64,000 nt of DNA, from assembly GCA_013166775.1 (NCBI GenBank), contig JABLTJ010000027.1:1-64000 (forward strand). Direction: 5' to 3'. Origin of the DNA: Promethearchaeati archaeon (lineage in GTDB: Archaea > Asgardarchaeota > Heimdallarchaeia > Heimdallarchaeales > Heimdallarchaeaceae). The notes below the pieces were generated by a model, which ran no database searches, was not told where the DNA came from, and was given only the letters and a program-made list of their open reading frames with translations. The position numbers and the translations under genes are program-made. This document shows positions 1-64,000 of the stretch, piece by piece (position 1 is the first letter of the stretch; the number at the start of each line of letters is the position of its first letter).

Positions 1-270
1 GGATTGATTGTTAGAAGAGAAAAAACTCCTGGCAGCATTACGAGGAATCAGATAAGAACAAATATTAACTCTTGGCTTAAAAGTAAGGAATTACAAACAA
101 ATACTTTCACTGATAATGAATTGAAGAAGTCTATGCCCAATGTAATTTATAAGCTAGGTGTAAAAGAATTGATAGTTCTTGATAAAAAAGAGAAAGGAAG
201 AGCAGATTTTCTTATCTGCTTGAACGATAAAAAAGAATTCATAAAGAAAGAGATATTGCGGTTACTTTAG
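1..270 (+). CDS. C-terminal part of a hypothetical protein, truncated by window edge
   Basis: Reading frame open from the window edge; ends TAG at 270; no clear start. Confidence 0.5.
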   Translation, partial: GLIVRREKTPGSITRNQIRTNINSWLKSKELQTNTFTDNELKKSMPNVIYKLGVKELIVLDKKEKGRADFLICLNDKKEFIKKEILRLL

Positions 271-412
271 ATACAGTTTCTTTAATTTTAAGTAATAATC
301 CTTTGAAAAATTCATAAAAGTGGTAATTTTCCTTCATTTTTTTACAATTTTAAGACAAAAAATATTACTTAAAATATTCAGTATTTTTCTTTTCCTTGAA
401 TAAATATAGGAA

Positions 413-835
413 GTGAAAAAAATTAGTCAAAAATATTTCTGTCCTAATTGTGGAAGTTCAATAGAGCAAGAAACTAAATTCTGTGCAAATTGTGGAACTC
501 AAATAGCGGGGCAACCTCAGCAAGTCACTCAACCTCAACCAGTTCAGCCTGCTTTCGTTTCTTCACCAACTCAAACTGTTAGTCAGGTTGTTCAAGTTCA
601 TGTTCCTGGAGCTTATCCTCAGGGACCTTCACAGAAAAGCCGATTAGTTGCTTTATTACTTTGTATTTTCTTTGGTTACTTCGGAGTTCATCGTTTTTAT
701 GTTGGTAAGATTGGAACTGGTGTAATTTACCTTCTTACTGCAGGAATCTGGGGTATTGGTTGGGCAATAGATTGTCTTGTAATTTTGCTTGGCGGATTAA
801 AGGATGGTATGGGGCTCTTGATTACTGAATGGTAA
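413..835 (+). CDS. Zinc-ribbon + TM2-domain membrane protein
   Basis: CPNCGSSIEQETKFCANCG zinc ribbon followed by TM2-like LLLCIFFGYFGVHRFYVGKIGTGVIYLLTAG; GTG start with purine-rich SD. Confidence 0.8.
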   Translation: MKKISQKYFCPNCGSSIEQETKFCANCGTQIAGQPQQVTQPQPVQPAFVSSPTQTVSQVVQVHVPGAYPQGPSQKSRLVALLLCIFFGYFGVHRFYVGKIGTGVIYLLTAGIWGIGWAIDCLVILLGGLKDGMGLLITEW

Positions 836-960
836 GAGGAAAAACACATAATAAAATTTTTAATTTTTTTAAAAATAAATAAGGTAGATTTTCTTTATTT
901 TTTTACATTCTTGAGACAGAAAAATGTGATTTAAATTAGATTGATACATATGTCTCTTGA

Positions 961-1098
961 TAGAGATAGAGAAGTGATGCTAGTTGATTAAGTCTAGGCT
1001 TGAAATAAATTCATGGTCACTCCGGATAGTGACAGGGAGGGAGTTAAGCTTAGGAGGGAATACTAATACTTAATCAAGTTTTGCTACTTCTATCTCTA
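961..1098. other. Long imperfect inverted repeat / candidate structured RNA or 5' leader
   Basis: Nested pairings: TAGAGATAGA(GA)AGT 961-975 with ACTTCTATCTCTA 1086-1098; TTGATTAAGT with ACTTAATCAA (10 bp perfect); CTAGGCTT with AAGCTTAG (one GU); GTCACT-ccggat-AGTGAC apical hairpin. Confidence 0.6.
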
Positions 1099-1120
1099 TT
1101 ACAAAGGAGAGTCTGGGAAG

Positions 1121-1465
1121 ATGGAGGAACATACTTCCATTGTAAGAGGAATAGATATGGGTAAAAGTTTCCAGTTTTATTGTATGGAATGTGAAATTAA
1201 TTTGATACTCTATGAAGGAATTAAGAAAAGCCCTAGTATAGCTTGTGTTAATTTCTTTTGTTTCAATTGCAACAAAATTTCGCATCATAATCAATGTATA
1301 GAATGCGGAGATATATTGTTATACACAATAAAAATACCTCAAGAACAAAAACAAAAAAGAACAGAAGAAGAAAATCACCTTGCAATAAAACTTCGTTGCC
1401 CAAAATGTGAATCTAATAATACGTTATTAACCTTATTAGGTGAGTGGGAACATCAGATTGGATAA
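1121..1465 (+). CDS. Small multi-zinc-finger hypothetical protein
   Basis: CxxC pairs: CMEC, CFNC, CIEC, CPKC; ATG start about 20 nt after the inverted-repeat element. Confidence 0.6.
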   Translation: MEEHTSIVRGIDMGKSFQFYCMECEINLILYEGIKKSPSIACVNFFCFNCNKISHHNQCIECGDILLYTIKIPQEQKQKRTEEENHLAIKLRCPKCESNNTLLTLLGEWEHQIG

Positions 1466-1519
1466 ATACTGGAAAGCTTAAATCTCAAATCAATATTATC
1501 TTGAATACTTCTTTAAATA

Positions 1520-2193
1520 TTGATTTTTTTCAACATTTTGCTTTTTAAAAACATTATCCCTGAATTTCAAAATTTTGATGTGACTATCACTGAACCAAAT
1601 TTGGATGAAATGTGGTATACTCTTGATAGTGGATTACACAATTATACATTTGAAGAGATTAGAACAATTGACCAATCTGCCTGGGATGCAGCTTCTGCGG
1701 GGAGTATTACACTAACGTTTTATGCTAGAGACATGATTGATATATTGGTTCTGCCGAGGTTGTTGTAATAAAAGACGTTGAAGCTCCAATTATTACAATC
1801 ATTTCACCTGATGCTGGTGATGTATTTGATAGCGATGCACCAAGTTTTAACATAACAGTTACAGAAGCTAATCTAGATACAGTATGGTATACTCTCAGTG
1901 GAAGTATTTCCTATTATATTGACTCTTTTAGCGGCACATTTAATCAAACAGTTTGATCAGCTTTAACCGAAGAAAATATTACAATTACTTTTTATGCTAA
2001 TGATAGCGCTGGAAACCTTGCATCTGAAGAAGTTAACATCACAAAGATCGTTGACACAGGACCAAATTTAACTTTGATCATCGTTCTTAGTACCACTCTG
2101 GGTGGCGCAGCTGTTAGTGCTGGAGTTATAGGGAAATTAATGTATAAAGGGAAGATAAAAAAACCAAAGTGGTTAGGAAGAAAAATGGATTAG
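1520..2193 (+). pseudogene. Decayed Ig-like-repeat surface protein with C-terminal TM
   Basis: Two ~80-aa repeats (NFDVTITEPNLDEMWYTLDSG... / SFNITVTEANLDTVWYTLSGS...) split by a frameshift near 1740-1755 and an in-frame TGA at 1954-1956; ends in TM + KGKIKKPKWLGRK. Confidence 0.75.
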
Positions 2194-2244
2194 ACTTGAT
2201 TTCAATTTAGAAAAATCACTCCGTAGAAGAAGAAACAACTCTTG

Positions 2245-2275
2245 ATTCTAGCTTTAAGAGCTAGAATTTTTTTCT
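2245..2275 (+). terminator. Hairpin + T-run terminator-like element
   Basis: ATTCTAGCT-TTAAG-AGCTAGAAT followed by TTTTTTTC, just downstream of the surface-protein pseudogene. Confidence 0.6.
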
Positions 2276-2406
2276 TTATTTTTACTATCACTAATGCTAC
2301 AATAGGCACAATCTCTAAAGCTATTGGTGCAAGAATTGCTTAAAAAATAACGTTGACAAAAGATAGAAAAAGAATTAATAGAATAGTAAGATCTCTCTTT
2401 CTATTC

Positions 2407-2625
2407 CTAATATCTTGGTTTTTGCTGTTGATAGCACTCTCTACAATAAACTGGTCTAGAACCATCAGGTTTGAAAGGAACTTCTGTTTCTTGCTTGCAT
2501 TTTGCGCAAGTAGCTTTATGAAGTTCAACAGGTCTCCTTTGACCATATCCAGAACTTCTTCCTCTATTTCCACTTCTATTGTTTCGCTGTCCACTATTTC
2601 TATTGCGATTATTTCTATATGACAT
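2407..2625 (-). CDS. CxxC-x17-CxxC zinc-binding domain protein (basic RG/N-rich N-terminus)
   Basis: MSYRNNRN...ATCAKCKQETEVPFKPDGSRPVYCRECYQQQ; the 17-residue-spaced CxxC pair with VPFxPxxxRPVYC is characteristic. Start moved to the internal ATG (MSYRNN). Confidence 0.75.
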   Translation of the reverse strand: MSYRNNRNRNSGQRNNRSGNRGRSSGYGQRRPVELHKATCAKCKQETEVPFKPDGSRPVYCRECYQQQKPRY

Positions 2626-2782
2626 TTTTTTTACCTTTGTTTGTATTTTGCAGCTAACCGATAGCAAAATTAGTTAATCAATTCAAATAAACTGTCGCTT
2701 TGTTCCTTTCAACCATTTATCGAAAAAATCCTAGTTCAAGCTTATCGTGTTCTCTGCAGAGCATAGAAAGAATCACTGGTAT

Positions 2783-2878
2783 TTAAACACTAATATAGGA
2801 ATAAATTTTCAGCTGAACCAATTCTTTACTTGTAAAACCTTGTTCATGAGTAACTCTTATTCTTGTCATTTGAGACAT
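2783..2878 (-). CDS. Possible 31-aa small protein
   Basis: MSQMTRIRVTHEQGFTSKELVQLKIYSYISV with SD-like CTGGAG and a TATA-like cttatataga upstream; not in the supplied ORF track. Confidence 0.3.
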   Translation of the reverse strand: MSQMTRIRVTHEQGFTSKELVQLKIYSYISV

Positions 2879-3037
2879 TTAATCAACTCCAGTATTGTAG
2901 TATAATAATTCGAGTTATCTATATAAGCACCTATAAAAAGAGTGAAGAAAAAAAGTGACAAACAATTCTTCAAGCAAAGATTTTCTGATATAAAATAGAT
3001 TTCCAAAATGTGAAAAATCTACTGTAGAGAAGAATTC

Positions 3038-3448
3038 CTAATCTATTTCTTCAATATTATTGGGCTTTATTCTCTGTTTTTTAATAACTTTATTAACAGA
3101 TATTGTAATTTTTCCAAGAATAAGGCTTGCAAAAGATGTGAGTGGTGCGATCAATAAAAGGAGGATTGGTACGAATCCTCCAAAACATGTATTCTGCCAA
3201 TATTCTCTTGATACAACAGTAATAATGATAGACATTACAATAACTGTAAGCAGATAGATTTGACCTAACTTTGACAGACTCTCTACGAGGAAAAAAATAC
3301 CACACAATGCTCCTAGTGCTATAGAAGCAAAAAACCATCTATTAGTCGTACGTTCCATATCTCGTCCTATAAACAACAAAGAACAAATTAGAAGTATAGA
3401 CAAGTCACCTATGATTACCAAATATATCTTTCTAGAAGATTTTTCCAT
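3038..3448 (-). CDS. Hypothetical four-TM membrane protein
   Basis: 136 aa with several hydrophobic segments; ATG. Confidence 0.6.
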   Translation of the reverse strand: MEKSSRKIYLVIIGDLSILLICSLLFIGRDMERTTNRWFFASIALGALCGIFFLVESLSKLGQIYLLTVIVMSIIITVVSREYWQNTCFGGFVPILLLLIAPLTSFASLILGKITISVNKVIKKQRIKPNNIEEID

Positions 3449-3576
3449 ATTTTCATAATCTCCTCGTAAATACTAATAAAATTAGAACTGAGTTATTTAA
3501 GATTTTACTTGAAAGAAAATTTACAGGGATGTAAGTAGATGGTCTTTTACTATGAGTGATTTTCTTTCTTGGTTCT

Positions 3577-3732
3577 TTATTTAATAATCTTCTTAGTTGC
3601 ATTTTTTTCTATATCATCATGTAAAATATGTGCAAGATAGTGTTTTGTACAATAACACTTTCCTTCTTGAGTGTGAATTATATGACTATTAGTCATGTAT
3701 CCACAAATATTGCATTTATCCATTCTTCTCAT
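3577..3732 (-). CDS. Small (51 aa) putative zinc-finger protein
   Basis: Manual translation: MRRMDKCNICGYMTNSHIIHTQEGKCYCTKHYLAHILHDDIEKNATKKIIK*; CxxC plus CYCxxHxxxH ligand pattern; missing from the ORF track. Confidence 0.45.
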   Translation of the reverse strand: MRRMDKCNICGYMTNSHIIHTQEGKCYCTKHYLAHILHDDIEKNATKKIIK

Positions 3733-3872
3733 CTTCAAATTAACTTATTAAATATTTAATTAATTAGATGTTTATTAAAAGTATCTATTAATTACTTCAG
3801 ATACTTATAATTACCTAGTAATACAATTAGACACGATTCTATTCAAATCAAATTAGAAATAACAAATAGAGT

Positions 3873-5252
3873 TCAATCCAACTGTTCAGTTAAAATGGTT
3901 ATTGCTTCGATTCTCTTTTTCTCTGTCTCTTTTGTTTTTCTATTCTTTACATACACTACAAAGAATATTGTTGCTAATGCTAATAAACCTCCTCCAAAGA
4001 AGAAGGGTAAACCTAGTCGTACATCAAGTAAAGCTGTTCCTATTAATGGAGCAAATACTCTCATCAAAGCAGCTAAACCCTGATTTACACCTAAAATCCC
4101 TCCTTGTTTATCTGTTGGTGCTTTTTGAGAGAGTAAAGCTTGATTTGTTGGATTACCTGTTGAACTTCCAAAAGCAATAAAAGCTGATACCAAAATCATC
4201 CATAATAAATTGGCAACTTGTGAAAATGCTATCAATCCGATTGTTATTACTATAAAACCTGCTACCATCAGTGTACTATTAGAGAATTTCTTCGTTAGAA
4301 AACGCAAAATTATTCCTTGGGTTATAATCGATATTATTCCAACAATTAATAGCACAATACTTGAATCCTCAGCTGTTAATCCAAATCTTGCAATACCATA
4401 TGGTAATAGAGTTGAAGTATAGGATGCAAAAGCTAGAGTTAGCATTGAGAAAGTTAGAATTATTGCTAGAACTTCCTTGTTTGAAAAGATGTACTTAAAC
4501 GAATCTTTTCTCGACACAATTACCTCATCGAGATCACTATTTTTTTCTATTTTAGATTTAAGTGTTTCTGGTAAGAAAAGAAGAGCGAAGATTAGATTCA
4601 ATGCTGAAGCTCCTGAAGCAAAATAAGCTATGGTTGAATACTGACTGGTTAGTGTGTATAACCCTCCACCAATACCTGGACCTACAGCTAATCCTAAACC
4701 AAAAGCTGCTCCAATTAGACCGAAACCTTTAGCTCTCTCTTCTCCAGTAGTTGTATCACTAATGAAAGCTTGCGCTGTTGGCAATGTAGCAGAAGTAAAT
4801 ATACCTTGAAGAGCTCTAGCCATGATTAGCATTGCAAGTGAAAAGGTGAATGCAAGTAAGAAGAAGCTAACAATGCTACCAGCTATTCCTATAAGTATAA
4901 TAGGTCGCCTCCCACTTCTGTCACTTATTCTTCCCCAAATAGGAGCAAAAACAAATTGCATTAAAGAGAAAATGCTTAAGATTACTCCATAAGTAAAATT
5001 AGTTCCCCCCAAAGCATCATTCCAGAAAGGAAGAATAGGAATGATAATTCCAAAACCCAGAAGATCTATGAAAACTGAAAGAAAGAGAACGGATAGAGCT
5101 TTTCTATTGCTTGGTTTGTTATTTCTTTTCTCTTCAGTTTCAGGAACTTCCACTTGAACAACCAAGAGGATAAATCTAAATAAGCTTAAAACAATAGCTA
5201 AAGAACAAAAAAGAGAAGGGAGAGTCGATTTTGTTTTCAACAACGAATTCAA
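3873..5252 (-). CDS. MFS transporter (TetA/DHA1-like)
   Basis: LSVLFLSVFIDLLGFGIIIPILPFW...GRISDRSGRRPIILIG MFS signature; ~12 TM. Confidence 0.85.
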   Translation of the reverse strand: MNSLLKTKSTLPSLFCSLAIVLSLFRFILLVVQVEVPETEEKRNNKPSNRKALSVLFLSVFIDLLGFGIIIPILPFWNDALGGTNFTYGVILSIFSLMQFVFAPIWGRISDRSGRRPIILIGIAGSIVSFFLLAFTFSLAMLIMARALQGIFTSATLPTAQAFISDTTTGEERAKGFGLIGAAFGLGLAVGPGIGGGLYTLTSQYSTIAYFASGASALNLIFALLFLPETLKSKIEKNSDLDEVIVSRKDSFKYIFSNKEVLAIILTFSMLTLAFASYTSTLLPYGIARFGLTAEDSSIVLLIVGIISIITQGIILRFLTKKFSNSTLMVAGFIVITIGLIAFSQVANLLWMILVSAFIAFGSSTGNPTNQALLSQKAPTDKQGGILGVNQGLAALMRVFAPLIGTALLDVRLGLPFFFGGGLLALATIFFVVYVKNRKTKETEKKRIEAITILTEQLD

Positions 5253-5307
5253 GTTTATAGCGAGTAAGAAGAAAAAGAGAGAAAAAAAATGAAAAGTTCT
5301 AGTTCTT

Positions 5308-5982
5308 TTAGAGTTTCTTAGAAATATCTTTTAGTGTTAAAAGCATTTCTTTTAATAATTCTTCATCTGATAAAGAAGAAGCAATTTCTGAATCTGCTGT
5401 AACAGCTGCTTGTCCTTTCATTTTAGAAAGTATATTACGTATCTTTTCTGTATATTCAGTTGTATTTTCAATCCCAACAAGCTTCTGCTCAGGATGAGAT
5501 GATTGACCACCTCCCCCAGCACCACTCATTCCAGCTGTTTCAATTCCTATTGTACCAAAATCAGTTCCACCAATTAATCGATCAAAAGGTCCTCTTCGTT
5601 GATTGAAATTTGTTATATTCCTATAAGGTACTACCTTTCGACTTTTAGTAATGATTCCCTTCTCAACTATAATTTCGTGTGTTGTAAGAGTATAATCAAT
5701 CGCTTCAATGTAAATTGAAATGAAAATCATAATAAGTAAGAGTAGAGGTACACTTATTCCAAAAAACCATGGAACTCCAATAGTGATAATGTTACGGATA
5801 GATTCAGATGTTCCCCCAACTGCAACTACAAAAGAGATAAATCCGATAGTAAACACGTTTATGAGTATGTAAACAATTATTGTCTCAGTTATCCATATAG
5901 TCTTTAATCTCGGATGAGGATCAAATTGTTCAATTATTCGATGTTTCCCAATTTTTGTTAAGTCTAAATTTTCTTCGGTCAT
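5308..5982 (-). CDS. Bacterial PH-like (bPH2/YdbT-type) membrane protein
   Basis: Two TM helices then DYTLTTHEIIVEKGIITKSRKVVPYRNITNFNQRRGPFDRLIGGTDFGTIGIETAG (bPH2). Confidence 0.8.
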   Translation of the reverse strand: MTEENLDLTKIGKHRIIEQFDPHPRLKTIWITETIIVYILINVFTIGFISFVVAVGGTSESIRNIITIGVPWFFGISVPLLLLIMIFISIYIEAIDYTLTTHEIIVEKGIITKSRKVVPYRNITNFNQRRGPFDRLIGGTDFGTIGIETAGMSGAGGGGQSSHPEQKLVGIENTTEYTEKIRNILSKMKGQAAVTADSEIASSLSDEELLKEMLLTLKDISKKL

Positions 5983-6146
5983 TTGTTTCCATGTATTTCT
6001 TCTTTATGGACTATTATAAACAATTTTGAAAAGAAAATTAGTCAAACATTTCAAATATCTTTAAATTCATAGTTTTAAATGAAATAGCAAATGACAGATT
6101 CATATTATAATTATTCAGAGGACTTTATTAAAAGGAGGAAAAATAC

Positions 6147-7082
6147 ATGTTAGTACCTGAACTCGCTCTTGAGTCAGAATGGGTGTTAAAAGCAATAACT
6201 AACGATATTAGAAGAAAAATCTTGTATTTAATTCAGGATTATTCTTTTCTTACTTATACAGATTTGTTAAGAGAATTAAACCTCTCTACAGGAAAGTTAA
6301 ACTTCCATTTAAGACAGTTAACAGGTTTAATTGAAAAGAAGGACGAGAAAGTATATACTTTATCTCCTACTGGAAAGAGAGCATTAGATGTAATAAATCA
6401 GCTTCAATCATTAAATGAAGAAACTCAAGAAATAATAGAGTTTAAATCCTTATTACATAATTTATCAATACAAAACTTTCAACCAGCGGTTGAAGTAAAG
6501 AAGAAATGGTACATAATTATATTTAGTTTCTTTATTTCTACTCTAACCCTTTGGTCTGTGTTAAGTACTGTATTAGATTCAAGAAACAATTTTTTATTTC
6601 AAAACTTGAACAAAACATCAAGAATTTTAAGTGAGATAAGTATTGGAATAGCAATTTTAGGTTTCTTATTGTTTCTTACAATTCTACTTGCACGGCTCTA
6701 TTTCAGTTATCTAAAATATGAATTACTTGACACTGAACTGACTATTGGAAAAGGAATAATAACCAAGACAAAAACAGTGATTCCTTTTAGAACTATTACC
6801 AACCTATTGATCAAAAGAGGTCCTTTAGATAGAATTTTCGGAATTTCAACCTTACTAATTCAAACAGCGGGAGAAGGTGGAACTAAAAATCCTGAAGGTA
6901 AAATCATCGGTATTTATTACCCTCACAACTTACTAGAAGAAGTATTAAACCTAGTTAGACTTCTTGATCCACCACGATATCTAAGAGAACAAATCCCAAT
7001 ATCATCTACACCAGCTTCTGTAAGTTCTCTTTACAAAGAAATTCTTAAGGAATTACAAGAAATTAAGGAAAAAATTATATAG
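6147..7082 (+). CDS. N-terminal ArsR/wHTH domain fused to TM + bPH2 domain
   Basis: N-term NDIRRKILYLIQDYSFLTYTDLLRELNLSTGKLNFHLRQLTGLI (wHTH), then 2 TM and YELLDTELTIGKGIITKTKTVIPFRTITNLLIKRGPLDRIFG (bPH2). Confidence 0.8.
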   Translation: MLVPELALESEWVLKAITNDIRRKILYLIQDYSFLTYTDLLRELNLSTGKLNFHLRQLTGLIEKKDEKVYTLSPTGKRALDVINQLQSLNEETQEIIEFKSLLHNLSIQNFQPAVEVKKKWYIIIFSFFISTLTLWSVLSTVLDSRNNFLFQNLNKTSRILSEISIGIAILGFLLFLTILLARLYFSYLKYELLDTELTIGKGIITKTKTVIPFRTITNLLIKRGPLDRIFGISTLLIQTAGEGGTKNPEGKIIGIYYPHNLLEEVLNLVRLLDPPRYLREQIPISSTPASVSSLYKEILKELQEIKEKII

Positions 7083-7330
7083 AAAGTTGAAAAATAGAAA
7101 GTCACTTTTATATTTATTTTTTTCCAAATCTCTGTTGAATATTTAGTGATTTCTACTCTTAATCAATCTAGCTCTTTCCTCTTCTACATTATAATTATCT
7201 TATACAAATTAAGTTGAAGAGGTATTTAAACTTTAAAATCAGAAATTAAATGGAAATTCATAATTTAATATCGATTTCTCTCATCAATTTGTTGTTTAAG
7301 AGGAATAAAAATGGGTGAATAGAAAAATAA

Positions 7331-10228
7331 CTAAGAGCTGTTTAGAACAGTTTTTAGATACTGACCTGTATAAGATTTAGCTACTTCAGCTACCTCTTCT
7401 GGTGTCCCTTCTGCAACTATCCACCCACCATCTTCTCCCCCCTCTGGTCCAAGATCTACCACATAATCAGCTTGTTTTACAACCTCTAAATTGTGTTCAA
7501 TAACCAAGACTGTGTTCCCTTCATCTACTAATCTGTTTATACAAAGCAACAGATTCTTAATATCATCTAAGTGCAAACCCACTGTTGGCTCATCAAGTAT
7601 GTAGAGATTATCTTTCAACCGTTTGATCTTCCCCAACTCTCGAGACAATTTTATCCTTTGTGCTTCCCCTCCACTAAGAGTAGTAGAAGATTGCCCTAGT
7701 TTTAGATACCCTAAACCTAATTCATTCATCGTTTTTAGTTTGTGGTGGATGAGTCTCACATCTTTGAAGAAAGTTATTCCTTCTTCCACGGTCATTTCTA
7801 ACACTTCAGCAATGTTCTTCCCATTGTATCGAAACTTTAAAGTTTCCTTGTTGAATCGTGCACCATTACACTCTGGACAAACAGAAACAACATCTTGCAT
7901 ATACTGTAATTCAGTTACTATTACACCCCATCCTCTACAGTGAAGGCATCTTCCTCCTTGATTATTGTTGAAACTGAATTGTTTAAGTTCATAACCACGA
8001 GCTATAGATTCTGGTAATTCACAAAATAGTTGTCGTATTTTATCATAGAATCCTACATAAGTTGCAGGATTAGATCGGGAAGTGCGTCCAATAGAAGACT
8101 GATCAATATTCCTGATATCTTTAATATTCTCATATCCTTCCATTTCTTCATGTTTCCCTGGAATGATTCTTTTATCCTTCAAGTAATAGTGTAATTTCTT
8201 GTATAGGATTTCACTCACTAAACTACTCTTACCAGAACCACTCACTCCAGTTATACAAATGAATTGACCAAGAGGAAGCTTAACATCTATGTTTTGCAAA
8301 TTATTCTCTTGAGCACCAAAAATGGAAAGATAGTGACCATTACTTTTTCTCCTTGAATCAGGGACAGTTATTTTCTTTTTTCCAGCTAAATATGCACCTG
8401 TCAAGGATTCTGTATTGTTTTTTATCTCTTCTACTGTTCCTTCGAAAGTTATCTCACCTCCATGAATTCCAGGTCCTGGACCTAATTCAATGAGATGATC
8501 TGCTGCTTCCATTGTTTCTGTATCATGCTCAACCACTATCACTGTATTTCCTAAATCACGCAACTTCTTCAGAACTTTAATCAGTTTATTCCCATCTTTT
8601 TGATGCAAACCAATTGAAGGTTCATCCAGAATATACATCATTCCCATTAACTCACTACCTATCTGTGTGGATAAAACAGTTCGTTGCATTTCCCCTCCAG
8701 ATAGTGTATCAGATCTTCGATGGAGAGTGAGATAATATAATCCTATCTCTAACATCAAATCTACCCGTTTGTTTAACTCTCGTAGAACAGGGTTACCGAG
8801 TTCAGTTTTCTTTTTAGGAATTGTTACTTTCTCTAAAAACTCCTTCAATCTTTTGAAAGGCATAGTTGAAATTTCGTGGATGTTTTTTCCATTTATCTTT
8901 ACTAATAATCTGCTTTTCTTCAGTTTCACTCCTTTGCAGTCAGGACATGTGTGTTCAACCATTAACCTAGTTTTGTGCCTGTTTTCTACTGATCCTGGGA
9001 TGTTTTGTTTAGACCAGTATTCTCTATACATTCTATTTACTCGACTGATGAGTCCAGAATATGGTAATTTCTTCCCTGTATCTCTAAATTCTTTTATAAA
9101 ATGATCTGGTGGTTGTTTTATCTCAATTTTTTCTCCTTTCGTGCCATCAAATAAAATATCTTTGATTTTCTCTTGTAAATCTTTGAAAGGAGTATCTAAA
9201 CTGAATCCATAATGTTGTGCAAGACTATAAGCGTACATATAGGTAGGATTATTAAATTTCTTGAAAGTTCGATTGTCCATGTTGAAGAATGAGTTATCAA
9301 GAGCTCCATCTCTCAAACTCAGATTCTCATCTACTATCAACAGTTGTCTTTCTGCTTGCAAGTAAGTTCCTAATCCTGAACAAGTAGGACAGGCACTTTC
9401 TGGATCATTAGCTGTAAAGTACCATGGGAGTAGTTCTCCAGTAACTGTATGATGTTCACAACATGTAATTTCATGATAAAATTCCTCAATATTTCCTTCT
9501 ACATTCTCAGGATTCAAGATTTCTAAAATAGCAAATTTCTGTCCTAGGAGAAATGCTGATTCAAGTGATTCTACTATCTGTTTATACAGATCTCCATTGA
9601 TAACGAACTTATCTATTATCGCTTCTATCTGATACTCTTTTTCTTCATCTAGTTCTACATCTTCACTAGTATCGACAATCTTTCCATCTACTCTGACTTT
9701 TCTATAACCTTGATTTCTTACTGTATCGAAAAGATATCTATAATTTTCATCATATACTTTAGTTACGATTGCACGGATTTCTATTGTTGTTTCTTTAGGG
9801 AGAGAGAGTATTTTATCTGCTATTTGATTAGAGGTTTTGATCTTTATTTCTTTGTCACAATAAGGACAATGAGCTGTTCCACCTATGGAATAAAGTAATC
9901 TTAGATAACTTCCTATATCAGTCAAAGAAGCTACTGTACTGCGTGGGTTGGCTATCCCTCTTCTTTGCTGAATACTTACTACAGGAGAAAGACCAAGTAT
10001 CATATTCACATCTGGTTTTTTCATAGTAGGTAATCTAGTCCTAGCCCAAGCTGTTAGTGATTCTAAAAATCTTCGATGTCCTTCACCAAAGAGGGTATCA
10101 AATACTAGGCTGCTTTTACCAGATCCACTTACACCTGTAACAACTGTGAATTTCTCTCTTGGTATCTTTACATTGATATTTCGAAGATTATTTTCTCTTG
10201 CTCCTATAATCTCAATATCTTTCTTCAT
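7331..10228 (-). CDS. uvrA: UvrA-like excinuclease ABC subunit A family ATPase
   Basis: Two Walker A (GVSGSGKSSL), two LSGGE signatures, zinc modules (CPYC..CPTC; CLHC..CPEC), GLSPVVSIQQRRGIANPRSTVASLTDI. Confidence 0.85.
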   Translation of the reverse strand: MKKDIEIIGARENNLRNINVKIPREKFTVVTGVSGSGKSSLVFDTLFGEGHRRFLESLTAWARTRLPTMKKPDVNMILGLSPVVSIQQRRGIANPRSTVASLTDIGSYLRLLYSIGGTAHCPYCDKEIKIKTSNQIADKILSLPKETTIEIRAIVTKVYDENYRYLFDTVRNQGYRKVRVDGKIVDTSEDVELDEEKEYQIEAIIDKFVINGDLYKQIVESLESAFLLGQKFAILEILNPENVEGNIEEFYHEITCCEHHTVTGELLPWYFTANDPESACPTCSGLGTYLQAERQLLIVDENLSLRDGALDNSFFNMDNRTFKKFNNPTYMYAYSLAQHYGFSLDTPFKDLQEKIKDILFDGTKGEKIEIKQPPDHFIKEFRDTGKKLPYSGLISRVNRMYREYWSKQNIPGSVENRHKTRLMVEHTCPDCKGVKLKKSRLLVKINGKNIHEISTMPFKRLKEFLEKVTIPKKKTELGNPVLRELNKRVDLMLEIGLYYLTLHRRSDTLSGGEMQRTVLSTQIGSELMGMMYILDEPSIGLHQKDGNKLIKVLKKLRDLGNTVIVVEHDTETMEAADHLIELGPGPGIHGGEITFEGTVEEIKNNTESLTGAYLAGKKKITVPDSRRKSNGHYLSIFGAQENNLQNIDVKLPLGQFICITGVSGSGKSSLVSEILYKKLHYYLKDKRIIPGKHEEMEGYENIKDIRNIDQSSIGRTSRSNPATYVGFYDKIRQLFCELPESIARGYELKQFSFNNNQGGRCLHCRGWGVIVTELQYMQDVVSVCPECNGARFNKETLKFRYNGKNIAEVLEMTVEEGITFFKDVRLIHHKLKTMNELGLGYLKLGQSSTTLSGGEAQRIKLSRELGKIKRLKDNLYILDEPTVGLHLDDIKNLLLCINRLVDEGNTVLVIEHNLEVVKQADYVVDLGPEGGEDGGWIVAEGTPEEVAEVAKSYTGQYLKTVLNSS

Positions 10229-11166
10229 TACTCATCTCCTCCTGTATAGGTATAAGCTATCTCATTTACCTGAATGAAGCTCTTAGATGTCAACCTTGCG
10301 GGTTGAGCAAATCTCTCCAAATATCCATACTGATGTAACCATTGACAGTAAGCTAAGGTTGCTACCTCCCACCAACTGGATTGCATCATCTTGTTCAGAT
10401 GAGTTGTAATATCCGTTATGCTTCTGACTTCTTGTTCTTCTCTGAAATAATCGATAATAATACTGAAAATAGATTCGGTTCTTTCCTCAAGATAAGTTCG
10501 GATTAATCTTATTATATCTTCCATTTTCACCTTATTTGTGGTTTCTAATATAACACTTGTAAAAATGGTATCAAAAAGCTCAGACTTGTATTTCATCGCT
10601 TGTTCTAAAACTTCCCTTTTTGGTACTTCTCCATTCAGTAATACTTCTATTTGTGCTAATCTATCAAGCAATCTTACAATAAACAGATAGCTTTGAGCAA
10701 CATCATTCTTCATTATTAGAAATTTTTCTGCCTTTTCTAAATCACCTATTACCATAGCTACTATTGTCAATATCTGCAATTCAACATCTCTTTTTCCTGG
10801 AGATTGTGCTTGTTGAATGTATTCGCTTATAGTTTCATCTTTAGAAAAAAGAATCTTGCTAGTATTGATCATGTGTTGAAACCATGAACCTGTTAATGAG
10901 CGCTCAAATTGTCTTTTGAAATTATTTCTCGAATATACAGATACTTGAAAATTTAAATCATCTTGATCTAACCAATAGAATCTGTATGGAACTTTTTCAT
11001 CATTACTTATTAAAAAGATATCAACATCCGATTTCTCCCAAACATTTCCTTCTATCAAGCTTCCAAAAAGCACTGCTGTAATTATATTTTTATCTTCTTT
11101 GATGAAATCAACAAATGTTTCAAGAGCTTCATCAAATCTTTTCTTTACATTTTTTTTCTCATTCAT
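10228..11166 (-). CDS. Nucleotidyltransferase-domain protein
   Basis: ITAVLFGSLIEGNVWEKSDVDIFLIS = GS...SDVD minimal nucleotidyltransferase motif; helical C-terminus; stop overlaps UvrA start (TAATG). Confidence 0.8.
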   Translation of the reverse strand: MNEKKNVKKRFDEALETFVDFIKEDKNIITAVLFGSLIEGNVWEKSDVDIFLISNDEKVPYRFYWLDQDDLNFQVSVYSRNNFKRQFERSLTGSWFQHMINTSKILFSKDETISEYIQQAQSPGKRDVELQILTIVAMVIGDLEKAEKFLIMKNDVAQSYLFIVRLLDRLAQIEVLLNGEVPKREVLEQAMKYKSELFDTIFTSVILETTNKVKMEDIIRLIRTYLEERTESIFSIIIDYFREEQEVRSITDITTHLNKMMQSSWWEVATLAYCQWLHQYGYLERFAQPARLTSKSFIQVNEIAYTYTGGDE

Positions 11167-11343
11167 TCTTGATTCCTCTTATTTTAAGACGATGTTGTTG
11201 CAACGTATTGTTCGCGAGAAAAAATCTCACGAACATACAAACCGGTTCAGAAAATAATTCTCTGATAGAATTATAAAATATGGTCGAAGAACTACTGTAT
11301 TCTGGTATTCCAGTTTTTATGAACAAGCGAATACTATCATCAT

Positions 11344-12042
11344 ATGGAAATGATTTTATATGGATTTTTTTCTTCTGTTTTGGAGTGGATTATCATAGTT
11401 CATGAGTTTTTTATTGCTTTGGGAATATCTTTTACAATGGTATTCACAGCAGAACTAGGTGATAAGACACAATTGTTTACTTTTCTATTAGGAACTTATT
11501 TTTCAGAAAGAAAATTATTGTTAGCTCTATCTGTTTTTACTGGGATGGGATTGGTTACACTTCTTGGAGTTGGTATAGCAAAACTCTTTCAACACTATCT
11601 AGAGATTTCCATTCTACAGATTATTGGTGGATCAGTATTTATTACCTTAGGTGTTTTAACTCTAGGAAAAGCAATCTATGATCGATTCAAAGATGAAGAA
11701 GATGAAGTGTGTGAGATTCCTGAAGAAGAGAAGACAGAAAAACGCATAATGAAGCTGCTGAAAACAAAGAATCCTTTTATTTTCGTTGGATTGTTAAGTA
11801 TTTTTTATATTTTGATGGAATTAGGAGATAAAAGCCAAATAATGATACTTATGTTACTTATTACAAATAATTGGGTAGGTGTTTTTATAGGAGCAATGAT
11901 TGCCTTTATGATTTTGAATGTATTAGGTATTTTTGCAGCTTCTTTTGTTAAAAAATTATGTGATAATAATCCATTAATAATGACTTTAATAACAGCATCA
12001 GTTTCTTTAGCATTAGGTTTATGGATGATTCTAACTAGATGA
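11344..12042 (+). CDS. GDT1/TMEM165 (UPF0016) family cation transporter
   Basis: Two ExGDKT/S motifs: FTAELGDKTQLFTFLL and MELGDKSQIMILML in a two-repeat TM protein. Confidence 0.85.
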   Translation: MEMILYGFFSSVLEWIIIVHEFFIALGISFTMVFTAELGDKTQLFTFLLGTYFSERKLLLALSVFTGMGLVTLLGVGIAKLFQHYLEISILQIIGGSVFITLGVLTLGKAIYDRFKDEEDEVCEIPEEEKTEKRIMKLLKTKNPFIFVGLLSIFYILMELGDKSQIMILMLLITNNWVGVFIGAMIAFMILNVLGIFAASFVKKLCDNNPLIMTLITASVSLALGLWMILTR

Positions 12043-12103
12043 TATTATAATAACTCAACAGTCAGAAAATAATTTAAAAAAATGGTTTAATCTGGCAAAT
12101 CTG

Positions 12104-12529
12104 CTAATTAGCATCTTTTGCTTCTGATAAATGTTGCTGGCATATTCTCCAGCTTCCTTTTCGCTTTTCTAGAACTCCAGTCCATCTGATATTTTTAGAA
12201 CCCCATGGTTCTCCATCGAATTCTCCTTCATCGTCTACTATAGCAGAGAACCAAGATACATCTTTACTTTGTGAGATTACAATTCTTAGATTTCTTATTT
12301 CATATCCCTTAGCAATGTTTCGTGGATCCATCCATGAGTCCAAGAATTTTTCAAACTGATTCCAGCCTATGGCAGTACTCTTGGAGTCTGGAAAAATTGA
12401 GAAAAAATCATCATCATTTGCAAAGATACTTTCAAAGAGTGCTCTATCTTTGGTTAGAGCCCATCCAAAAGCATCATGGAGAATTTTGCTAATCTCTTGC
12501 TTAGCTTTAATCTCATTTGAAGTTGGCAA
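12104..12529 (-). CDS. SnoaL-like / NTF2-fold protein
   Basis: 141 aa, DAFGWALTKDRALFESIFANDDDFF...WTGVLEKRKGSWRICQQHLS pattern of DUF4440/SnoaL. Confidence 0.7.
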   Translation of the reverse strand: MPTSNEIKAKQEISKILHDAFGWALTKDRALFESIFANDDDFFSIFPDSKSTAIGWNQFEKFLDSWMDPRNIAKGYEIRNLRIVISQSKDVSWFSAIVDDEGEFDGEPWGSKNIRWTGVLEKRKGSWRICQQHLSEAKDAN

Positions 12530-12671
12530 ATCAAATCAACAAAGAATCTATTTCACAAACCATAATAAGAATTTTGTATTTGTGAAAAATTAATCATTAA
12601 ATGAAAGAGAATATCTACATGAAAAAAAATACACCCCTCATCTATGAAATAATCTAAATTTTTATACCAAA

Positions 12672-15086
12672 TTATTCATACAGAAGAGCTGAAACCACAT
12701 TGGTTTTTGATGCTCTAATTCCAGGATAGAGTGTACTTAATGTACCAACTATAAGGCCAATTGCTATTCCTATCAATATATCAAACGGTGATAAGATAAA
12801 ACTGCATAGTAAGTAAATATCTGATACTATTTTTACAATTAGCATTCCAAGAACAATTCCGAAAATGAAACTTCCAATAATACTAGCTATAACACCAATA
12901 AAAACACCTTCTATTAGAAAAGATGATGTAATCCAAGTTGGTTTTGAGCCTATAAGTTTCAGAAGGGAAATTTCTTTTTGTCTTTCTGATGCTGACATTA
13001 TGAAGGAATTCATTCCACCTAGAAATGATATAATAATCCCAAATACAATTACTATAGTAAAAATATTGAGCACAAAATTCATTTGGTCTTTAAATATATC
13101 TTTTATTTTTCCAATTCCATCAACATGCCAAGCTCTGGCAACTATTTCTTCATATTTCTTTAAATCACTAGTTATTTCTTCTTCTAAAGAGTTATCTTTA
13201 AGTTCAAGATAAACAGTATTTACAATGTTTGAATCACCACAAAAATCATTCATTGTACTCATTGGGATGTACATAATGTGACCATTTTGTTGTAGATCTT
13301 CGATTATTCCTACAATTGTAAAATTCCTAAATTGTTTGTTAGATTCCAATTCAATAGTTTTATGTAATCCATGATTCATCCCTGAGTGTTTTTCGATAAA
13401 GAGTCGTGTTACTACAATATTGCTAGTATTAGCATCGGCTGAAGTCAATAACCGACCTTCTACTAATCGATAAGATTCCAGAATAGAATCAGAGGGATAT
13501 ATTCCTAAAAGTGGAACATACATATGAATTCCCCAACTAGTATCATTATATCCTGCCCAGTACCATCTGATATAATGAATGGCTTTGAATTCATCAGTAT
13601 AATGAGTAGATGTATAACCATCAACAACATACTGAACTTCTGTCAAGTTTGTTTCTGGAAGATATAATGAGATATCAGTAGGTTGATTATCATACATTTC
13701 ATCAACACCTTTCAAGTAACTGTTTCTAGCAGCTGTAATTGAAACTACTAAAGCAATGGCCAAAGAAAGCATTAGAATATTCATGATTGATCTTTTCTTA
13801 TTTCTAAACAGATTTCTAAAACTGTATTTCCAAATCACAATCTTTTCCATTGCTTTGGTTTTATTTCTCTTAATCTTTAAAGGAGCATCTCTAAATGCTT
13901 CCATAGAGGTAATTTTTAAGGTTCGAAGGATTGTTGGTAATGCAAATATTACTGAAGTTGCTACAGGTATTACTATTCCTAATGCAATTGATAAAGGTGT
14001 AACCTTAAAGATAAAAGTGCTAACATTGAAAGGCGCTAATATCATTCTGATTAATAGCCTTGAAACTCCTAAAGATATCACGATTCCTAAAATAGCACCA
14101 AAAATGCCGAAAATTACTGCTTCTAAGAGATAAATAGAAAGAATATGTTTTTTTCTTCCTCCTATAACTTTTAGCAATGCAATATCTCCTTTTTCTGCAG
14201 CTACTGCCATTTGAATTGTATTAGCTGATAGTATTCCACCAGTAATTAAACTAAAAACACCCATCAAAGTTATAATAGCTCCTATTAGTCCAAGTAGCCA
14301 AGTTCTCCAATCTGTTTCTAGATTATAATAATTTGTTGCAAAAACATCTATCCCTTCATTAACTAGTGCCTTCTTTACTTTTTCAGATTCAACTGGTATA
14401 TTGTCTACATCGATTAGTTTCACGAATACACTAGTAACAACATCTTCTTTGCCAAGAAGTGTTTGAATTTGATCAATACTTATCCATATCTGTAAAATGG
14501 TTTCAAATGTATAGCTAGGAGAATAGACATTACGTGCATATCCAACTACCTTTAAGTCGATTGTATTTACAATTTCTTCTTCGTTCAAATACTTGAATTC
14601 TATAGTACTATTTAATTGGACATCAAATTCCTTAGCAGCAGAAAAATCTAACAGAATTTCATTTTTCCCTTCTTCAGGCAGCTCTCCTTCTACTAGAAAT
14701 ATCCCAGCGAGCGAAGTTAGACTTGCAATTCTTTCTATTTCAATACCTCGCAATTCTGAATTATGTATCTCTGAATTGATCTCGAACGAAGCAGAATATC
14801 GGAATGATGGTTCATAATCTTTTACTATTGGAACATTAGTCAAATAATCATCTTTCCAGATAGAAACAGTTTCATAATCAAATAGTATTTCAAAATCTGC
14901 ACTGTTTATACCATAGTCATACTCAGCTGATTCAAGTATGCTATCAGAAGTAATCATAAAACCAGTTATACTGAAAACACCGATCGCTAAACCAAATATT
15001 GTTAATATAGTTCTTAATTTCCTTTGATTAAAATCTCGCAAAATCTTAAGAAAAAGCAAATTCCTCACCTCATGACTGATTACCAT
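12672..15086 (-). CDS. ABC transporter permease, FtsX/MacB type
   Basis: 804 aa; two FtsX domains (EKGDIALLKVIGGRKKHILSIYLLEA; ERQKEISLLKLIGSKPTWITSSFLIEG), large extracellular MacB_PCD-like regions. Confidence 0.85.
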   Translation of the reverse strand: MVISHEVRNLLFLKILRDFNQRKLRTILTIFGLAIGVFSITGFMITSDSILESAEYDYGINSADFEILFDYETVSIWKDDYLTNVPIVKDYEPSFRYSASFEINSEIHNSELRGIEIERIASLTSLAGIFLVEGELPEEGKNEILLDFSAAKEFDVQLNSTIEFKYLNEEEIVNTIDLKVVGYARNVYSPSYTFETILQIWISIDQIQTLLGKEDVVTSVFVKLIDVDNIPVESEKVKKALVNEGIDVFATNYYNLETDWRTWLLGLIGAIITLMGVFSLITGGILSANTIQMAVAAEKGDIALLKVIGGRKKHILSIYLLEAVIFGIFGAILGIVISLGVSRLLIRMILAPFNVSTFIFKVTPLSIALGIVIPVATSVIFALPTILRTLKITSMEAFRDAPLKIKRNKTKAMEKIVIWKYSFRNLFRNKKRSIMNILMLSLAIALVVSITAARNSYLKGVDEMYDNQPTDISLYLPETNLTEVQYVVDGYTSTHYTDEFKAIHYIRWYWAGYNDTSWGIHMYVPLLGIYPSDSILESYRLVEGRLLTSADANTSNIVVTRLFIEKHSGMNHGLHKTIELESNKQFRNFTIVGIIEDLQQNGHIMYIPMSTMNDFCGDSNIVNTVYLELKDNSLEEEITSDLKKYEEIVARAWHVDGIGKIKDIFKDQMNFVLNIFTIVIVFGIIISFLGGMNSFIMSASERQKEISLLKLIGSKPTWITSSFLIEGVFIGVIASIIGSFIFGIVLGMLIVKIVSDIYLLCSFILSPFDILIGIAIGLIVGTLSTLYPGIRASKTNVVSALLYE

Positions 15087-15843
15087 TTGATATGTGAGAG
15101 ATTATTTTTCCATCTTCGATTTCAATAATTTCTGTACAATAATCTAGAATTCTTGAATCATGACTCACCACAATAATGGTAATACCCTGTTCTAAATTTA
15201 ATTTTTTTAATAGTTCTAAAATTTCTCTTCCACTTGTACTATCTAAATTACCAGTAGGTTCATCTGCAAACAATATTTTAGGAGAATTAATTAATGCTCT
15301 CGCAATAGCAACTCTCTGCTTTTGTCCTCCTGATAATTGAGATGGTAGATGATTTACTCTGTTCTCCAATCCAACCAAAGAGAGTAATTCTAAGGCCTTA
15401 GCTTTTCTCACTTTGTCTTTAATCCCACCAAAATATCCTGCCATCATAACATTCTCTAGGACAGTTAAAGTTGGAAGAAGTCCGAAAAATTGCAACACAA
15501 AACCAACATTTCTTGCTCTAAATTCAGCTAATGAACTTTCCGTTTTTCCCAGAATAGTATAGTTATCAAGTTGTAATAATTGTTCTTCTTCTTTTGTTGG
15601 TTTATCTAAACCTGCTAATATATGTATTAAGGTAGATTTACCACTCCCTGATGGTCCTATAATAGCAACAAAAGAACCTGTTTGAATTTTTAGATCAATA
15701 TTTTGTAATGCAATTGTTTTAACGTGAGAATTATTATATACTTTTGAAAGATTCTGTGCTATAATAATTGCATCATCATTAATTGCAAATAAATCATTTT
15801 TTTGTTCAGTTCTTAACATTATTCTCGTCTCGTTATTATTCAA
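15070..15843 (-). CDS. ABC transporter ATPase (LolD/MacB type)
   Basis: GPSGSGKSTL Walker A, LSGGQKQRVAIARAL, ADEPTGNLDS; overlaps the permease start. Confidence 0.9.
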   Translation of the reverse strand: MNNNETRIMLRTEQKNDLFAINDDAIIIAQNLSKVYNNSHVKTIALQNIDLKIQTGSFVAIIGPSGSGKSTLIHILAGLDKPTKEEEQLLQLDNYTILGKTESSLAEFRARNVGFVLQFFGLLPTLTVLENVMMAGYFGGIKDKVRKAKALELLSLVGLENRVNHLPSQLSGGQKQRVAIARALINSPKILFADEPTGNLDSTSGREILELLKKLNLEQGITIIVVSHDSRILDYCTEIIEIEDGKIISHISNGNQS

Positions 15844-16071
15844 AGTACGATATTCACAACAAGAGATAGCATTCAGAAACTTATAAATGCTCTCATTAGA
15901 TGAGAAAGATATATTATATTTTAAAATGATGTTCTCCTAAAAATAGAATGTTTTTAAGAACGCGCCTAAAGAGTTATGGATAAAGAGTAGAAAAATTGGA
16001 AAACAAGCTATTCCAAATATTTCGGATTTCCAAAATAAGGGTATTTTCAAACTAAAAGGAGATATTCGAAA

Positions 16072-16181
16072 ATGATACCAGATTCAAGATACTGGAAAAT
16101 TATAAGCACAATATTTCTAGCTTTAATAATTGATTAGTTGGTTATACAATAATTGGGGTCATCTCGGATTTTGTAAAAAAC
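16072..16181 (+). pseudogene. Remnant of a small membrane protein gene (frameshifted)
   Basis: MIPDSRYWKIISTIFLALIID* then, in another frame, LVGYTIIGVISDFVKNENF*; its 3' end is the part duplicated upstream of 18029. Confidence 0.35.
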
Positions 16182-16216
16182 GAGAATTTTTGAATTAAAA
16201 AAGCTCTACGTTAGTC

Positions 16217-16783
16217 ATGAAAAGGGGTTTGCTTTTTGTTTTAATATCAATAATATCTTTTTCTTCACTAAGTTCAGCTTCAACAATTTCTCATATGTTC
16301 ACTGCCGGATATGGTTCAGAATTTACATTAGAAGTTACAGTGGATAATATACAAACAGAACAGCAAGTAATCTATAATGTAACGATGAAGCTTCAAATTG
16401 ATAAATTTGGTTCCAGTGTGTCTAAAATAAACCAAGTCCGTTTATATGCAAAAATATTGGGAGAAACTTATCAGACAACCAGCTACAAGCAAGGTGAAGA
16501 AGATATACTAAAGTCACCTGGTTCTTCAAAGAGTGTAAATGCTAGCTTTTTATTTGATATAACAAACGTTACAGAAGAAGTCATAATCTACAGTGCTGCA
16601 TCATTAAACGAGTATCTCTTTGAAGATACTTTCAAAACCACATGTACTGTTTGGTTTAACGAACAAACAATAACAATGGAGCCAACGATGGAAACAAGTT
16701 ACATAGGTTATTTAACCATTGTATTTGCTATTAGCTTGTTAATAATCGTTAGATTTCATAAAAAAGAAAAGAAGAGAAGATAG
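16217..16783 (+). CDS. Secreted/anchored surface protein (signal peptide, C-terminal TM + KKEKKRR)
   Basis: MKRGLLFVLISIISFSSLSSAS signal peptide; C-term IGYLTIVFAISLLIIVRFHKKEKKRR. Confidence 0.65.
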   Translation: MKRGLLFVLISIISFSSLSSASTISHMFTAGYGSEFTLEVTVDNIQTEQQVIYNVTMKLQIDKFGSSVSKINQVRLYAKILGETYQTTSYKQGEEDILKSPGSSKSVNASFLFDITNVTEEVIIYSAASLNEYLFEDTFKTTCTVWFNEQTITMEPTMETSYIGYLTIVFAISLLIIVRFHKKEKKRR

Positions 16784-16964
16784 TTAGGTAAGGTTTCTCT
16801 TACGTCTAGCTATGTACATCTTAAAACTGATTCAAGATTTTAGCTTCCAGAGAGCTATAGATACAACATTTTTTTTTAAAGATTGATTTTAGAAATGACA
16901 ATCTCAATGAACTCCTAGACAGTTCATCAAAAGATAATTATATCACAACTGATAATTCTTATCC

Positions 16965-17912
16965 ATGCGAATAGGTTTGCATATAGGTAAATTTAACTGG
17001 CCTGGAAGCCCAATTAACATTTCTGACAAGCTAACTGAAATTGCTAAAGCTGCAGATAATGCAGGTTTCTACAGCATTTGGATCATGGATCATATTTTTC
17101 AGCTTGGAGCTCAGTATGGAGAGATACATGGGCCTGAAGAAGATGAAATGCTAGAAGCTTACACAACAGTTGCTCATTTAGCTGCAGTAACCAAAAGAAT
17201 CAAAGTAGGAGCACAAGTTACTTGTAATTTTTTCAGAAATCCTGCCCTTCTTGTTAAGATGCTTACAACAATAGATGTTTTATCAAAAGGAAGAACCTAT
17301 TTTGGAATAGGAGCTGGATGGTTTGAAAGAGAAGCAGTTGGATATGGATATGATTTTCCATCGTTAAAAATACGTTTTCAACAGCTTGAAGAATCTTTGA
17401 AGATTATCAAACACATTTGGTCTGGAAATACTCAACCTTTTGAAGGTAAATTTATCACTCTTAAAGAACCTTTGAATAATCCCCCTCCAATAACTAAACC
17501 CCATCCTCCTATTTTAATAGGTGGATCAGGTGAGAAGAAAACTCTTAGATTCGTAGCAAAATATGCTGATGCTTGCAATATTGTAATTGGAACCACACTA
17601 AAGAATGCTGGAGTATTAACAGGAGAAGATTTTACATGGGATAATGCCATGGAACGCGTAAAACACAAATATTCTGTTCTCAAGCAACACTGTAAAGATG
17701 TAGGACGACCGTATAGTCAGATAGAAAAAACTGTTACTACTTACATTCAACTCTCTCCTGATGCGATGAGTGCAGAAGATGTAATAGAGATATGTAAGAA
17801 GCTAAGCAAAATCGGATGTGAACATGTGGTATTTAACATGCCCAATGTCCATGAAATAAAACCCCTTGAGATAATGGGACAACATGTAATTCCAAAGGTT
17901 TCAGATTTCTAA
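16965..17912 (+). CDS. LLM-class F420-dependent oxidoreductase
   Basis: MRIGLHIGKFNWPG...LTEIAKAADNAGFYSIWIMDHIFQLG; LVKMLTTIDVLSKGRTYFGIGAGWFEREAVGYG; PPILIGGSGEKKTLRFVAKYADACNI. Confidence 0.9.
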   Translation: MRIGLHIGKFNWPGSPINISDKLTEIAKAADNAGFYSIWIMDHIFQLGAQYGEIHGPEEDEMLEAYTTVAHLAAVTKRIKVGAQVTCNFFRNPALLVKMLTTIDVLSKGRTYFGIGAGWFEREAVGYGYDFPSLKIRFQQLEESLKIIKHIWSGNTQPFEGKFITLKEPLNNPPPITKPHPPILIGGSGEKKTLRFVAKYADACNIVIGTTLKNAGVLTGEDFTWDNAMERVKHKYSVLKQHCKDVGRPYSQIEKTVTTYIQLSPDAMSAEDVIEICKKLSKIGCEHVVFNMPNVHEIKPLEIMGQHVIPKVSDF

Positions 17913-18028
17913 ACAGGTTCTAAGATAAGAAATAAAATAATAAGACTTTCAAGTATTAATCCAAGGTTTACTTCTAGAATTTTGTAAAAAGTAAGAATTT
18001 GTTTATTTAGAAAAGCTTTCCGTTCTTA

Positions 18029-18304
18029 ATGAGAAGAAAATTACTCATTGTACTAATATCATTGATATTCTTTTCTTCACTAAATTCGGCTTCTGCTGCT
18101 ACTTGTACTGATAATGGTGAGTATGGTTCATTATATACCTTAGAAGTTGAAGTAGAAGAAATTCTCAATTTAGTTCGTCTTCTTGATCCACCTATCTATC
18201 TAAAGGAGAAAGTACCACTATCTGTCACACCTACTGCAATAAGAGAACTTTACGTCAAAATATTGAATCAATTACAAGCTATTGATGAAAAAATATCTGA
18301 ATGA
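18029..18304 (+). pseudogene. Chimeric ORF: signal peptide from a 16217-like gene joined to the C-terminus of a 6147-like bPH protein
   Basis: N-term MRRKLLIVLISLIFFSSLNSASA...GEYGSLYTLEVEV ~ 16217 ORF; C-term EEILNLVRLLDPPIYLKEKVPLSVTPTAIRELYVKILNQLQAIDEKI ~ 6147 ORF EEVLNLVRLLDPPRYLREQIPISSTPASVSSLYKEILKELQEIKEKI. Confidence 0.75.
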
Positions 18305-18357
18305 TGAATCTCATATAAATTCAGAATAATATTGAAAAAAAAGAAAAAAAAAGAAAG

Positions 18358-20070
18358 TTATGTTTTGTATCTTTTACGTCTGAATCTCATCGTTAAAACT
18401 AGCATAGCAATTATTGTTAGAATACTGATGGGTATTACGAATTCTCTAATGTGTGTTATCGAATATTGGACATGCACACAATTAGATGGTGAGCTGTTGA
18501 AATGAACATTATCAGCAACAACAACATAACCATAGATTCCTACATCAGGTAAAGTGTCAATAGTTTCATTTGCACTAATTGTATATATTGGATCTAAATG
18601 ATCAACAGACCAGATAAATGATGTATCTCTATAGACATAGTATTGTCTAACACCTTTTGCTTCATTCCACTCTAGTTTTAGTGTATCTGTACTAATCTCA
18701 TCTGGAACTATAGTAGCTAATGTAGGTTCAGCAGGTGGACCTATAAATCTCTTAAAATGGATGTCAGAATCAAGACCATAGTATGATAAATTCGTATAAT
18801 CTATCCATACTATATTCACACTTCCATACTTTCCAACTGATAAAGAAGGAAATCTAGAAGTTGTAGTACTGTCTGTGGAAATAGCTTCAATTTTTGACCA
18901 AGTTTCAGTATTGGATGAGAAAAATCTATAGATAATATCTAGAAATGTATCCTCACGATCAAAAGCTGCAGAATCTTCCCATGCAACATGGATATTATCA
19001 TCCGGATCTATATCAATGGAAGGTAACCAAGAAGTGGAAACTCCAGTATCTGATATTACTTCAAGTATATTCCAACTAGCTGAATCTTTATCATAGATTC
19101 TATAGAAAATATCAGCATCTCCTACAGCTCCATCAAAAGGCATTTCGTCGTCCCAGACTATATGAACATTATCAAGAGAATCAACTGCAATATCAGGATT
19201 TAATGACATGTCGTTACTTTCATTGGATAAGACCACAGTTAGTTGCCAGATTTTTGTTGTTGCATCTAAATACTTGTAGAAAATATCGTAATCACTACCT
19301 GAACCCAAGTAGACAGTCGGATCGTACCAAATAACGTGAACGTTACCAATGGAATCAATAGCTAGTTGAGGACACAAAGAGTGATCAGTGCTTTCAGTGG
19401 AGACAACTTGAGTAGTTGACCATGATTGTTTTGTCTCGTTCCAGATTTTATAGAAAATATCAAATTCTCCACCAGCACCTAAATAATCTGTATTGTCACC
19501 CCAAACTACGTGTATATTATCCGATAAATCAACTCCAATTGAGGGATTGACTGAATTTACAGAGCTTTCAGTTGAGATGGTAGTAATACTAGACCAGCTT
19601 TGCGTAGTAGCAATCCATTGTTTATGTAGAATAACTTGATTGTTTTCATCTCACACAAAATGGACATTATCTAACGAATCAATAGCAATATCAGGAGCAA
19701 ATGATTCTGCTGTGCTTTCAGAGACAACTTCAGTAACAGTCCATGTATTTGAATCTGTTTCCCATCGTTTGTAAAAGATATCTCTATCTGTACCCGCTCC
19801 TAAATAATTTGTTGGATCCCACCAGACAATATGAAGGTTCCCTATAGAATCGGTTGTTATTTCAGAAAATTCAGAGTTTTGGGTACTCTCCTTTGATAGA
19901 ACTTCAGTATCTGTCCAAAACCAGTCAGAATCTCTGATAGATTCAAATTGTCCATTCTCTGATTTTATTTGGAGAGCATTTAGAGTTGCAAGAAGTACGA
20001 ATGAAATAAGCAAGAGAAGAAAAATAGTTCTTAGGTCTTTAATTAAACTTCCTTTTTTTATTTTTATCAC
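18358..20070 (-). pseudogene. BNR/beta-propeller-like repeat surface protein, single in-frame TGA at 19651-19653
   Basis: Repeated IAxDSxxNVHIVWxDxxxxxGxxxDxDIFYK units, signal peptide, C-terminal TM + RFRRKRYKT; frame is continuous apart from one TGA. Confidence 0.75.
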
Positions 20071-20202
20071 CTCTAGAAATTTTTATGACCTAAAATTGTA
20101 CACTGATTCATTTTGTAATAAAGATTTCTCGAATTAGGGTAATTAAACTGCTTTCATCCTTTTATTCAAAAGAATTTTAAGGAGATAATCTTTGATAGAC
20201 AT

Positions 20203-20676
20203 ATGAAAATAATAAGTTTCTTGGGAGTTAAGGAGGATTTTGAATATCAATGGTTTGACACAACAGAGAATTATACAGTGATTCAATACATTGCTTTAGA
20301 TGAACAAGGAAGATACGAGGTTCAGATTGGACAAACTGATAGAGAAGCATATGGTTTAAACAGAAAACGAGTTGTGGTTTTTATTGAAGGCTATCCCTAT
20401 GCTGAATTTGTTGCTGCTGATGATTTTGATAAAACAGGTGACCTTCTTTCAGAGATCAGATTATTACAAGAAGACAATCGCTTGGATATGTGTGAATATC
20501 CAGAAGAAGGAATCCCATCAATGTATGCGAGCTTTACTGTAGAAGGTTTACCTAACAGGATTAAAGCAAAAGGTGTCCATAATGCTTGGTCTGTGGTTGC
20601 AAATATTAGTGATCACAGAGCAATGATAGCACTAGCTTTCCTAAGAAAAAAAGAAAAAGTGATGTTTGAGAAATAA
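20203..20676 (+). CDS. Conserved hypothetical protein
   Basis: 157 aa ORF, ATG, complex composition, no family recognised. Confidence 0.55.
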   Translation: MKIISFLGVKEDFEYQWFDTTENYTVIQYIALDEQGRYEVQIGQTDREAYGLNRKRVVVFIEGYPYAEFVAADDFDKTGDLLSEIRLLQEDNRLDMCEYPEEGIPSMYASFTVEGLPNRIKAKGVHNAWSVVANISDHRAMIALAFLRKKEKVMFEK

Positions 20677-20726
20677 AAACGTTGGAAAGCTAATTTCATG
20701 TCAAAGAAGGGAATCTTCCTTATTGA

Positions 20727-20903
20727 CTATCCTGATGGTTTTCCACCTTTACCCCAATGAGATTTTGGAAGGGCATGAACAAGAACCCTAACAGCTTCTG
20801 GAGATGTACCTCTTTTCACGAAAACCTCTGTCATGTCTTCTATTATTTCTGCAACTTGTTCATCAGTTCTTCCTTCCCATAAATATACATGTACGACTGG
20901 CAT
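20727..20903 (-). CDS. 4-oxalocrotonate tautomerase family protein
   Basis: MPVVHVYLWEGRTDEQVAEIIEDMTEVFVKRGTSPEAVRVLVHALPKSHWGKGGKPSG; Pro immediately after Met; SD aggtga at correct spacing from this internal ATG. Confidence 0.85.
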   Translation of the reverse strand: MPVVHVYLWEGRTDEQVAEIIEDMTEVFVKRGTSPEAVRVLVHALPKSHWGKGGKPSG

Positions 20904-20993
20904 TTTTTCACCTTTCATTTTAAATATTACTAAATCAATTAATTAACACTCAGTAATAATTCTTTCTAGAATTTGATGAACCATGATGCTTTA

Positions 20994-21401
20994 TCAAAAA
21001 CAATTTGAGCAATATGTTCCCTTTTCTACTTTCTCTGTTCTAAAGAACAACACTTCTCTTGAACATTCTTTACAATACAAACATCCACAAGTAGAACAAC
21101 GATAAACTTCGTTACCTATCTTAAATTCATTCTTGCATTTTAAGCAATGCACTTCATTTGAAACTGGTTTTTTCACTTCCATTTTCACTTTTTGTAGTAA
21201 ATCATCATTTTTTATATCTAAAACATTCTTTCCTGTTTTTTCTGTTTCTAGTATTTCGATTGCTTTTATAGAACCTGCCATGATACTGCTAAACCAAGTT
21301 GTGTGATCTGTTTCTTCATTATTAATGTAGTATTTGGTATCATCTTCCCAAATTACTTTTTCCTCATTAATCGTTTCTTTTTCACTATTATCAGTCTTCA
21401 T
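20994..21401 (-). CDS. FYVE-like/treble-clef zinc finger protein
   Basis: C-term CLKC-x12-CSTCGCLYCKECS-...-CSNC: eight Cys in four CxxC pairs spaced like FYVE/RING cross-brace fingers. Confidence 0.6.
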   Translation of the reverse strand: MKTDNSEKETINEEKVIWEDDTKYYINNEETDHTTWFSSIMAGSIKAIEILETEKTGKNVLDIKNDDLLQKVKMEVKKPVSNEVHCLKCKNEFKIGNEVYRCSTCGCLYCKECSREVLFFRTEKVEKGTYCSNCF

Positions 21402-21522
21402 TTTAACAGTTCATGATTTTAATTTCAACTAATAAATATCTGTTGCTTCAGAATTTTAAAGGATAATAATTAATATATATAGATTTTATTCATTTTTTAT
21501 GAGGAGGAAGCCCGGTTCCTTG

Positions 21523-22050
21523 TCAATATCTTTCATAATGAACTAGATCATCTAAATTTTTTCTTCCTCGTGTAGGTTCTTCATTAGCATATCCTGTAGC
21601 GACCAAACCTAAAATGTTTAGATGTGCAGGAATTCCTAGAAGTTCCTTCATTTCTTGTTCCATAGGGGTTCCAATTACTCCTGCCCAACATGTCCCTAGA
21701 CCTATACTGTGAGCTTCAATCATATACTGCATAGTTGCTAAAGCTGTATCTGACATATGGTATTTCTGGTGTATTTCTGGATTTGTTAGTGGAATGAAAA
21801 CAACAGGACTTTCTGCAACAAATTTCGCATAAGGATGTAGCTCAGAAAGTTTCATTCTAATTGTTTCATCGGTTACAATGAGAAACTCCCAAGGTTGCTT
21901 GTTTGAAGCTGAAGGAGCCCATCTAGCAGCTTCTAGACATTTCTGAATCTTTTCTTCTTCAATAGGTGTATTTTTATATTTTCTAATACTTCTGCGTGTT
22001 TTCAAAAGATTTAATGCATCATTCATAGTTCTCCTTCTAAAATCTAACAC
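21523..22050 (-). CDS. Nitroreductase family protein
   Basis: LLKTRRSIRKYKNTPIEEEKIQKCLEAARWAPSASNKQPWEFLIV; IGLGTCWAG. Confidence 0.9.
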   Translation of the reverse strand: MLDFRRRTMNDALNLLKTRRSIRKYKNTPIEEEKIQKCLEAARWAPSASNKQPWEFLIVTDETIRMKLSELHPYAKFVAESPVVFIPLTNPEIHQKYHMSDTALATMQYMIEAHSIGLGTCWAGVIGTPMEQEMKELLGIPAHLNILGLVATGYANEEPTRGRKNLDDLVHYERY

Positions 22051-22101
22051 TATATATTAAAACCTTATCTCATGTCTATTGAAATTATTCGATTAAGATT
22101 T

Positions 22102-22653
22102 CTACTTTTCCCGTTTTAGCCGTTCTCCTGCAAACGTTTGAGGATAGAGTATCATTCTTGTTATTGTTAATATTGGCATAAGTATCCATAGAAGATTTGC
22201 TAGTATCACTATATACCATTGAGAGTTCACATAATCAGTGAATTCTACAAACAGAATGATTGTAACATTTGTTAGCATTATTGATGACCAAATAATGCTT
22301 GGTATTCTTATCCAATTCTTTCCGCGGATGAATGCATAAGCTGCAACAGCATAAAATGGACCAAACAATACTATATCAATCCATATTGTTGCACGCCACC
22401 AAGTTGGTCTTTCTAGTAGGGCTGGATCGAAATTCACTCCCACCCAATGGTTTAGGTCTACAATAAACTTTGGTGGCCACGCAGGGTAGGTAAAAGCTGC
22501 TGTACCATAAGTACTGTGGTCAAGAACTACAACTTGCTCAATATCAAACATATAAGATATGAATATGAAGTTAAAGATATAAAACACTATTAGTGTTATG
22601 TCAATAATCTTTCTTGCTTTATCTCTTTCACGCAAAGGTGTTCCATTACTCAT
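22102..22653 (-). CDS. EXPERA/TMEM97-like membrane protein
   Basis: DPALLERPTWWRATIWIDIVLFGPFYAVAAYAFIRGKNWIRIPSIIWSSIMLTNVTIIL resembles the TMEM97 core [56 protein letters not shown]; 4 TM. Confidence 0.65.
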   Translation of the reverse strand: MSNGTPLRERDKARKIIDITLIVFYIFNFIFISYMFDIEQVVVLDHSTYGTAAFTYPAWPPKFIVDLNHWVGVNFDPALLERPTWWRATIWIDIVLFGPFYAVAAYAFIRGKNWIRIPSIIWSSIMLTNVTIILFVEFTDYVNSQWYIVILANLLWILMPILTITRMILYPQTFAGERLKREK

Positions 22654-22736
22654 TTTAATTCACTCTTTCAAATTGATTGAGATTTCTTGAATAAGAATTT
22701 CACTTTTTTAAAAAAGTTCCGAGAAGAATTTCACAA

Positions 22737-23597
22737 TTATTTGTTAATATGATTTTTATTTTCTCCGTACATTTTTTGCGCTACTGAGCCCATCAGTTTT
22801 ATTCTTTCTTTCGAAGACAAGAATGAATGCAAGAATCTTACAGATATCTTATTTGCAAAACCTGGAATAACTCGAGGTTTGTTTTTGACTAATCCCTTCA
22901 GTGCAAAATCAACTACTCTTTCTGGTTTCATAGGTTTGGGTTTAATCAGATCTTTGTCGATAGGTTCTGAAGAAAGATAATTGGGTGTTGCTGTAGCTCC
23001 TGCAACACATGCTGTTACATGAACATTAAAATCTTTCATCTCCAACCACAAAGATTCTGCTAAGTGCCTAGTATAAGCACGAGTTGCACCATAATGAGCA
23101 TGAATTGGTGATCCTTGTAAACCTGCCATCGAACTCATCAAAATGATACCTCCTCGACTTTTTTCTTTCATTTTACTGCAAAAATGATAAGTTAAGGTCA
23201 TTGAGCCTATACAATTTAAATTTATCACCTTCAAGTGTGTTTCAAGGGAGTGATTTGTAAACAAACCAATTGGACTTAATGCTGCGTTGTATACAAATAA
23301 TCCAACATCTAAATCTTTGGTTCTTGATTCTATTACTTCCAACATATCAGAAGAGTTCAGATCAAGAGGAAGAACAATCACTTCAACTCTATATTTTTTT
23401 TGTATGTTTTTAGAGATTTTTTGAAGTAATTTTTCTCTTCTGGCAATAAGAACTAGATTTAATCCCTTCTTTGCAAGTTCTTCAGCAAAAGCTTCTCCAA
23501 GACCTTCAGATGCACCAGCTATTAATGCCCAAGGACCATATTGATTGATGAAAGTGCTAGATTTAGAAATCATACAAATGCCTGAACCTACTAACAT
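22737..23597 (-). CDS. Short-chain dehydrogenase/reductase
   Basis: WALIAGASEGLGEAFAEELAKKGLNLVLIARR; S..HYGATRAYTRHL catalytic YxxxR/K variant. Confidence 0.85.
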   Translation of the reverse strand: MLVGSGICMISKSSTFINQYGPWALIAGASEGLGEAFAEELAKKGLNLVLIARREKLLQKISKNIQKKYRVEVIVLPLDLNSSDMLEVIESRTKDLDVGLFVYNAALSPIGLFTNHSLETHLKVINLNCIGSMTLTYHFCSKMKEKSRGGIILMSSMAGLQGSPIHAHYGATRAYTRHLAESLWLEMKDFNVHVTACVAGATATPNYLSSEPIDKDLIKPKPMKPERVVDFALKGLVKNKPRVIPGFANKISVRFLHSFLSSKERIKLMGSVAQKMYGENKNHINK

Positions 23598-23786
23598 TTA
23601 AAATTAATCTCAGTTTTCCAAATTAGAAGGATTACTGAATAAAATCATAACTAAGGGGATTCTCAAAGCTTACTTTGATTTAGTAAGCACTATTTAGCAT
23701 AAATCAACGGTATCAGTAACTTTCCTAAGAGAGAGGAAAAAAATGTATGAGGAAAAAAAATAATAAATTTAGAAGATAAACTGAAT

Positions 23787-24596
23787 TCATTCTGTATCTT
23801 TTATTAGTAGTGGAACACTTATCTTATATCCTTTTGCTTCACATGCTTCTAGAACTCTTTTTCTTATTTCAGAGTTAATAATGAGAATTTGCATAACGTC
23901 CTTAATGTAATAATAGAGTTTGTATTCTACAGCATAATCGTGATAATCATTAATTGTAACAAAAGGATCTTCTTCAGTTGATAGAAGTTTATAACCTTTT
24001 ATAGCATTTACTAGAGTTTCTTCAACTTCCAAATGATTTAAAGAATAATCAAGCGTAACAGAAATATCTCTCATTATAATTTCTGCACCACTTCCTAGAT
24101 TGTTGATACTTTGTCTTAAGAGTTCTTGGTTAGGTACTGCTACTATTGTTTTATCTATTAGCTGGATTTTTGTATAAATAAATTCTATATCAACAATATC
24201 TGCTAGTTTTCCTTCAAAAAATATTCTATCTCCTTTGATAAAAGGCTTACTTGTCATTATAATGATTCCAGCTATGAAATTACCTATAGTATTCATCGCT
24301 GCAAAACCAATTACAGTAGTTCCCATAAGAGTGATTAATGCTGTTAGAAAACCTGCTGTTTCTAGATATTGTACAAGTAAAACAGTAAAAATGATCAAGA
24401 GTATTAACAGCTGTAACATTCTTTGAATAGCTTTAGCACCTCTCTTTTTTATACGATTGTTTTTGACTAATCGTTTTAACTCAAAACCTATTATCCTAAT
24501 AAGTATTAAACCAATTAAAATAACTGCTGCAGAAATAATTAAATCAATCCTATTAGCTTTTAGCCAATCTAGAACAATTGAAGCCATTTTAGACAA
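23787..24596 (-). CDS. MscS-family small mechanosensitive channel
   Basis: TM helices then GFAAMNTIGNFIAGIIIMTSKPFIKGDRIFFEGKLADIVDIEFIYTKIQLIDKTIVAVPNQELL. Confidence 0.85.
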   Translation of the reverse strand: MSKMASIVLDWLKANRIDLIISAAVILIGLILIRIIGFELKRLVKNNRIKKRGAKAIQRMLQLLILLIIFTVLLVQYLETAGFLTALITLMGTTVIGFAAMNTIGNFIAGIIIMTSKPFIKGDRIFFEGKLADIVDIEFIYTKIQLIDKTIVAVPNQELLRQSINNLGSGAEIIMRDISVTLDYSLNHLEVEETLVNAIKGYKLLSTEEDPFVTINDYHDYAVEYKLYYYIKDVMQILIINSEIRKRVLEACEAKGYKISVPLLIKDTE

Positions 24597-24750
24597 GATA
24601 ATTAAGTAAAATAAGTATATTTGTTTTTCCTATAAAAGTAAAATTCTTTTATCTCACCTATTCAGTTTAATGAAAACTGAAGCTTATAACAATATTCTTG
24701 GTAAGTTTTCTTACTAATTTGCTTATTTTAAGGGAGAAGAAATAGCTTAT

Positions 24751-25101
24751 TCATTTATTAGTATGCATTATATTCCAAGCAAGCATTCCACCCATAAGAA
24801 CTAAAGGGTGTCTAAAGCCTGCTTTCATCATTATCTTAGCAGCTGTATTAGCTCTAGAACCTGATCTGCAGACTATAATTATTTCTTCTTCTTTCTTATC
24901 TTCTAGTTTATCTAAATTAGCAATTAGTTTCCCAATTGGTATATTAATCACACCATCTATATGCCCTATCCTTTGTTTTAATTCGATAGGTTCACGGACA
25001 TCAATCATAACTATATTCTCATTATTCTCAATTCTGTTAGCTAGGCTATCAGCTGTGATACTTTCAACTATTAATTCATTGACAGCACATCTTTCATCCA
25101 T
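24751..25101 (-). CDS. Rhodanese-like sulfurtransferase
   Basis: VMIDVREPIELKQRIGHIDGVINIPIGKL...IIVCRSGSRANTAAKIM; CRSGSR active-site loop. Confidence 0.9.
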   Translation of the reverse strand: MDERCAVNELIVESITADSLANRIENNENIVMIDVREPIELKQRIGHIDGVINIPIGKLIANLDKLEDKKEEEIIIVCRSGSRANTAAKIMMKAGFRHPLVLMGGMLAWNIMHTNK

Positions 25102-25730
25102 TCAGCAGGTCCCAATTTCAGATCATTGAGGTAATTTACAAACTCCTGTTGGGTTCTCTCCTTTAGATGAGGATTGGTCTTCTTCTGATTTGCTAGTGTA
25201 GATGGTTTTCTATTTCTATAATCATGTGCAGGATAAACAACTAAATCCTCTGGCAGTTTCTTGAATTTTTCTAGTGTCGCCCAGTGCTTTGCTGAATCTC
25301 CTCCAGGTAAATCATCTCGTCCTGCACCACCATCATCTAAAAAGAGTGCGTCCCCTGTGAATAGTTTATCAGCCCAAATTAAGCTAATTGAATCATTGGT
25401 ATGGCCTTTAGTATCAAGAATTTCAAGTTTAATATCAGTTATCTCAATAACATCTCCTTCTTTCACTCTTTTTGTTACACATTGGGAAGGAGCGTTTTCA
25501 TGCATAATATACTCACAGTCAATACGATCTTTGAGAACAGCTGAACCAGAAATATGATCAGCATGCGAGTGGGTATCAATTACAGCAGAGATTTGAAGCT
25601 GATTCTTGTCAATATATTCAATATAATCCTCAACACCTTCCAAAACAGGGTCAATAAGTATAACTTTTGGAAGTTTACTACCTAAAATATATGTTTTACA
25701 ACTTTTATCGTTAAGTTGAGCGAATATCAT
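25071..25730 (-). CDS. MBL-fold hydrolase (persulfide dioxygenase/ETHE1-like)
   Basis: VIDTHSHADHISGSAVLKDRI; DTKGHTNDSISLIWADKLFTGDALFLDDGGAGRDDLPGGD; VYPAHDY; overlaps the rhodanese ORF. Confidence 0.85.
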   Translation of the reverse strand: MIFAQLNDKSCKTYILGSKLPKVILIDPVLEGVEDYIEYIDKNQLQISAVIDTHSHADHISGSAVLKDRIDCEYIMHENAPSQCVTKRVKEGDVIEITDIKLEILDTKGHTNDSISLIWADKLFTGDALFLDDGGAGRDDLPGGDSAKHWATLEKFKKLPEDLVVYPAHDYRNRKPSTLANQKKTNPHLKERTQQEFVNYLNDLKLGPAEWMKDVLSMN

Positions 25731-25819
25731 ATTATCAAATTGAAAAGAGTGTTTAAAAGATTTATTTAATTCTAAATTTTCAAGAACAAGTATTTAAACA
25801 TTAAAAAGGATTAACAGAT

Positions 25820-26281
25820 ATGATTGAAGAATCGGATATTAAGAAAATTATAAGAGAACTATTGGCATCACAACTCTTCTGTGTTTTAACTACTAATTTA
25901 GCACAAAGTCATTTTCCTTACTCTTCCCTTGTAGCTTCTCTTAATTCTGATGACCTCAAACACATTCATTTTGCAACATCAAGAAAAACAACTAAATTCA
26001 CAAATCTCTTATCTGATCCAAAAGTCTGCATGTTCTTTGATAATCGTTCGAATGAGTTAGAAGATGTTACCAAAGCAGTTACTGCTACAGTTTTAGGGAA
26101 AGTAGAGGAGCTAGACAAAGAAACCAATAAAGAGATTTTGCGAAGGTTTATCGAAAAATATCCACAACTCAAAGATTTTGTAGAGAAACAGAGCACTGCT
26201 TTTCTACGAATAATTGTTGATGAATATATAGTAGTGCATAATTTCCATAAAACTTTGAGATTAACCTTAAGTGACAATTGA
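25820..26281 (+). CDS. Pyridoxamine 5'-phosphate oxidase-like FMN-binding protein
   Basis: LFCVLTTNLAQSHFPYSSLVASLNSDDLKHIHFATSRKTTKFTNLLSDPKVCMFFDNR. Confidence 0.8.
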   Translation: MIEESDIKKIIRELLASQLFCVLTTNLAQSHFPYSSLVASLNSDDLKHIHFATSRKTTKFTNLLSDPKVCMFFDNRSNELEDVTKAVTATVLGKVEELDKETNKEILRRFIEKYPQLKDFVEKQSTAFLRIIVDEYIVVHNFHKTLRLTLSDN

Positions 26282-26339
26282 AGTAAGAAGTTTTTTTGTA
26301 AATCCACAACATATTTTATTCTAATCAACTAGAATTAGT

Positions 26340-26807
26340 TTGATAAAGATGATTTTTCCAGAGGTAAAAGGATCTAATTTAGAAAAGAAGAAATACAAAA
26401 TTCCTCAAGATTTAGAAGGAACTATAAACATTGTAACTGTTGCTTTTCAACAATGGCATCAAGGTTTAGTTAACACCTGGGTTCCATTTTTAGAAGAATT
26501 GAAGCAAACTCACACAGAGATTTATTTCTATGAATTTCCTACAATCAACAGAGGATATAAGGGGATGAGATTCATAATTGATGGGGGGATGAGAATGGGT
26601 ATTCCAGATAAAGAGATTCGAGATAGAACTATAACACTTTATTTAGATAAGAAAAAATTCATGCAGAATCTTACAATCGAAAATGATGAGGATATTATAA
26701 CTTATGTCCTAAACAATAAAGGTGAAATTTTCACTAAAATTGAAGGGGAATACACATCTGAAAAAGGAAACAAAATAAAGAGTCGAGTTGAAGAATTACT
26801 AAAATAG
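26340..26807 (+). CDS. Conserved hypothetical protein, possibly thioredoxin-fold without CxxC
   Basis: 155 aa; INIVTVAFQQWHQGLVNTWVPFLEELKQT...TLYLDKKKFMQNL; fold guess is weak. Confidence 0.5.
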   Translation: MIKMIFPEVKGSNLEKKKYKIPQDLEGTINIVTVAFQQWHQGLVNTWVPFLEELKQTHTEIYFYEFPTINRGYKGMRFIIDGGMRMGIPDKEIRDRTITLYLDKKKFMQNLTIENDEDIITYVLNNKGEIFTKIEGEYTSEKGNKIKSRVEELLK

Positions 26808-26825
26808 TATATTTAGAATAGAATA

Positions 26826-27203
26826 ATGGTGATAAAAATTCCTCATGTAGTTTTAGAAGGAGAAATTAAAACACGAGAAATTAAAACACAGGATATATTT
26901 AAAGAAATTGAACCTCTCTTCATTAAGGAAGAAAACTTGCTTATTCGATCTACCAATTCATTTCTTTCACTTGATGAGTCAACTATTCTCATTGAAATCC
27001 TAGTTATAGAAAAAAATATTAAAAATCAGTTCTTTGCAATTGTTAATCAACGGGAGGATGGTGTAGTTGTTCGCATACATCCTATGGTAGAAGTGGAAAA
27101 AACTAATGGAGTCAAGAAATCTTTAGCTGAAATAGGCAAGCAAGTTCTTACAAAATTTAAAGGAACAAAAGTAGGTAAAACTAATCTTTCTGAATTTCTA
27201 TAG
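26826..27203 (+). CDS. Conserved hypothetical protein
   Basis: 125 aa; co-oriented 18 nt after the previous gene. Confidence 0.55.
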   Translation: MVIKIPHVVLEGEIKTREIKTQDIFKEIEPLFIKEENLLIRSTNSFLSLDESTILIEILVIEKNIKNQFFAIVNQREDGVVVRIHPMVEVEKTNGVKKSLAEIGKQVLTKFKGTKVGKTNLSEFL

Positions 27204-27213
27204 ATTAGAAGTT

Positions 27214-27777
27214 TTATTTTTTATGCAATTTAATTACAGAGAGTTTGTCTGCTATAAAAGAAAAATCTACAGTATTAACATCATCTTTTCTCTTTCTCCA
27301 ACCAAAGACAAATCTAGGCAATATTGGAACATTTGTTACGAACCATTTAAAGACCTTGACGATTTCTTCTTTCTCTTCAATTATCTCGAACTTAACAGGA
27401 TATTTTTTGAAACCCTTTTTAATTGAAACATCATCAGGATCAGCTTTCATGTTCCTAAACCAGTCGGCTTTATTCCCTCTACCTACAAAAATATGAATAA
27501 CTCCATCAATAATTTGATGTTCTATAGGAGTAATTCTCTCTAGACCACTCTTTCTCCCTTTAGTATAAATTAATATCAAGAATCTTCCAAGTCCAATTAA
27601 AGGAATTATTCCCATTTTGTAAAAAGGTTTAACCAGATATTTATTCATGAATTTGAAACGTTTTAGGAACTTCTTCTGTTGCTTTTTATCTGCTAAAAGA
27701 AAGCTATATTCAAAAGATCCTTTCCTTGGAAGAAAAACGTTATTATCATATTCTATCAAATCAGTCATTTCAATCAC
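27214..27777 (-). CDS. Deazaflavin (F420)-dependent nitroreductase-like (DDN) protein
   Basis: LILIYTKGRKSGLERITPIEHQIIDGVIHIFVGRGNKADWFRNMKADP. Confidence 0.8.
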   Translation of the reverse strand: MIEMTDLIEYDNNVFLPRKGSFEYSFLLADKKQQKKFLKRFKFMNKYLVKPFYKMGIIPLIGLGRFLILIYTKGRKSGLERITPIEHQIIDGVIHIFVGRGNKADWFRNMKADPDDVSIKKGFKKYPVKFEIIEEKEEIVKVFKWFVTNVPILPRFVFGWRKRKDDVNTVDFSFIADKLSVIKLHKK

Positions 27778-27872
27778 TAAAGATAGAAAATCTTTCTTTT
27801 AAGGTTTAGTTTTTATCAAAATAAGAGTTTTTTCGAAACGATTTATATAGCAAGAGTATTAAAAACAAAGGT

Positions 27873-28236
27873 ATGGAATGTAAAAAGATTCTGCAGAAAT
27901 CCTCTGTAATCCTTCTCATCCTTCTTCTGTACAAACCTAAGTCCTAAATTACATACTATCTCAACTGTAGATCTTCATGACTTTGATGGAGCTAGGTTAG
28001 CTGATGGTGATGTGATTTTAGCTGATAGTAATCTACTAATAAATGCCTTATTCGAATTACCATTGAATTTTGCTGATACATATGAGATTAAAGTTGGAAA
28101 TGATTATACTGGTTACTACCACTTCATTCTAAAATCAGATGTAACAACTAGTATTGGCTTTAGCTTCTCAATAATTGGAGTAGCAATTGTTGCTATTGGA
28201 ACAAGTGTTTATGTTTTAAAACGAAAGAAAAAGTAA
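27873..28236 (+). pseudogene. Frameshifted small surface protein (signal peptide and membrane-anchored part in different frames)
   Basis: ATG frame MECKKILQKSSVILLILLLYKPKS*; other frame CTNLSPKLHTISTVDLHDFDGARLADGDVILADSN...IGFSFSIIGVAIVAIGTSVYVLKRKKK. Confidence 0.55.
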
Positions 28237-28471
28237 GTTGGGAAAACTTTCTAGTTTTCCTTTTCTATTTCTCCACTAAGATTTTTTAATTATTGTTTCA
28301 GATATCATTGATATCTCAATTTTTCAAACTAAAATATTTACTCCTTACAAATTTTAAATTATATATTTTCAAAGATGATTTTGTTCAATTCAGAAAGAAC
28401 TTCTTGATTTGGTGATTGGAATATATTTAGACTCTTGTTATTGTTATTTGAAGCATAATTCAAGATTTTTT

Positions 28472-29368
28472 CTAAGGTAGCGTTGAATGTTCTTTTTTAG
28501 AAAATTCGTTAGGATTCAAGCTGCACCAAACGAAATCTGAGGTATACAATCGTGTCATAGACTTGATAGATTTTGTTTCTTGAATATCCATTGAAGGGAG
28601 GAAATCTTTTAACGTATCAAACCATGCACGTTGCTCATCTCTATAATTCGGATTATTATCTTTTGAAACTGTTTTTTCACATAATCTTAACCATTTATTC
28701 TTATCAAATTCTAAATTTACGTCTTCAGGATAATTTTTTAGTGTTAACGCTCTTAATTGGTTAAAATGCGTTGATTCATCAAATTCAATAATTTTTCCTT
28801 GATTTATGACATAAAAATTACAGGTCGGAAGCCTTGTTGTTTGCACAAAATCATTTAAACCTCTAAAAGATTGTAATAATTCATAGATATTTTTCAATGC
28901 GTCATAGTATTTAGTATTTATAAAATCCTCAGGTTTTGTACCAACAGTAACATGGTAATCAACTTTGATTTTTCCATAAATATGTTCTAAGATTCCTTTA
29001 ATAATATTCTTACATTTTAAACAATTTTCACTTGAGTGAATCTTCGTCAGTGACACTATATTCTGATTGTTCAGATATTCGAGAGTCTTTGTGTCCAATG
29101 AGCACAGATCTACTATTGTAAATCCTAAATTCTCAAGAATCGCATTACTCTCGTCTTCATCTCTTAACTTTGATTTATCTAATGTTTCCCCACTTATATA
29201 TTTGTTAGACAATGAAACAACATATTCTGGGGGGTAATAATGGTTTTTGTATTCTACGAGATACTTTTTTGAACCTCTACCATCTGGAACGCCATAATCT
29301 TTGATTTCATTAATAGATTGAACAATATGTATCATTTCTATTTGTTCTTGTATCATATTACTATTCAA
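28472..29368 (-). CDS. Putative nuclease with ScoMcrA-like N-terminal head domain
   Basis: N-term KYLVEYKNHYYPPEYVVSLSNKYISGETLDKSKLRDEDESNAILENLGFTIV (ScoMcrA-head-like); C-term IIEFDESTHFNQLRALTLKNYP...YRDEQRAWFDTLKDFLP. Confidence 0.55.
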   Translation of the reverse strand: MNSNMIQEQIEMIHIVQSINEIKDYGVPDGRGSKKYLVEYKNHYYPPEYVVSLSNKYISGETLDKSKLRDEDESNAILENLGFTIVDLCSLDTKTLEYLNNQNIVSLTKIHSSENCLKCKNIIKGILEHIYGKIKVDYHVTVGTKPEDFINTKYYDALKNIYELLQSFRGLNDFVQTTRLPTCNFYVINQGKIIEFDESTHFNQLRALTLKNYPEDVNLEFDKNKWLRLCEKTVSKDNNPNYRDEQRAWFDTLKDFLPSMDIQETKSIKSMTRLYTSDFVWCSLNPNEFSKKEHSTLP

Positions 29369-29517
29369 AATTCAGAAGAAATCTATTCTTATAGTAATTG
29401 TTATTTAAATAATTAAAGTAATTTATACAAAAAGAAAAATTAGTGTTGGATTTGGTCTTTACTTCATTAAACGAAAAGAAAATAAATAGATTGGAAAAAC
29501 TCCAATCATTATTTTAG

Positions 29518-30576
29518 TCAACTAATTTCTTTCTTTTTGGCTATAGTATCGTCAACAATCGATTCGATTCTTTGTTTGAAGAGTTTTATTGCTCTGTTCT
29601 GAGCTTCCACATCGTCAAGGATTTTTTCTATTATTCTTTGTCTGTGCTTCTCTAAAATATGATTTATCAGATCTTCCTTAACCTTAATTAGGTCAACTTC
29701 TTTTACTTCAACGACTTCCTCGAGAGGTTCTGCTGCTACATCTGCAACTACCTCTTGAACAATCTCTTCTGCAGTTATCACAGGTTCTCTGTAAACTTCT
29801 TCGACAACTTCCTCTATAACTTCTTCAACGTCTTCTACTGGCTCTTCAATAACTTCCTCAGTGACTTCTTCAACAACTTCCTCAATTATTTCCTCGACAG
29901 GTTCTTCAGCAGGTTCTTCAATTACTTCCACCAAAGGTTCTTCAACTATTTCTTCAACTTCTTCTAGTTCGGCTTCTGCAATTTCTTTCTCTTCCTCAAG
30001 CACTTTCTCCATTAGATTACCGACCAGATCATCTATTCTAGAGACTGCTTCATCAACAAGTTTAGCTATAGCTTTTCCAGATAGTTCCATACCTTTTTTT
30101 CTTACTATTTCATCTGCAGGTAAAGCAGCTTCTATTTTCAGTCCTACAGTAAGTACAATGAACTTAGTTAGAGCACTCTTTACTTCGTCCAAACCTAGTT
30201 CCTTGATGGTTTCAAGATTTAAATTAACAGGTTCTAGTTCTTCCATAGCTTCTTTGATTTCTTCTTTTAATTTGTCAATCTTCTCTTGAAGTTCATTTCT
30301 ATTCTCTTCGTCAGTTTCTTCTTCCTTTTTCTTCTTCTTTTCCTCTATCTTTCGTTTATTCTTGACTATTTTCTTGTTTTTGTCTTTAACGAGTTCTTTT
30401 AATTTATCCGAATACAGTTGTATGAACCGGGGGATATATTCTTCAATTAATTCCTTAATCTCATTAATCATTGCTTCGTCAACGGGATTCTTTGGGACTT
30501 CAATATCAGGTACTTCAACATCAGGTACTTCAACATTAGGAACTTTAGGGGCTTTATCTTTTATTTTTTTAAACAT
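29518..30576 (-). CDS. Low-complexity Glu/Val-rich coiled-coil protein
   Basis: PKVPNVEVPDVEVPDIEVPKNP N-term repeat and EEVVEEVTEEVIEEPVEDVEEVIEEVVEEV tract. Confidence 0.7.
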   Translation of the reverse strand: MFKKIKDKAPKVPNVEVPDVEVPDIEVPKNPVDEAMINEIKELIEEYIPRFIQLYSDKLKELVKDKNKKIVKNKRKIEEKKKKKEEETDEENRNELQEKIDKLKEEIKEAMEELEPVNLNLETIKELGLDEVKSALTKFIVLTVGLKIEAALPADEIVRKKGMELSGKAIAKLVDEAVSRIDDLVGNLMEKVLEEEKEIAEAELEEVEEIVEEPLVEVIEEPAEEPVEEIIEEVVEEVTEEVIEEPVEDVEEVIEEVVEEVYREPVITAEEIVQEVVADVAAEPLEEVVEVKEVDLIKVKEDLINHILEKHRQRIIEKILDDVEAQNRAIKLFKQRIESIVDDTIAKKKEIS

Positions 30577-30699
30577 GCCAATTCACCTTGATTTTCATAT
30601 ATCAATCTTATAATTAAATCAAAAATAACTAGTAATTTGAATATAATAACTGTTTTGCACAAATTTACATGCTTAGTTGGTTTTTCCTTTTCTTATTTA

Positions 30700-31719
30700 C
30701 TAAACACTAAAACCTAAGATATATCTTATCAGTCGTTCAATTCCTATTCCTAATCCAGCTGATCTTTTTCCATCATTTTCCATCATGTCTAAATACCATT
30801 TGTATTCAGAGATATTTTTTCCAGATAACTTCAAATGCTCGATTATTTTATTAACTTTAATTTCTCTTTCTCCACCACTTGAAGCTTCTCCAAATCCTTC
30901 TGGGTAGATTAGATTCATTGATAATAGATTACCTGGTTTATTGGGATCTTCTCTGTAATAAAAACCTCTCGAGCCTACTGGATAGTCTACAATCCAGAAT
31001 GGTTTCTTTGCTTGTTTAGATAATTCTTCTTCAACTTCCAATGGTACTGTTTCCCCATAAATTAATGGATAATCCAAAGATGCTGCTACTTCAAAAAGCT
31101 TTGAATAAGTCATTCTTGGGAAAGGAGTTGTAGGGACATTAAACTCTCGTTCTAGTTGTTCGAGTATCCGTGCGTTAATCAATTTCACATTTTGAAATAA
31201 TCTCTCTAGAAAGACTTCCGTCTTTCTCATTACATCATAAATAGTCTTCTCTCTCATTTCTAAATCTAGCTGGTACAATTCACATAAATGACTCGAAGTG
31301 CTAGTTTTAGATAAAGGTTCCAATCTTATGTTTGGTGAAAGAGTATACACTCTATCAAAAGTACGGATTAATGCTTGCTTATAGATAAGCATGTTACTTG
31401 TCAACCAATTAGGAGCACCATAATAATCATTTGAGACTCTACCAGATCTTCTATCAAATGGATCTCTTGATGGTTTAATCACAGGAGCTAAAACTTCGAT
31501 GAAGTTTAAATCATCCAATATTCTTCTACTCTGATTGAGTACTACATGCTGAACAGAGAGAGCTGCTTTTATTTCATCTGTTATTGTTTCTATATATCTT
31601 GGAATTTCTTCTTTCTCTTTATCCAACACAATCATTATTATTCCTCCGTATGTAATCCAATTATTTCCCTCGGATACATATAAAGTATATTTCTCAGTGA
31701 GAGAATATTCTTCGAACAA
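30700..31719 (-). CDS. Stand-alone class II AsnRS/AspRS catalytic-core paralog (archaeal asparagine-synthetase-like)
   Basis: FIEVLAPVIKPSRDPF, RTFDRVYTLSPNIRLEPLSKTSTSSHLCELYQLDLEM (motif 2), GLGIGIERLIRYIL (motif 3); no anticodon-binding domain. Confidence 0.8.
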   Translation of the reverse strand: MFEEYSLTEKYTLYVSEGNNWITYGGIIMIVLDKEKEEIPRYIETITDEIKAALSVQHVVLNQSRRILDDLNFIEVLAPVIKPSRDPFDRRSGRVSNDYYGAPNWLTSNMLIYKQALIRTFDRVYTLSPNIRLEPLSKTSTSSHLCELYQLDLEMREKTIYDVMRKTEVFLERLFQNVKLINARILEQLEREFNVPTTPFPRMTYSKLFEVAASLDYPLIYGETVPLEVEEELSKQAKKPFWIVDYPVGSRGFYYREDPNKPGNLLSMNLIYPEGFGEASSGGEREIKVNKIIEHLKLSGKNISEYKWYLDMMENDGKRSAGLGIGIERLIRYILGFSV

Positions 31720-31762
31720 AGAACGAAAATGAAAAAACAGAAGAAAAAAAATAAAAAAAAAA

Positions 31763-31779
31763 CTAGCTCAAAGAGCTAG
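31763..31779 (-). terminator. Hairpin terminator-like element for the GDPD gene
   Basis: CTAGCTC-AAA-GAGCTAG followed (minus strand) by a long T-rich run; overlaps the GDPD stop codon. Confidence 0.55.
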
Positions 31780-33299
31780 ATATTCTTTTTCATTTTAACA
31801 TACTTCAGTATTAAAATAAGAACTATTCCTACAACTTCGATTATTATCCATATTCCAATATAGAGTCCTTTTGATAAGTACCAAGTAGGCCTAGTCATTT
31901 CGATGAAATCAGCAGGTTCATTTGTTGTTACATAGCTTACCCCAAGAGCCCATGCTTGTTGGAAGCTTAGTTTCAAATCTACCGTATAGATGTTAACCAT
32001 TATTCCAGCTTCTATGTATTCCTTGAAAATCTTGTTCGATAAGCTATAATGTGTATTTATCATATCGTATCCTTTATCATCAAAATCTTCAGGAGTAGGA
32101 GGTTCATCTCCTATGTTTAGCATTGAATTTATCTCTGGAGCTAAAGATTCTACTTGATCTAATATTGCTTCATTCGGACTTTGAACCCAGATTTGATCAT
32201 CCATATCTGCTTCAATTAACACATCTAGAACAATATCTGAAAATTGATCAAAGTATGGATGATTGTCTGATATATATTTGAGTTCAACATTAAGAAGTAG
32301 GTTAGTATCATTAACATAATCCAACAGTTCTTCCAGTGTTGGAAGCATAGCGATTTCGTAGTCATCTAGTAAATCTGTTGGTATCTTTCCTTCATTTATA
32401 GTACCATACGGATCCGTTGTCGTAAACCATGCTCCTGCATTTAATGATGTTAGCTCTGCAATTGTGAAATTATCAGCAAGGTAATTTTCTCTACTTGGAA
32501 AGACTTCTTCTGCATCAGTTGTCCTCTCCAATGTGCTATCATGTAAGAGGAAAGGAATACCATCCAAACTCAACTGAACATCTATTTCCATTCCATCTGC
32601 TCCTATCTGATTGGCATAGACTGCTGCAATAACAGTATTTTCTGGTGTATAGTGTTGTCCTCCTCTATGAGCAATGATTCCTGGTTTAGCAGGAAGATCT
32701 CCACCTAATACATACACTGGCTGAAATATCATTGGAAATGCAAACAAGAATAGATAAATGATCATTAATCCTCCTAAAATAAGAGATTTTTCAACCTTAG
32801 GACTGAAGATTTTGCTTGTAGTTTTCTTCATTAATTTGCTAATCTGAGTTGATAGCGGATAAATGAAGATGATTATACAGATAATTAAGAATAGGTAGAG
32901 GTATACACTGTAATGTGCAAGCATATTCTTTATTAGAAAAGCTTCCTCTCCGAATGTTGAGATTAGATAATAGAACAGAAATATGAAAATTGCAAATACG
33001 ATAGGTGCTATAATTTTATTAGCTAGATGGGGTTTTGCTTCTTGTGTTTTTCCGATTTTTATACCATTGTTGATTACTAAATAAGCGCTATAGATTAGTG
33101 GGATAGCTATTATTCCTATTAGAAGTGCTACATAATTTATTGATGATCCGGTTAAATCTGCAAGAAAATCATTAAACTCTTCATGTAAAGGTCTCATCAT
33201 GAAGAAGAGCATTTCAAAGAAGAGTATGAATAGAAAAAACAAACTGAATAGACTTAACCATTTTTTACCTTTGAATTCTTCAAACATCTTTGAATCCAT
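31776..33299 (-). CDS. Glycerophosphodiester phosphodiesterase with N-terminal membrane domain
   Basis: KPGIIAHRGGQHYTPENTVIAAVYANQIGADGMEIDVQLSLDGIPFLLHDSTLERTTD. Confidence 0.9.
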   Translation of the reverse strand: MDSKMFEEFKGKKWLSLFSLFFLFILFFEMLFFMMRPLHEEFNDFLADLTGSSINYVALLIGIIAIPLIYSAYLVINNGIKIGKTQEAKPHLANKIIAPIVFAIFIFLFYYLISTFGEEAFLIKNMLAHYSVYLYLFLIICIIIFIYPLSTQISKLMKKTTSKIFSPKVEKSLILGGLMIIYLFLFAFPMIFQPVYVLGGDLPAKPGIIAHRGGQHYTPENTVIAAVYANQIGADGMEIDVQLSLDGIPFLLHDSTLERTTDAEEVFPSRENYLADNFTIAELTSLNAGAWFTTTDPYGTINEGKIPTDLLDDYEIAMLPTLEELLDYVNDTNLLLNVELKYISDNHPYFDQFSDIVLDVLIEADMDDQIWVQSPNEAILDQVESLAPEINSMLNIGDEPPTPEDFDDKGYDMINTHYSLSNKIFKEYIEAGIMVNIYTVDLKLSFQQAWALGVSYVTTNEPADFIEMTRPTWYLSKGLYIGIWIIIEVVGIVLILILKYVKMKKNI

Positions 33300-33410
33300 A
33301 ATATAAAAAATAGCTTCTATATAAAATTAATATTGAGAAAAACTAAACTTTAAAACTGAAAAAAATAGTTTTTAAGTATAGTTGAAGAGATAAAGGAATT
33401 GACAATTTAA

Positions 33411-34673
33411 ATGACAAACCTGAATGAACCAGATAATGTATATGCAACTGAAAGTAGAAAAAACTTACCAATCATAATTATAGGTATTCTAGGTTTGTTT
33501 ACAATTGCTTCAGTAGGTATGCTACACACAAATGAAAAGGAATTCATCGAGGTTTTTCTACCATTAGCTTCCAATTTTCAAATCTCTCTCTATGATACAG
33601 TTTTATACATTTCTTATCTTATCTTTGGAATAATCACTGGAGTAATTTCCGATAGATTGGGAAAACGTAAAGTGTTTATTCTCGTTGGAAGTGCTGGTTC
33701 AGCTTTATTCTCTTGGTTACTAACCATTTCTCCCAGTTTTGCTAGCTTACTTGTCTTTAGATTTCTGCAGGGAACCTTCACTGTTTTGGTTTGGCAAATT
33801 TTCATGACTTTAGTATTAGATGTTTCTTCTCCAACTACACGAGGAAAGAATATGGGGATTTTTGGAACCTTTCTAGCTATATCAATGGGATTAAGTCCAC
33901 TGGTTGGAGGTTTTCTAGCTGATGTTGGAGTGTTTATGCCCTATTATGTGGCTGTAGGCTTTAGTGGAGCTGTGCTCATTCTTTCAATTTTCCTGATAAA
34001 AGAACCAGAAAATATCAGTAAAAGACCATCGTTAAAACAAAACTTCTCAGCTGCTGTAAATAATTCCAAACTAATTATTCCTGCAAGTTACAACTTCATC
34101 GATCGATTTCATATGGGGTTCATTCTCTTTGCGCTTCCACTGCTAATCCTAGATGTGTTGGATTTAGGTCCTAGCATGAGAGGAATAGCTTTAGCTATTT
34201 TTGGTTTACCTTTCATACTTTTACAATATCCTTTCGGTAAATTGAGTGATAAATATGGAAGATATATTTTTCTTATTACAGGTAGCATAGGTTATGGAAT
34301 TGTTCTAAGTTTGGTTGGTTTTCTAGGTTCTATCAGCTTTGCTTATCTTGTTTCAGCTCTCGTTTTCTTGGGAATTCTTTCTGGAATTACAAATCCAGCA
34401 AATATGGCTCTTGTTGCTGATTATGTTAAAAAAGAAGATCGTGCAATGGGGATGGGATTTTATAATTTTGCAGGAAATTTAGGTATTGTTTTGGGACCTG
34501 TAATCGGAGGAATTTTGTTGATAAATTCCAGCTACGTTGTGGCTTTCATCTGGATGGGAGTAATTGAATTTCTTGGAGTATTAATTAATACACTTCTGCT
34601 TAGATTTATGTTTAAGCAAAAGAAAGTATTCTCAAGGACAGAATATGTAACATTCATTGGTTCAGATGAATAA
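33411..34673 (+). CDS. MFS transporter
   Basis: ITGVISDRLGKRKVFILVGSAGSALF; RFLQGTFTVLVWQIFMTLVLDVSSPTTRGKNMG; 12 TM. Confidence 0.85.
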   Translation: MTNLNEPDNVYATESRKNLPIIIIGILGLFTIASVGMLHTNEKEFIEVFLPLASNFQISLYDTVLYISYLIFGIITGVISDRLGKRKVFILVGSAGSALFSWLLTISPSFASLLVFRFLQGTFTVLVWQIFMTLVLDVSSPTTRGKNMGIFGTFLAISMGLSPLVGGFLADVGVFMPYYVAVGFSGAVLILSIFLIKEPENISKRPSLKQNFSAAVNNSKLIIPASYNFIDRFHMGFILFALPLLILDVLDLGPSMRGIALAIFGLPFILLQYPFGKLSDKYGRYIFLITGSIGYGIVLSLVGFLGSISFAYLVSALVFLGILSGITNPANMALVADYVKKEDRAMGMGFYNFAGNLGIVLGPVIGGILLINSSYVVAFIWMGVIEFLGVLINTLLLRFMFKQKKVFSRTEYVTFIGSDE

Positions 34674-34676
34674 ATC

Positions 34677-35759
34677 TCATGGTAAGTTCTTACTTGATAA
34701 ATACTGATTGAGTTTTTCCAGAGTAATATGAGCTTCTATGCTTTCTCTAAAAAACTTGAAGCCTAATCTATCGTTAATTGATAGCATAGCTGCATTAGTA
34801 GTTGCATTATCTGTACGAATTGTAGTTACTTCAGGGAAATCCTCTTTTATTTTGAGCAACATTTCTGCTTTCAACCATTTTCCCAATCCTCTTCCTCTAT
34901 ATTCTTGTTTCACTCCAGTTAGTTCTTGTGTTATTAGTGTTCTGAAATCTGGACCATAAATCATCTCTGTTAAACCGGAAATCTTTTCATCCCCCTCAAT
35001 TGTTAGAAAAACTATCCACAGTGCCCCAGTTTCTGTAAAAGCTCTTAATCGATGTCTAAAATATTCTGGAGTAAATATGATTGCTACCTCATCCAGATCT
35101 TCCCAAGGTTGCTGATTATAGATCTCAGTATATACTTTACTAAACTGCTCAATAATATCTTCAGGAATGGAATCAAGCTTAACTAACGACGTTTGAGGAG
35201 AGTGTTCTTGTCCTTCATTCATCCATTGTTCAACCATTGACCAATTTACATCTTTTAGCTGTAATCTATTTTCAATGCCAATTTCTAATTCTGCACTTAA
35301 AGCTTGTAAGAAAGCTTTACCAGTTTGATAATTTGTATCAGTAGCTAAGAGTGTTCTTTCATACTCCAAAGCTACATCACGAACTTTAGCTAAGGCTAAT
35401 GTACCTATGCCTTTACGATGGTATCCCTCCAAGATATTGATATAAAACTCCATGTAGTTTGGATTTTCTTTGTAAGTTTCAGAATTTTTACTTAGAATTG
35501 TACACAGAATATCTCCGATTTGTTTTTGAGCAATTGTGTCCATAATAGAGAAATAAACTGGATCTATTTGCGGATGTTCCATGAATAACTGCAAACTTTT
35601 TTCTATGGTTTCATGAGATGTAGTGAATGGACTATCTGGAAAACGTTGATTATGCAAAGTAGCATGATATTCATGGTATAAATTCCAGGTTTCTCTAGAA
35701 TTGCTCAAAGGATCAAATGGAATTATTTTTACATAATCTTTACTGAACTCTTTGTTCAT
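34677..35759 (-). CDS. Tandem GNAT acetyltransferase
   Basis: Two GNAT A-motifs: EGYHRKGIGTLAL and QEYRGRGLGKWLKAEML. Confidence 0.8.
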   Translation of the reverse strand: MNKEFSKDYVKIIPFDPLSNSRETWNLYHEYHATLHNQRFPDSPFTTSHETIEKSLQLFMEHPQIDPVYFSIMDTIAQKQIGDILCTILSKNSETYKENPNYMEFYINILEGYHRKGIGTLALAKVRDVALEYERTLLATDTNYQTGKAFLQALSAELEIGIENRLQLKDVNWSMVEQWMNEGQEHSPQTSLVKLDSIPEDIIEQFSKVYTEIYNQQPWEDLDEVAIIFTPEYFRHRLRAFTETGALWIVFLTIEGDEKISGLTEMIYGPDFRTLITQELTGVKQEYRGRGLGKWLKAEMLLKIKEDFPEVTTIRTDNATTNAAMLSINDRLGFKFFRESIEAHITLEKLNQYLSSKNLP

Positions 35760-35843
35760 CTAATCCACTTCTTTCAGCGAATAGGATTTGAAGCCTTAAT
35801 ATACTTCATGTTTTATGAAAGAAATATTAATGGAGTATTGCTA

Positions 35844-36257
35844 TTATTCAATTTTGTTACCACAATTCATGCAGAAAATTATATCTTTTTCAAGCATGAT
35901 TCCACAATAATCACAAAATTCAGCTTTACCAGTAATAGAATTGATCAACTTTTTGGAAGGTTTAAAATCGCTCCCCACTTGCCTTATAACTGGTTTTTCA
36001 AATGTTTCATAATTCTCACTCTCTCTAAGTCCATAAGTACTTGAAGGTCTTCGATTTATTCTTGTTCTTGGTATCAATAATATACCAGATAAAGCTAAAA
36101 CTACTAAACCACCAGCAATAGCTATGAATATCCAAATTGAAGATTCATTGAAATTTAAGAAACCTTGATAAAATCCTATAGCGAACACTAATCCTAATAA
36201 TAACAATAGTCCACCAACTATTCCTTTTGTTATGTAGGTATTTCTATTTCTGTTCAT
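35844..36257 (-). CDS. Two-TM protein with C-terminal zinc ribbon
   Basis: FCDYCGIMLEKDIIFCMNCGNKIE at C-terminus after two TM helices. Confidence 0.7.
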   Translation of the reverse strand: MNRNRNTYITKGIVGGLLLLLGLVFAIGFYQGFLNFNESSIWIFIAIAGGLVVLALSGILLIPRTRINRRPSSTYGLRESENYETFEKPVIRQVGSDFKPSKKLINSITGKAEFCDYCGIMLEKDIIFCMNCGNKIE

Positions 36258-36334
36258 TTCAATCTAGATTATGCAAAGACACTAATAAAATAAACTAAAT
36301 GAAAGAAATAGAATTCAGGTGAATTTTCTATTTA

Positions 36335-37216
36335 TTACTGAGATTTAAGTCCTTTATCTATTAGCTCAATAATCTGTTTATATTCTGATTCATCTTCTGG
36401 TTTAATTATCGGATTCTTGATATCTGTTTTAGCTTTCAAGAAGAATTTTTTAGCTTCTTCCTCCTCTCCATCTTTTTTCAGATTTTTTGCTATATTTACC
36501 AATCCCCATCTATACATGAGTGCATGAGTATCTGTAAATCCTGTGAAATCCACATCAAGAGCCTTGAAACGCTTGATATACTCTATTGATTCATCAATGA
36601 ATTTAGTATCTTCCAGAACTATTTCATGAGCAAGGATCATCTTGTTGAATTCAATCTCCTTGTATTTCTGCAAAGTTTCAATAAATATATCTAGTTGATA
36701 CCAGTTTATTGAAGGAAGAGGACTGACAAGACTGTCACCCACCAAAAGAATTTTATCAAGTCTATCATAGCAACTTGCTGAGTCTTCAGTGTGTCCAGGA
36801 GTATGAAAGAATTCTATATCTTCAGTTTCAAAAACCAATTTCTTGCTAAAAGTCAGATTGGGGAATATTAAATTCTCAGCAGCTATTTTGTAATCTCCAT
36901 ATTTATTTAGAAGATCAAAAGTATTTTGAAAACCTTCTAAGCTTAACTCTTGACCGATAATGAGCCGTGAATCTATAACTCCATTACCTGCAATATGATC
37001 AAGATGACTGTGAGTATTGAAAATAATAACTGGTTTTGTAAGTAGATTATTTTCTTTGAGATATTTCTTAACATCTTCCATTTGATTTTCTAAAACTACG
37101 CCAGAATCAATAATAAACAGGTAATTGGGTGTATTGATACAATATATCTGGACAGAGAAAGGTTTACTTGGAAGATTAAACAGTATCCCACGCGAGCCCA
37201 TTTTTTTAACTTGCAT
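36335..37216 (-). CDS. MBL-fold metallo-hydrolase
   Basis: IFNTHSHLDHIAGNGVI; FFHTPGHTEDSASCYDRLDKILLVGDSL. Confidence 0.9.
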   Translation of the reverse strand: MQVKKMGSRGILFNLPSKPFSVQIYCINTPNYLFIIDSGVVLENQMEDVKKYLKENNLLTKPVIIFNTHSHLDHIAGNGVIDSRLIIGQELSLEGFQNTFDLLNKYGDYKIAAENLIFPNLTFSKKLVFETEDIEFFHTPGHTEDSASCYDRLDKILLVGDSLVSPLPSINWYQLDIFIETLQKYKEIEFNKMILAHEIVLEDTKFIDESIEYIKRFKALDVDFTGFTDTHALMYRWGLVNIAKNLKKDGEEEEAKKFFLKAKTDIKNPIIKPEDESEYKQIIELIDKGLKSQ

Positions 37217-37262
37217 GAGTTAGTTTTATATTATACACTTATATTGTTTTACAGAAGCTTTT

Positions 37263-38117
37263 TTGTTTGATTTGAGGTCATTTTTTCTTTTAAGCACAAG
37301 TTTTTATGGTTTAAGCGGTAAATATCATGATTCACATGAAAACAAAAAATTAGTCAGTGGATCGTGTTTATTGCTAATTACTATCATATGCATATCTCTC
37401 AATGTTTCAGCAGTTAAACCTATTTCTCCACCTGAAATTGAGCTATTAGTTCCAGATACTGGTATAGTTGGAGATACACAGCGTATTGTTGATGAATTTA
37501 TTAGAGATGCAGCTCTTTGTGGTATTAAGATTGTTCCAACCTATACTACATGGGGAGATGCTATAAACCGAATGTTAGCAGGTGACTTCGATATTCTCCA
37601 TTTCGCTGGACTTGTTGGTGCTTTCGAGGATTCCTTTACTTATATCTATGAAACCCTTTGTTTTCATTTCGTCTGGAATGATTTCTGGAACTATACTAGT
37701 ATGGAATTTATTGATAAAATTGAGTTAATGTACTCTTTATACTTAGGCGGTTTTATTGATGATGCCATAGAAATATTCCATGAAATTGAATTAGTAATAT
37801 ATGAAGATCAACCCTTTGCACCCATTTGCTATGAATTGCGAGATGATGGCCAAATCTATACTCGTTATCTTTTCATTAATTGTGATGAAGCAGGGCCTTT
37901 AGGGGACGCTACAATTCGAGTTGCTCTTTCATATTTAATTGATAGAGTATTATATATAGAACTATATGGAGATTATTCTATAGGGTACCCAATAGCTATT
38001 GATCATCTATTTGAATGGTCACAATATCATGATACATCACTACCTGCAATAAAACACTCGATAGGAAAAGCAGCAAGTACACTTGCTAAAGGAGGATATC
38101 TTCCAGCAAAAGTTTAA
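37263..38117 (+). CDS. Extracellular solute-binding protein family 5 derivative with permuted segment order; probably frameshifted at start
   Basis: Signal-peptide-like LVSGSCLLLITIICISLNVSA, then C-terminal SBP5 half (GIKIVPTYTTWGDAINRMLAGDFDI ... YEDQPFAPICYEL), then mid-protein segment (YLFINCDEAGPLGDATIRVALSYLIDR ... KAASTLAKGGY). Confidence 0.65.
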   Translation: MFDLRSFFLLSTSFYGLSGKYHDSHENKKLVSGSCLLLITIICISLNVSAVKPISPPEIELLVPDTGIVGDTQRIVDEFIRDAALCGIKIVPTYTTWGDAINRMLAGDFDILHFAGLVGAFEDSFTYIYETLCFHFVWNDFWNYTSMEFIDKIELMYSLYLGGFIDDAIEIFHEIELVIYEDQPFAPICYELRDDGQIYTRYLFINCDEAGPLGDATIRVALSYLIDRVLYIELYGDYSIGYPIAIDHLFEWSQYHDTSLPAIKHSIGKAASTLAKGGYLPAKV

Positions 38118-38478
38118 TTTTTTTTTCTTTTTTCTTTTTTAACACTTAGGTTTGATAAACAAAGGAAATCTTGCTGTATTTGTTACTTCCTTTAATTCGA
38201 ATAGTTCATTGTACTCTTCACTCTCTTCTAGTTCCCATAATTCAATTAACTGAAAAAATTCGATTTTGATCAATTTCCTAAAATCACATATGTATATAAA
38301 TGTTCAAAAGGGATATTGAAAGGATGGCTAACTTCAAGATCCTTGTTTAGTTTTACTATTAATACTTGGTTTTTCCCCCATAAATCCTGTTTTATCCAAT
38401 GATAGTTTTTATCCTACTGAAGAATGGCGATTTTCTTCTCTTGAGGAACAAAATTTAGATCAAAATCGGATAGAAGAC

Positions 38479-39501
38479 ATGCTAAATTGGATTGATCAAA
38501 ATAATTATCAAGACTACTATTCTCCAAGAATAGATTCACTGTTATTAGTAAGGAATGGCTTTATTGTTCTTGAAGAATACTTCAATTTCTTTAATGAAAA
38601 TATGACACATCGATTATATTCTGTAACTAAAAGCATTACCTCTGCTCTTGTTGGTATAGCTATTAGAGAGGGATTTATTGAAAGTATAAACCAACCAATC
38701 CTAGATTTCTTTCCAGAGGTAATTACACCAGAAATGAACCCAGAAAAATACAACATCACTGTAGAGCATCTGTTAACAATGACAGCTGGTCTTTTTTGGT
38801 CGGATGACTTTGAGATGATGCCTATTATGGTCTCGCAAAGCAATCCCTATTTGTATGTTTTAGGTCAAAACCTGATTCATAAACCAGGAGATGTTTTTCA
38901 ATATAGTTCAGGATTAACTCATGTACTAGCTGGAATAATCCATCGATCAACAGGCATGTTTCTATCAACTTTTGCTGAGGAATATTTGTTCAATTTTATT
39001 GGTATAGATGATTATATATGGGAAACAGATGCGACAGGAAATAGTTTAGGTGGAAGTGCTATATTCTTAGAACCCAGAGATATGGCTAAATTTGGATATT
39101 TATACCTCCAAAAAGGTAATTGGGATGGAAAACAATTAGTACCTGAGGAATGGGTAGAGAATTCCACCAGATTACATATAGATCTTGAAGGTTTTTTTCA
39201 AGAACTTGATTATGGTTGGTTATGGTGGATGATCCCAACTTCAGATAGAATAGCTTATACAGCAATGGGTCACAGAGGACAGTTCATAACTATCTTACCA
39301 GATGATAATGCAGTTTTAGTTTTTACAGGAGATTTTACTGAAAGTTATTCATATATCTTCGAGTTGATGTATGACTATATTTTTCCTCTCCTTGATAAAG
39401 CGTTAGAGACTAAATTTCCATTTAATATTGTTAGCCTTGTTAGTTTACTAGAAGTTGCTTTAATTATAATTTGGAGAAGAAAAAAGAATCGAACCATGTA
39501 A
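38479..39501 (+). CDS. Serine hydrolase (class C beta-lactamase-like)
   Basis: RLYSVTKSITSALVGIAI (SxxK), YSSGLTHVLAGII (YxS), HRGQ region; C-terminal TM + RRKKNR; frame open back to 38332, likely missing its signal-peptide start. Confidence 0.85.
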   Translation: MLNWIDQNNYQDYYSPRIDSLLLVRNGFIVLEEYFNFFNENMTHRLYSVTKSITSALVGIAIREGFIESINQPILDFFPEVITPEMNPEKYNITVEHLLTMTAGLFWSDDFEMMPIMVSQSNPYLYVLGQNLIHKPGDVFQYSSGLTHVLAGIIHRSTGMFLSTFAEEYLFNFIGIDDYIWETDATGNSLGGSAIFLEPRDMAKFGYLYLQKGNWDGKQLVPEEWVENSTRLHIDLEGFFQELDYGWLWWMIPTSDRIAYTAMGHRGQFITILPDDNAVLVFTGDFTESYSYIFELMYDYIFPLLDKALETKFPFNIVSLVSLLEVALIIIWRRKKNRTM

Positions 39502-39545
39502 ATAAATTTCACGATAGTTTTTAATTTATTACACTTCTGGAAGAT

Positions 39546-40016
39546 TCATATCTCATCATAACATTCAGATGCTGGCGAATAAATTTGCATTATTTTGTTT
39601 AAATTCGTCAGTTTTGAGAAACCTAATTTTTCATATAAACCATGAGCATCTTTTGTATGAAGTAACCAAAGACGAAGATTCTGCAGTTCTGGATGATTCT
39701 TGATACACTCCAGTAACCATTTTCCTAATCCTTTACCACGAAATTTCTTTTCAACATAAACATCTGCTAAATATGCAAAAGTTGCTTTATCTGTGATTAG
39801 TTTTGCATAACCTATGAATCTCTCTCGAGGTGAAATCAGAGAAAAGTTTAATGAATTCGTAATTCCTTTCTCAACGATTTCCTTGGGTATATTTAGAGCC
39901 CAATAAGATTCTTTTGAAAGAAAACTATGTAAAACATCAATATCAATTTTTTGAGGATCTGTTGTTACAATAAATCCCCCTTCCTTTACCCATTGATGAT
40001 TTTTCATGAAATTCAA
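39546..40016 (-). CDS. GNAT acetyltransferase
   Basis: VEKKFRGKGLGKWLLECIKNHPELQNLRLWLLHTKDAHGLYEKLGF. Confidence 0.9.
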   Translation of the reverse strand: MNFMKNHQWVKEGGFIVTTDPQKIDIDVLHSFLSKESYWALNIPKEIVEKGITNSLNFSLISPRERFIGYAKLITDKATFAYLADVYVEKKFRGKGLGKWLLECIKNHPELQNLRLWLLHTKDAHGLYEKLGFSKLTNLNKIMQIYSPASECYDEI

Positions 40017-40626
40017 AATTCTGAAATATTAAAAAACATTATTAAGGAACCTTATTTTGAAATAAAATTGTTAAATAAATAGATTCATTCGTCTTAATTT
40101 TTTTCTCTTCTTTTATGTAGTAGAAGAACATTCCTAGTCCTCTATAAAATAGGAATTCCTTAAAAAATGGAATTTTCGTGATTTCAAACAATTGATAGAC
40201 CTTCTAATCTTCTGAGAAAAGATTATGGCTGTGCTATTTCAGGGCATGCTCTTGTTGTCATTCACAAAGATAAAATTCTACTCAATCATTACAAAAAATT
40301 AGCTTGAGACACATATTTTCTCAAAGATTAATTTGTGATTAGATAAGAATGTTAGATTAAAGCTAGGGAGTTTTAAAGTGAATTATAGCTTTTTATGTCA
40401 CAACTTGTGACCTCATTGTGTGAGCAAGTTATTTTTAAAGGAGGAGCTATGTCTGATTAGGTGCAAAAAAATGGCTGAAAAAATTAAACGAGAAAAAACT
40501 GAAAATCAAAGTGAATGGAATTATCAAAAACTATCTGGAAAGGTTGATAAAAAGAATATTGGATACTGCTATGGACAAATCTTTACCTACTAACCTTTCT
40601 AAAACTGTTTTTATTCTTCTACTATT

Positions 40627-40929
40627 CTAAATTTCTGAATTTGTTTCTAAATTTTGCATAAACAAAAACGTCCCTACTCCTTGTATTGTATAGCCCAAGA
40701 TTATTAGAAAGTTAAAGATTGTGTGCCCAGCATGTCTTGAAATCAGAAAGAAATCTCCTTGTATTATCATTCCAATTATTATCACTATTGAATAAAGCAC
40801 AGCAGAAATAAACATTACAAGGAAAGTATAGCTACTAAGTTTGGGTACCTTTTCCTCTTTCATAAAAACTATAGTATAGAATAGAATTGCGAAGAATTGT
40901 ATAAGAGGTCCTACTGTCAACAGACCCAT
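40627..40929 (-). CDS. Small membrane protein (frame open upstream to the preceding gene's stop)
   Basis: 100 aa, ~3 TM; reading frame continues 5' to the TAG of the 41026 gene without an obvious start codon before ATG at 40929. Confidence 0.55.
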   Translation of the reverse strand: MGLLTVGPLIQFFAILFYTIVFMKEEKVPKLSSYTFLVMFISAVLYSIVIIIGMIIQGDFFLISRHAGHTIFNFLIILGYTIQGVGTFLFMQNLETNSEI

Positions 40930-41025
40930 ATGTAAATCACCTGATGTAAAACCAATCCCTATGTATATTCCACCTTGAATTATACCAAGTATAGATCCAA
41001 TGATGCTTATAATCTTCAGCTTTTT

Positions 41026-41442
41026 CTATTGAGGAGGAGCTATTGAAATGTGCCCTTGAATTATAGCCCATTTTCCTTCTGATTTCTTTACTACACCAGT
41101 CAACCTTGCAGGACTTACTATTCTTTGTTCCCCAATTCGGAGATTAACTGTTACATCTGCAGCAATCCATGCAATGGAACCATGGGAATTAATCTTTGTC
41201 CAATCAAATGATAATGAAATTTCATCAAATCGCTCTTTTTCCTTTGCTGGAGCATATTTATATTCTTCTTCATAACCAACCCATTTTTCTCCTGTACCAT
41301 AAACAACAAGGTTGGAATCTTTTGCCCATAAAGCTAAATACCTATCAATATCATCTTTTGGATATGCTTCTACAAATTCCTCAAAAAATTCTTTAACTTC
41401 AGCGATAGTTTGTGGATCATTACTCATTTTATCACTATGCAT
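41026..41442 (-). CDS. SnoaL-like/DUF4440 NTF2-fold protein
   Basis: EVKEFFEEFVEAYPKDDIDRYLALWAKDSNLVVYGTGEKWVGYEE...GVVKKSEGKWAIIQGHIS. Confidence 0.8.
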   Translation of the reverse strand: MHSDKMSNDPQTIAEVKEFFEEFVEAYPKDDIDRYLALWAKDSNLVVYGTGEKWVGYEEEYKYAPAKEKERFDEISLSFDWTKINSHGSIAWIAADVTVNLRIGEQRIVSPARLTGVVKKSEGKWAIIQGHISIAPPQ

Positions 41443-41511
41443 AAAGGTTACCCAGAACCTTTAAATTTTACCAATATTTTATTTATGAATTATTACCCTA
41501 AAATCGTTAGG

Positions 41512-41520
41512 TTTATATAA
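41512..41520 (+). promoter_or_regulatory. TATA-box-like archaeal promoter element
   Basis: gtttatataa upstream of the 41568 start, followed by SD-like aaaaggtg. Confidence 0.4.
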
Positions 41521-41567
41521 TAATAAGATAAGAGAATATTGAGTAATAATTCAAAAAGGTGAAAAAA

Positions 41568-41897
41568 ATGGGATTTAGACAAAGAAGATTTGCACAAGGC
41601 CCAGGTAATGGAAGAGGAAGATTTTTCCAACGAGGTGGATTCGGAAGGAGATACTACAGCCCTAATTGTGACTGGTATCCTGATTTACCAAGAGGTTGGT
41701 GGGCGATGCCTGAATATCAAGATAGAGTTAGAGATGCAGGATGGGTTGCACCTCCAGTTGCAGCTAGATGGAATCCTTATGGGAAACCAAACAATCCAGA
41801 AGCAGTAGAGCATGAAATTTCTCTCATTCAGAAACAGATAGAATCTCTTCAGGATGAAATCGAATATCTGAAAGATCTGAAACTAGCTAAGGATTAG
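41568..41897 (+). CDS. DUF5320-like protein
   Basis: G/R-rich N-term MGFRQRRFAQGPGNGRGRFFQRGG and C-term NPEAVEHEISLIQKQIESLQDEIEYLKDL coiled coil; ATG at 41568 better placed relative to SD than GTG at 41559. Confidence 0.65.
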   Translation: MGFRQRRFAQGPGNGRGRFFQRGGFGRRYYSPNCDWYPDLPRGWWAMPEYQDRVRDAGWVAPPVAARWNPYGKPNNPEAVEHEISLIQKQIESLQDEIEYLKDLKLAKD

Positions 41898-41952
41898 ATT
41901 AATAGCCGAAAAATCTTTATTCTTCCTTCTTTTTCTGTAAGTAGTTGATCTT

Positions 41953-42294
41953 ATGAGTAATCGTCGTCATCCTCCAAGAGATGGTTCAGGATTTCATAGA
42001 GGTAAAGGACGGATGAGAGGTCATGGGAGAGGAAGAGGGAGAGGAAGACCAGTAATAGCTTATCCTATAGAACACGATTTAGGTAGCAGAGAAGCACAAG
42101 GAAGTGTAGAGTTATCAAGTTTTGAATTGCAGATTTTACAGATGGCAGATATTGATGGTTTAATTCAAAATGATATTGCAGAGAAATTAGAAATTTCTCA
42201 AACGTCTGTTTGGCGTTATCTGAAAGCTGTAAGAGAAAGAATTGCTATAGCTATAGCCGAGAACAATAGTATCAGAATAACTATCAAAGATTAA
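41953..42294 (+). CDS. DUF134-like HTH protein
   Basis: GRPVIAYPIEHD...VELSSFELQILQMADIDGLIQNDIAEKLEISQTSVWRYLKAVRERIAIAI. Confidence 0.75.
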   Translation: MSNRRHPPRDGSGFHRGKGRMRGHGRGRGRGRPVIAYPIEHDLGSREAQGSVELSSFELQILQMADIDGLIQNDIAEKLEISQTSVWRYLKAVRERIAIAIAENNSIRITIKD

Positions 42295-42368
42295 CCTTAG
42301 ATATAGTCACTTCATTCTAAATACTTACTTTTATTAATGATTTTGAAAAAATGAACAAGGTTTGAAAA

Positions 42369-42809
42369 ATGGATATAAATATCAAAGAGATTACTGCAGA
42401 GAATTGGGTAGATGCAGTAAAATTAAAGGTTAAAGAAGATCAAGAGAATTTTATTGCTTCAAATGCGGTCTCCCTAGCGCAATCGAAATTTCACCCATTC
42501 ATAGAGTGTCATGGTTTCTATGCAGGAGAGGAGATGGTTGGTTTTTCAGCTACAGGAAAAAATCCTGAAGACGGAGAAATTTGGATAGCAAGATTTATGA
42601 TAGGAGAAAAGTTCCAAGGTAAAGGTTATGGCAAGAAATGTTCTATTAAACTGCTGGAATTCTTAAAAGAAAGGCATAATTGTTTTAAAATATTCCTAGA
42701 TGTTGCACCTGAAAATGAGATAGCTATTAAGATGTATGAATCGGTTGGATTCAAGGATACTGGAAAAATTCAAGGTAAGAGTAAAGTATTCAAACTAGAC
42801 TTCGAATGA
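42369..42809 (+). CDS. GNAT acetyltransferase
   Basis: RFMIGEKFQGKGYGKKCSIKLLEFL...VAPENEIAIKMYESVGFKDTG. Confidence 0.9.
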   Translation: MDINIKEITAENWVDAVKLKVKEDQENFIASNAVSLAQSKFHPFIECHGFYAGEEMVGFSATGKNPEDGEIWIARFMIGEKFQGKGYGKKCSIKLLEFLKERHNCFKIFLDVAPENEIAIKMYESVGFKDTGKIQGKSKVFKLDFE

Positions 42810-42874
42810 ATCAGAGAGATTAATTCTTGGTAGAAAATTAGTTTTAAAAAGAATCTCATCAATTATACTTAGAC

Positions 42875-43273
42875 ATGAAATCTTCAAAGGAAAAATCGGA
42901 AAAGGAATGGAAGGAAGAATTAACCAAAGAGCAATTTAGAGTCTTGCGTTTAAAAGGAACAGAACTAGCCTTCACGGGAAAATACTGGAATAATAAAGAG
43001 AAAGGGACATACAAATGTGCAGGCTGTGGAAAGAAACTTTTTACATCAGAGACTAAATACGACTCAGGATGTGGTTGGCCCTCGTTTTTCACTCCGTTAG
43101 AAGACAGTAATATCAAAGAAGAAGTGGATACTTCTCATGGAATGGAAAGAACCGAGGTTCTATGCAAGAACTGCGGTGGTCATCTAGGTCATGTATTTGA
43201 TGATGGCCCCAAACCTACAGGATTACGTTATTGCATAAATTCTGTTTCTCTTGATTTTGACAAAGAAGACTAA
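42875..43273 (+). CDS. msrB: Peptide methionine-(R)-S-oxide reductase
   Basis: [32 protein letters not shown]...[33 protein letters not shown]. Confidence 0.95.
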
Positions 43274-43777
43274 ACTCTTCAAATAAGATTCACATCAATA
43301 ATTGCAGAGATACGTAAAATAGTATTTGTCCATTTAACAAAACTTGTTACTTACTCGATGGAGTAGATACTATACTTCATTTTTATAAGCTCTCTAGACT
43401 CCACTCCGAGAAATAATAGATTGTTTGGGGGAGAGAAGAGATTACAACATAATGCAAAAACCCTCTCGAAAAACAGTAGATTTATATTACTTTTTTTTCA
43501 AAAATCATTAGTGATAGAGATGAGTACATTTCGAATCTTTCTTGTAATGGGTGCATTTCTTTAGTGTATCCGTGTCTGTTGGTGTACAAATTTCTTAGCT
43601 GAAAAGATTTTAAGCAGAATAAGAAGATACGAAGTCTCAAGCTTTCTTTTCCTCTATCAGTGATTTGCTTTATCTAAAATACTAGTATTTTCCAGCTTTT
43701 CTGAGAATAATCTTTTCTGTATGAATTCTTTCCCCCATAGCCACTATCTTTGCAAAAAGGGGTGATAAAAAAAGAAC

Positions 43778-44899
43778 GTGTCAAAATTGATTAAAATAGA
43801 AAATATTCACAAAACATATAGAAGCACTAGAAGAGAATTCCAGCTTTTTATGAAAAATGTGAAAAAGAAAGGTAAAGAAGTAAAGAAATCAGGTTCTACT
43901 TCTTCAAGCGTTAGTGAAACCAAGGTAAAGTACAATCCTTTCTTGAAGACTTCGAAGAAGCAAACAGAAGCTCTTTGTGGGATTACACTCCACATTAGTA
44001 AAGGTGAGATCTTTGGCTTATTGGGACCTAATGGAGCAGGTAAAACTACACTTACAAAAATCATTTCAACCCTCATTATTCCTGACAAGGGATCTGTAAC
44101 AGTAAATAGCTTCGACATTGTGAAGAAGGTTAAACAAGCTCGTGCATCTATTGGATTAGTTACAGGAGGAGAAAGATCTCTCTACTGGAAACTTACTCCT
44201 ATTGAAAATCTTTCTTTCTTCGGAAGAATGTACTACTTATCGAAGAAGGAATCTGTTGAAAGAGCAAAGGAACTCATAGAAATCTTCGATATGAAAGAGA
44301 AAGAAAATGAGCTTATCCAAAACCTAAGTACTGGACAGAAGATGAAAATTGCTTTCGCTCGATCTCTAATGCATGATCCTCCTATCCTACTTCTAGATGA
44401 GTATAATAGAGGATTGGATCCACAAGCATCAAAAGATCTTAGAACATATATCAAGAAACAATTACAACAAGAACAGAACAAAACTATTCTTCTTTGTACT
44501 CACGACATGAATGTAGCTGATGAACTCTCAGATAGAGTTGGATTAATTTTCCAAGGCAAAGTTGTTTCCTTAGAGACTCCTGAGAAACTAAAAAGCTCTT
44601 TAGAATACAAATCAAAAGTTACTCTGGTTACAAACAAACCAGTTGTCAAGTTGTTAACTAGTTATCAAGGATTGAACATCCTATCAACAAAACAAGCTAA
44701 TGGAGATTTCACAACCATCGTATCACTCGGGAATGGTCAAACTGGGATGGAAGTAATGGACTATATCAGAGAACAAGGATTCTTTGTAAAGAATCTCGAA
44801 GTAAACCATGCTAGTTTAGAGGATGTATTTCTTACCTATACAGGTAGAACTCTAGAAGATGATGAAATAGAGATCAGTATAAAGGAGGTTCAAACATGA
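43778..44899 (+). CDS. ABC-2 type transporter ATPase
   Basis: GLLGPNGAGKTTLTKII, LSTGQKMKIAFARSLMHDPPILLLDEY; GTG start. Confidence 0.9.
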   Translation: MSKLIKIENIHKTYRSTRREFQLFMKNVKKKGKEVKKSGSTSSSVSETKVKYNPFLKTSKKQTEALCGITLHISKGEIFGLLGPNGAGKTTLTKIISTLIIPDKGSVTVNSFDIVKKVKQARASIGLVTGGERSLYWKLTPIENLSFFGRMYYLSKKESVERAKELIEIFDMKEKENELIQNLSTGQKMKIAFARSLMHDPPILLLDEYNRGLDPQASKDLRTYIKKQLQQEQNKTILLCTHDMNVADELSDRVGLIFQGKVVSLETPEKLKSSLEYKSKVTLVTNKPVVKLLTSYQGLNILSTKQANGDFTTIVSLGNGQTGMEVMDYIREQGFFVKNLEVNHASLEDVFLTYTGRTLEDDEIEISIKEVQT

Positions 44900-45822
44900 T
44901 GTTTCATGATGTTGTACTTGTATCTCATGATAATGAAGATCAAGAAGATAAACCAAATGAGATACATGACGAGGTGCTGAAAAGAGTCAATAAATCAGGA
45001 GTAAGGAAATCGATTCATGCAATTACTACTTATGCAATTAAGAACCTAAAACATTCTCTACGCTATCCTGGATCATGGCTCTACTGGATGTTAGTTCCTA
45101 TGCTTTGGCTAGTTCCTTATGCCTTTCAAGGAAGAGCTCTCATAGAGGGGACTGAATCAGACTTCTTTAGACAGTTCGGTGGTACAGGAGATTACTTCTC
45201 CTATGTAGCTATAGGAATAATTCTTTTCAATATTGTTGATGCAGCTATATGGGGAAGTGGTAATAGACTAAGGTGGGAACAGAAAAGTGGAACATTCGAA
45301 TTCCTATGGATGTCTCCAGTTTCTCGATCCGAATTGCTTCTTGGAGCAAGTTTGTCTGAGCTTGGATGGATAGTGTTCGTTTGCACTGGTCAGTTCCTTA
45401 TTCTGAACTCCATACTCTCATGGTCCTTTACAATTGTCCAAGTACTACTAGCAATGTTAGTCATCCTTGTAACCTTGATTGGATTGTTTGGTTTCAGTTT
45501 CTTATTTGCTAGCATTATTCTTGTCTTCAAAGAACCAGGAACATTAACTGAATTAACTGAAGCAAGTTTGAATATCTTGTTACCTGTTCGATATCCTTTA
45601 CAGGTGCTACCTTCGTACATTAGATGGGTTGGATATGTCATACCATTTGCTTATGGTTTTTTGGCATTCAGAGCATTTACAATCGCGTACAATCTGAGAC
45701 TAGGAGCTCTTTACATCTCATTATTATTTCTGCTATCAGTTATAATGTGGATAGGTGGTGTAAAACTCTTTGCAAAAATCGAACATCGAACTAGAAGCAC
45801 AGGACAATTAGGAGTTTATTGA
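44896..45822 (+). CDS. ABC-2 type transporter permease
   Basis: Multi-TM, overlaps ATPase gene by 4 nt; ENR/IRWEQKSGTFEFLWMSPVSRSELLLG. Confidence 0.85.
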   Translation: MMFHDVVLVSHDNEDQEDKPNEIHDEVLKRVNKSGVRKSIHAITTYAIKNLKHSLRYPGSWLYWMLVPMLWLVPYAFQGRALIEGTESDFFRQFGGTGDYFSYVAIGIILFNIVDAAIWGSGNRLRWEQKSGTFEFLWMSPVSRSELLLGASLSELGWIVFVCTGQFLILNSILSWSFTIVQVLLAMLVILVTLIGLFGFSFLFASIILVFKEPGTLTELTEASLNILLPVRYPLQVLPSYIRWVGYVIPFAYGFLAFRAFTIAYNLRLGALYISLLFLLSVIMWIGGVKLFAKIEHRTRSTGQLGVY

Positions 45823-45831
45823 GGTGAAAAC

Positions 45832-46692
45832 ATGAAGAGTAAAAATTCAATAAAAAACACTGCAAAGAACTTACTTAACGAATTGAAAGGAACTTTAGCA
45901 ATATATAATAAAGCATGGAAAATAAGGAAGAGATATCCTTTATCATTAGCTTTCTTTGCATTCGCTCCTCTCCTATGGCTTCTACCTCATTTGATTTATG
46001 GAACCGCAGTAACAGGTGGAAGATATTCAGCAAAACTGGAATCCTTAATCGGTTTTGGAGACGTATTAGTTTACACCGCTTTGGGATTAGTATTCATTGC
46101 ATTATTTCATAATACCATGTGGGGAACAGCTTACTCCATCAGAGATGAAGAGTTCTTAGGAACACTAGATAATATGTATATAGCACCCATCTCTCGATTT
46201 AGTATTATTCTAGGCAATTCCGCTTTCGCCATTTCACAAGCAGCAGTCGGTTGTACAATTCAGATGATAATAATTGGAGTTTGGTATAGAGATTCATTCA
46301 ACATAGTTAATCTACTACTCGCTACAGTCTTCATGGTATTGGCAATTATTATGGTGCAAGGAGTATCGATGGTACTTGTTTCTTTTGTCTTTTGGCAAAA
46401 GGAAGGTTGGAGATCAATCTTGATAGTTCATTCAGTGTTGATGTTCTTAACTCCAATTGCTTTCCCAATAGTTGTCTTACCTAATTACTTACAAGGAATC
46501 GCAAAACTGAATCCATTAACATTTGCTATTGAGGGATTCAGAAATGCTTTCTTATTCGGTGTCAGCTTTGAAGTAATGAGATATCTATTCATACTGATTG
46601 TAGCAGTTCCAATACTCTTGGCTCTTGGAGTAATTATTTTCCAAATAACCGAAAAACTGTTGAGAAAGAAAGCTCTTTTAGGGCAGTATTAA
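45832..46692 (+). CDS. ABC-2 type transporter permease
   Basis: Paralog of the previous permease: IRDEEFLGTLDNMYIAPISRFSIILGN; KLNPLTFAIEGFRNAFLFG. Confidence 0.85.
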   Translation: MKSKNSIKNTAKNLLNELKGTLAIYNKAWKIRKRYPLSLAFFAFAPLLWLLPHLIYGTAVTGGRYSAKLESLIGFGDVLVYTALGLVFIALFHNTMWGTAYSIRDEEFLGTLDNMYIAPISRFSIILGNSAFAISQAAVGCTIQMIIIGVWYRDSFNIVNLLLATVFMVLAIIMVQGVSMVLVSFVFWQKEGWRSILIVHSVLMFLTPIAFPIVVLPNYLQGIAKLNPLTFAIEGFRNAFLFGVSFEVMRYLFILIVAVPILLALGVIIFQITEKLLRKKALLGQY

Positions 46693-47555
46693 AACTGCTC
46701 CCAGAACTCCTTTTCAGGATGTTCTACTTTCTCAACTAATCTTTTATCATGCCAACAGAAATCACAATAAGAATTACCTATCATGAGAGATTTTTCTCTT
46801 GTTAGAACAAAGCTTTCATTCATTCTATTTATCGTTAGAAAATCAGGATAACATCCAACCAAATAACCAAACTCTTTATCAAAGCCATTATACAAGTGCT
46901 CCAATGCTTGTTGGGTCATGCATTTTTCTATTTTTATTCCTACTTTGCCTTGATCTATTTTAAAGGCAGTAAAATTGAAGGTTTCTTTATATTCACTTTC
47001 ATACAGCTCTACCATCTGTTCAATCATTTCCATAGTTGGTTCCCTTTTCTCTCCATCTATATAGAGATATTCAAGGTATTCTTTGTAGAACTTCAGAGCT
47101 TCCTCTCTAGGCATGATTTCTTTGAGTACAACAGCCATAATGTACTTTGGAATTATTCTCCCACTCACTCTATCAAGAATTGTTATTTGCATTTTTTTGG
47201 TTCTTCTACTAACATAGTATTTCTGAAGATTCAGAGAAATCTTTGAGACTTGTATCAATTTATTTCTCAATATTCTGAAGAAATCCACAATTAACTCTTT
47301 GCCATCTCTTCTCTGTAATCTAAAATTCTTTAATAAAGATTGAACTGCTTCTGGTAGGTCTTGTTTCTCAGCTATTATTTTAGAAAATTCTTTTCCTAGT
47401 ACTCGAACATAAGGAAGAAAATAATCTGGGTGAAAATTCACCAAATATTCTAGAAAGGAATTTAGTTCGAGCAGAATCCTATTAACAAAGTTTCTAAGAT
47501 GAAATTCAACTTCGTAATTTTCATCATACTCGCTATACTTTTCTCGAATAATCAC
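46689..47555 (-). CDS. L-2-amino-thiazoline-4-carboxylic acid hydrolase-like protein
   Basis: C-term FGYLVGCYPDFLTINRMNESFVLTREKSLMIGNSYCDFCWHDKR resembles the ATC-hydrolase family. Confidence 0.5.
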   Translation of the reverse strand: MIIREKYSEYDENYEVEFHLRNFVNRILLELNSFLEYLVNFHPDYFLPYVRVLGKEFSKIIAEKQDLPEAVQSLLKNFRLQRRDGKELIVDFFRILRNKLIQVSKISLNLQKYYVSRRTKKMQITILDRVSGRIIPKYIMAVVLKEIMPREEALKFYKEYLEYLYIDGEKREPTMEMIEQMVELYESEYKETFNFTAFKIDQGKVGIKIEKCMTQQALEHLYNGFDKEFGYLVGCYPDFLTINRMNESFVLTREKSLMIGNSYCDFCWHDKRLVEKVEHPEKEFWEQF

Positions 47556-47697
47556 ATTAATTCAACCTTTAGAACACTTATTTAGTTGTTGGGTATTTGT
47601 TATACAGCACTCTGTTATTATTGTATCTGTAGTTCGATATATTTCTGTTTATTGAGGAAAGAATTTAATTGACTTCAGACTCATTGTTAATAGTATC

Positions 47698-48045
47698 ATG
47701 AATCTCATAGAAAATTATCGTTTTGGTAAGATCGTTATTAATGGTCAAAAATATAATAGAGACCTTATCGTTTTCCCGGAAGAAATTAAAACAAATTGGT
47801 GGCGTAAGGATGGCCATTCCCTTTGTCTAGAGGATTTAACAGTTCTTGATGATATCAAAACTGATTATCTTGTGGTTGGTATTGGTTCTGCTGGTGTCAT
47901 GAAGGTTCCTTCTGATGTTTTACAAAATCTGAGCCAGAAGGATATTGAAGTCATTGTTCTGAAAACCCCTGAAGCAGTTGAAGAGTATAATCGTTTAGCT
48001 AAAGAAGGGAAACAGGTAGTTGGTGCATTTCATCTAACTTGTTAA
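47698..48045 (+). CDS. Mth938-like domain (DUF498/AAMDC/NDUFAF3-like) protein
   Basis: YRFGKIVINGQKYNRDLIVFPEEIKTNWWRKDGHSLCLEDL...VVGIGSAGVMKVPSDVLQNL...AVEEYNRLAKEGKQVVGAFHLTC. Confidence 0.85.
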   Translation: MNLIENYRFGKIVINGQKYNRDLIVFPEEIKTNWWRKDGHSLCLEDLTVLDDIKTDYLVVGIGSAGVMKVPSDVLQNLSQKDIEVIVLKTPEAVEEYNRLAKEGKQVVGAFHLTC

Positions 48046-48103
48046 CATTAATCGTGGTTTGTTTTATTCAAAAATTTTTAAGTTAGTGTAAGAAAGATAA
48101 TCC

Positions 48104-48925
48104 ATGGGTTCTAAGAAAAGAGATGAGGAAGTAGTTTTGATTACTGGTGCTACTGGTGGGATAGGTACTGTTACAGCTAATCTTTTACATAACAATGGAT
48201 ACAAAGTTTATGGTACTACTCGGAATCTAAATAGTGCTCCAAAAACATCATTTAAACTTCTACAGCTTGATGTAACAGAAGATACTTCAGTAAAAGGATG
48301 TATTGAGGAAATTATATCTAAGGAAGGAAAGATCGATGTTCTAATCAATAATGCAAGTTTCTCATTATGTGGTTCGGTAACTTATCTTTCAGCCAAAGAT
48401 TTTCAAGCACAATTTGAGACAAATTTCTTTGGTGTTCATAGAATGATTTCAGAAGTTCTTCCAGGGATGTTAGAAAGAGAGGAAGGGAAAATCATCAATA
48501 TTGGTACGCTAGGTGGAAGAGCTGCAATGCCTTTTCAAGCTCCATATAGTTCAACAAAAGCAGCATTAGCAATTTACACTGATACAATCAGGATGGAATT
48601 ACAAACAAAGGGAATTAAAGTTTCATTAGTTGAACCTGGAGATATCAAAACTGATTTTCAAGCTGGAAGAAAATTCGCTAAAGGGTACGAGAATGATTTA
48701 GTAGCTCAGCAAGTAGTTGATTTGTATCATGAAAATGAAAGGAAAGGAACACCTCCAAAAAGAGTAGCAAAGAAGATTCATAAGATTATAAGAAAGAACA
48801 ATCCAAAACCAAGATATCTAGTGGGATTAATGCAAACATTCCTAGTAGGATTTCTCTTTAGATTACTTCCAATTTCCGTACAAGTATGGGGATTAATGTG
48901 GTACTTTAAAATTCCCAGAAACTGA
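48104..48925 (+). CDS. Short-chain dehydrogenase/reductase
   Basis: VVLITGATGGIGTVTANLLHNNGYKVYGTTR; NNASFSLCG; APYSSTKAAL. Confidence 0.9.
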   Translation: MGSKKRDEEVVLITGATGGIGTVTANLLHNNGYKVYGTTRNLNSAPKTSFKLLQLDVTEDTSVKGCIEEIISKEGKIDVLINNASFSLCGSVTYLSAKDFQAQFETNFFGVHRMISEVLPGMLEREEGKIINIGTLGGRAAMPFQAPYSSTKAALAIYTDTIRMELQTKGIKVSLVEPGDIKTDFQAGRKFAKGYENDLVAQQVVDLYHENERKGTPPKRVAKKIHKIIRKNNPKPRYLVGLMQTFLVGFLFRLLPISVQVWGLMWYFKIPRN

Positions 48926-49044
48926 AAAGTAAAACATGAACCCTCATATTTTGCTTTTTCATCGTCTCATCTGAAATCTTTATAAAAAACCTCTTAGATT
49001 CATCAATCTAACTTCAATATGCCTAAATTGCAATGGTGGAGAAA

Positions 49045-50256
49045 ATGTCTAAATTCTTTAAAAAATGTAATCGGTATTATCGTTTTGGAGAACCAACTAT
49101 AGCCAAAAATCTTGGTATTTACCCTTATTTTCATCGTATTCATGGAGAGCAAAATCCTATTGTGCAAATGGATGATAAAGATATTATCATGCTGGGGAGT
49201 AATAATTACCTTGGTATGACTTCTCATCCCCAAGTTAAACAAGCAGCAAAAGATGCAATTGATGTATATGGGGTAGGTTCAACAGGGTCTAGATTACTCA
49301 ACGGAACCATGGATATTCACATTGAATTAGAAGAGAGATTAGCTAAATTCATGGGAACAGATGATTGTGTAGTTTTTTCAACAGGAATGCAAGCTAATCT
49401 TGGAGCTATCTCAGCGTTGCTTTCAGAAAAGGATGAATGGATCATCTCAGATCAACAAAATCATGCGTCTATAATCGATGGTATTCGTCTTGGAAGAAAT
49501 AATCCAAAAAACAAAAAAATCTACGATCATTGTAATATGGACTCATTAGCTAAATGTTTGAAAGATACACCAAAAGGTAAAGCTCTAATTGTTACTGATG
49601 GTGTTTTTTCGATGGAAGGAGATCTAGCTAAAATGAATGAAATAATGGATTTAGCTGAAGATCGTGATGCTGGTGTATACATAGATGATGCTCACGCTGT
49701 TGGAGTTATTGGTCCTCATGGGAAAGGTACAGCTGCTCATTTTGATATGGTTGATAAAGTTCATCTAACAATGGGTACTTTTTCCAAAAGTTTTGCAACA
49801 GTGGGAGGTTTTGTTGCTGCAAATGAGCAAATCTGCAATTGGCTAAGGCACAAGGCTAGATCTTTTATATTCTCAGCTAGTCCACCTCCAGCTACATGTG
49901 CTACTGTTTTAGCAATTTTAGATATCATAGAGAAAGATGATTCCTATAGGCAAAAACTTCTAGCAATAGGAGATAAAATGAGAAAAGGATTAACTGATAT
50001 AGGCTTTGATACTGGTAATTCAGTTACACCAATAATCCCACTAGTTGTTGGAGAGACTCGTCGGACAGTTAAATTTTTCAAGAAGCTGTTTGAACACAAA
50101 CCTAGAGGGATTTTTACTAACCCTGTAGTTCATCCTGCTACTCCAAAAGGAAGAGAATTAATCCGTACATCATACATAGCTACTATGACGGATGAAGTAA
50201 CCTCAGAAGCTCTGGATATTTTCGAAGTAGCTGGAAAGGACATGAAGTTGATTTAG
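49045..50256 (+). CDS. Alpha-oxoamine synthase (KBL/AONS/serine palmitoyltransferase-like) PLP enzyme
   Basis: MLGSNNYLGMTSHPQVKQAAKDAIDVYGVGSTGSRLLNGTMDIHIELEERLAKFM; DDAHAVGVIGPHGKGT; GTFSKSFATVGGFVAA (PLP Lys). Confidence 0.9.
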   Translation: MSKFFKKCNRYYRFGEPTIAKNLGIYPYFHRIHGEQNPIVQMDDKDIIMLGSNNYLGMTSHPQVKQAAKDAIDVYGVGSTGSRLLNGTMDIHIELEERLAKFMGTDDCVVFSTGMQANLGAISALLSEKDEWIISDQQNHASIIDGIRLGRNNPKNKKIYDHCNMDSLAKCLKDTPKGKALIVTDGVFSMEGDLAKMNEIMDLAEDRDAGVYIDDAHAVGVIGPHGKGTAAHFDMVDKVHLTMGTFSKSFATVGGFVAANEQICNWLRHKARSFIFSASPPPATCATVLAILDIIEKDDSYRQKLLAIGDKMRKGLTDIGFDTGNSVTPIIPLVVGETRRTVKFFKKLFEHKPRGIFTNPVVHPATPKGRELIRTSYIATMTDEVTSEALDIFEVAGKDMKLI

Positions 50257-50265
50257 ATATTTTTC

Positions 50266-50871
50266 TTATTTTCCTACTCTTACTGAACAGGTTAAATGCC
50301 CACCTACGTATCCAAGAAAGACGGAACAACCTAGAAGTATTAGGCTTAAAGTTATTGACCAAAGAATTTCTAAACTATTAGAATCAATTAGAAATGCTGA
50401 AACAGCAAGTAAAATTGAAAGAATTATTGCTGTACTTCCAACCATAATTTTCTGTTTAAGCATTGGAGTTGTTATTGATTTGAATCTTATCTTCCCATCA
50501 AGTATGCCAGCACTCAAAGCAGCTACAAGAACAAAAGGTAATGCCACAGATAATATTCTCAAAGCCATGAGGAAATAGGTTTGGATCGGTTCGTTAAGTA
50601 TTGCAACAAGTATTGAAATACCAAGAATAAATGGAATAAATCCTTGGGGGAAATGTACTAGAATAGGATGAATATGAAATTCTAATATCTTCATTCGTTT
50701 CTCTGAAATTGTAGGTTCATAGGGTTCAAAAGCGGATTTCTTCACTCCACAAGCAGGACATAAATCTCCCAGTTTGCTTTCCTTTATCACATATCCACAG
50801 ACTTTACATTTAACAAATTGAACCATTATATCACTCATTAAATATAGATTGAATAAAGAAAAGCAATTCAA
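50266..50871 (-). CDS. Rubredoxin-like domain fused to DUF2231-like membrane domain
   Basis: VKCKVCGYVIKESKLGDLCPACGVKKSAFEPYEP rubredoxin-like site; EFHIHPILVHFPQGFIPFILGI = HPxLVHFP motif; 4 TM. Confidence 0.75.
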   Translation of the reverse strand: MNCFSLFNLYLMSDIMVQFVKCKVCGYVIKESKLGDLCPACGVKKSAFEPYEPTISEKRMKILEFHIHPILVHFPQGFIPFILGISILVAILNEPIQTYFLMALRILSVALPFVLVAALSAGILDGKIRFKSITTPMLKQKIMVGSTAIILSILLAVSAFLIDSNSLEILWSITLSLILLGCSVFLGYVGGHLTCSVRVGK

Positions 50872-50892
50872 CTTCTATTTAATATTTGCTAA

Positions 50893-51462
50893 TTAAAGCA
50901 ACTGCAGGAATTCTTTGGCAAAATTTTCAATCTGAATCCAATCCCGAAGATCAGTTATTTCTTTGGTAGAGTCGGTTTCTAATCCAGTTTGCTTCCCAAC
51001 CATTACTAGTATTTTTTTATCAAGCCAGCTCATCCTTGATGTTTTAGATAGATCCATTAAACCTCCAAAAGCATCAAAAAGATCTACTTTTTCCACTCCT
51101 AGTTTGTTTAGTGCATCCTTTGTGTATTCTACTTTCACTTTCTCATAATGTTCTGGAACTGCAGCATAACCAGAGCTAACGAAGAACCCCAGCTTTCCCT
51201 TAAATGAGTTAAGAGCATCCTTTTTCTTTGTTATAAAATTCTTTACATGTTTTGTCCATTGACCTATTTTTATACTAGTTCCAATTAAGATTCCAGCATA
51301 ATTATCGAAGGATAAATATTCATCATTTGCAGGTGGTTTTTTCAGATCTACAACTAAAACGTCAAATTCGTTTTCACCTAGAATGCTAGCTATTCGTTCA
51401 GAGATACCTTCTGTACTTCCGTAACGTGTCCCATACAAAATCAATACTTTCTTTTTATTCAT
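50893..51462 (-). CDS. Flavodoxin-domain protein
   Basis: KVLILYGTRYGSTEGISERIASILGENEFDVLVVDL...YAGILIGTSIKIGQWTKHVKNFITKK...FVSSGYA. Confidence 0.85.
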   Translation of the reverse strand: MNKKKVLILYGTRYGSTEGISERIASILGENEFDVLVVDLKKPPANDEYLSFDNYAGILIGTSIKIGQWTKHVKNFITKKKDALNSFKGKLGFFVSSGYAAVPEHYEKVKVEYTKDALNKLGVEKVDLFDAFGGLMDLSKTSRMSWLDKKILVMVGKQTGLETDSTKEITDLRDWIQIENFAKEFLQLL

Positions 51463-51508
51463 TATTATCTACTCACATTTCATTTTAAGATTTTAACTCA
51501 ATCTCTAT

Positions 51509-52054
51509 TTACTTATTCTTCTTAAATTTCAGACCAGGAATCCATTTAGCTACACTCTTCCTGTAATTCTCATAATCCTCTCCGAATTGAGCTAATAATA
51601 ATCTTTCTTCATAAGAGGAGATGAAATCATAGAAAATAATTATGATAATCCAAAATCCTAGGGATGCTAGAGAAAAAGTTGCAAGAAATAATCCCAAGAA
51701 TAGTAAGATAAATCCTAAATACATTGGATGTCGTACAACTGCAAATACTCCTTTTTTTATTACTCCATGTTCATCTCTTTCTTCACCAAAAACCATTCCG
51801 TGAGCTTTGAATGCTAAAAAACCAGCAAAAATCAAAGTAAAGCTTGAAAGAATTCCTCTAACATAATTAGGAACATATTGAATAAGAAAAGTAGAGAATT
51901 TAAAAACAAAGGAATCCAAAATCCAGAGGACTAGAAAACTGAAAAGCAAAATCAGTTGTCCAATATCTGAAAGTTTGTGTTCTCCAGCTAAATCAATTCT
52001 ATGTTCATATTCTTTCCTTTTGTGCCCTTTGATTTCTTCTTCTCTTTTATTCAT
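51509..52054 (-). CDS. Isoprenylcysteine carboxyl methyltransferase/PEMT-like membrane protein
   Basis: GVIKKGVFAVVRHPMYLGFILLFLG...EERLLLAQFGEDYENYRKSVAKWIPG. Confidence 0.85.
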   Translation of the reverse strand: MNKREEEIKGHKRKEYEHRIDLAGEHKLSDIGQLILLFSFLVLWILDSFVFKFSTFLIQYVPNYVRGILSSFTLIFAGFLAFKAHGMVFGEERDEHGVIKKGVFAVVRHPMYLGFILLFLGLFLATFSLASLGFWIIIIIFYDFISSYEERLLLAQFGEDYENYRKSVAKWIPGLKFKKNK

Positions 52055-52150
52055 AAAGAAAATATTGTATGTTTATTATTTATTTGTTTGTAAATACGAA
52101 GTTTGCATCAATCCTTAAAGTTTATTAGGTTAGGTTATAACATCTACGAG

Positions 52151-52588
52151 ATGACAACAATCACTAAAAGCGAAACCAGGAAGAAACCAAATAGTTTTTT
52201 CAAATATCTAGCAATATTTGTAGGTCTTCTTGTAATTGGAACTTTAGTAACAGCTCTAGTTTTGATGTTCACATCATTTAGCTTTAACGGAGGAGAATTT
52301 AATATTGATAGACTGAACCTTTCAACATATTTGTTATATGGTGTTGCAGGATCATTCCCGTTAATCTTTATGCCGACAATTTTTCTATGGGTTTTTTCGA
52401 GAAGAAAAAGTATAATGAATAATGTGAAAATCAGTATGCAAGCCAGAGGAATAGGTCCTTTTGCAGCTAGCTTTCAACATCCAGGAGTAAAAAATGCTAG
52501 ATTTTGTGAATATTGTGGGTATGAAGTTAGAACAGGAGAACGAGAATGTCCAGAATGCAGTGGGCCTGTAAGAAAGTTAGATATATAA
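52151..52588 (+). CDS. Two-TM protein with C-terminal zinc ribbon
   Basis: FCEYCGYEVRTGERECPECSGPVRKLDI; start moved to internal ATG MTTITKSE. Confidence 0.7.
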   Translation: MTTITKSETRKKPNSFFKYLAIFVGLLVIGTLVTALVLMFTSFSFNGGEFNIDRLNLSTYLLYGVAGSFPLIFMPTIFLWVFSRRKSIMNNVKISMQARGIGPFAASFQHPGVKNARFCEYCGYEVRTGERECPECSGPVRKLDI

Positions 52589-52880
52589 TTGATAGACTTT
52601 TAAAGACTAAGCTTTTAACGAATCATTTTCTAAATATTAGAATCTACTTGTAGATTCTTACTTCATTTTGTAATCTGTTTTATTTCAAAAACAAAGCTTT
52701 TAATAAAGCAATAAACACTCTTCGTTTTGAAACCACTCTCTTGATTCACAGAAGGGAAGGGTCACAGGAAAGCGTTTAGCAAGAAAAGGAAGAAAAAATC
52801 TTTTGCTTATTGTTTTTCAGTATTTCATTTTAAGGTCGCACTATAGAAATCGATAAAAAGATAAATTTTGTAGCATAAAC

Positions 52881-53318
52881 ATGATAAGATCTCTCTACAT
52901 TATGTCACCAGGAGGTGTTCCAGTCTATTATTATGATAGGATTCTGCAGGAAGATAAGGTAGCAGATGCGATTCTCTTTACGGCATTAATTACAGCGATT
53001 AAGAATTTCATGATAGAGACCGATGTAGGAGAACCTGAAGTTTTTTCAACCAAAACAAGAGAAGTATACTTGGAATCAACGGATTGTTTTAGTGTAGCTC
53101 TAATAAAAGATGTGGATGATACTATTCATACTACAATCGTCAAAGGACTCCTTTCAGACCTTACTTCCGAACTTTATTTTGTTTTAGGTGATGATCAAGC
53201 TTGTAACGTAATAGATTTGGAACAAGCAGAGATGGTAAAAGATATAGCAGACTTGGTAATAAATGAGTGGGAGAAAAAAATAGAACTGGAAAGAAAAGAA
53301 AAAGAAGAAAAAGAATAA
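52881..53318 (+). CDS. Longin-like domain small protein
   Basis: MIRSLYIMSPGGVPVYYYDRILQEDKVADAILFTALITAIKNFMIETDVGEPEVFSTKTREVYLESTDCFSVALIKD: beta-hairpin then long amphipathic helix layout as in Asgard longin/roadblock-type proteins. Confidence 0.5.
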   Translation: MIRSLYIMSPGGVPVYYYDRILQEDKVADAILFTALITAIKNFMIETDVGEPEVFSTKTREVYLESTDCFSVALIKDVDDTIHTTIVKGLLSDLTSELYFVLGDDQACNVIDLEQAEMVKDIADLVINEWEKKIELERKEKEEKE

Positions 53319-53336
53319 CTTTTTTTTGGTATTTAC

Positions 53337-54185
53337 TCATCTTGATCTTTCAAGCATTACAGAAGTTGCGGCTGAAATATACATCAGTGCTTGGAAAGTT
53401 TTGTATGCATCTATCATTGTAGAAGTTGTATATTCAATATTCAATGCATCTGTTCTTTTGACAAAAGGTAAAAGTGCTATAGCATCTGCCTGATGTGTAT
53501 CCCTTAATGTTAACTTTACTTCAACTGGTGTCTTAGTTACAAGGGGTTGGACATTCTTTTCACTGAAATTGGAATGAGCTCTATTGACTGCATTTCGTAA
53601 ATCTTTCTCTATTTTCACCAAGCTTGGACTTTTCGCAGAGAGTCTGCTATATGATTGTTTGAGAGCAACCGTTTCTGACCAAGGGGCATAAGTCTTCACA
53701 TCATCCTCAAGGAGTTGTCTGTCACCTGCAACAAGAATCACAGGAACATTAAGTTCTCCAGCTACGTAAGCATTCAAAAGAAATTCACTTGACTCAACAC
53801 CATTTACCAAGATTTTGTGTACTGAACCTCCACTGTAAGTATGATCAAAAGTAGAATTCTCAGTTGCTGCTTTTGCATGATAGCCTAAGAACAGTGCTAC
53901 ATCACATTCAGCTACACCTGCAACCATACTTGTTGGTCGTAAACTACCACGAATTATTTCCACGCATTCTGGTAAATCATCAACAAGCAGATTTACCATG
54001 GGACCATGGGAATCAGCTATGATAATCTTATCAAAACCATTTTTGTGTAATTGATCTGTTACGACTAAGGTAATTTTGGTTGCAATTTTCCTTACTTCTT
54101 CGTACTGTGCACCTTTGAGGTTCAAATGACCAGGTATTACCACGTATGGCATTCCTTCTAAATCAACAGAGATAAATGCTTTCAT
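53337..54185 (-). CDS. M55 (DppA-type) D-aminopeptidase family protein
   Basis: MKAFISVDLEGMPYV (SxDxEG), IIADSHGPMVNLLVDDLP, GYHAKA. Confidence 0.9.
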   Translation of the reverse strand: MKAFISVDLEGMPYVVIPGHLNLKGAQYEEVRKIATKITLVVTDQLHKNGFDKIIIADSHGPMVNLLVDDLPECVEIIRGSLRPTSMVAGVAECDVALFLGYHAKAATENSTFDHTYSGGSVHKILVNGVESSEFLLNAYVAGELNVPVILVAGDRQLLEDDVKTYAPWSETVALKQSYSRLSAKSPSLVKIEKDLRNAVNRAHSNFSEKNVQPLVTKTPVEVKLTLRDTHQADAIALLPFVKRTDALNIEYTTSTMIDAYKTFQALMYISAATSVMLERSR

Positions 54186-54280
54186 CTAATTCACTTCATA
54201 ATAAATTGTCGAAAACTAATTAAAGTATTTCGCACACAAACTAGTTTGTAACTAAATCATACTGACTTTGATGTGATTGT

Positions 54281-55138
54281 TTGAAAATCAAGATAAAGTG
54301 CATTTATGATAGTAATATTAGACAAATAGATAATTTTGGCTCCTTCAATGGAGTATCCTTTCTTCTTGAAACAAATAGAGGTAAAATGCTGTTTGATACT
54401 GGACTGGTCAGTTGGAGATTACTAAGAAATTTAAAAAATCTAGAAATTTCTCCTAATAGTATAGATAGAGTAGCAATTTCACATGGACACATGGATCATG
54501 TACGAGGAATCAAAGCACTCGCAAAAGTCCGATCAACTGACACGAAACTGAAGATTTTTGCTCATCCGAATATTATGGAGACAAAGAAAGCATGTTTTTA
54601 TGGAATTAAGCTTTGGAATGCAGGCTTTCCAAAAATGACAACAGAACTAATGGACAAACTGGATTTTGATTACAGCAAAGAACTTCGCGAGATTGAACCT
54701 CAAATATTTCTGTCAGGAGAAATCCCGTTTGAGAAAAGAAAGGAAGAACAGAATTTATCACAATTTTTCTGGCACAAAGTTAATGGAAATTGGAAACACG
54801 ATCCAATCATAGAAGAACAATGTATGATAATTAAGACTAGTAAGGGTTTAGTAATAATGTCTGGAGATTGCCATATAGGATTAAAAAACACTTTATTCAG
54901 GGTTAGAGAGTTATTTGATGAAAAAATTTATGCTTTTATTGGAGGACTACATTTGACTAAATCAACCACTAAGAAAATTACCAAAATTACTGAGGCGATT
55001 GAGCAAAACTTCAGTCACATAAAGTTTTACCTTAATCATACTTCAATTGTAAGAGCAATCAGTCATTTCAGAAAAAAGTTAGGTGAGGATATTATTAATA
55101 ATTTCTTTTTAGGTTCAGAATTAATTTTTGAATATTAA
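54281..55138 (+). CDS. MBL-fold protein (dihydropterin-type / RFAP-synthase-like)
   Basis: GVSFLLETNRGKMLFDTGLV; VAISHGHMDHVRGIKAL; SGDCHIGLKNTL; IGGLHL. Confidence 0.85.
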   Translation: MKIKIKCIYDSNIRQIDNFGSFNGVSFLLETNRGKMLFDTGLVSWRLLRNLKNLEISPNSIDRVAISHGHMDHVRGIKALAKVRSTDTKLKIFAHPNIMETKKACFYGIKLWNAGFPKMTTELMDKLDFDYSKELREIEPQIFLSGEIPFEKRKEEQNLSQFFWHKVNGNWKHDPIIEEQCMIIKTSKGLVIMSGDCHIGLKNTLFRVRELFDEKIYAFIGGLHLTKSTTKKITKITEAIEQNFSHIKFYLNHTSIVRAISHFRKKLGEDIINNFFLGSELIFEY

Positions 55139-55151
55139 AAAAAGAAGGGAA

Positions 55152-55820
55152 TTATTTTCCCACTTCTTTAAGAATCTGTGGAATAAGATTTTTAAAATCA
55201 GCAGTTTCAGGAATTCCTTGGTAAGGATCACCCTGTCGAACAACATTCAATATAGCTACATCAGCACCATTAAAATAAGCAGAACGAATTCCACTTGGTT
55301 CTAAACCCCCAGCTACAGAAATGAAAGAATCAAACTTAGAATGTGTTTTTGCTATATCTTTATACCGTATAATCTTTCTTCTTGTGCTCTCCTCATCTCT
55401 TCCCTTATGAATTACAATAAAATCTGGTTTAGTCTTCAATGCTAAAAGATGTTTTAGTGGATTCTCTACACCAAGCATATCAACCATAGAATATATACCT
55501 CTTGAAGTACACGTTTGATTAAAGAGATCAATGGTTTCCGTAGGAGCTGAACCCATGACAGTTACTGCAGTAGCACCTGCCTGTGAAGCAAACATAACTT
55601 CATTCACGGCTCCATCTGTAACCTTCAAATCTGCTACAACAAGCCCTTTCCAATATCTTCTAATGAGTCCTACTCCAGCCATTCCAGTTAGTTTGATATA
55701 AGGTGTACCCGCTTCAATGATAATTCGTGAATCGTAAGGAATCTTTGGTAATATTCTTCGAACTTGGCTTGCATCAGAGTTAAACGCTATTTGGAGATAG
55801 CGAGTATTGGGATCTAACAA
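55152..55820 (-). CDS. OMPDC-superfamily 3-hexulose-6-phosphate synthase-like enzyme
   Basis: LQIAFNSD; IIIEAGTPYIKLTGMAGV; VVADLKVTDGAVNEVMFASQAGATAVTVMGSAP; SVAGGLEPSGIRSAYFNGADVAILN. Confidence 0.8.
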   Translation of the reverse strand: MLDPNTRYLQIAFNSDASQVRRILPKIPYDSRIIIEAGTPYIKLTGMAGVGLIRRYWKGLVVADLKVTDGAVNEVMFASQAGATAVTVMGSAPTETIDLFNQTCTSRGIYSMVDMLGVENPLKHLLALKTKPDFIVIHKGRDEESTRRKIIRYKDIAKTHSKFDSFISVAGGLEPSGIRSAYFNGADVAILNVVRQGDPYQGIPETADFKNLIPQILKEVGK

Positions 55821-55831
55821 TTAACTCCCCT

Positions 55832-56611
55832 TTATTTGGTTACTTTTTTTACCGCGTCTGTTATCCCTTCAGAAATATCATTAGGCATGAATATGACAAT
55901 TTTCTCACTTGGGTCTTGAGCAATATCCCTGATAGTTTGAAGTGTTCGTAGAGCTAAAGCACCTTTTTGTTTGGATAAGTTTTCAGCAGCATCAGCGAGG
56001 TTTTGAGATGCTTTAAGTTCTCCTTCTGATTGAATGATTGCAGCTCTTTTCTCTCTTTCAGCTTCAGCTTGCTTTGCGAAAGCTCTTTTCATTTCTCCTG
56101 GTAATTCAATCTCTTGGATTTTTATACCTTGGATATCTATTCCCCACTCACTTGTTTCCTTGTCTACAATCTCTCTGATATCTTGTGCGATTTTATCTCT
56201 TTCAATTAGAACTTGATCAAGTTCCATAGTGCCCATCGTGTCACGAAGAGCTGCTTGAGTGTATTGACGAACAGCATAAACATAATTCTCGATTTTGATA
56301 ACTGCATCTGCAGGTCTTTCAACTTTGAAATAAACCACAGTATTAGCTAAAACAGGTATATTATCCTTGGTCATCACTTCTTGTCTAGGGATATCCTGAG
56401 TAATTATTCTCAAATCAACTTTTCTAGCTGATTCCACAAATGGTGTAACATAGACCAATCCTGGACCAAGAGTTCTTTTGTATCTTCCAAATCTAAAGAC
56501 TACTATTCGCTCATATTCCATTGTAATTTTTATTCCCGCTAAGAACGTAATTATTAGTACGAAAGCTAAGATAGAAACTATTACTATTACAATTGTCCAA
56601 TAAAATTCCAT
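55832..56611 (-). CDS. SPFH/stomatin-like protein (slipin)
   Basis: IKITMEYERIVVFRFGRYKRTLGPGLVYVTPFVESARKVDLRIITQDIPRQEVMTKDNIPVLANTVVYFKVERPADAV. Confidence 0.95.
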   Translation of the reverse strand: MEFYWTIVIVIVSILAFVLIITFLAGIKITMEYERIVVFRFGRYKRTLGPGLVYVTPFVESARKVDLRIITQDIPRQEVMTKDNIPVLANTVVYFKVERPADAVIKIENYVYAVRQYTQAALRDTMGTMELDQVLIERDKIAQDIREIVDKETSEWGIDIQGIKIQEIELPGEMKRAFAKQAEAEREKRAAIIQSEGELKASQNLADAAENLSKQKGALALRTLQTIRDIAQDPSEKIVIFMPNDISEGITDAVKKVTK

Positions 56612-56756
56612 TACATTGATTCTCCTTGTTAATTTAATTGTAATTTATCAAAGAGTTCTATTTAATGTTTTGTGAATACCTAAAAAATTTGAGAATGTAT
56701 TCTCAAGGAATACTTGATAATAGAACTCTTATAAGTGCATAATTAACTCAATAATT

Positions 56757-57635
56757 ATGTCAGACTACATAATAAAAAAATATGAAGAAGGATTTATTGA
56801 AGAACAAGTAAAAGTAGGAACTGAAGCTATAAAAGACTGGAAATATTTCGGTCAAACTCAAGCAGAACAACTAAAAGAAGCTTATTCTAGAGAGGATTTT
56901 GATCCTGAAACTAGATTATATTGTTTTAAAGATGATAAGATGGTTGGTTTTTTAACTGCTAGAGTAGTTGAGAGAGAGGATACAAAATTTGGTTTTCTAA
57001 GATTACCTTTCTTTTTACCAGAGCACGAAGAAGTTGCAGAATTACTATTCAATGAAGTTGTTGAGGTTTTTAAGAAAAAAGGAGTAGATAATATCAGAGC
57101 TGAAGGTTCAGAAGTTTGGGGAAACACTCTGGATTTGATAAAAAAATGGAATTTCAGAGAAAAAGAAACTAGTTTCTATACTTATGAATTAGATTTGAAA
57201 GATTTGAAAGACCTTGAAGTTGATGAAACGATAGAAGTGGTGGATTTTGATTTCGATAAAGATCTAGACCAAATGGTTAAGATTTTCATAGAAGAGTTCA
57301 GTTATACAGAGGAACAAGCAAAGCAGAATTTCGAGACAATCAAAAACTTCGAAGGTGTCTATGCTCATTTAATAGTTAAAGAAGATGATAAAATTAAGGG
57401 GAGAGCATTAGCTTATTTCACTGATGATATAAAAGTAGCAATTAATGGATACATATATGGGGAACCTAATATTCAAAAAACACTTCAGAAAGCAATTTTT
57501 GAAAAGTCTAAAGAAAAAGAAGTAGAAAGAATGCAGATGTTCTTCAATCCTAGGAATGAAAACACAATCCCGACATATGAGGAGTATGGATTTAAGCTTG
57601 GATGCAAAGGAATTGTTTTTGAGAAAGATATCTAA
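56757..57635 (+). CDS. Tandem GNAT-like acetyltransferase
   Basis: Two GNAT-like halves (VGFLTARVVERED... ; IKGRALAYFTDDIKVAINGYIYGEPN). Confidence 0.65.
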   Translation: MSDYIIKKYEEGFIEEQVKVGTEAIKDWKYFGQTQAEQLKEAYSREDFDPETRLYCFKDDKMVGFLTARVVEREDTKFGFLRLPFFLPEHEEVAELLFNEVVEVFKKKGVDNIRAEGSEVWGNTLDLIKKWNFREKETSFYTYELDLKDLKDLEVDETIEVVDFDFDKDLDQMVKIFIEEFSYTEEQAKQNFETIKNFEGVYAHLIVKEDDKIKGRALAYFTDDIKVAINGYIYGEPNIQKTLQKAIFEKSKEKEVERMQMFFNPRNENTIPTYEEYGFKLGCKGIVFEKDI

Positions 57636-57882
57636 CTTATCTTCTTCCTTTCCATTTTTTTATTCTGGAGGTTTTGTAGGGATATCAGAACCATCAGGAA
57701 AAATCCATAGAAACATTTTCTTAAATGATCTCCACTGAAAACGGAGTATAATTCTTATCTCAATCTGATTATCTTTTTCACTAATAAAATCAACCTACAT
57801 TGTTTTAACTAAAGAATTATTGTCTATTATGGGCATAAAGAAAATTCGTTAACGTATTGATTTTTATTTTGAAGAAGACATT

Positions 57883-58869
57883 TCATGCATATTTATCTGG
57901 TAAATGAACAATAAAACTGCATTTTTCATCTCCTTTGAGTACAGAATCAATTACATCTACTCTAACTGGTTGGTTTAAGATGGAATCCCACTGTTGTTTA
58001 TAATAACCAGCACTGCAATAGCAGAACATAGCTGAAATGTCCATATCTCCTTTCTTTATAGAATCTCTAATCCAGGGACAATGACAATAATAATAGCTCT
58101 TCATTTTAGGATCTTTCTCAAGTAAATACTCTTTAGTCAAAAAGGGGATTTTAGTTATGATAACTTTATCTCCTTCACGTTTTCCTGACTCAATCGTCTG
58201 ATCTTTACTTACATAATCAATTACAGACTCATCAACTTCCTGTGTGTAAAATTTAGTTCCTTCTTCAAGATTCTTTGTGAGATTAGCAATAAGTCTCTGA
58301 TGCTTTTGAAAAAGAAAATCATCAAGATTTTCAGCAGCAAGGAATTGAGCCCGAAGCCTTTGCAAAGTTCCAGAACCAATGATGTGAATACCACTAGAAA
58401 GAATTTCTTTGCATTTCTCACAAGGAAGATTTTCTTCAAGGTTATCAATAATCTTCTTGGTGAAAAAAGGTTTATCTTCATGTGGTGTCCTTAAAGGAGG
58501 AAGTTCAAATCCTTCCATGGTTCTGTTGAAAGTTTCTTTGTCAACACTCTGTTGTAATTTTTCAACCAAAGTGTCTAAAACCTTAGCACCATCAAGGATA
58601 TCATAGAGGAAAAGAGTCAAATCCTCTCTTTTAGCAAAAAGGGAATAGCGAACCACAGCAGCTAGATTATCCCAAGAATCTTTTTTATTTTCAGTTAAAT
58701 TACTGATAAAGAAATCCAAATCTTCAACTGTGCATTTGTCTAATCCGTTCTTTTCTTTTTCAGTATTCAATAATGATCTAAATTCCCTTAATAAAGAGAG
58801 ATTTTGCTCAATATCCTCTGTTTTTGTTTTTAGTTTTGTACAGTATTCCACAAAAGAAAGTTCGTCCAT
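57883..58869 (-). CDS. DUF6144-like Cys-rich C-terminal protein
   Basis: YYYCHCPWIRDSIKKGDMDISAMFCYCSAGYYKQQWDSILNQPVRVDVIDSVLKGDEKCSFIVHLP. Confidence 0.6.
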   Translation of the reverse strand: MDELSFVEYCTKLKTKTEDIEQNLSLLREFRSLLNTEKEKNGLDKCTVEDLDFFISNLTENKKDSWDNLAAVVRYSLFAKREDLTLFLYDILDGAKVLDTLVEKLQQSVDKETFNRTMEGFELPPLRTPHEDKPFFTKKIIDNLEENLPCEKCKEILSSGIHIIGSGTLQRLRAQFLAAENLDDFLFQKHQRLIANLTKNLEEGTKFYTQEVDESVIDYVSKDQTIESGKREGDKVIITKIPFLTKEYLLEKDPKMKSYYYCHCPWIRDSIKKGDMDISAMFCYCSAGYYKQQWDSILNQPVRVDVIDSVLKGDEKCSFIVHLPDKYA

Positions 58870-59213
58870 TTATTTCATCTCATTTTATAATATGATGGTC
58901 TCAATAGTTGAGAAACTTATACGTGTTTTGGTAGGGTAAAAAGTAAAAACAGTTCTTCTGACTTGTTTTTTTTCTTACAGTAATTATTTTAAACTCATTC
59001 ATGGCATACATCTTGGTTTTTTAAATGAAAACGCCTATAGAATAAGAAACAGATAAAAAAATCCCATCCAATCGGAGAGCTTTATCTGTACTTTTTCTTT
59101 CAGTTTTAGAGATAAATAAGAATTAAATGTAGAAATATGATAAATTTTAACCTCTTTTGAAAATTCTTAAGAAAAAAAATAAAAATAAGTAAAGCTTCTT
59201 TGTTAACTTAAGA

Positions 59214-62195
59214 ATGATTCCACTTATTGTTCTCTTCAGTTTTTTTTCTTATTTATATGGTTCTATTCCTTTTGCTCTTTTCTTTACCTATGTTTTAACT
59301 AAAAAGAATTTACTTCATGAAGGAACAGGCAATGTGGGTGTTATTAATACCTTTAGAACCGGAGGAACTTTAGCAGGTTTATTAACTGTAATAGGAGAAA
59401 TTTCTAAAGCATTTGTACCATTAGTAATATCATTCTTTCTTTTCGAGAAACAATTGGGTGCATCATTCTTTAATTTCGAGGATGAGCGCTGGATAAGCTT
59501 AATGTACTTATTTTTGACTCTTCTTGGAATAAACTTTTCAATTTTTCTAAGATTTAGAGGAGGGCATGGCTCTACAATGACTTTTTTCTCTACTTTAATC
59601 TTGTCCCCCTTTTCAGCTTTAACTCTACTAGGTATAAACACTATCTTACACTTTTTATCAAGATATGATTTTAGAATAAAGAGATTATGGATTTTATTTA
59701 TCCCTGCGATAATCTATGCATTTGAAAGAAGTAGCATATATGCCTCATTTGGTGCTGCTACTGCGCTATTATTCTTAATTCAAAGTGGAGAAAGTAGAGA
59801 TGATTATGTTAGACACTTCGAAGAATATGAAATGAGTAAGAGAAAAAAACTATCAATAAGATTTCACAAATTATCTTTTTATAAACGTGTACCTTTTATT
59901 GGGAATAAGGCAAATAATCTTGAATTTTTGATATCACAGAAAGTGAAAGTTCCTACAACTTATGCTTTGGATTGGTATATGTGTTCCAAACTCGTCGATT
60001 CAGATAGTGAGATAAAGGAGAAAATTATAATATCAATACAAAAAAGAATTTCACCAACAAAATCCTATGCAATACGTTCTTCTGCTTCAATAGAGGATGA
60101 TCCTGAATTCTCATTTGCTGGACAATTCAAAACTATACTAAATGTTCAAGGAATTGATAAAATCATAAATGCAATTGAAGAAGTCTATAATTCAAAGAAA
60201 AGTAAAAACGTGCAGAAATATATCACCAAATCTAATTTGAAATATGAAAATCTCAGAATGGCTGTTATTGTCCAAGAAATGGTTAATCAAATTTTTTCTG
60301 GCGTAAGTTTCGGAAAAAATCCAATTACGGGATTAGATGAAGTCGTAATTGAAGCAGTTGAAGGGAGCGGACAATTATTATTACAGGATGGGATTACACC
60401 CTTTCACTGTGTCTATAAATGGGGGGAGATACTTACAGAATCTAAAGAAAATCCAATCCCTGTTGAAATTATTCAAATAATTGCTGAAGAGACATTGAGA
60501 ATTCAGAAAAAATATAAAAAACCTGTAGATCTCGAATGGGTTTATGATGGAAAAGAAATAAACTGGGTGCAGGTAAGACCTATATCAACATTTATAGGAT
60601 TGAATATTTATTCAAATAAGTTTTCTAAAGAATTTTTACCAGGTGTTATCAAGCCATTAATCTTTTCCATAAATATTCTTCTCATTAATTCTACTTGGAT
60701 TGATATATTAACTGAATTAATTGGAAAAAATGATTTGGATCCGTATCTGCTAGCTAAATTATTTTATTACCGAGCATATTTTAATATAGGAAAGTTTGGT
60801 CAAATATTCGAAACAGTAGGTTTTCCTAGAGAGTTGTTGGAAATTCTTGTTCTTTCCGAAGGTGAAAATAAGAAGCCTAAGTTCAAAATTACTTTCAAAA
60901 CGCTTAGACATTTACCTAGAGTTGTAAAATTTTTGATTAATAAGTTATTTTTCTTTGAAAAGAGAATTAATAGGGACTTAATCTTGTTAATGAATGAATT
61001 CGAAAAATTTGAAAATGAAAGACTTGATAATGAAACACCAAGTAAGCTTCTAATAATTATTAAGGAATTATTTGAACTAAATAGAAAAATTGCATACTTT
61101 AGTATTATTATTCCTCTTCTTAATTTCTTCTTTAATAATAGACTAACAAGAAAATTAAAGAAATATAAGCTTACTATGGAAAGTTTAAACTATCTACTTA
61201 ATTCTGAGCAAAATCTATCTGATTTCAATCCACATCTTCATTTAGAAGAACTTCATACTGAATTTAAGAACTTACCAGACAATATAAAAACTGAAATAAG
61301 AAAAGGGTCATTTGAGCAATTTCTAGAAATACCAGAAATTACGGTTTTTAAAAAGAATGTTCTGAATTTTATTGATAGATTTGGTCATCTAAGTGATAGT
61401 GGAAATGATTTTTCACTCATACACTGGAGAGAGAAACCAAAACTAATTCTTGAAATGATAATTAATTACACACTCCCAAAGAGCAAGATTGCAGATTCAG
61501 AAATTTTACCTATAAGAAAAATAAAAGGAAAAACCTTAGTGAAAAAAATTAAACGGTATAGATATTATAAAGAACAGATTAGTTTTGAATATACATATAG
61601 TTACAGTCTTTTTAGATCATATTTCTCTGCCTTAGCAAAACAATTTGTTCAAAGAGGAATATTTCAAGAAGAAAATGACATCTACTATCTAACGTTTGAG
61701 GAAATAATTGAAATAATTGAAAAGGATTTATGGAGAGAAAGTAGGCAAGAACAAGTAGATAGAATTAAGAAAGAAATAGAGAAATATAGCGATATTAAAG
61801 CACCAGCAACTATTTATGGAGATAATCCCCCTCCAATTACTTTAGATACGAAAATATATCATAAATACATAGGAACACCTTCTTCTCCTGGTTACTATTT
61901 AGGTCAAATTACTAAAGTAAAAAGCATTGATGAGTTTAACAAAATTCAAGATGGAGATGTTTTAGTTATTCCCTATTCTGATGTTTCTTGGACTCCTATC
62001 TTCTCGAAAGCTGGAGCTGTTATATCAGAAGCAGGAGGTATGCTTTCTCACTGTTCTATTATAGCTAGAGAATATCAAATCCCAGCTGTGGTTTCAGTTG
62101 ATGGAATTTTTCAGCTAAACGATGGTGATACTGTATCTGTTGATGGTTATAAAGGAGAAGTGAGTTTAGTAAAGAGGATTTCTAAAGACCACTGA
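59214..62195 (+). CDS. Fusion: PlsY-like glycerol-3-phosphate acyltransferase membrane domain + PEP-synthase/rifampin-phosphotransferase-like dikinase
   Basis: N-term GSIPFALFFTYVLTKKNLLHEGTGNVGVINTFRTGGTLAGL...FLRFRGGHGSTMTFF (PlsY-like); YAIRSSASIEDDPEFSFAGQFKTILNVQ + INWVQVRPI (PPDK N-domain); AGAVISEAGGMLSHCSIIAREYQIPAVVSVDG (PEP-utilizing His domain). Confidence 0.85.
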   Translation: MIPLIVLFSFFSYLYGSIPFALFFTYVLTKKNLLHEGTGNVGVINTFRTGGTLAGLLTVIGEISKAFVPLVISFFLFEKQLGASFFNFEDERWISLMYLFLTLLGINFSIFLRFRGGHGSTMTFFSTLILSPFSALTLLGINTILHFLSRYDFRIKRLWILFIPAIIYAFERSSIYASFGAATALLFLIQSGESRDDYVRHFEEYEMSKRKKLSIRFHKLSFYKRVPFIGNKANNLEFLISQKVKVPTTYALDWYMCSKLVDSDSEIKEKIIISIQKRISPTKSYAIRSSASIEDDPEFSFAGQFKTILNVQGIDKIINAIEEVYNSKKSKNVQKYITKSNLKYENLRMAVIVQEMVNQIFSGVSFGKNPITGLDEVVIEAVEGSGQLLLQDGITPFHCVYKWGEILTESKENPIPVEIIQIIAEETLRIQKKYKKPVDLEWVYDGKEINWVQVRPISTFIGLNIYSNKFSKEFLPGVIKPLIFSINILLINSTWIDILTELIGKNDLDPYLLAKLFYYRAYFNIGKFGQIFETVGFPRELLEILVLSEGENKKPKFKITFKTLRHLPRVVKFLINKLFFFEKRINRDLILLMNEFEKFENERLDNETPSKLLIIIKELFELNRKIAYFSIIIPLLNFFFNNRLTRKLKKYKLTMESLNYLLNSEQNLSDFNPHLHLEELHTEFKNLPDNIKTEIRKGSFEQFLEIPEITVFKKNVLNFIDRFGHLSDSGNDFSLIHWREKPKLILEMIINYTLPKSKIADSEILPIRKIKGKTLVKKIKRYRYYKEQISFEYTYSYSLFRSYFSALAKQFVQRGIFQEENDIYYLTFEEIIEIIEKDLWRESRQEQVDRIKKEIEKYSDIKAPATIYGDNPPPITLDTKIYHKYIGTPSSPGYYLGQITKVKSIDEFNKIQDGDVLVIPYSDVSWTPIFSKAGAVISEAGGMLSHCSIIAREYQIPAVVSVDGIFQLNDGDTVSVDGYKGEVSLVKRISKDH

Positions 62196-63872
62196 TTGTG
62201 GAAGAACAAGCCATAGAAGAAGAAAAGCTAATATAAACGCTGTTAAAAAATCATTTCTTGATATTTTATTTAAAAGAATCCCAAAAAGAACAATAAAACC
62301 TAAAATAATTGAGATTTCAAAGATACTGATTATTATCCCAATGAAACCAAAGATTAATGCAAGTATAATTACAATTAGGATTAAACTAAGAATAATTCCG
62401 ATGAATCCAAGCAAATTCATGAAAAATCTCTCTTTATCTTTGGATATCATTTTTAATTGTTTTATGCTTATATAGAAACCAATTGAACTGAAAGGAGTGA
62501 GAATGACTAGCCAAAGGATTTTCCTAATAGGAAAGAAGAACCATAATCCTGTCTGAGTAAAAAAACTGATAAAAATAAGAATGACCAGAAAAACACTTAA
62601 AATTAATCCAAGATTCTTGAAATCTATTTTATTAGGTTTTTTAAAAATCGTATCTATTTGCCATTCTCCTTTAATCCCAATCATTTTACCTTTCCAGTAG
62701 AATAATAACTCTGTTATTCCAAGTCCAAAGAAAAAACCAGTGTAGCTTATCGCTAATAAAGGTAAATCCATTCCAAAAATAAGAAATAACATAGAGATTA
62801 AAATCATGATAGGAATAGACAAAAGAAATGTGATCGTCTTAGCTAGGAAAAACTTGTTTGCTTTTTGAATCTCAAAATTAAAACTATCCTTAGGTTTCTG
62901 ATTGTAAAGTTTCTTGTTATTCAACAGACTGCTACATAAGATAAAAAATGTATAAAATCCGATTATTATCATTAACCAGCTTATATTTCTCCATTTAGTT
63001 ATTGATATATAATTAACTTCTTCCAGATCCAGACCAAAAAAATTTGTAGCTCTTTCTAATGCAGTCTGAATTATCTTAGAAGAATAAATCTCATAATTGT
63101 GAAAAACTCTTTCGAAGAAGATTAATTCTCTAGATAGGTTGTTAGCACCCATATAATAAGATCCAACACTGGAATAACTATCATTGATCAATTTCTCATA
63201 TAAGAGAATAGCTCCTTTAGGGGGAAGAACATCATCCCAAATCCCGGTGAGTATCGTGATATTTGTTTTTGGGTTATTTGTTCCAAGATTTATTATCCAA
63301 TCTAATTCAAGATCTGAAACACCTGTAAAAACATCTACTTTGTTTTCAATATCTAAATTGATCTGAGCGCCTATTAGTATTAAACCAGCAACAGCTAAAG
63401 AATCAAAAGTTTGTTCTTGAAGAGCAATTCTTGCCCCATAACTCTGACCAATTAATACAATCTGAGAATCATTTAAACCAGTAAGTGATTTAAATACTCC
63501 TTTAACTTGCTGTATCTGTTGAGCTTGTATATCTGTTGCAGTGTTATTAAAATCTACAAATCCAGAACTTCTTCCATGTCCAGAATAATCAAAAGTTAAA
63601 ACATGAAAACCTTGAAGATTGAATTCCATTACAATACTTTTTATAGAAATCTGGTCACTGCTAAAACCTTGCATTACTATAACTCCGAAAGGAATAGAAC
63701 CTGAATAATAGGTGCAAACAATAGTATCTTGACTTTTTTCATCAATTATTTCAAAGGTTTCCTTATCACTGATTTTAACTTCAAAAGACAATAATAAAGC
63801 AAAAAATGAGAGTATCAATAATAAACTAACAACCATGAAAAATAGGTTGATAACTCGTCGTTTATTTTTCAT
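62166..63872 (-). CDS. Alpha/beta hydrolase with C-terminal multi-TM domain
   Basis: GVIVMQGFSSDQISIKSIVMEFNLQGFHVLTFDYSGHGRSSG; IVLIGQSYGARIAL (GxSxG variant); ~7 TM after residue 300; 3' end overlaps the fusion gene convergently by 30 nt. Confidence 0.8.
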   Translation of the reverse strand: MKNKRRVINLFFMVVSLLLILSFFALLLSFEVKISDKETFEIIDEKSQDTIVCTYYSGSIPFGVIVMQGFSSDQISIKSIVMEFNLQGFHVLTFDYSGHGRSSGFVDFNNTATDIQAQQIQQVKGVFKSLTGLNDSQIVLIGQSYGARIALQEQTFDSLAVAGLILIGAQINLDIENKVDVFTGVSDLELDWIINLGTNNPKTNITILTGIWDDVLPPKGAILLYEKLINDSYSSVGSYYMGANNLSRELIFFERVFHNYEIYSSKIIQTALERATNFFGLDLEEVNYISITKWRNISWLMIIIGFYTFFILCSSLLNNKKLYNQKPKDSFNFEIQKANKFFLAKTITFLLSIPIMILISMLFLIFGMDLPLLAISYTGFFFGLGITELLFYWKGKMIGIKGEWQIDTIFKKPNKIDFKNLGLILSVFLVILIFISFFTQTGLWFFFPIRKILWLVILTPFSSIGFYISIKQLKMISKDKERFFMNLLGFIGIILSLILIVIILALIFGFIGIIISIFEISIILGFIVLFGILLNKISRNDFLTAFILAFLLLWLVLPQSVVFRNPLY

Positions 63873-64000
63873 ACTAAAGCTATATATTCAATAATTTACA
63901 TATAACTTTTTACTATTTTTTGTAAGTACATATCTCTAATATTCAAAAAAAATATGTTCGAAAGTAATTTTCTATTTCTTTGTTATCAAAATAGTTTTTA

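Follow-up and report, generated by a model that had tools for sequence, protein, structure and literature searches.

The window, the whole 64,000-nt stretch analyzed here, comes from an uncultured Heimdallarchaeia metagenome-assembled genome (MAG; 3.85 Mb, 88.7% complete), a member of the Asgard archaea, the archaeal group nearest to eukaryotes. On its forward strand, positions 59214-62195 form one open reading frame of 993 codons with an ATG start. The corresponding stop-to-stop frame has only 1000 codons, seven more than the ORF, so the start is tightly bounded. The gene joins a PlsY-like membrane domain to a dikinase resembling rifampin phosphotransferase (RPH) and PEP synthase, and its features are as follows.

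59214..62195, forward strand: whole fusion gene, PlsY-like membrane domain plus RPH/PEP-synthase-like dikinase; 993 aa, likewise uninterrupted in G012 and G086
59214..59813, forward strand: PlsY-like membrane domain (residues 1-200), type A subfamily without the glycerol-3-phosphate (G3P) pocket; from PF02660, AlphaFold/Foldseek and a residue table
59322..59357, forward strand: PlsY motif 1 equivalent, GTGNVGVINTFR; Ser35 replaced by Thr38, Thr41 by Ile, Arg45 kept as Arg48, in the alignment to 5xj5_A
59526..59570, forward strand: PlsY phosphate-hole loop equivalent, GINFSIFLRFRGGHG; His92 replaced by Ile106, Lys104 by His118, glycines kept, in the alignment to 5xj5_A
59859..60611, forward strand: ATP-grasp (PPDK_N) domain; Lys232, Arg288 and Thr307 at the positions of RPH Lys22, Arg117 and Thr136
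60612..61850, forward strand: helical acceptor-binding domain, RPH-like; Lys786-Glu787 (61569-61574) at the position of RPH Arg666-Glu667
61851..62192, forward strand: swivelling phospho-histidine domain (PF00391); His946 (62049-62051) at the position of RPH His825

The order along the protein is thus a PlsY-fold membrane domain (1-200), an ATP-grasp domain, an RPH-type acceptor domain and the phospho-histidine swivel bearing His946. A preliminary description of this DNA had proposed one uninterrupted frame, a PlsY-like, a PPDK_N and a swivelling histidine domain, and the lack of a TIM barrel, as in RPH; each of these points is borne out. Three Pfam matches exceed their gathering cut-offs: G3P_acyltransf (residues 12-188, E 5.1e-25), PPDK_N (centered on residues 267-396, E 2.7e-37) and PEP-utilizers (residues 911-981, E 4.3e-21). 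Pfam finds no PEP/pyruvate TIM barrel in the ORF, which stops after the swivel, and the best relative in the PDB is a rifampin phosphotransferase. A role as a PEP synthase in gluconeogenesis is ruled out by the missing barrel. The single frame is shared by G012 (93% identity) and by G086, a member of another family (38-39%); recurring in three MAGs of two families, the fusion is neither a chance arrangement nor an assembly slip. Purifying selection acts on both halves: between the window genome (G000) and G012, dN/dS is about 0.10 for the membrane part, about 0.25 for the ATP-grasp domain and 0.26 over most of the acceptor domain. The full-length AlphaFold model is moderate (pLDDT 66, pTM 0.44), and we therefore make no claim about how the domains pack.

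The kinase half looks complete. In an ungapped phmmer alignment to Listeria RPH (5fbs_A), Arg288, Thr307, Lys786-Glu787 and His946 fall on Arg117, Thr136, Arg666-Glu667 and His825, residues that mutant data show to be needed for the RPH half-reactions (PMC4844700); Lys232 (GNKA) is placed on RPH Lys22 (GGKG) by motif, within a sub-threshold segment. The RPH catalytic residues checked are kept, with lysine in the place of Arg666. Across the dikinase family this pair is Arg-Glu in most other members, Arg-Gln in G147 and Lys-Glu in the window protein. A Foldseek search with the full-length model ranks RPH first (E 6.6e-30), and the domain order (ATP-grasp, acceptor domain and C-terminal histidine swivel) is common to RPH (PDB 5HV1, 5FBS) and the PRK06241-type PEP synthases. 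Structure-alignment identity to RPH is about 17-18%, however, the score misses the cut-off of the rifampin phosphotransferase equivalog NF041857 (190 versus 999 bits), and, unlike RPH, the dikinase family of the fusion has a PlsY-like membrane protein as a fusion partner or in the same gene cluster. The phosphoryl-relay mechanism and hydrophobic acceptors are shared with the two-component dikinases HpeHI, CreHI and phenylphosphate synthase PpsAB, but these are split into an ATP-grasp protein and an acceptor-plus-swivel protein, act on aromatic alcohols, and lack a membrane domain (PMC12167813). No Pfam match to the DAK2 domain of FakA was found in the fusion protein.

The membrane half was described beforehand as PlsY-like, an assignment on which profile and structure searches agree. 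It scores 88.9 bits against PF02660 (curated cut-off 24.1), and the AlphaFold model of the domain alone, for which the underlying alignment included PlsY relatives, has a mean pLDDT of 87. The only significant PDB matches to this model are the PlsY structures 5xj5-5xj8 (TM 0.70/0.76 for 5xj6/5xj5; E 1.7e-6 for 5xj6), the next non-PlsY entry having an E of 0.7. On the strength of this model, we assign the fused domain the seven-helix fold of PlsY. It falls short of the TIGR00023 PlsY equivalog cut-off (63.5 versus 137.2 bits). The Aquifex PlsY binds G3P through Ser35, Arg45, Lys104, Asn180, Ser142 and His177, and acyl-phosphate through the backbone of a glycine-rich loop together with His92 and Thr41; alanine substitution of clamp residues in this enzyme costs more than 92% of activity, and substitutions of Thr41 or His92 are each costly (PMC5700162). 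In the fused domain, the clamp residues Ser35, Arg45, Lys104 and Asn180 read Thr, Arg, His and Ser, the 2-OH ligands Ser142 and His177 read Phe and Ser, and the acyl-phosphate ligands Thr41 and His92 are both Ile. What is kept is the GG.G loop, the Asn42 and Lys65 positions and the Arg45 equivalent. It had been noted previously that the GH and GGKG positions of PlsY look altered. The residue table built on the alignment to 5xj5_A confirms this, with the correction that the GH of motif 2 aligns with GI (His92 to Ile106); the list was also incomplete, the positions of His177, Asn180 and Ser142 being lost as well.

Compared with PlsY (YgiH; acyl-phosphate:glycerol-3-phosphate acyltransferase, PF02660, PDB 5XJ5-5XJ9), the fused domain thus has the fold, the family profile, the frame of motif 1 and the glycine loop in common, but lacks the side chains of His92, Lys104, Ser142, His177, Asn180 and Thr41, and is joined to a kinase. 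Because the G3P pocket is lost despite the PlsY fold, the domain is not an ordinary PlsY; with these residues gone, a canonical G3P acyltransferase is unlikely, and the domain has probably changed its acceptor or serves only to bind. Canonical Asgard PlsY proteins have essentially all of the G3P ligands. A second PlsY-like group associated with the dikinases (type B, below) keeps His92 and the GG.G loop, has Arg at the Lys104 position, and lacks His177 and Asn180.

We surveyed 228 genomes of the Asgard phylum, all of them MAGs, and found full fusions in three: the window genome, G012 of the same genus, and the more distant G086. Within the genus of the window organism, two of the 21 genomes examined carry the fusion. 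A scan of genome contigs returned a near-identical MAG (locus L006) as the sole match, and a tblastn search of plasmids (305 records) gave no match covering 80% of the query. An unfused dikinase of the same family, at about 40% identity, occurs in nine further Asgard genomes, and the family is monophyletic (100/100) against the Asgard RPH-like paralogs, which form a separate clade. A type B PlsY-like gene adjoins the unfused dikinase in G047, G085, G147, G213 and G216; in G200 it lies in the dikinase cluster, beyond ABC genes, and in G204 it sits beside ABC genes on a contig separate from the dikinase. In G227, an unfused type A PlsY gene overlaps the start of the dikinase gene. In the tree, the PlsY-like domain of G227 is nested among those of the fusions, the whole group (type A) being a clade with support 100/99; the fusion was thus either made once and then split in G227, or made twice.

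The partner of the dikinase is always a PlsY-family domain; in neither of the divergent clades, A or B, does another anchor take its place. Among genomes that belong neither to the FakB-bearing lineages nor to the Lokiarchaeal family f19, all eight with PlsY also have the dikinase, and G197, in which the contig ends, is the only one with the dikinase but no PlsY (Fisher P = 1.6e-11, without correction for kinship). A LolC/MacB-like ABC permease, usually with an ATPase, is found at most unfused-dikinase loci and in G086. No ABC permease adjoins the fusion in the window genome, where the best homolog lies on another contig. The neighbors of the G086 fusion are of polyprenyl-phosphate type (a DPPR-synthase-type UbiA, GT87, GtrA and two CrtI-like oxidoreductases), and genes for acyl-CoA synthetases occur close to the clusters of G086 and G147.

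Several smaller observations concern these neighborhoods. Within about 8 kb of the fusion, a flavodoxin-like gene and an isoprenylcysteine-methyltransferase-like gene stand side by side in both the window genome and the distant G086 (34% and 45% identity):

50893-51462 and 51509-52054 of the window: flavodoxin-like / isoprenylcysteine-methyltransferase-like pair
L067:18061-18645 and 18781-19353: the corresponding pair

G047 has a second type B PlsY-like paralog (L073:16898-17704, reverse strand) on the opposite strand, about 1 kb from its dikinase-PlsY cluster. On a plasmid of Haladaptatus salinisoli (NZ_CP085328.1, 480061-483248; L114), an RPH-like gene annotated as phosphoenolpyruvate synthase overlaps the beginning of the gene for an ABC ATPase, an arrangement that recalls the Asgard dikinase-ABC pairing.

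PlsX is absent from the phylum: PF02504 was found in none of the 228 Asgard genomes, while the same search was positive in eight control bacteria. PF02660 is present in 88 of the genomes, and the PlsY in these is accompanied by DegV/FakB genes (48 genomes, often with ten or more copies each), by the arrangement of Loki family f19 (32) or by the dikinase (8). FakA and FakB together make acyl-phosphate. In G043 and G055, the genes for FakA, DegV and PlsY lie side by side, and in G053 and G054 PlsY is fused to FakA (PF02660, Dak2 and FakA-like_M) and followed by a DegV/FakB-like gene. The fused and f19 reading frames are:

L083:352-2106 (G053) and L088:295-2100 (G054), both reverse strand: PlsY-FakA fusion ORFs, 585 and 602 aa
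L081:1447-2667, L100, L101, L102, L103, L104, L105, L106: PlsY ORFs of Loki family f19

In the FakA-FakB systems with PlsY, the kinase feeds acyl-phosphate to PlsY, and the joined FakA-PlsY of G053 and G054 is the closest working analog of our fusion and a direct precedent for the earlier idea of a kinase making the PlsY donor in cis; FakA differs in being a DAK2-type kinase, unrelated to the PEP-synthase-type dikinases, and in using a separate lipid carrier, FakB. We found no paper on an archaeal PlsY-FakA fusion in the open-licence literature. The f19 ORFs, of about 400 aa and up to three in tandem, carry a C-terminal membrane domain with the motif GD...K.FGLAFG.HK...KT.EGTLAY. CTP_transf_1 weakly matches this domain in 3 of 12 members (best E 0.0024), a PDB profile search with it gave no match, and we take the motif to resemble CTP-dependent dolichol/phytol kinases. 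In the Asgard archaea, PlsY-family domains are thus coupled with three unrelated kinases, at least two of them by fusion and the remaining one probably so too. PlsY paralogs are expanded in family f7 (G055-G063; up to 13 in G059) and in the genus of the window organism, and DegV/FakB genes are expanded in Heimdallarchaeia, with 10 or more per genome in the same two groups.

How might the fusion work? From its sequence, the cytoplasmic dikinase part is strongly implied to be a complete RPH-type machine that would cleave ATP to AMP and Pi, with a phosphate carried on His946 and from there handed to an acceptor bound in the middle domain. This acceptor would be soluble in lipid, a fatty acid or an isoprenoid carboxylic acid being the likeliest candidate, and its phosphorylation would yield an acyl-phosphate that could pass in cis to the fused PlsY-fold domain, where the kept glycine loop may hold the phosphate while the chain is transferred to an acceptor other than G3P. 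The product may then go to the LolC/MacB-type ABC transporter whose genes lie beside the dikinase in related genomes. Since FakAB makes acyl-phosphate, the idea that the dikinase supplies this compound too needs the fewest assumptions, and the acyl-CoA synthetases near the G086 and G147 clusters also speak for the two-part reading. Four steps here are inference: a lipid acceptor, its nature as a carboxylic acid, acyl transfer by the PlsY-like domain and handling of the product by the transporter. A lipid alcohol such as polyprenol would also be compatible with the dikinase. Our leading but tentative reading, to which we give somewhat less than an even chance, is a two-part membrane enzyme: the dikinase supplies a phosphorylated lipid, probably an acyl-phosphate, to a membrane domain that passes the chain to an acceptor other than G3P. 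More speculatively, the protein may belong to a new class of lipid-activating enzymes, in which a phospho-histidine dikinase forms acyl-phosphate (or its isoprenoid counterpart) for use in cis by a PlsY-fold transferase acting on something other than G3P. It would then be one of three convergent kinase couplings that serve PlsY-family chemistry in the PlsX-less Asgard archaea, possibly yielding novel ester or amide lipids. The acyl-phosphate reading is weakened by the loss of Thr41 and His92 in type A and by the polyprenyl-phosphate-type neighbors in G086, which suit a lipid-alcohol substrate equally well; the FakB genes and canonical PlsY of the window organism also offer it another possible route. 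Nor did we find a characterized dikinase of this family with a carboxylic acid as its substrate.

In the well-studied relatives the phosphate goes to hydroxyls, those of rifampin and phenols (PMC4844700, PMC12167813), as expected of the main rival, a kinase of polyprenol, dolichol-like or other hydrophobic alcohols in which the PlsY-fold domain would only bind and present the lipid, without acyl transfer. Together, the dolichol-kinase-like signature in the Loki C-terminal domain and the G086 neighborhood keep such a substrate possible, and type A lacks the acyl-phosphate and G3P ligands of PlsY. However, the polyprenyl-type neighbors occur in one genome only, type B partners retain His92 and the glycine loop, and sister lineages couple PlsY to the acyl-phosphate makers FakA and FakB, so that we consider a lipid-alcohol kinase possible but rather doubtful. 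The loss of most catalytic PlsY side chains in type A would also fit a membrane anchor that has degenerated and takes no part in handling the substrate, tethering a dikinase for a soluble or head-group substrate. We regard this as improbable: dN/dS is lower in the PlsY-like half than in the ATP-grasp domain, the GG.G loop and the Asn42 and Lys65 positions are kept, and the partner is of the PlsY family throughout clades A and B.

The preliminary description had further suggested that the two halves act together as a one-polypeptide replacement of PlsX/PlsY chemistry. Their coupling stands, as the unfused partners adjoin elsewhere and all eight PlsY genomes outside the FakB and Loki lineages carry the dikinase, but plain replacement on G3P is not supported. 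An enzyme producing lysophosphatidic acid from G3P or G1P with acyl-phosphate of its own making would suit the absence of PlsX, the PlsY fold and the retained Arg45 equivalent; it is very unlikely given that the Lys104, Ser142, His177 and Asn180 positions are all changed, that the alanine mutants of the Aquifex clamp are so impaired (PMC5700162), and that the window genome also encodes a canonical PlsY with every clamp residue, together with many FakB genes. The fusion is thus not the only possible route in the window organism and, with no ABC genes adjacent to it there, likely provides an extra, specialized activity. An annotation or assembly artefact, or one frame giving two products, deserves hardly any weight and is already largely refuted by a single frame with a conserved joint under purifying selection in three MAGs of two families, even though every genome is a MAG and G227 has the two domains as separate, overlapping genes.

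PlsY homologs without PlsX have been reported in archaea, and their role in membrane synthesis was doubted (PMC6431249); PlsY in Asgard archaea was noted earlier without the couplings described here (PMC6431249, PMC6737245, PMC13400652). Both parent families, PlsY and the RPH-type dikinases, are known, and we found no paper in the open-licence literature that links PlsY with a dikinase or describes this architecture. For the origin of eukaryotic membranes, an unsettled point is the capacity of Asgard archaea for bacterial-type or mixed lipids; the constant association of their PlsY-family proteins with a phosphorylating partner may explain how bacterial-type lipid chemistry is fed there without PlsX. 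Single expressible polypeptides are now available with which to ask which lipid phosphate is made and what it joins.

About 9 kb upstream of the fusion, the window contains two adjacent genes that resemble those of sphingoid-base synthesis:

48104-48925, forward strand: SDR; best NCBIfam match 3-ketodihydrosphingosine reductase, E 2.4e-67
49033-50256, forward strand: alpha-oxoamine synthase; best NCBIfam match serine palmitoyltransferase (SPT), E 1.5e-132

Both matches are below the equivalog cut-offs. High-scoring SPT-like genes are found in about 27 Asgard genomes, including G000, G012, G085 and G086 and not most other dikinase genomes. Because the distribution of these high-scoring genes does not follow that of the dikinase, a sphingolipid link to the fusion was rejected. 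In its own right, the pair makes sphingoid-base synthesis in a Heimdall archaeon possible.
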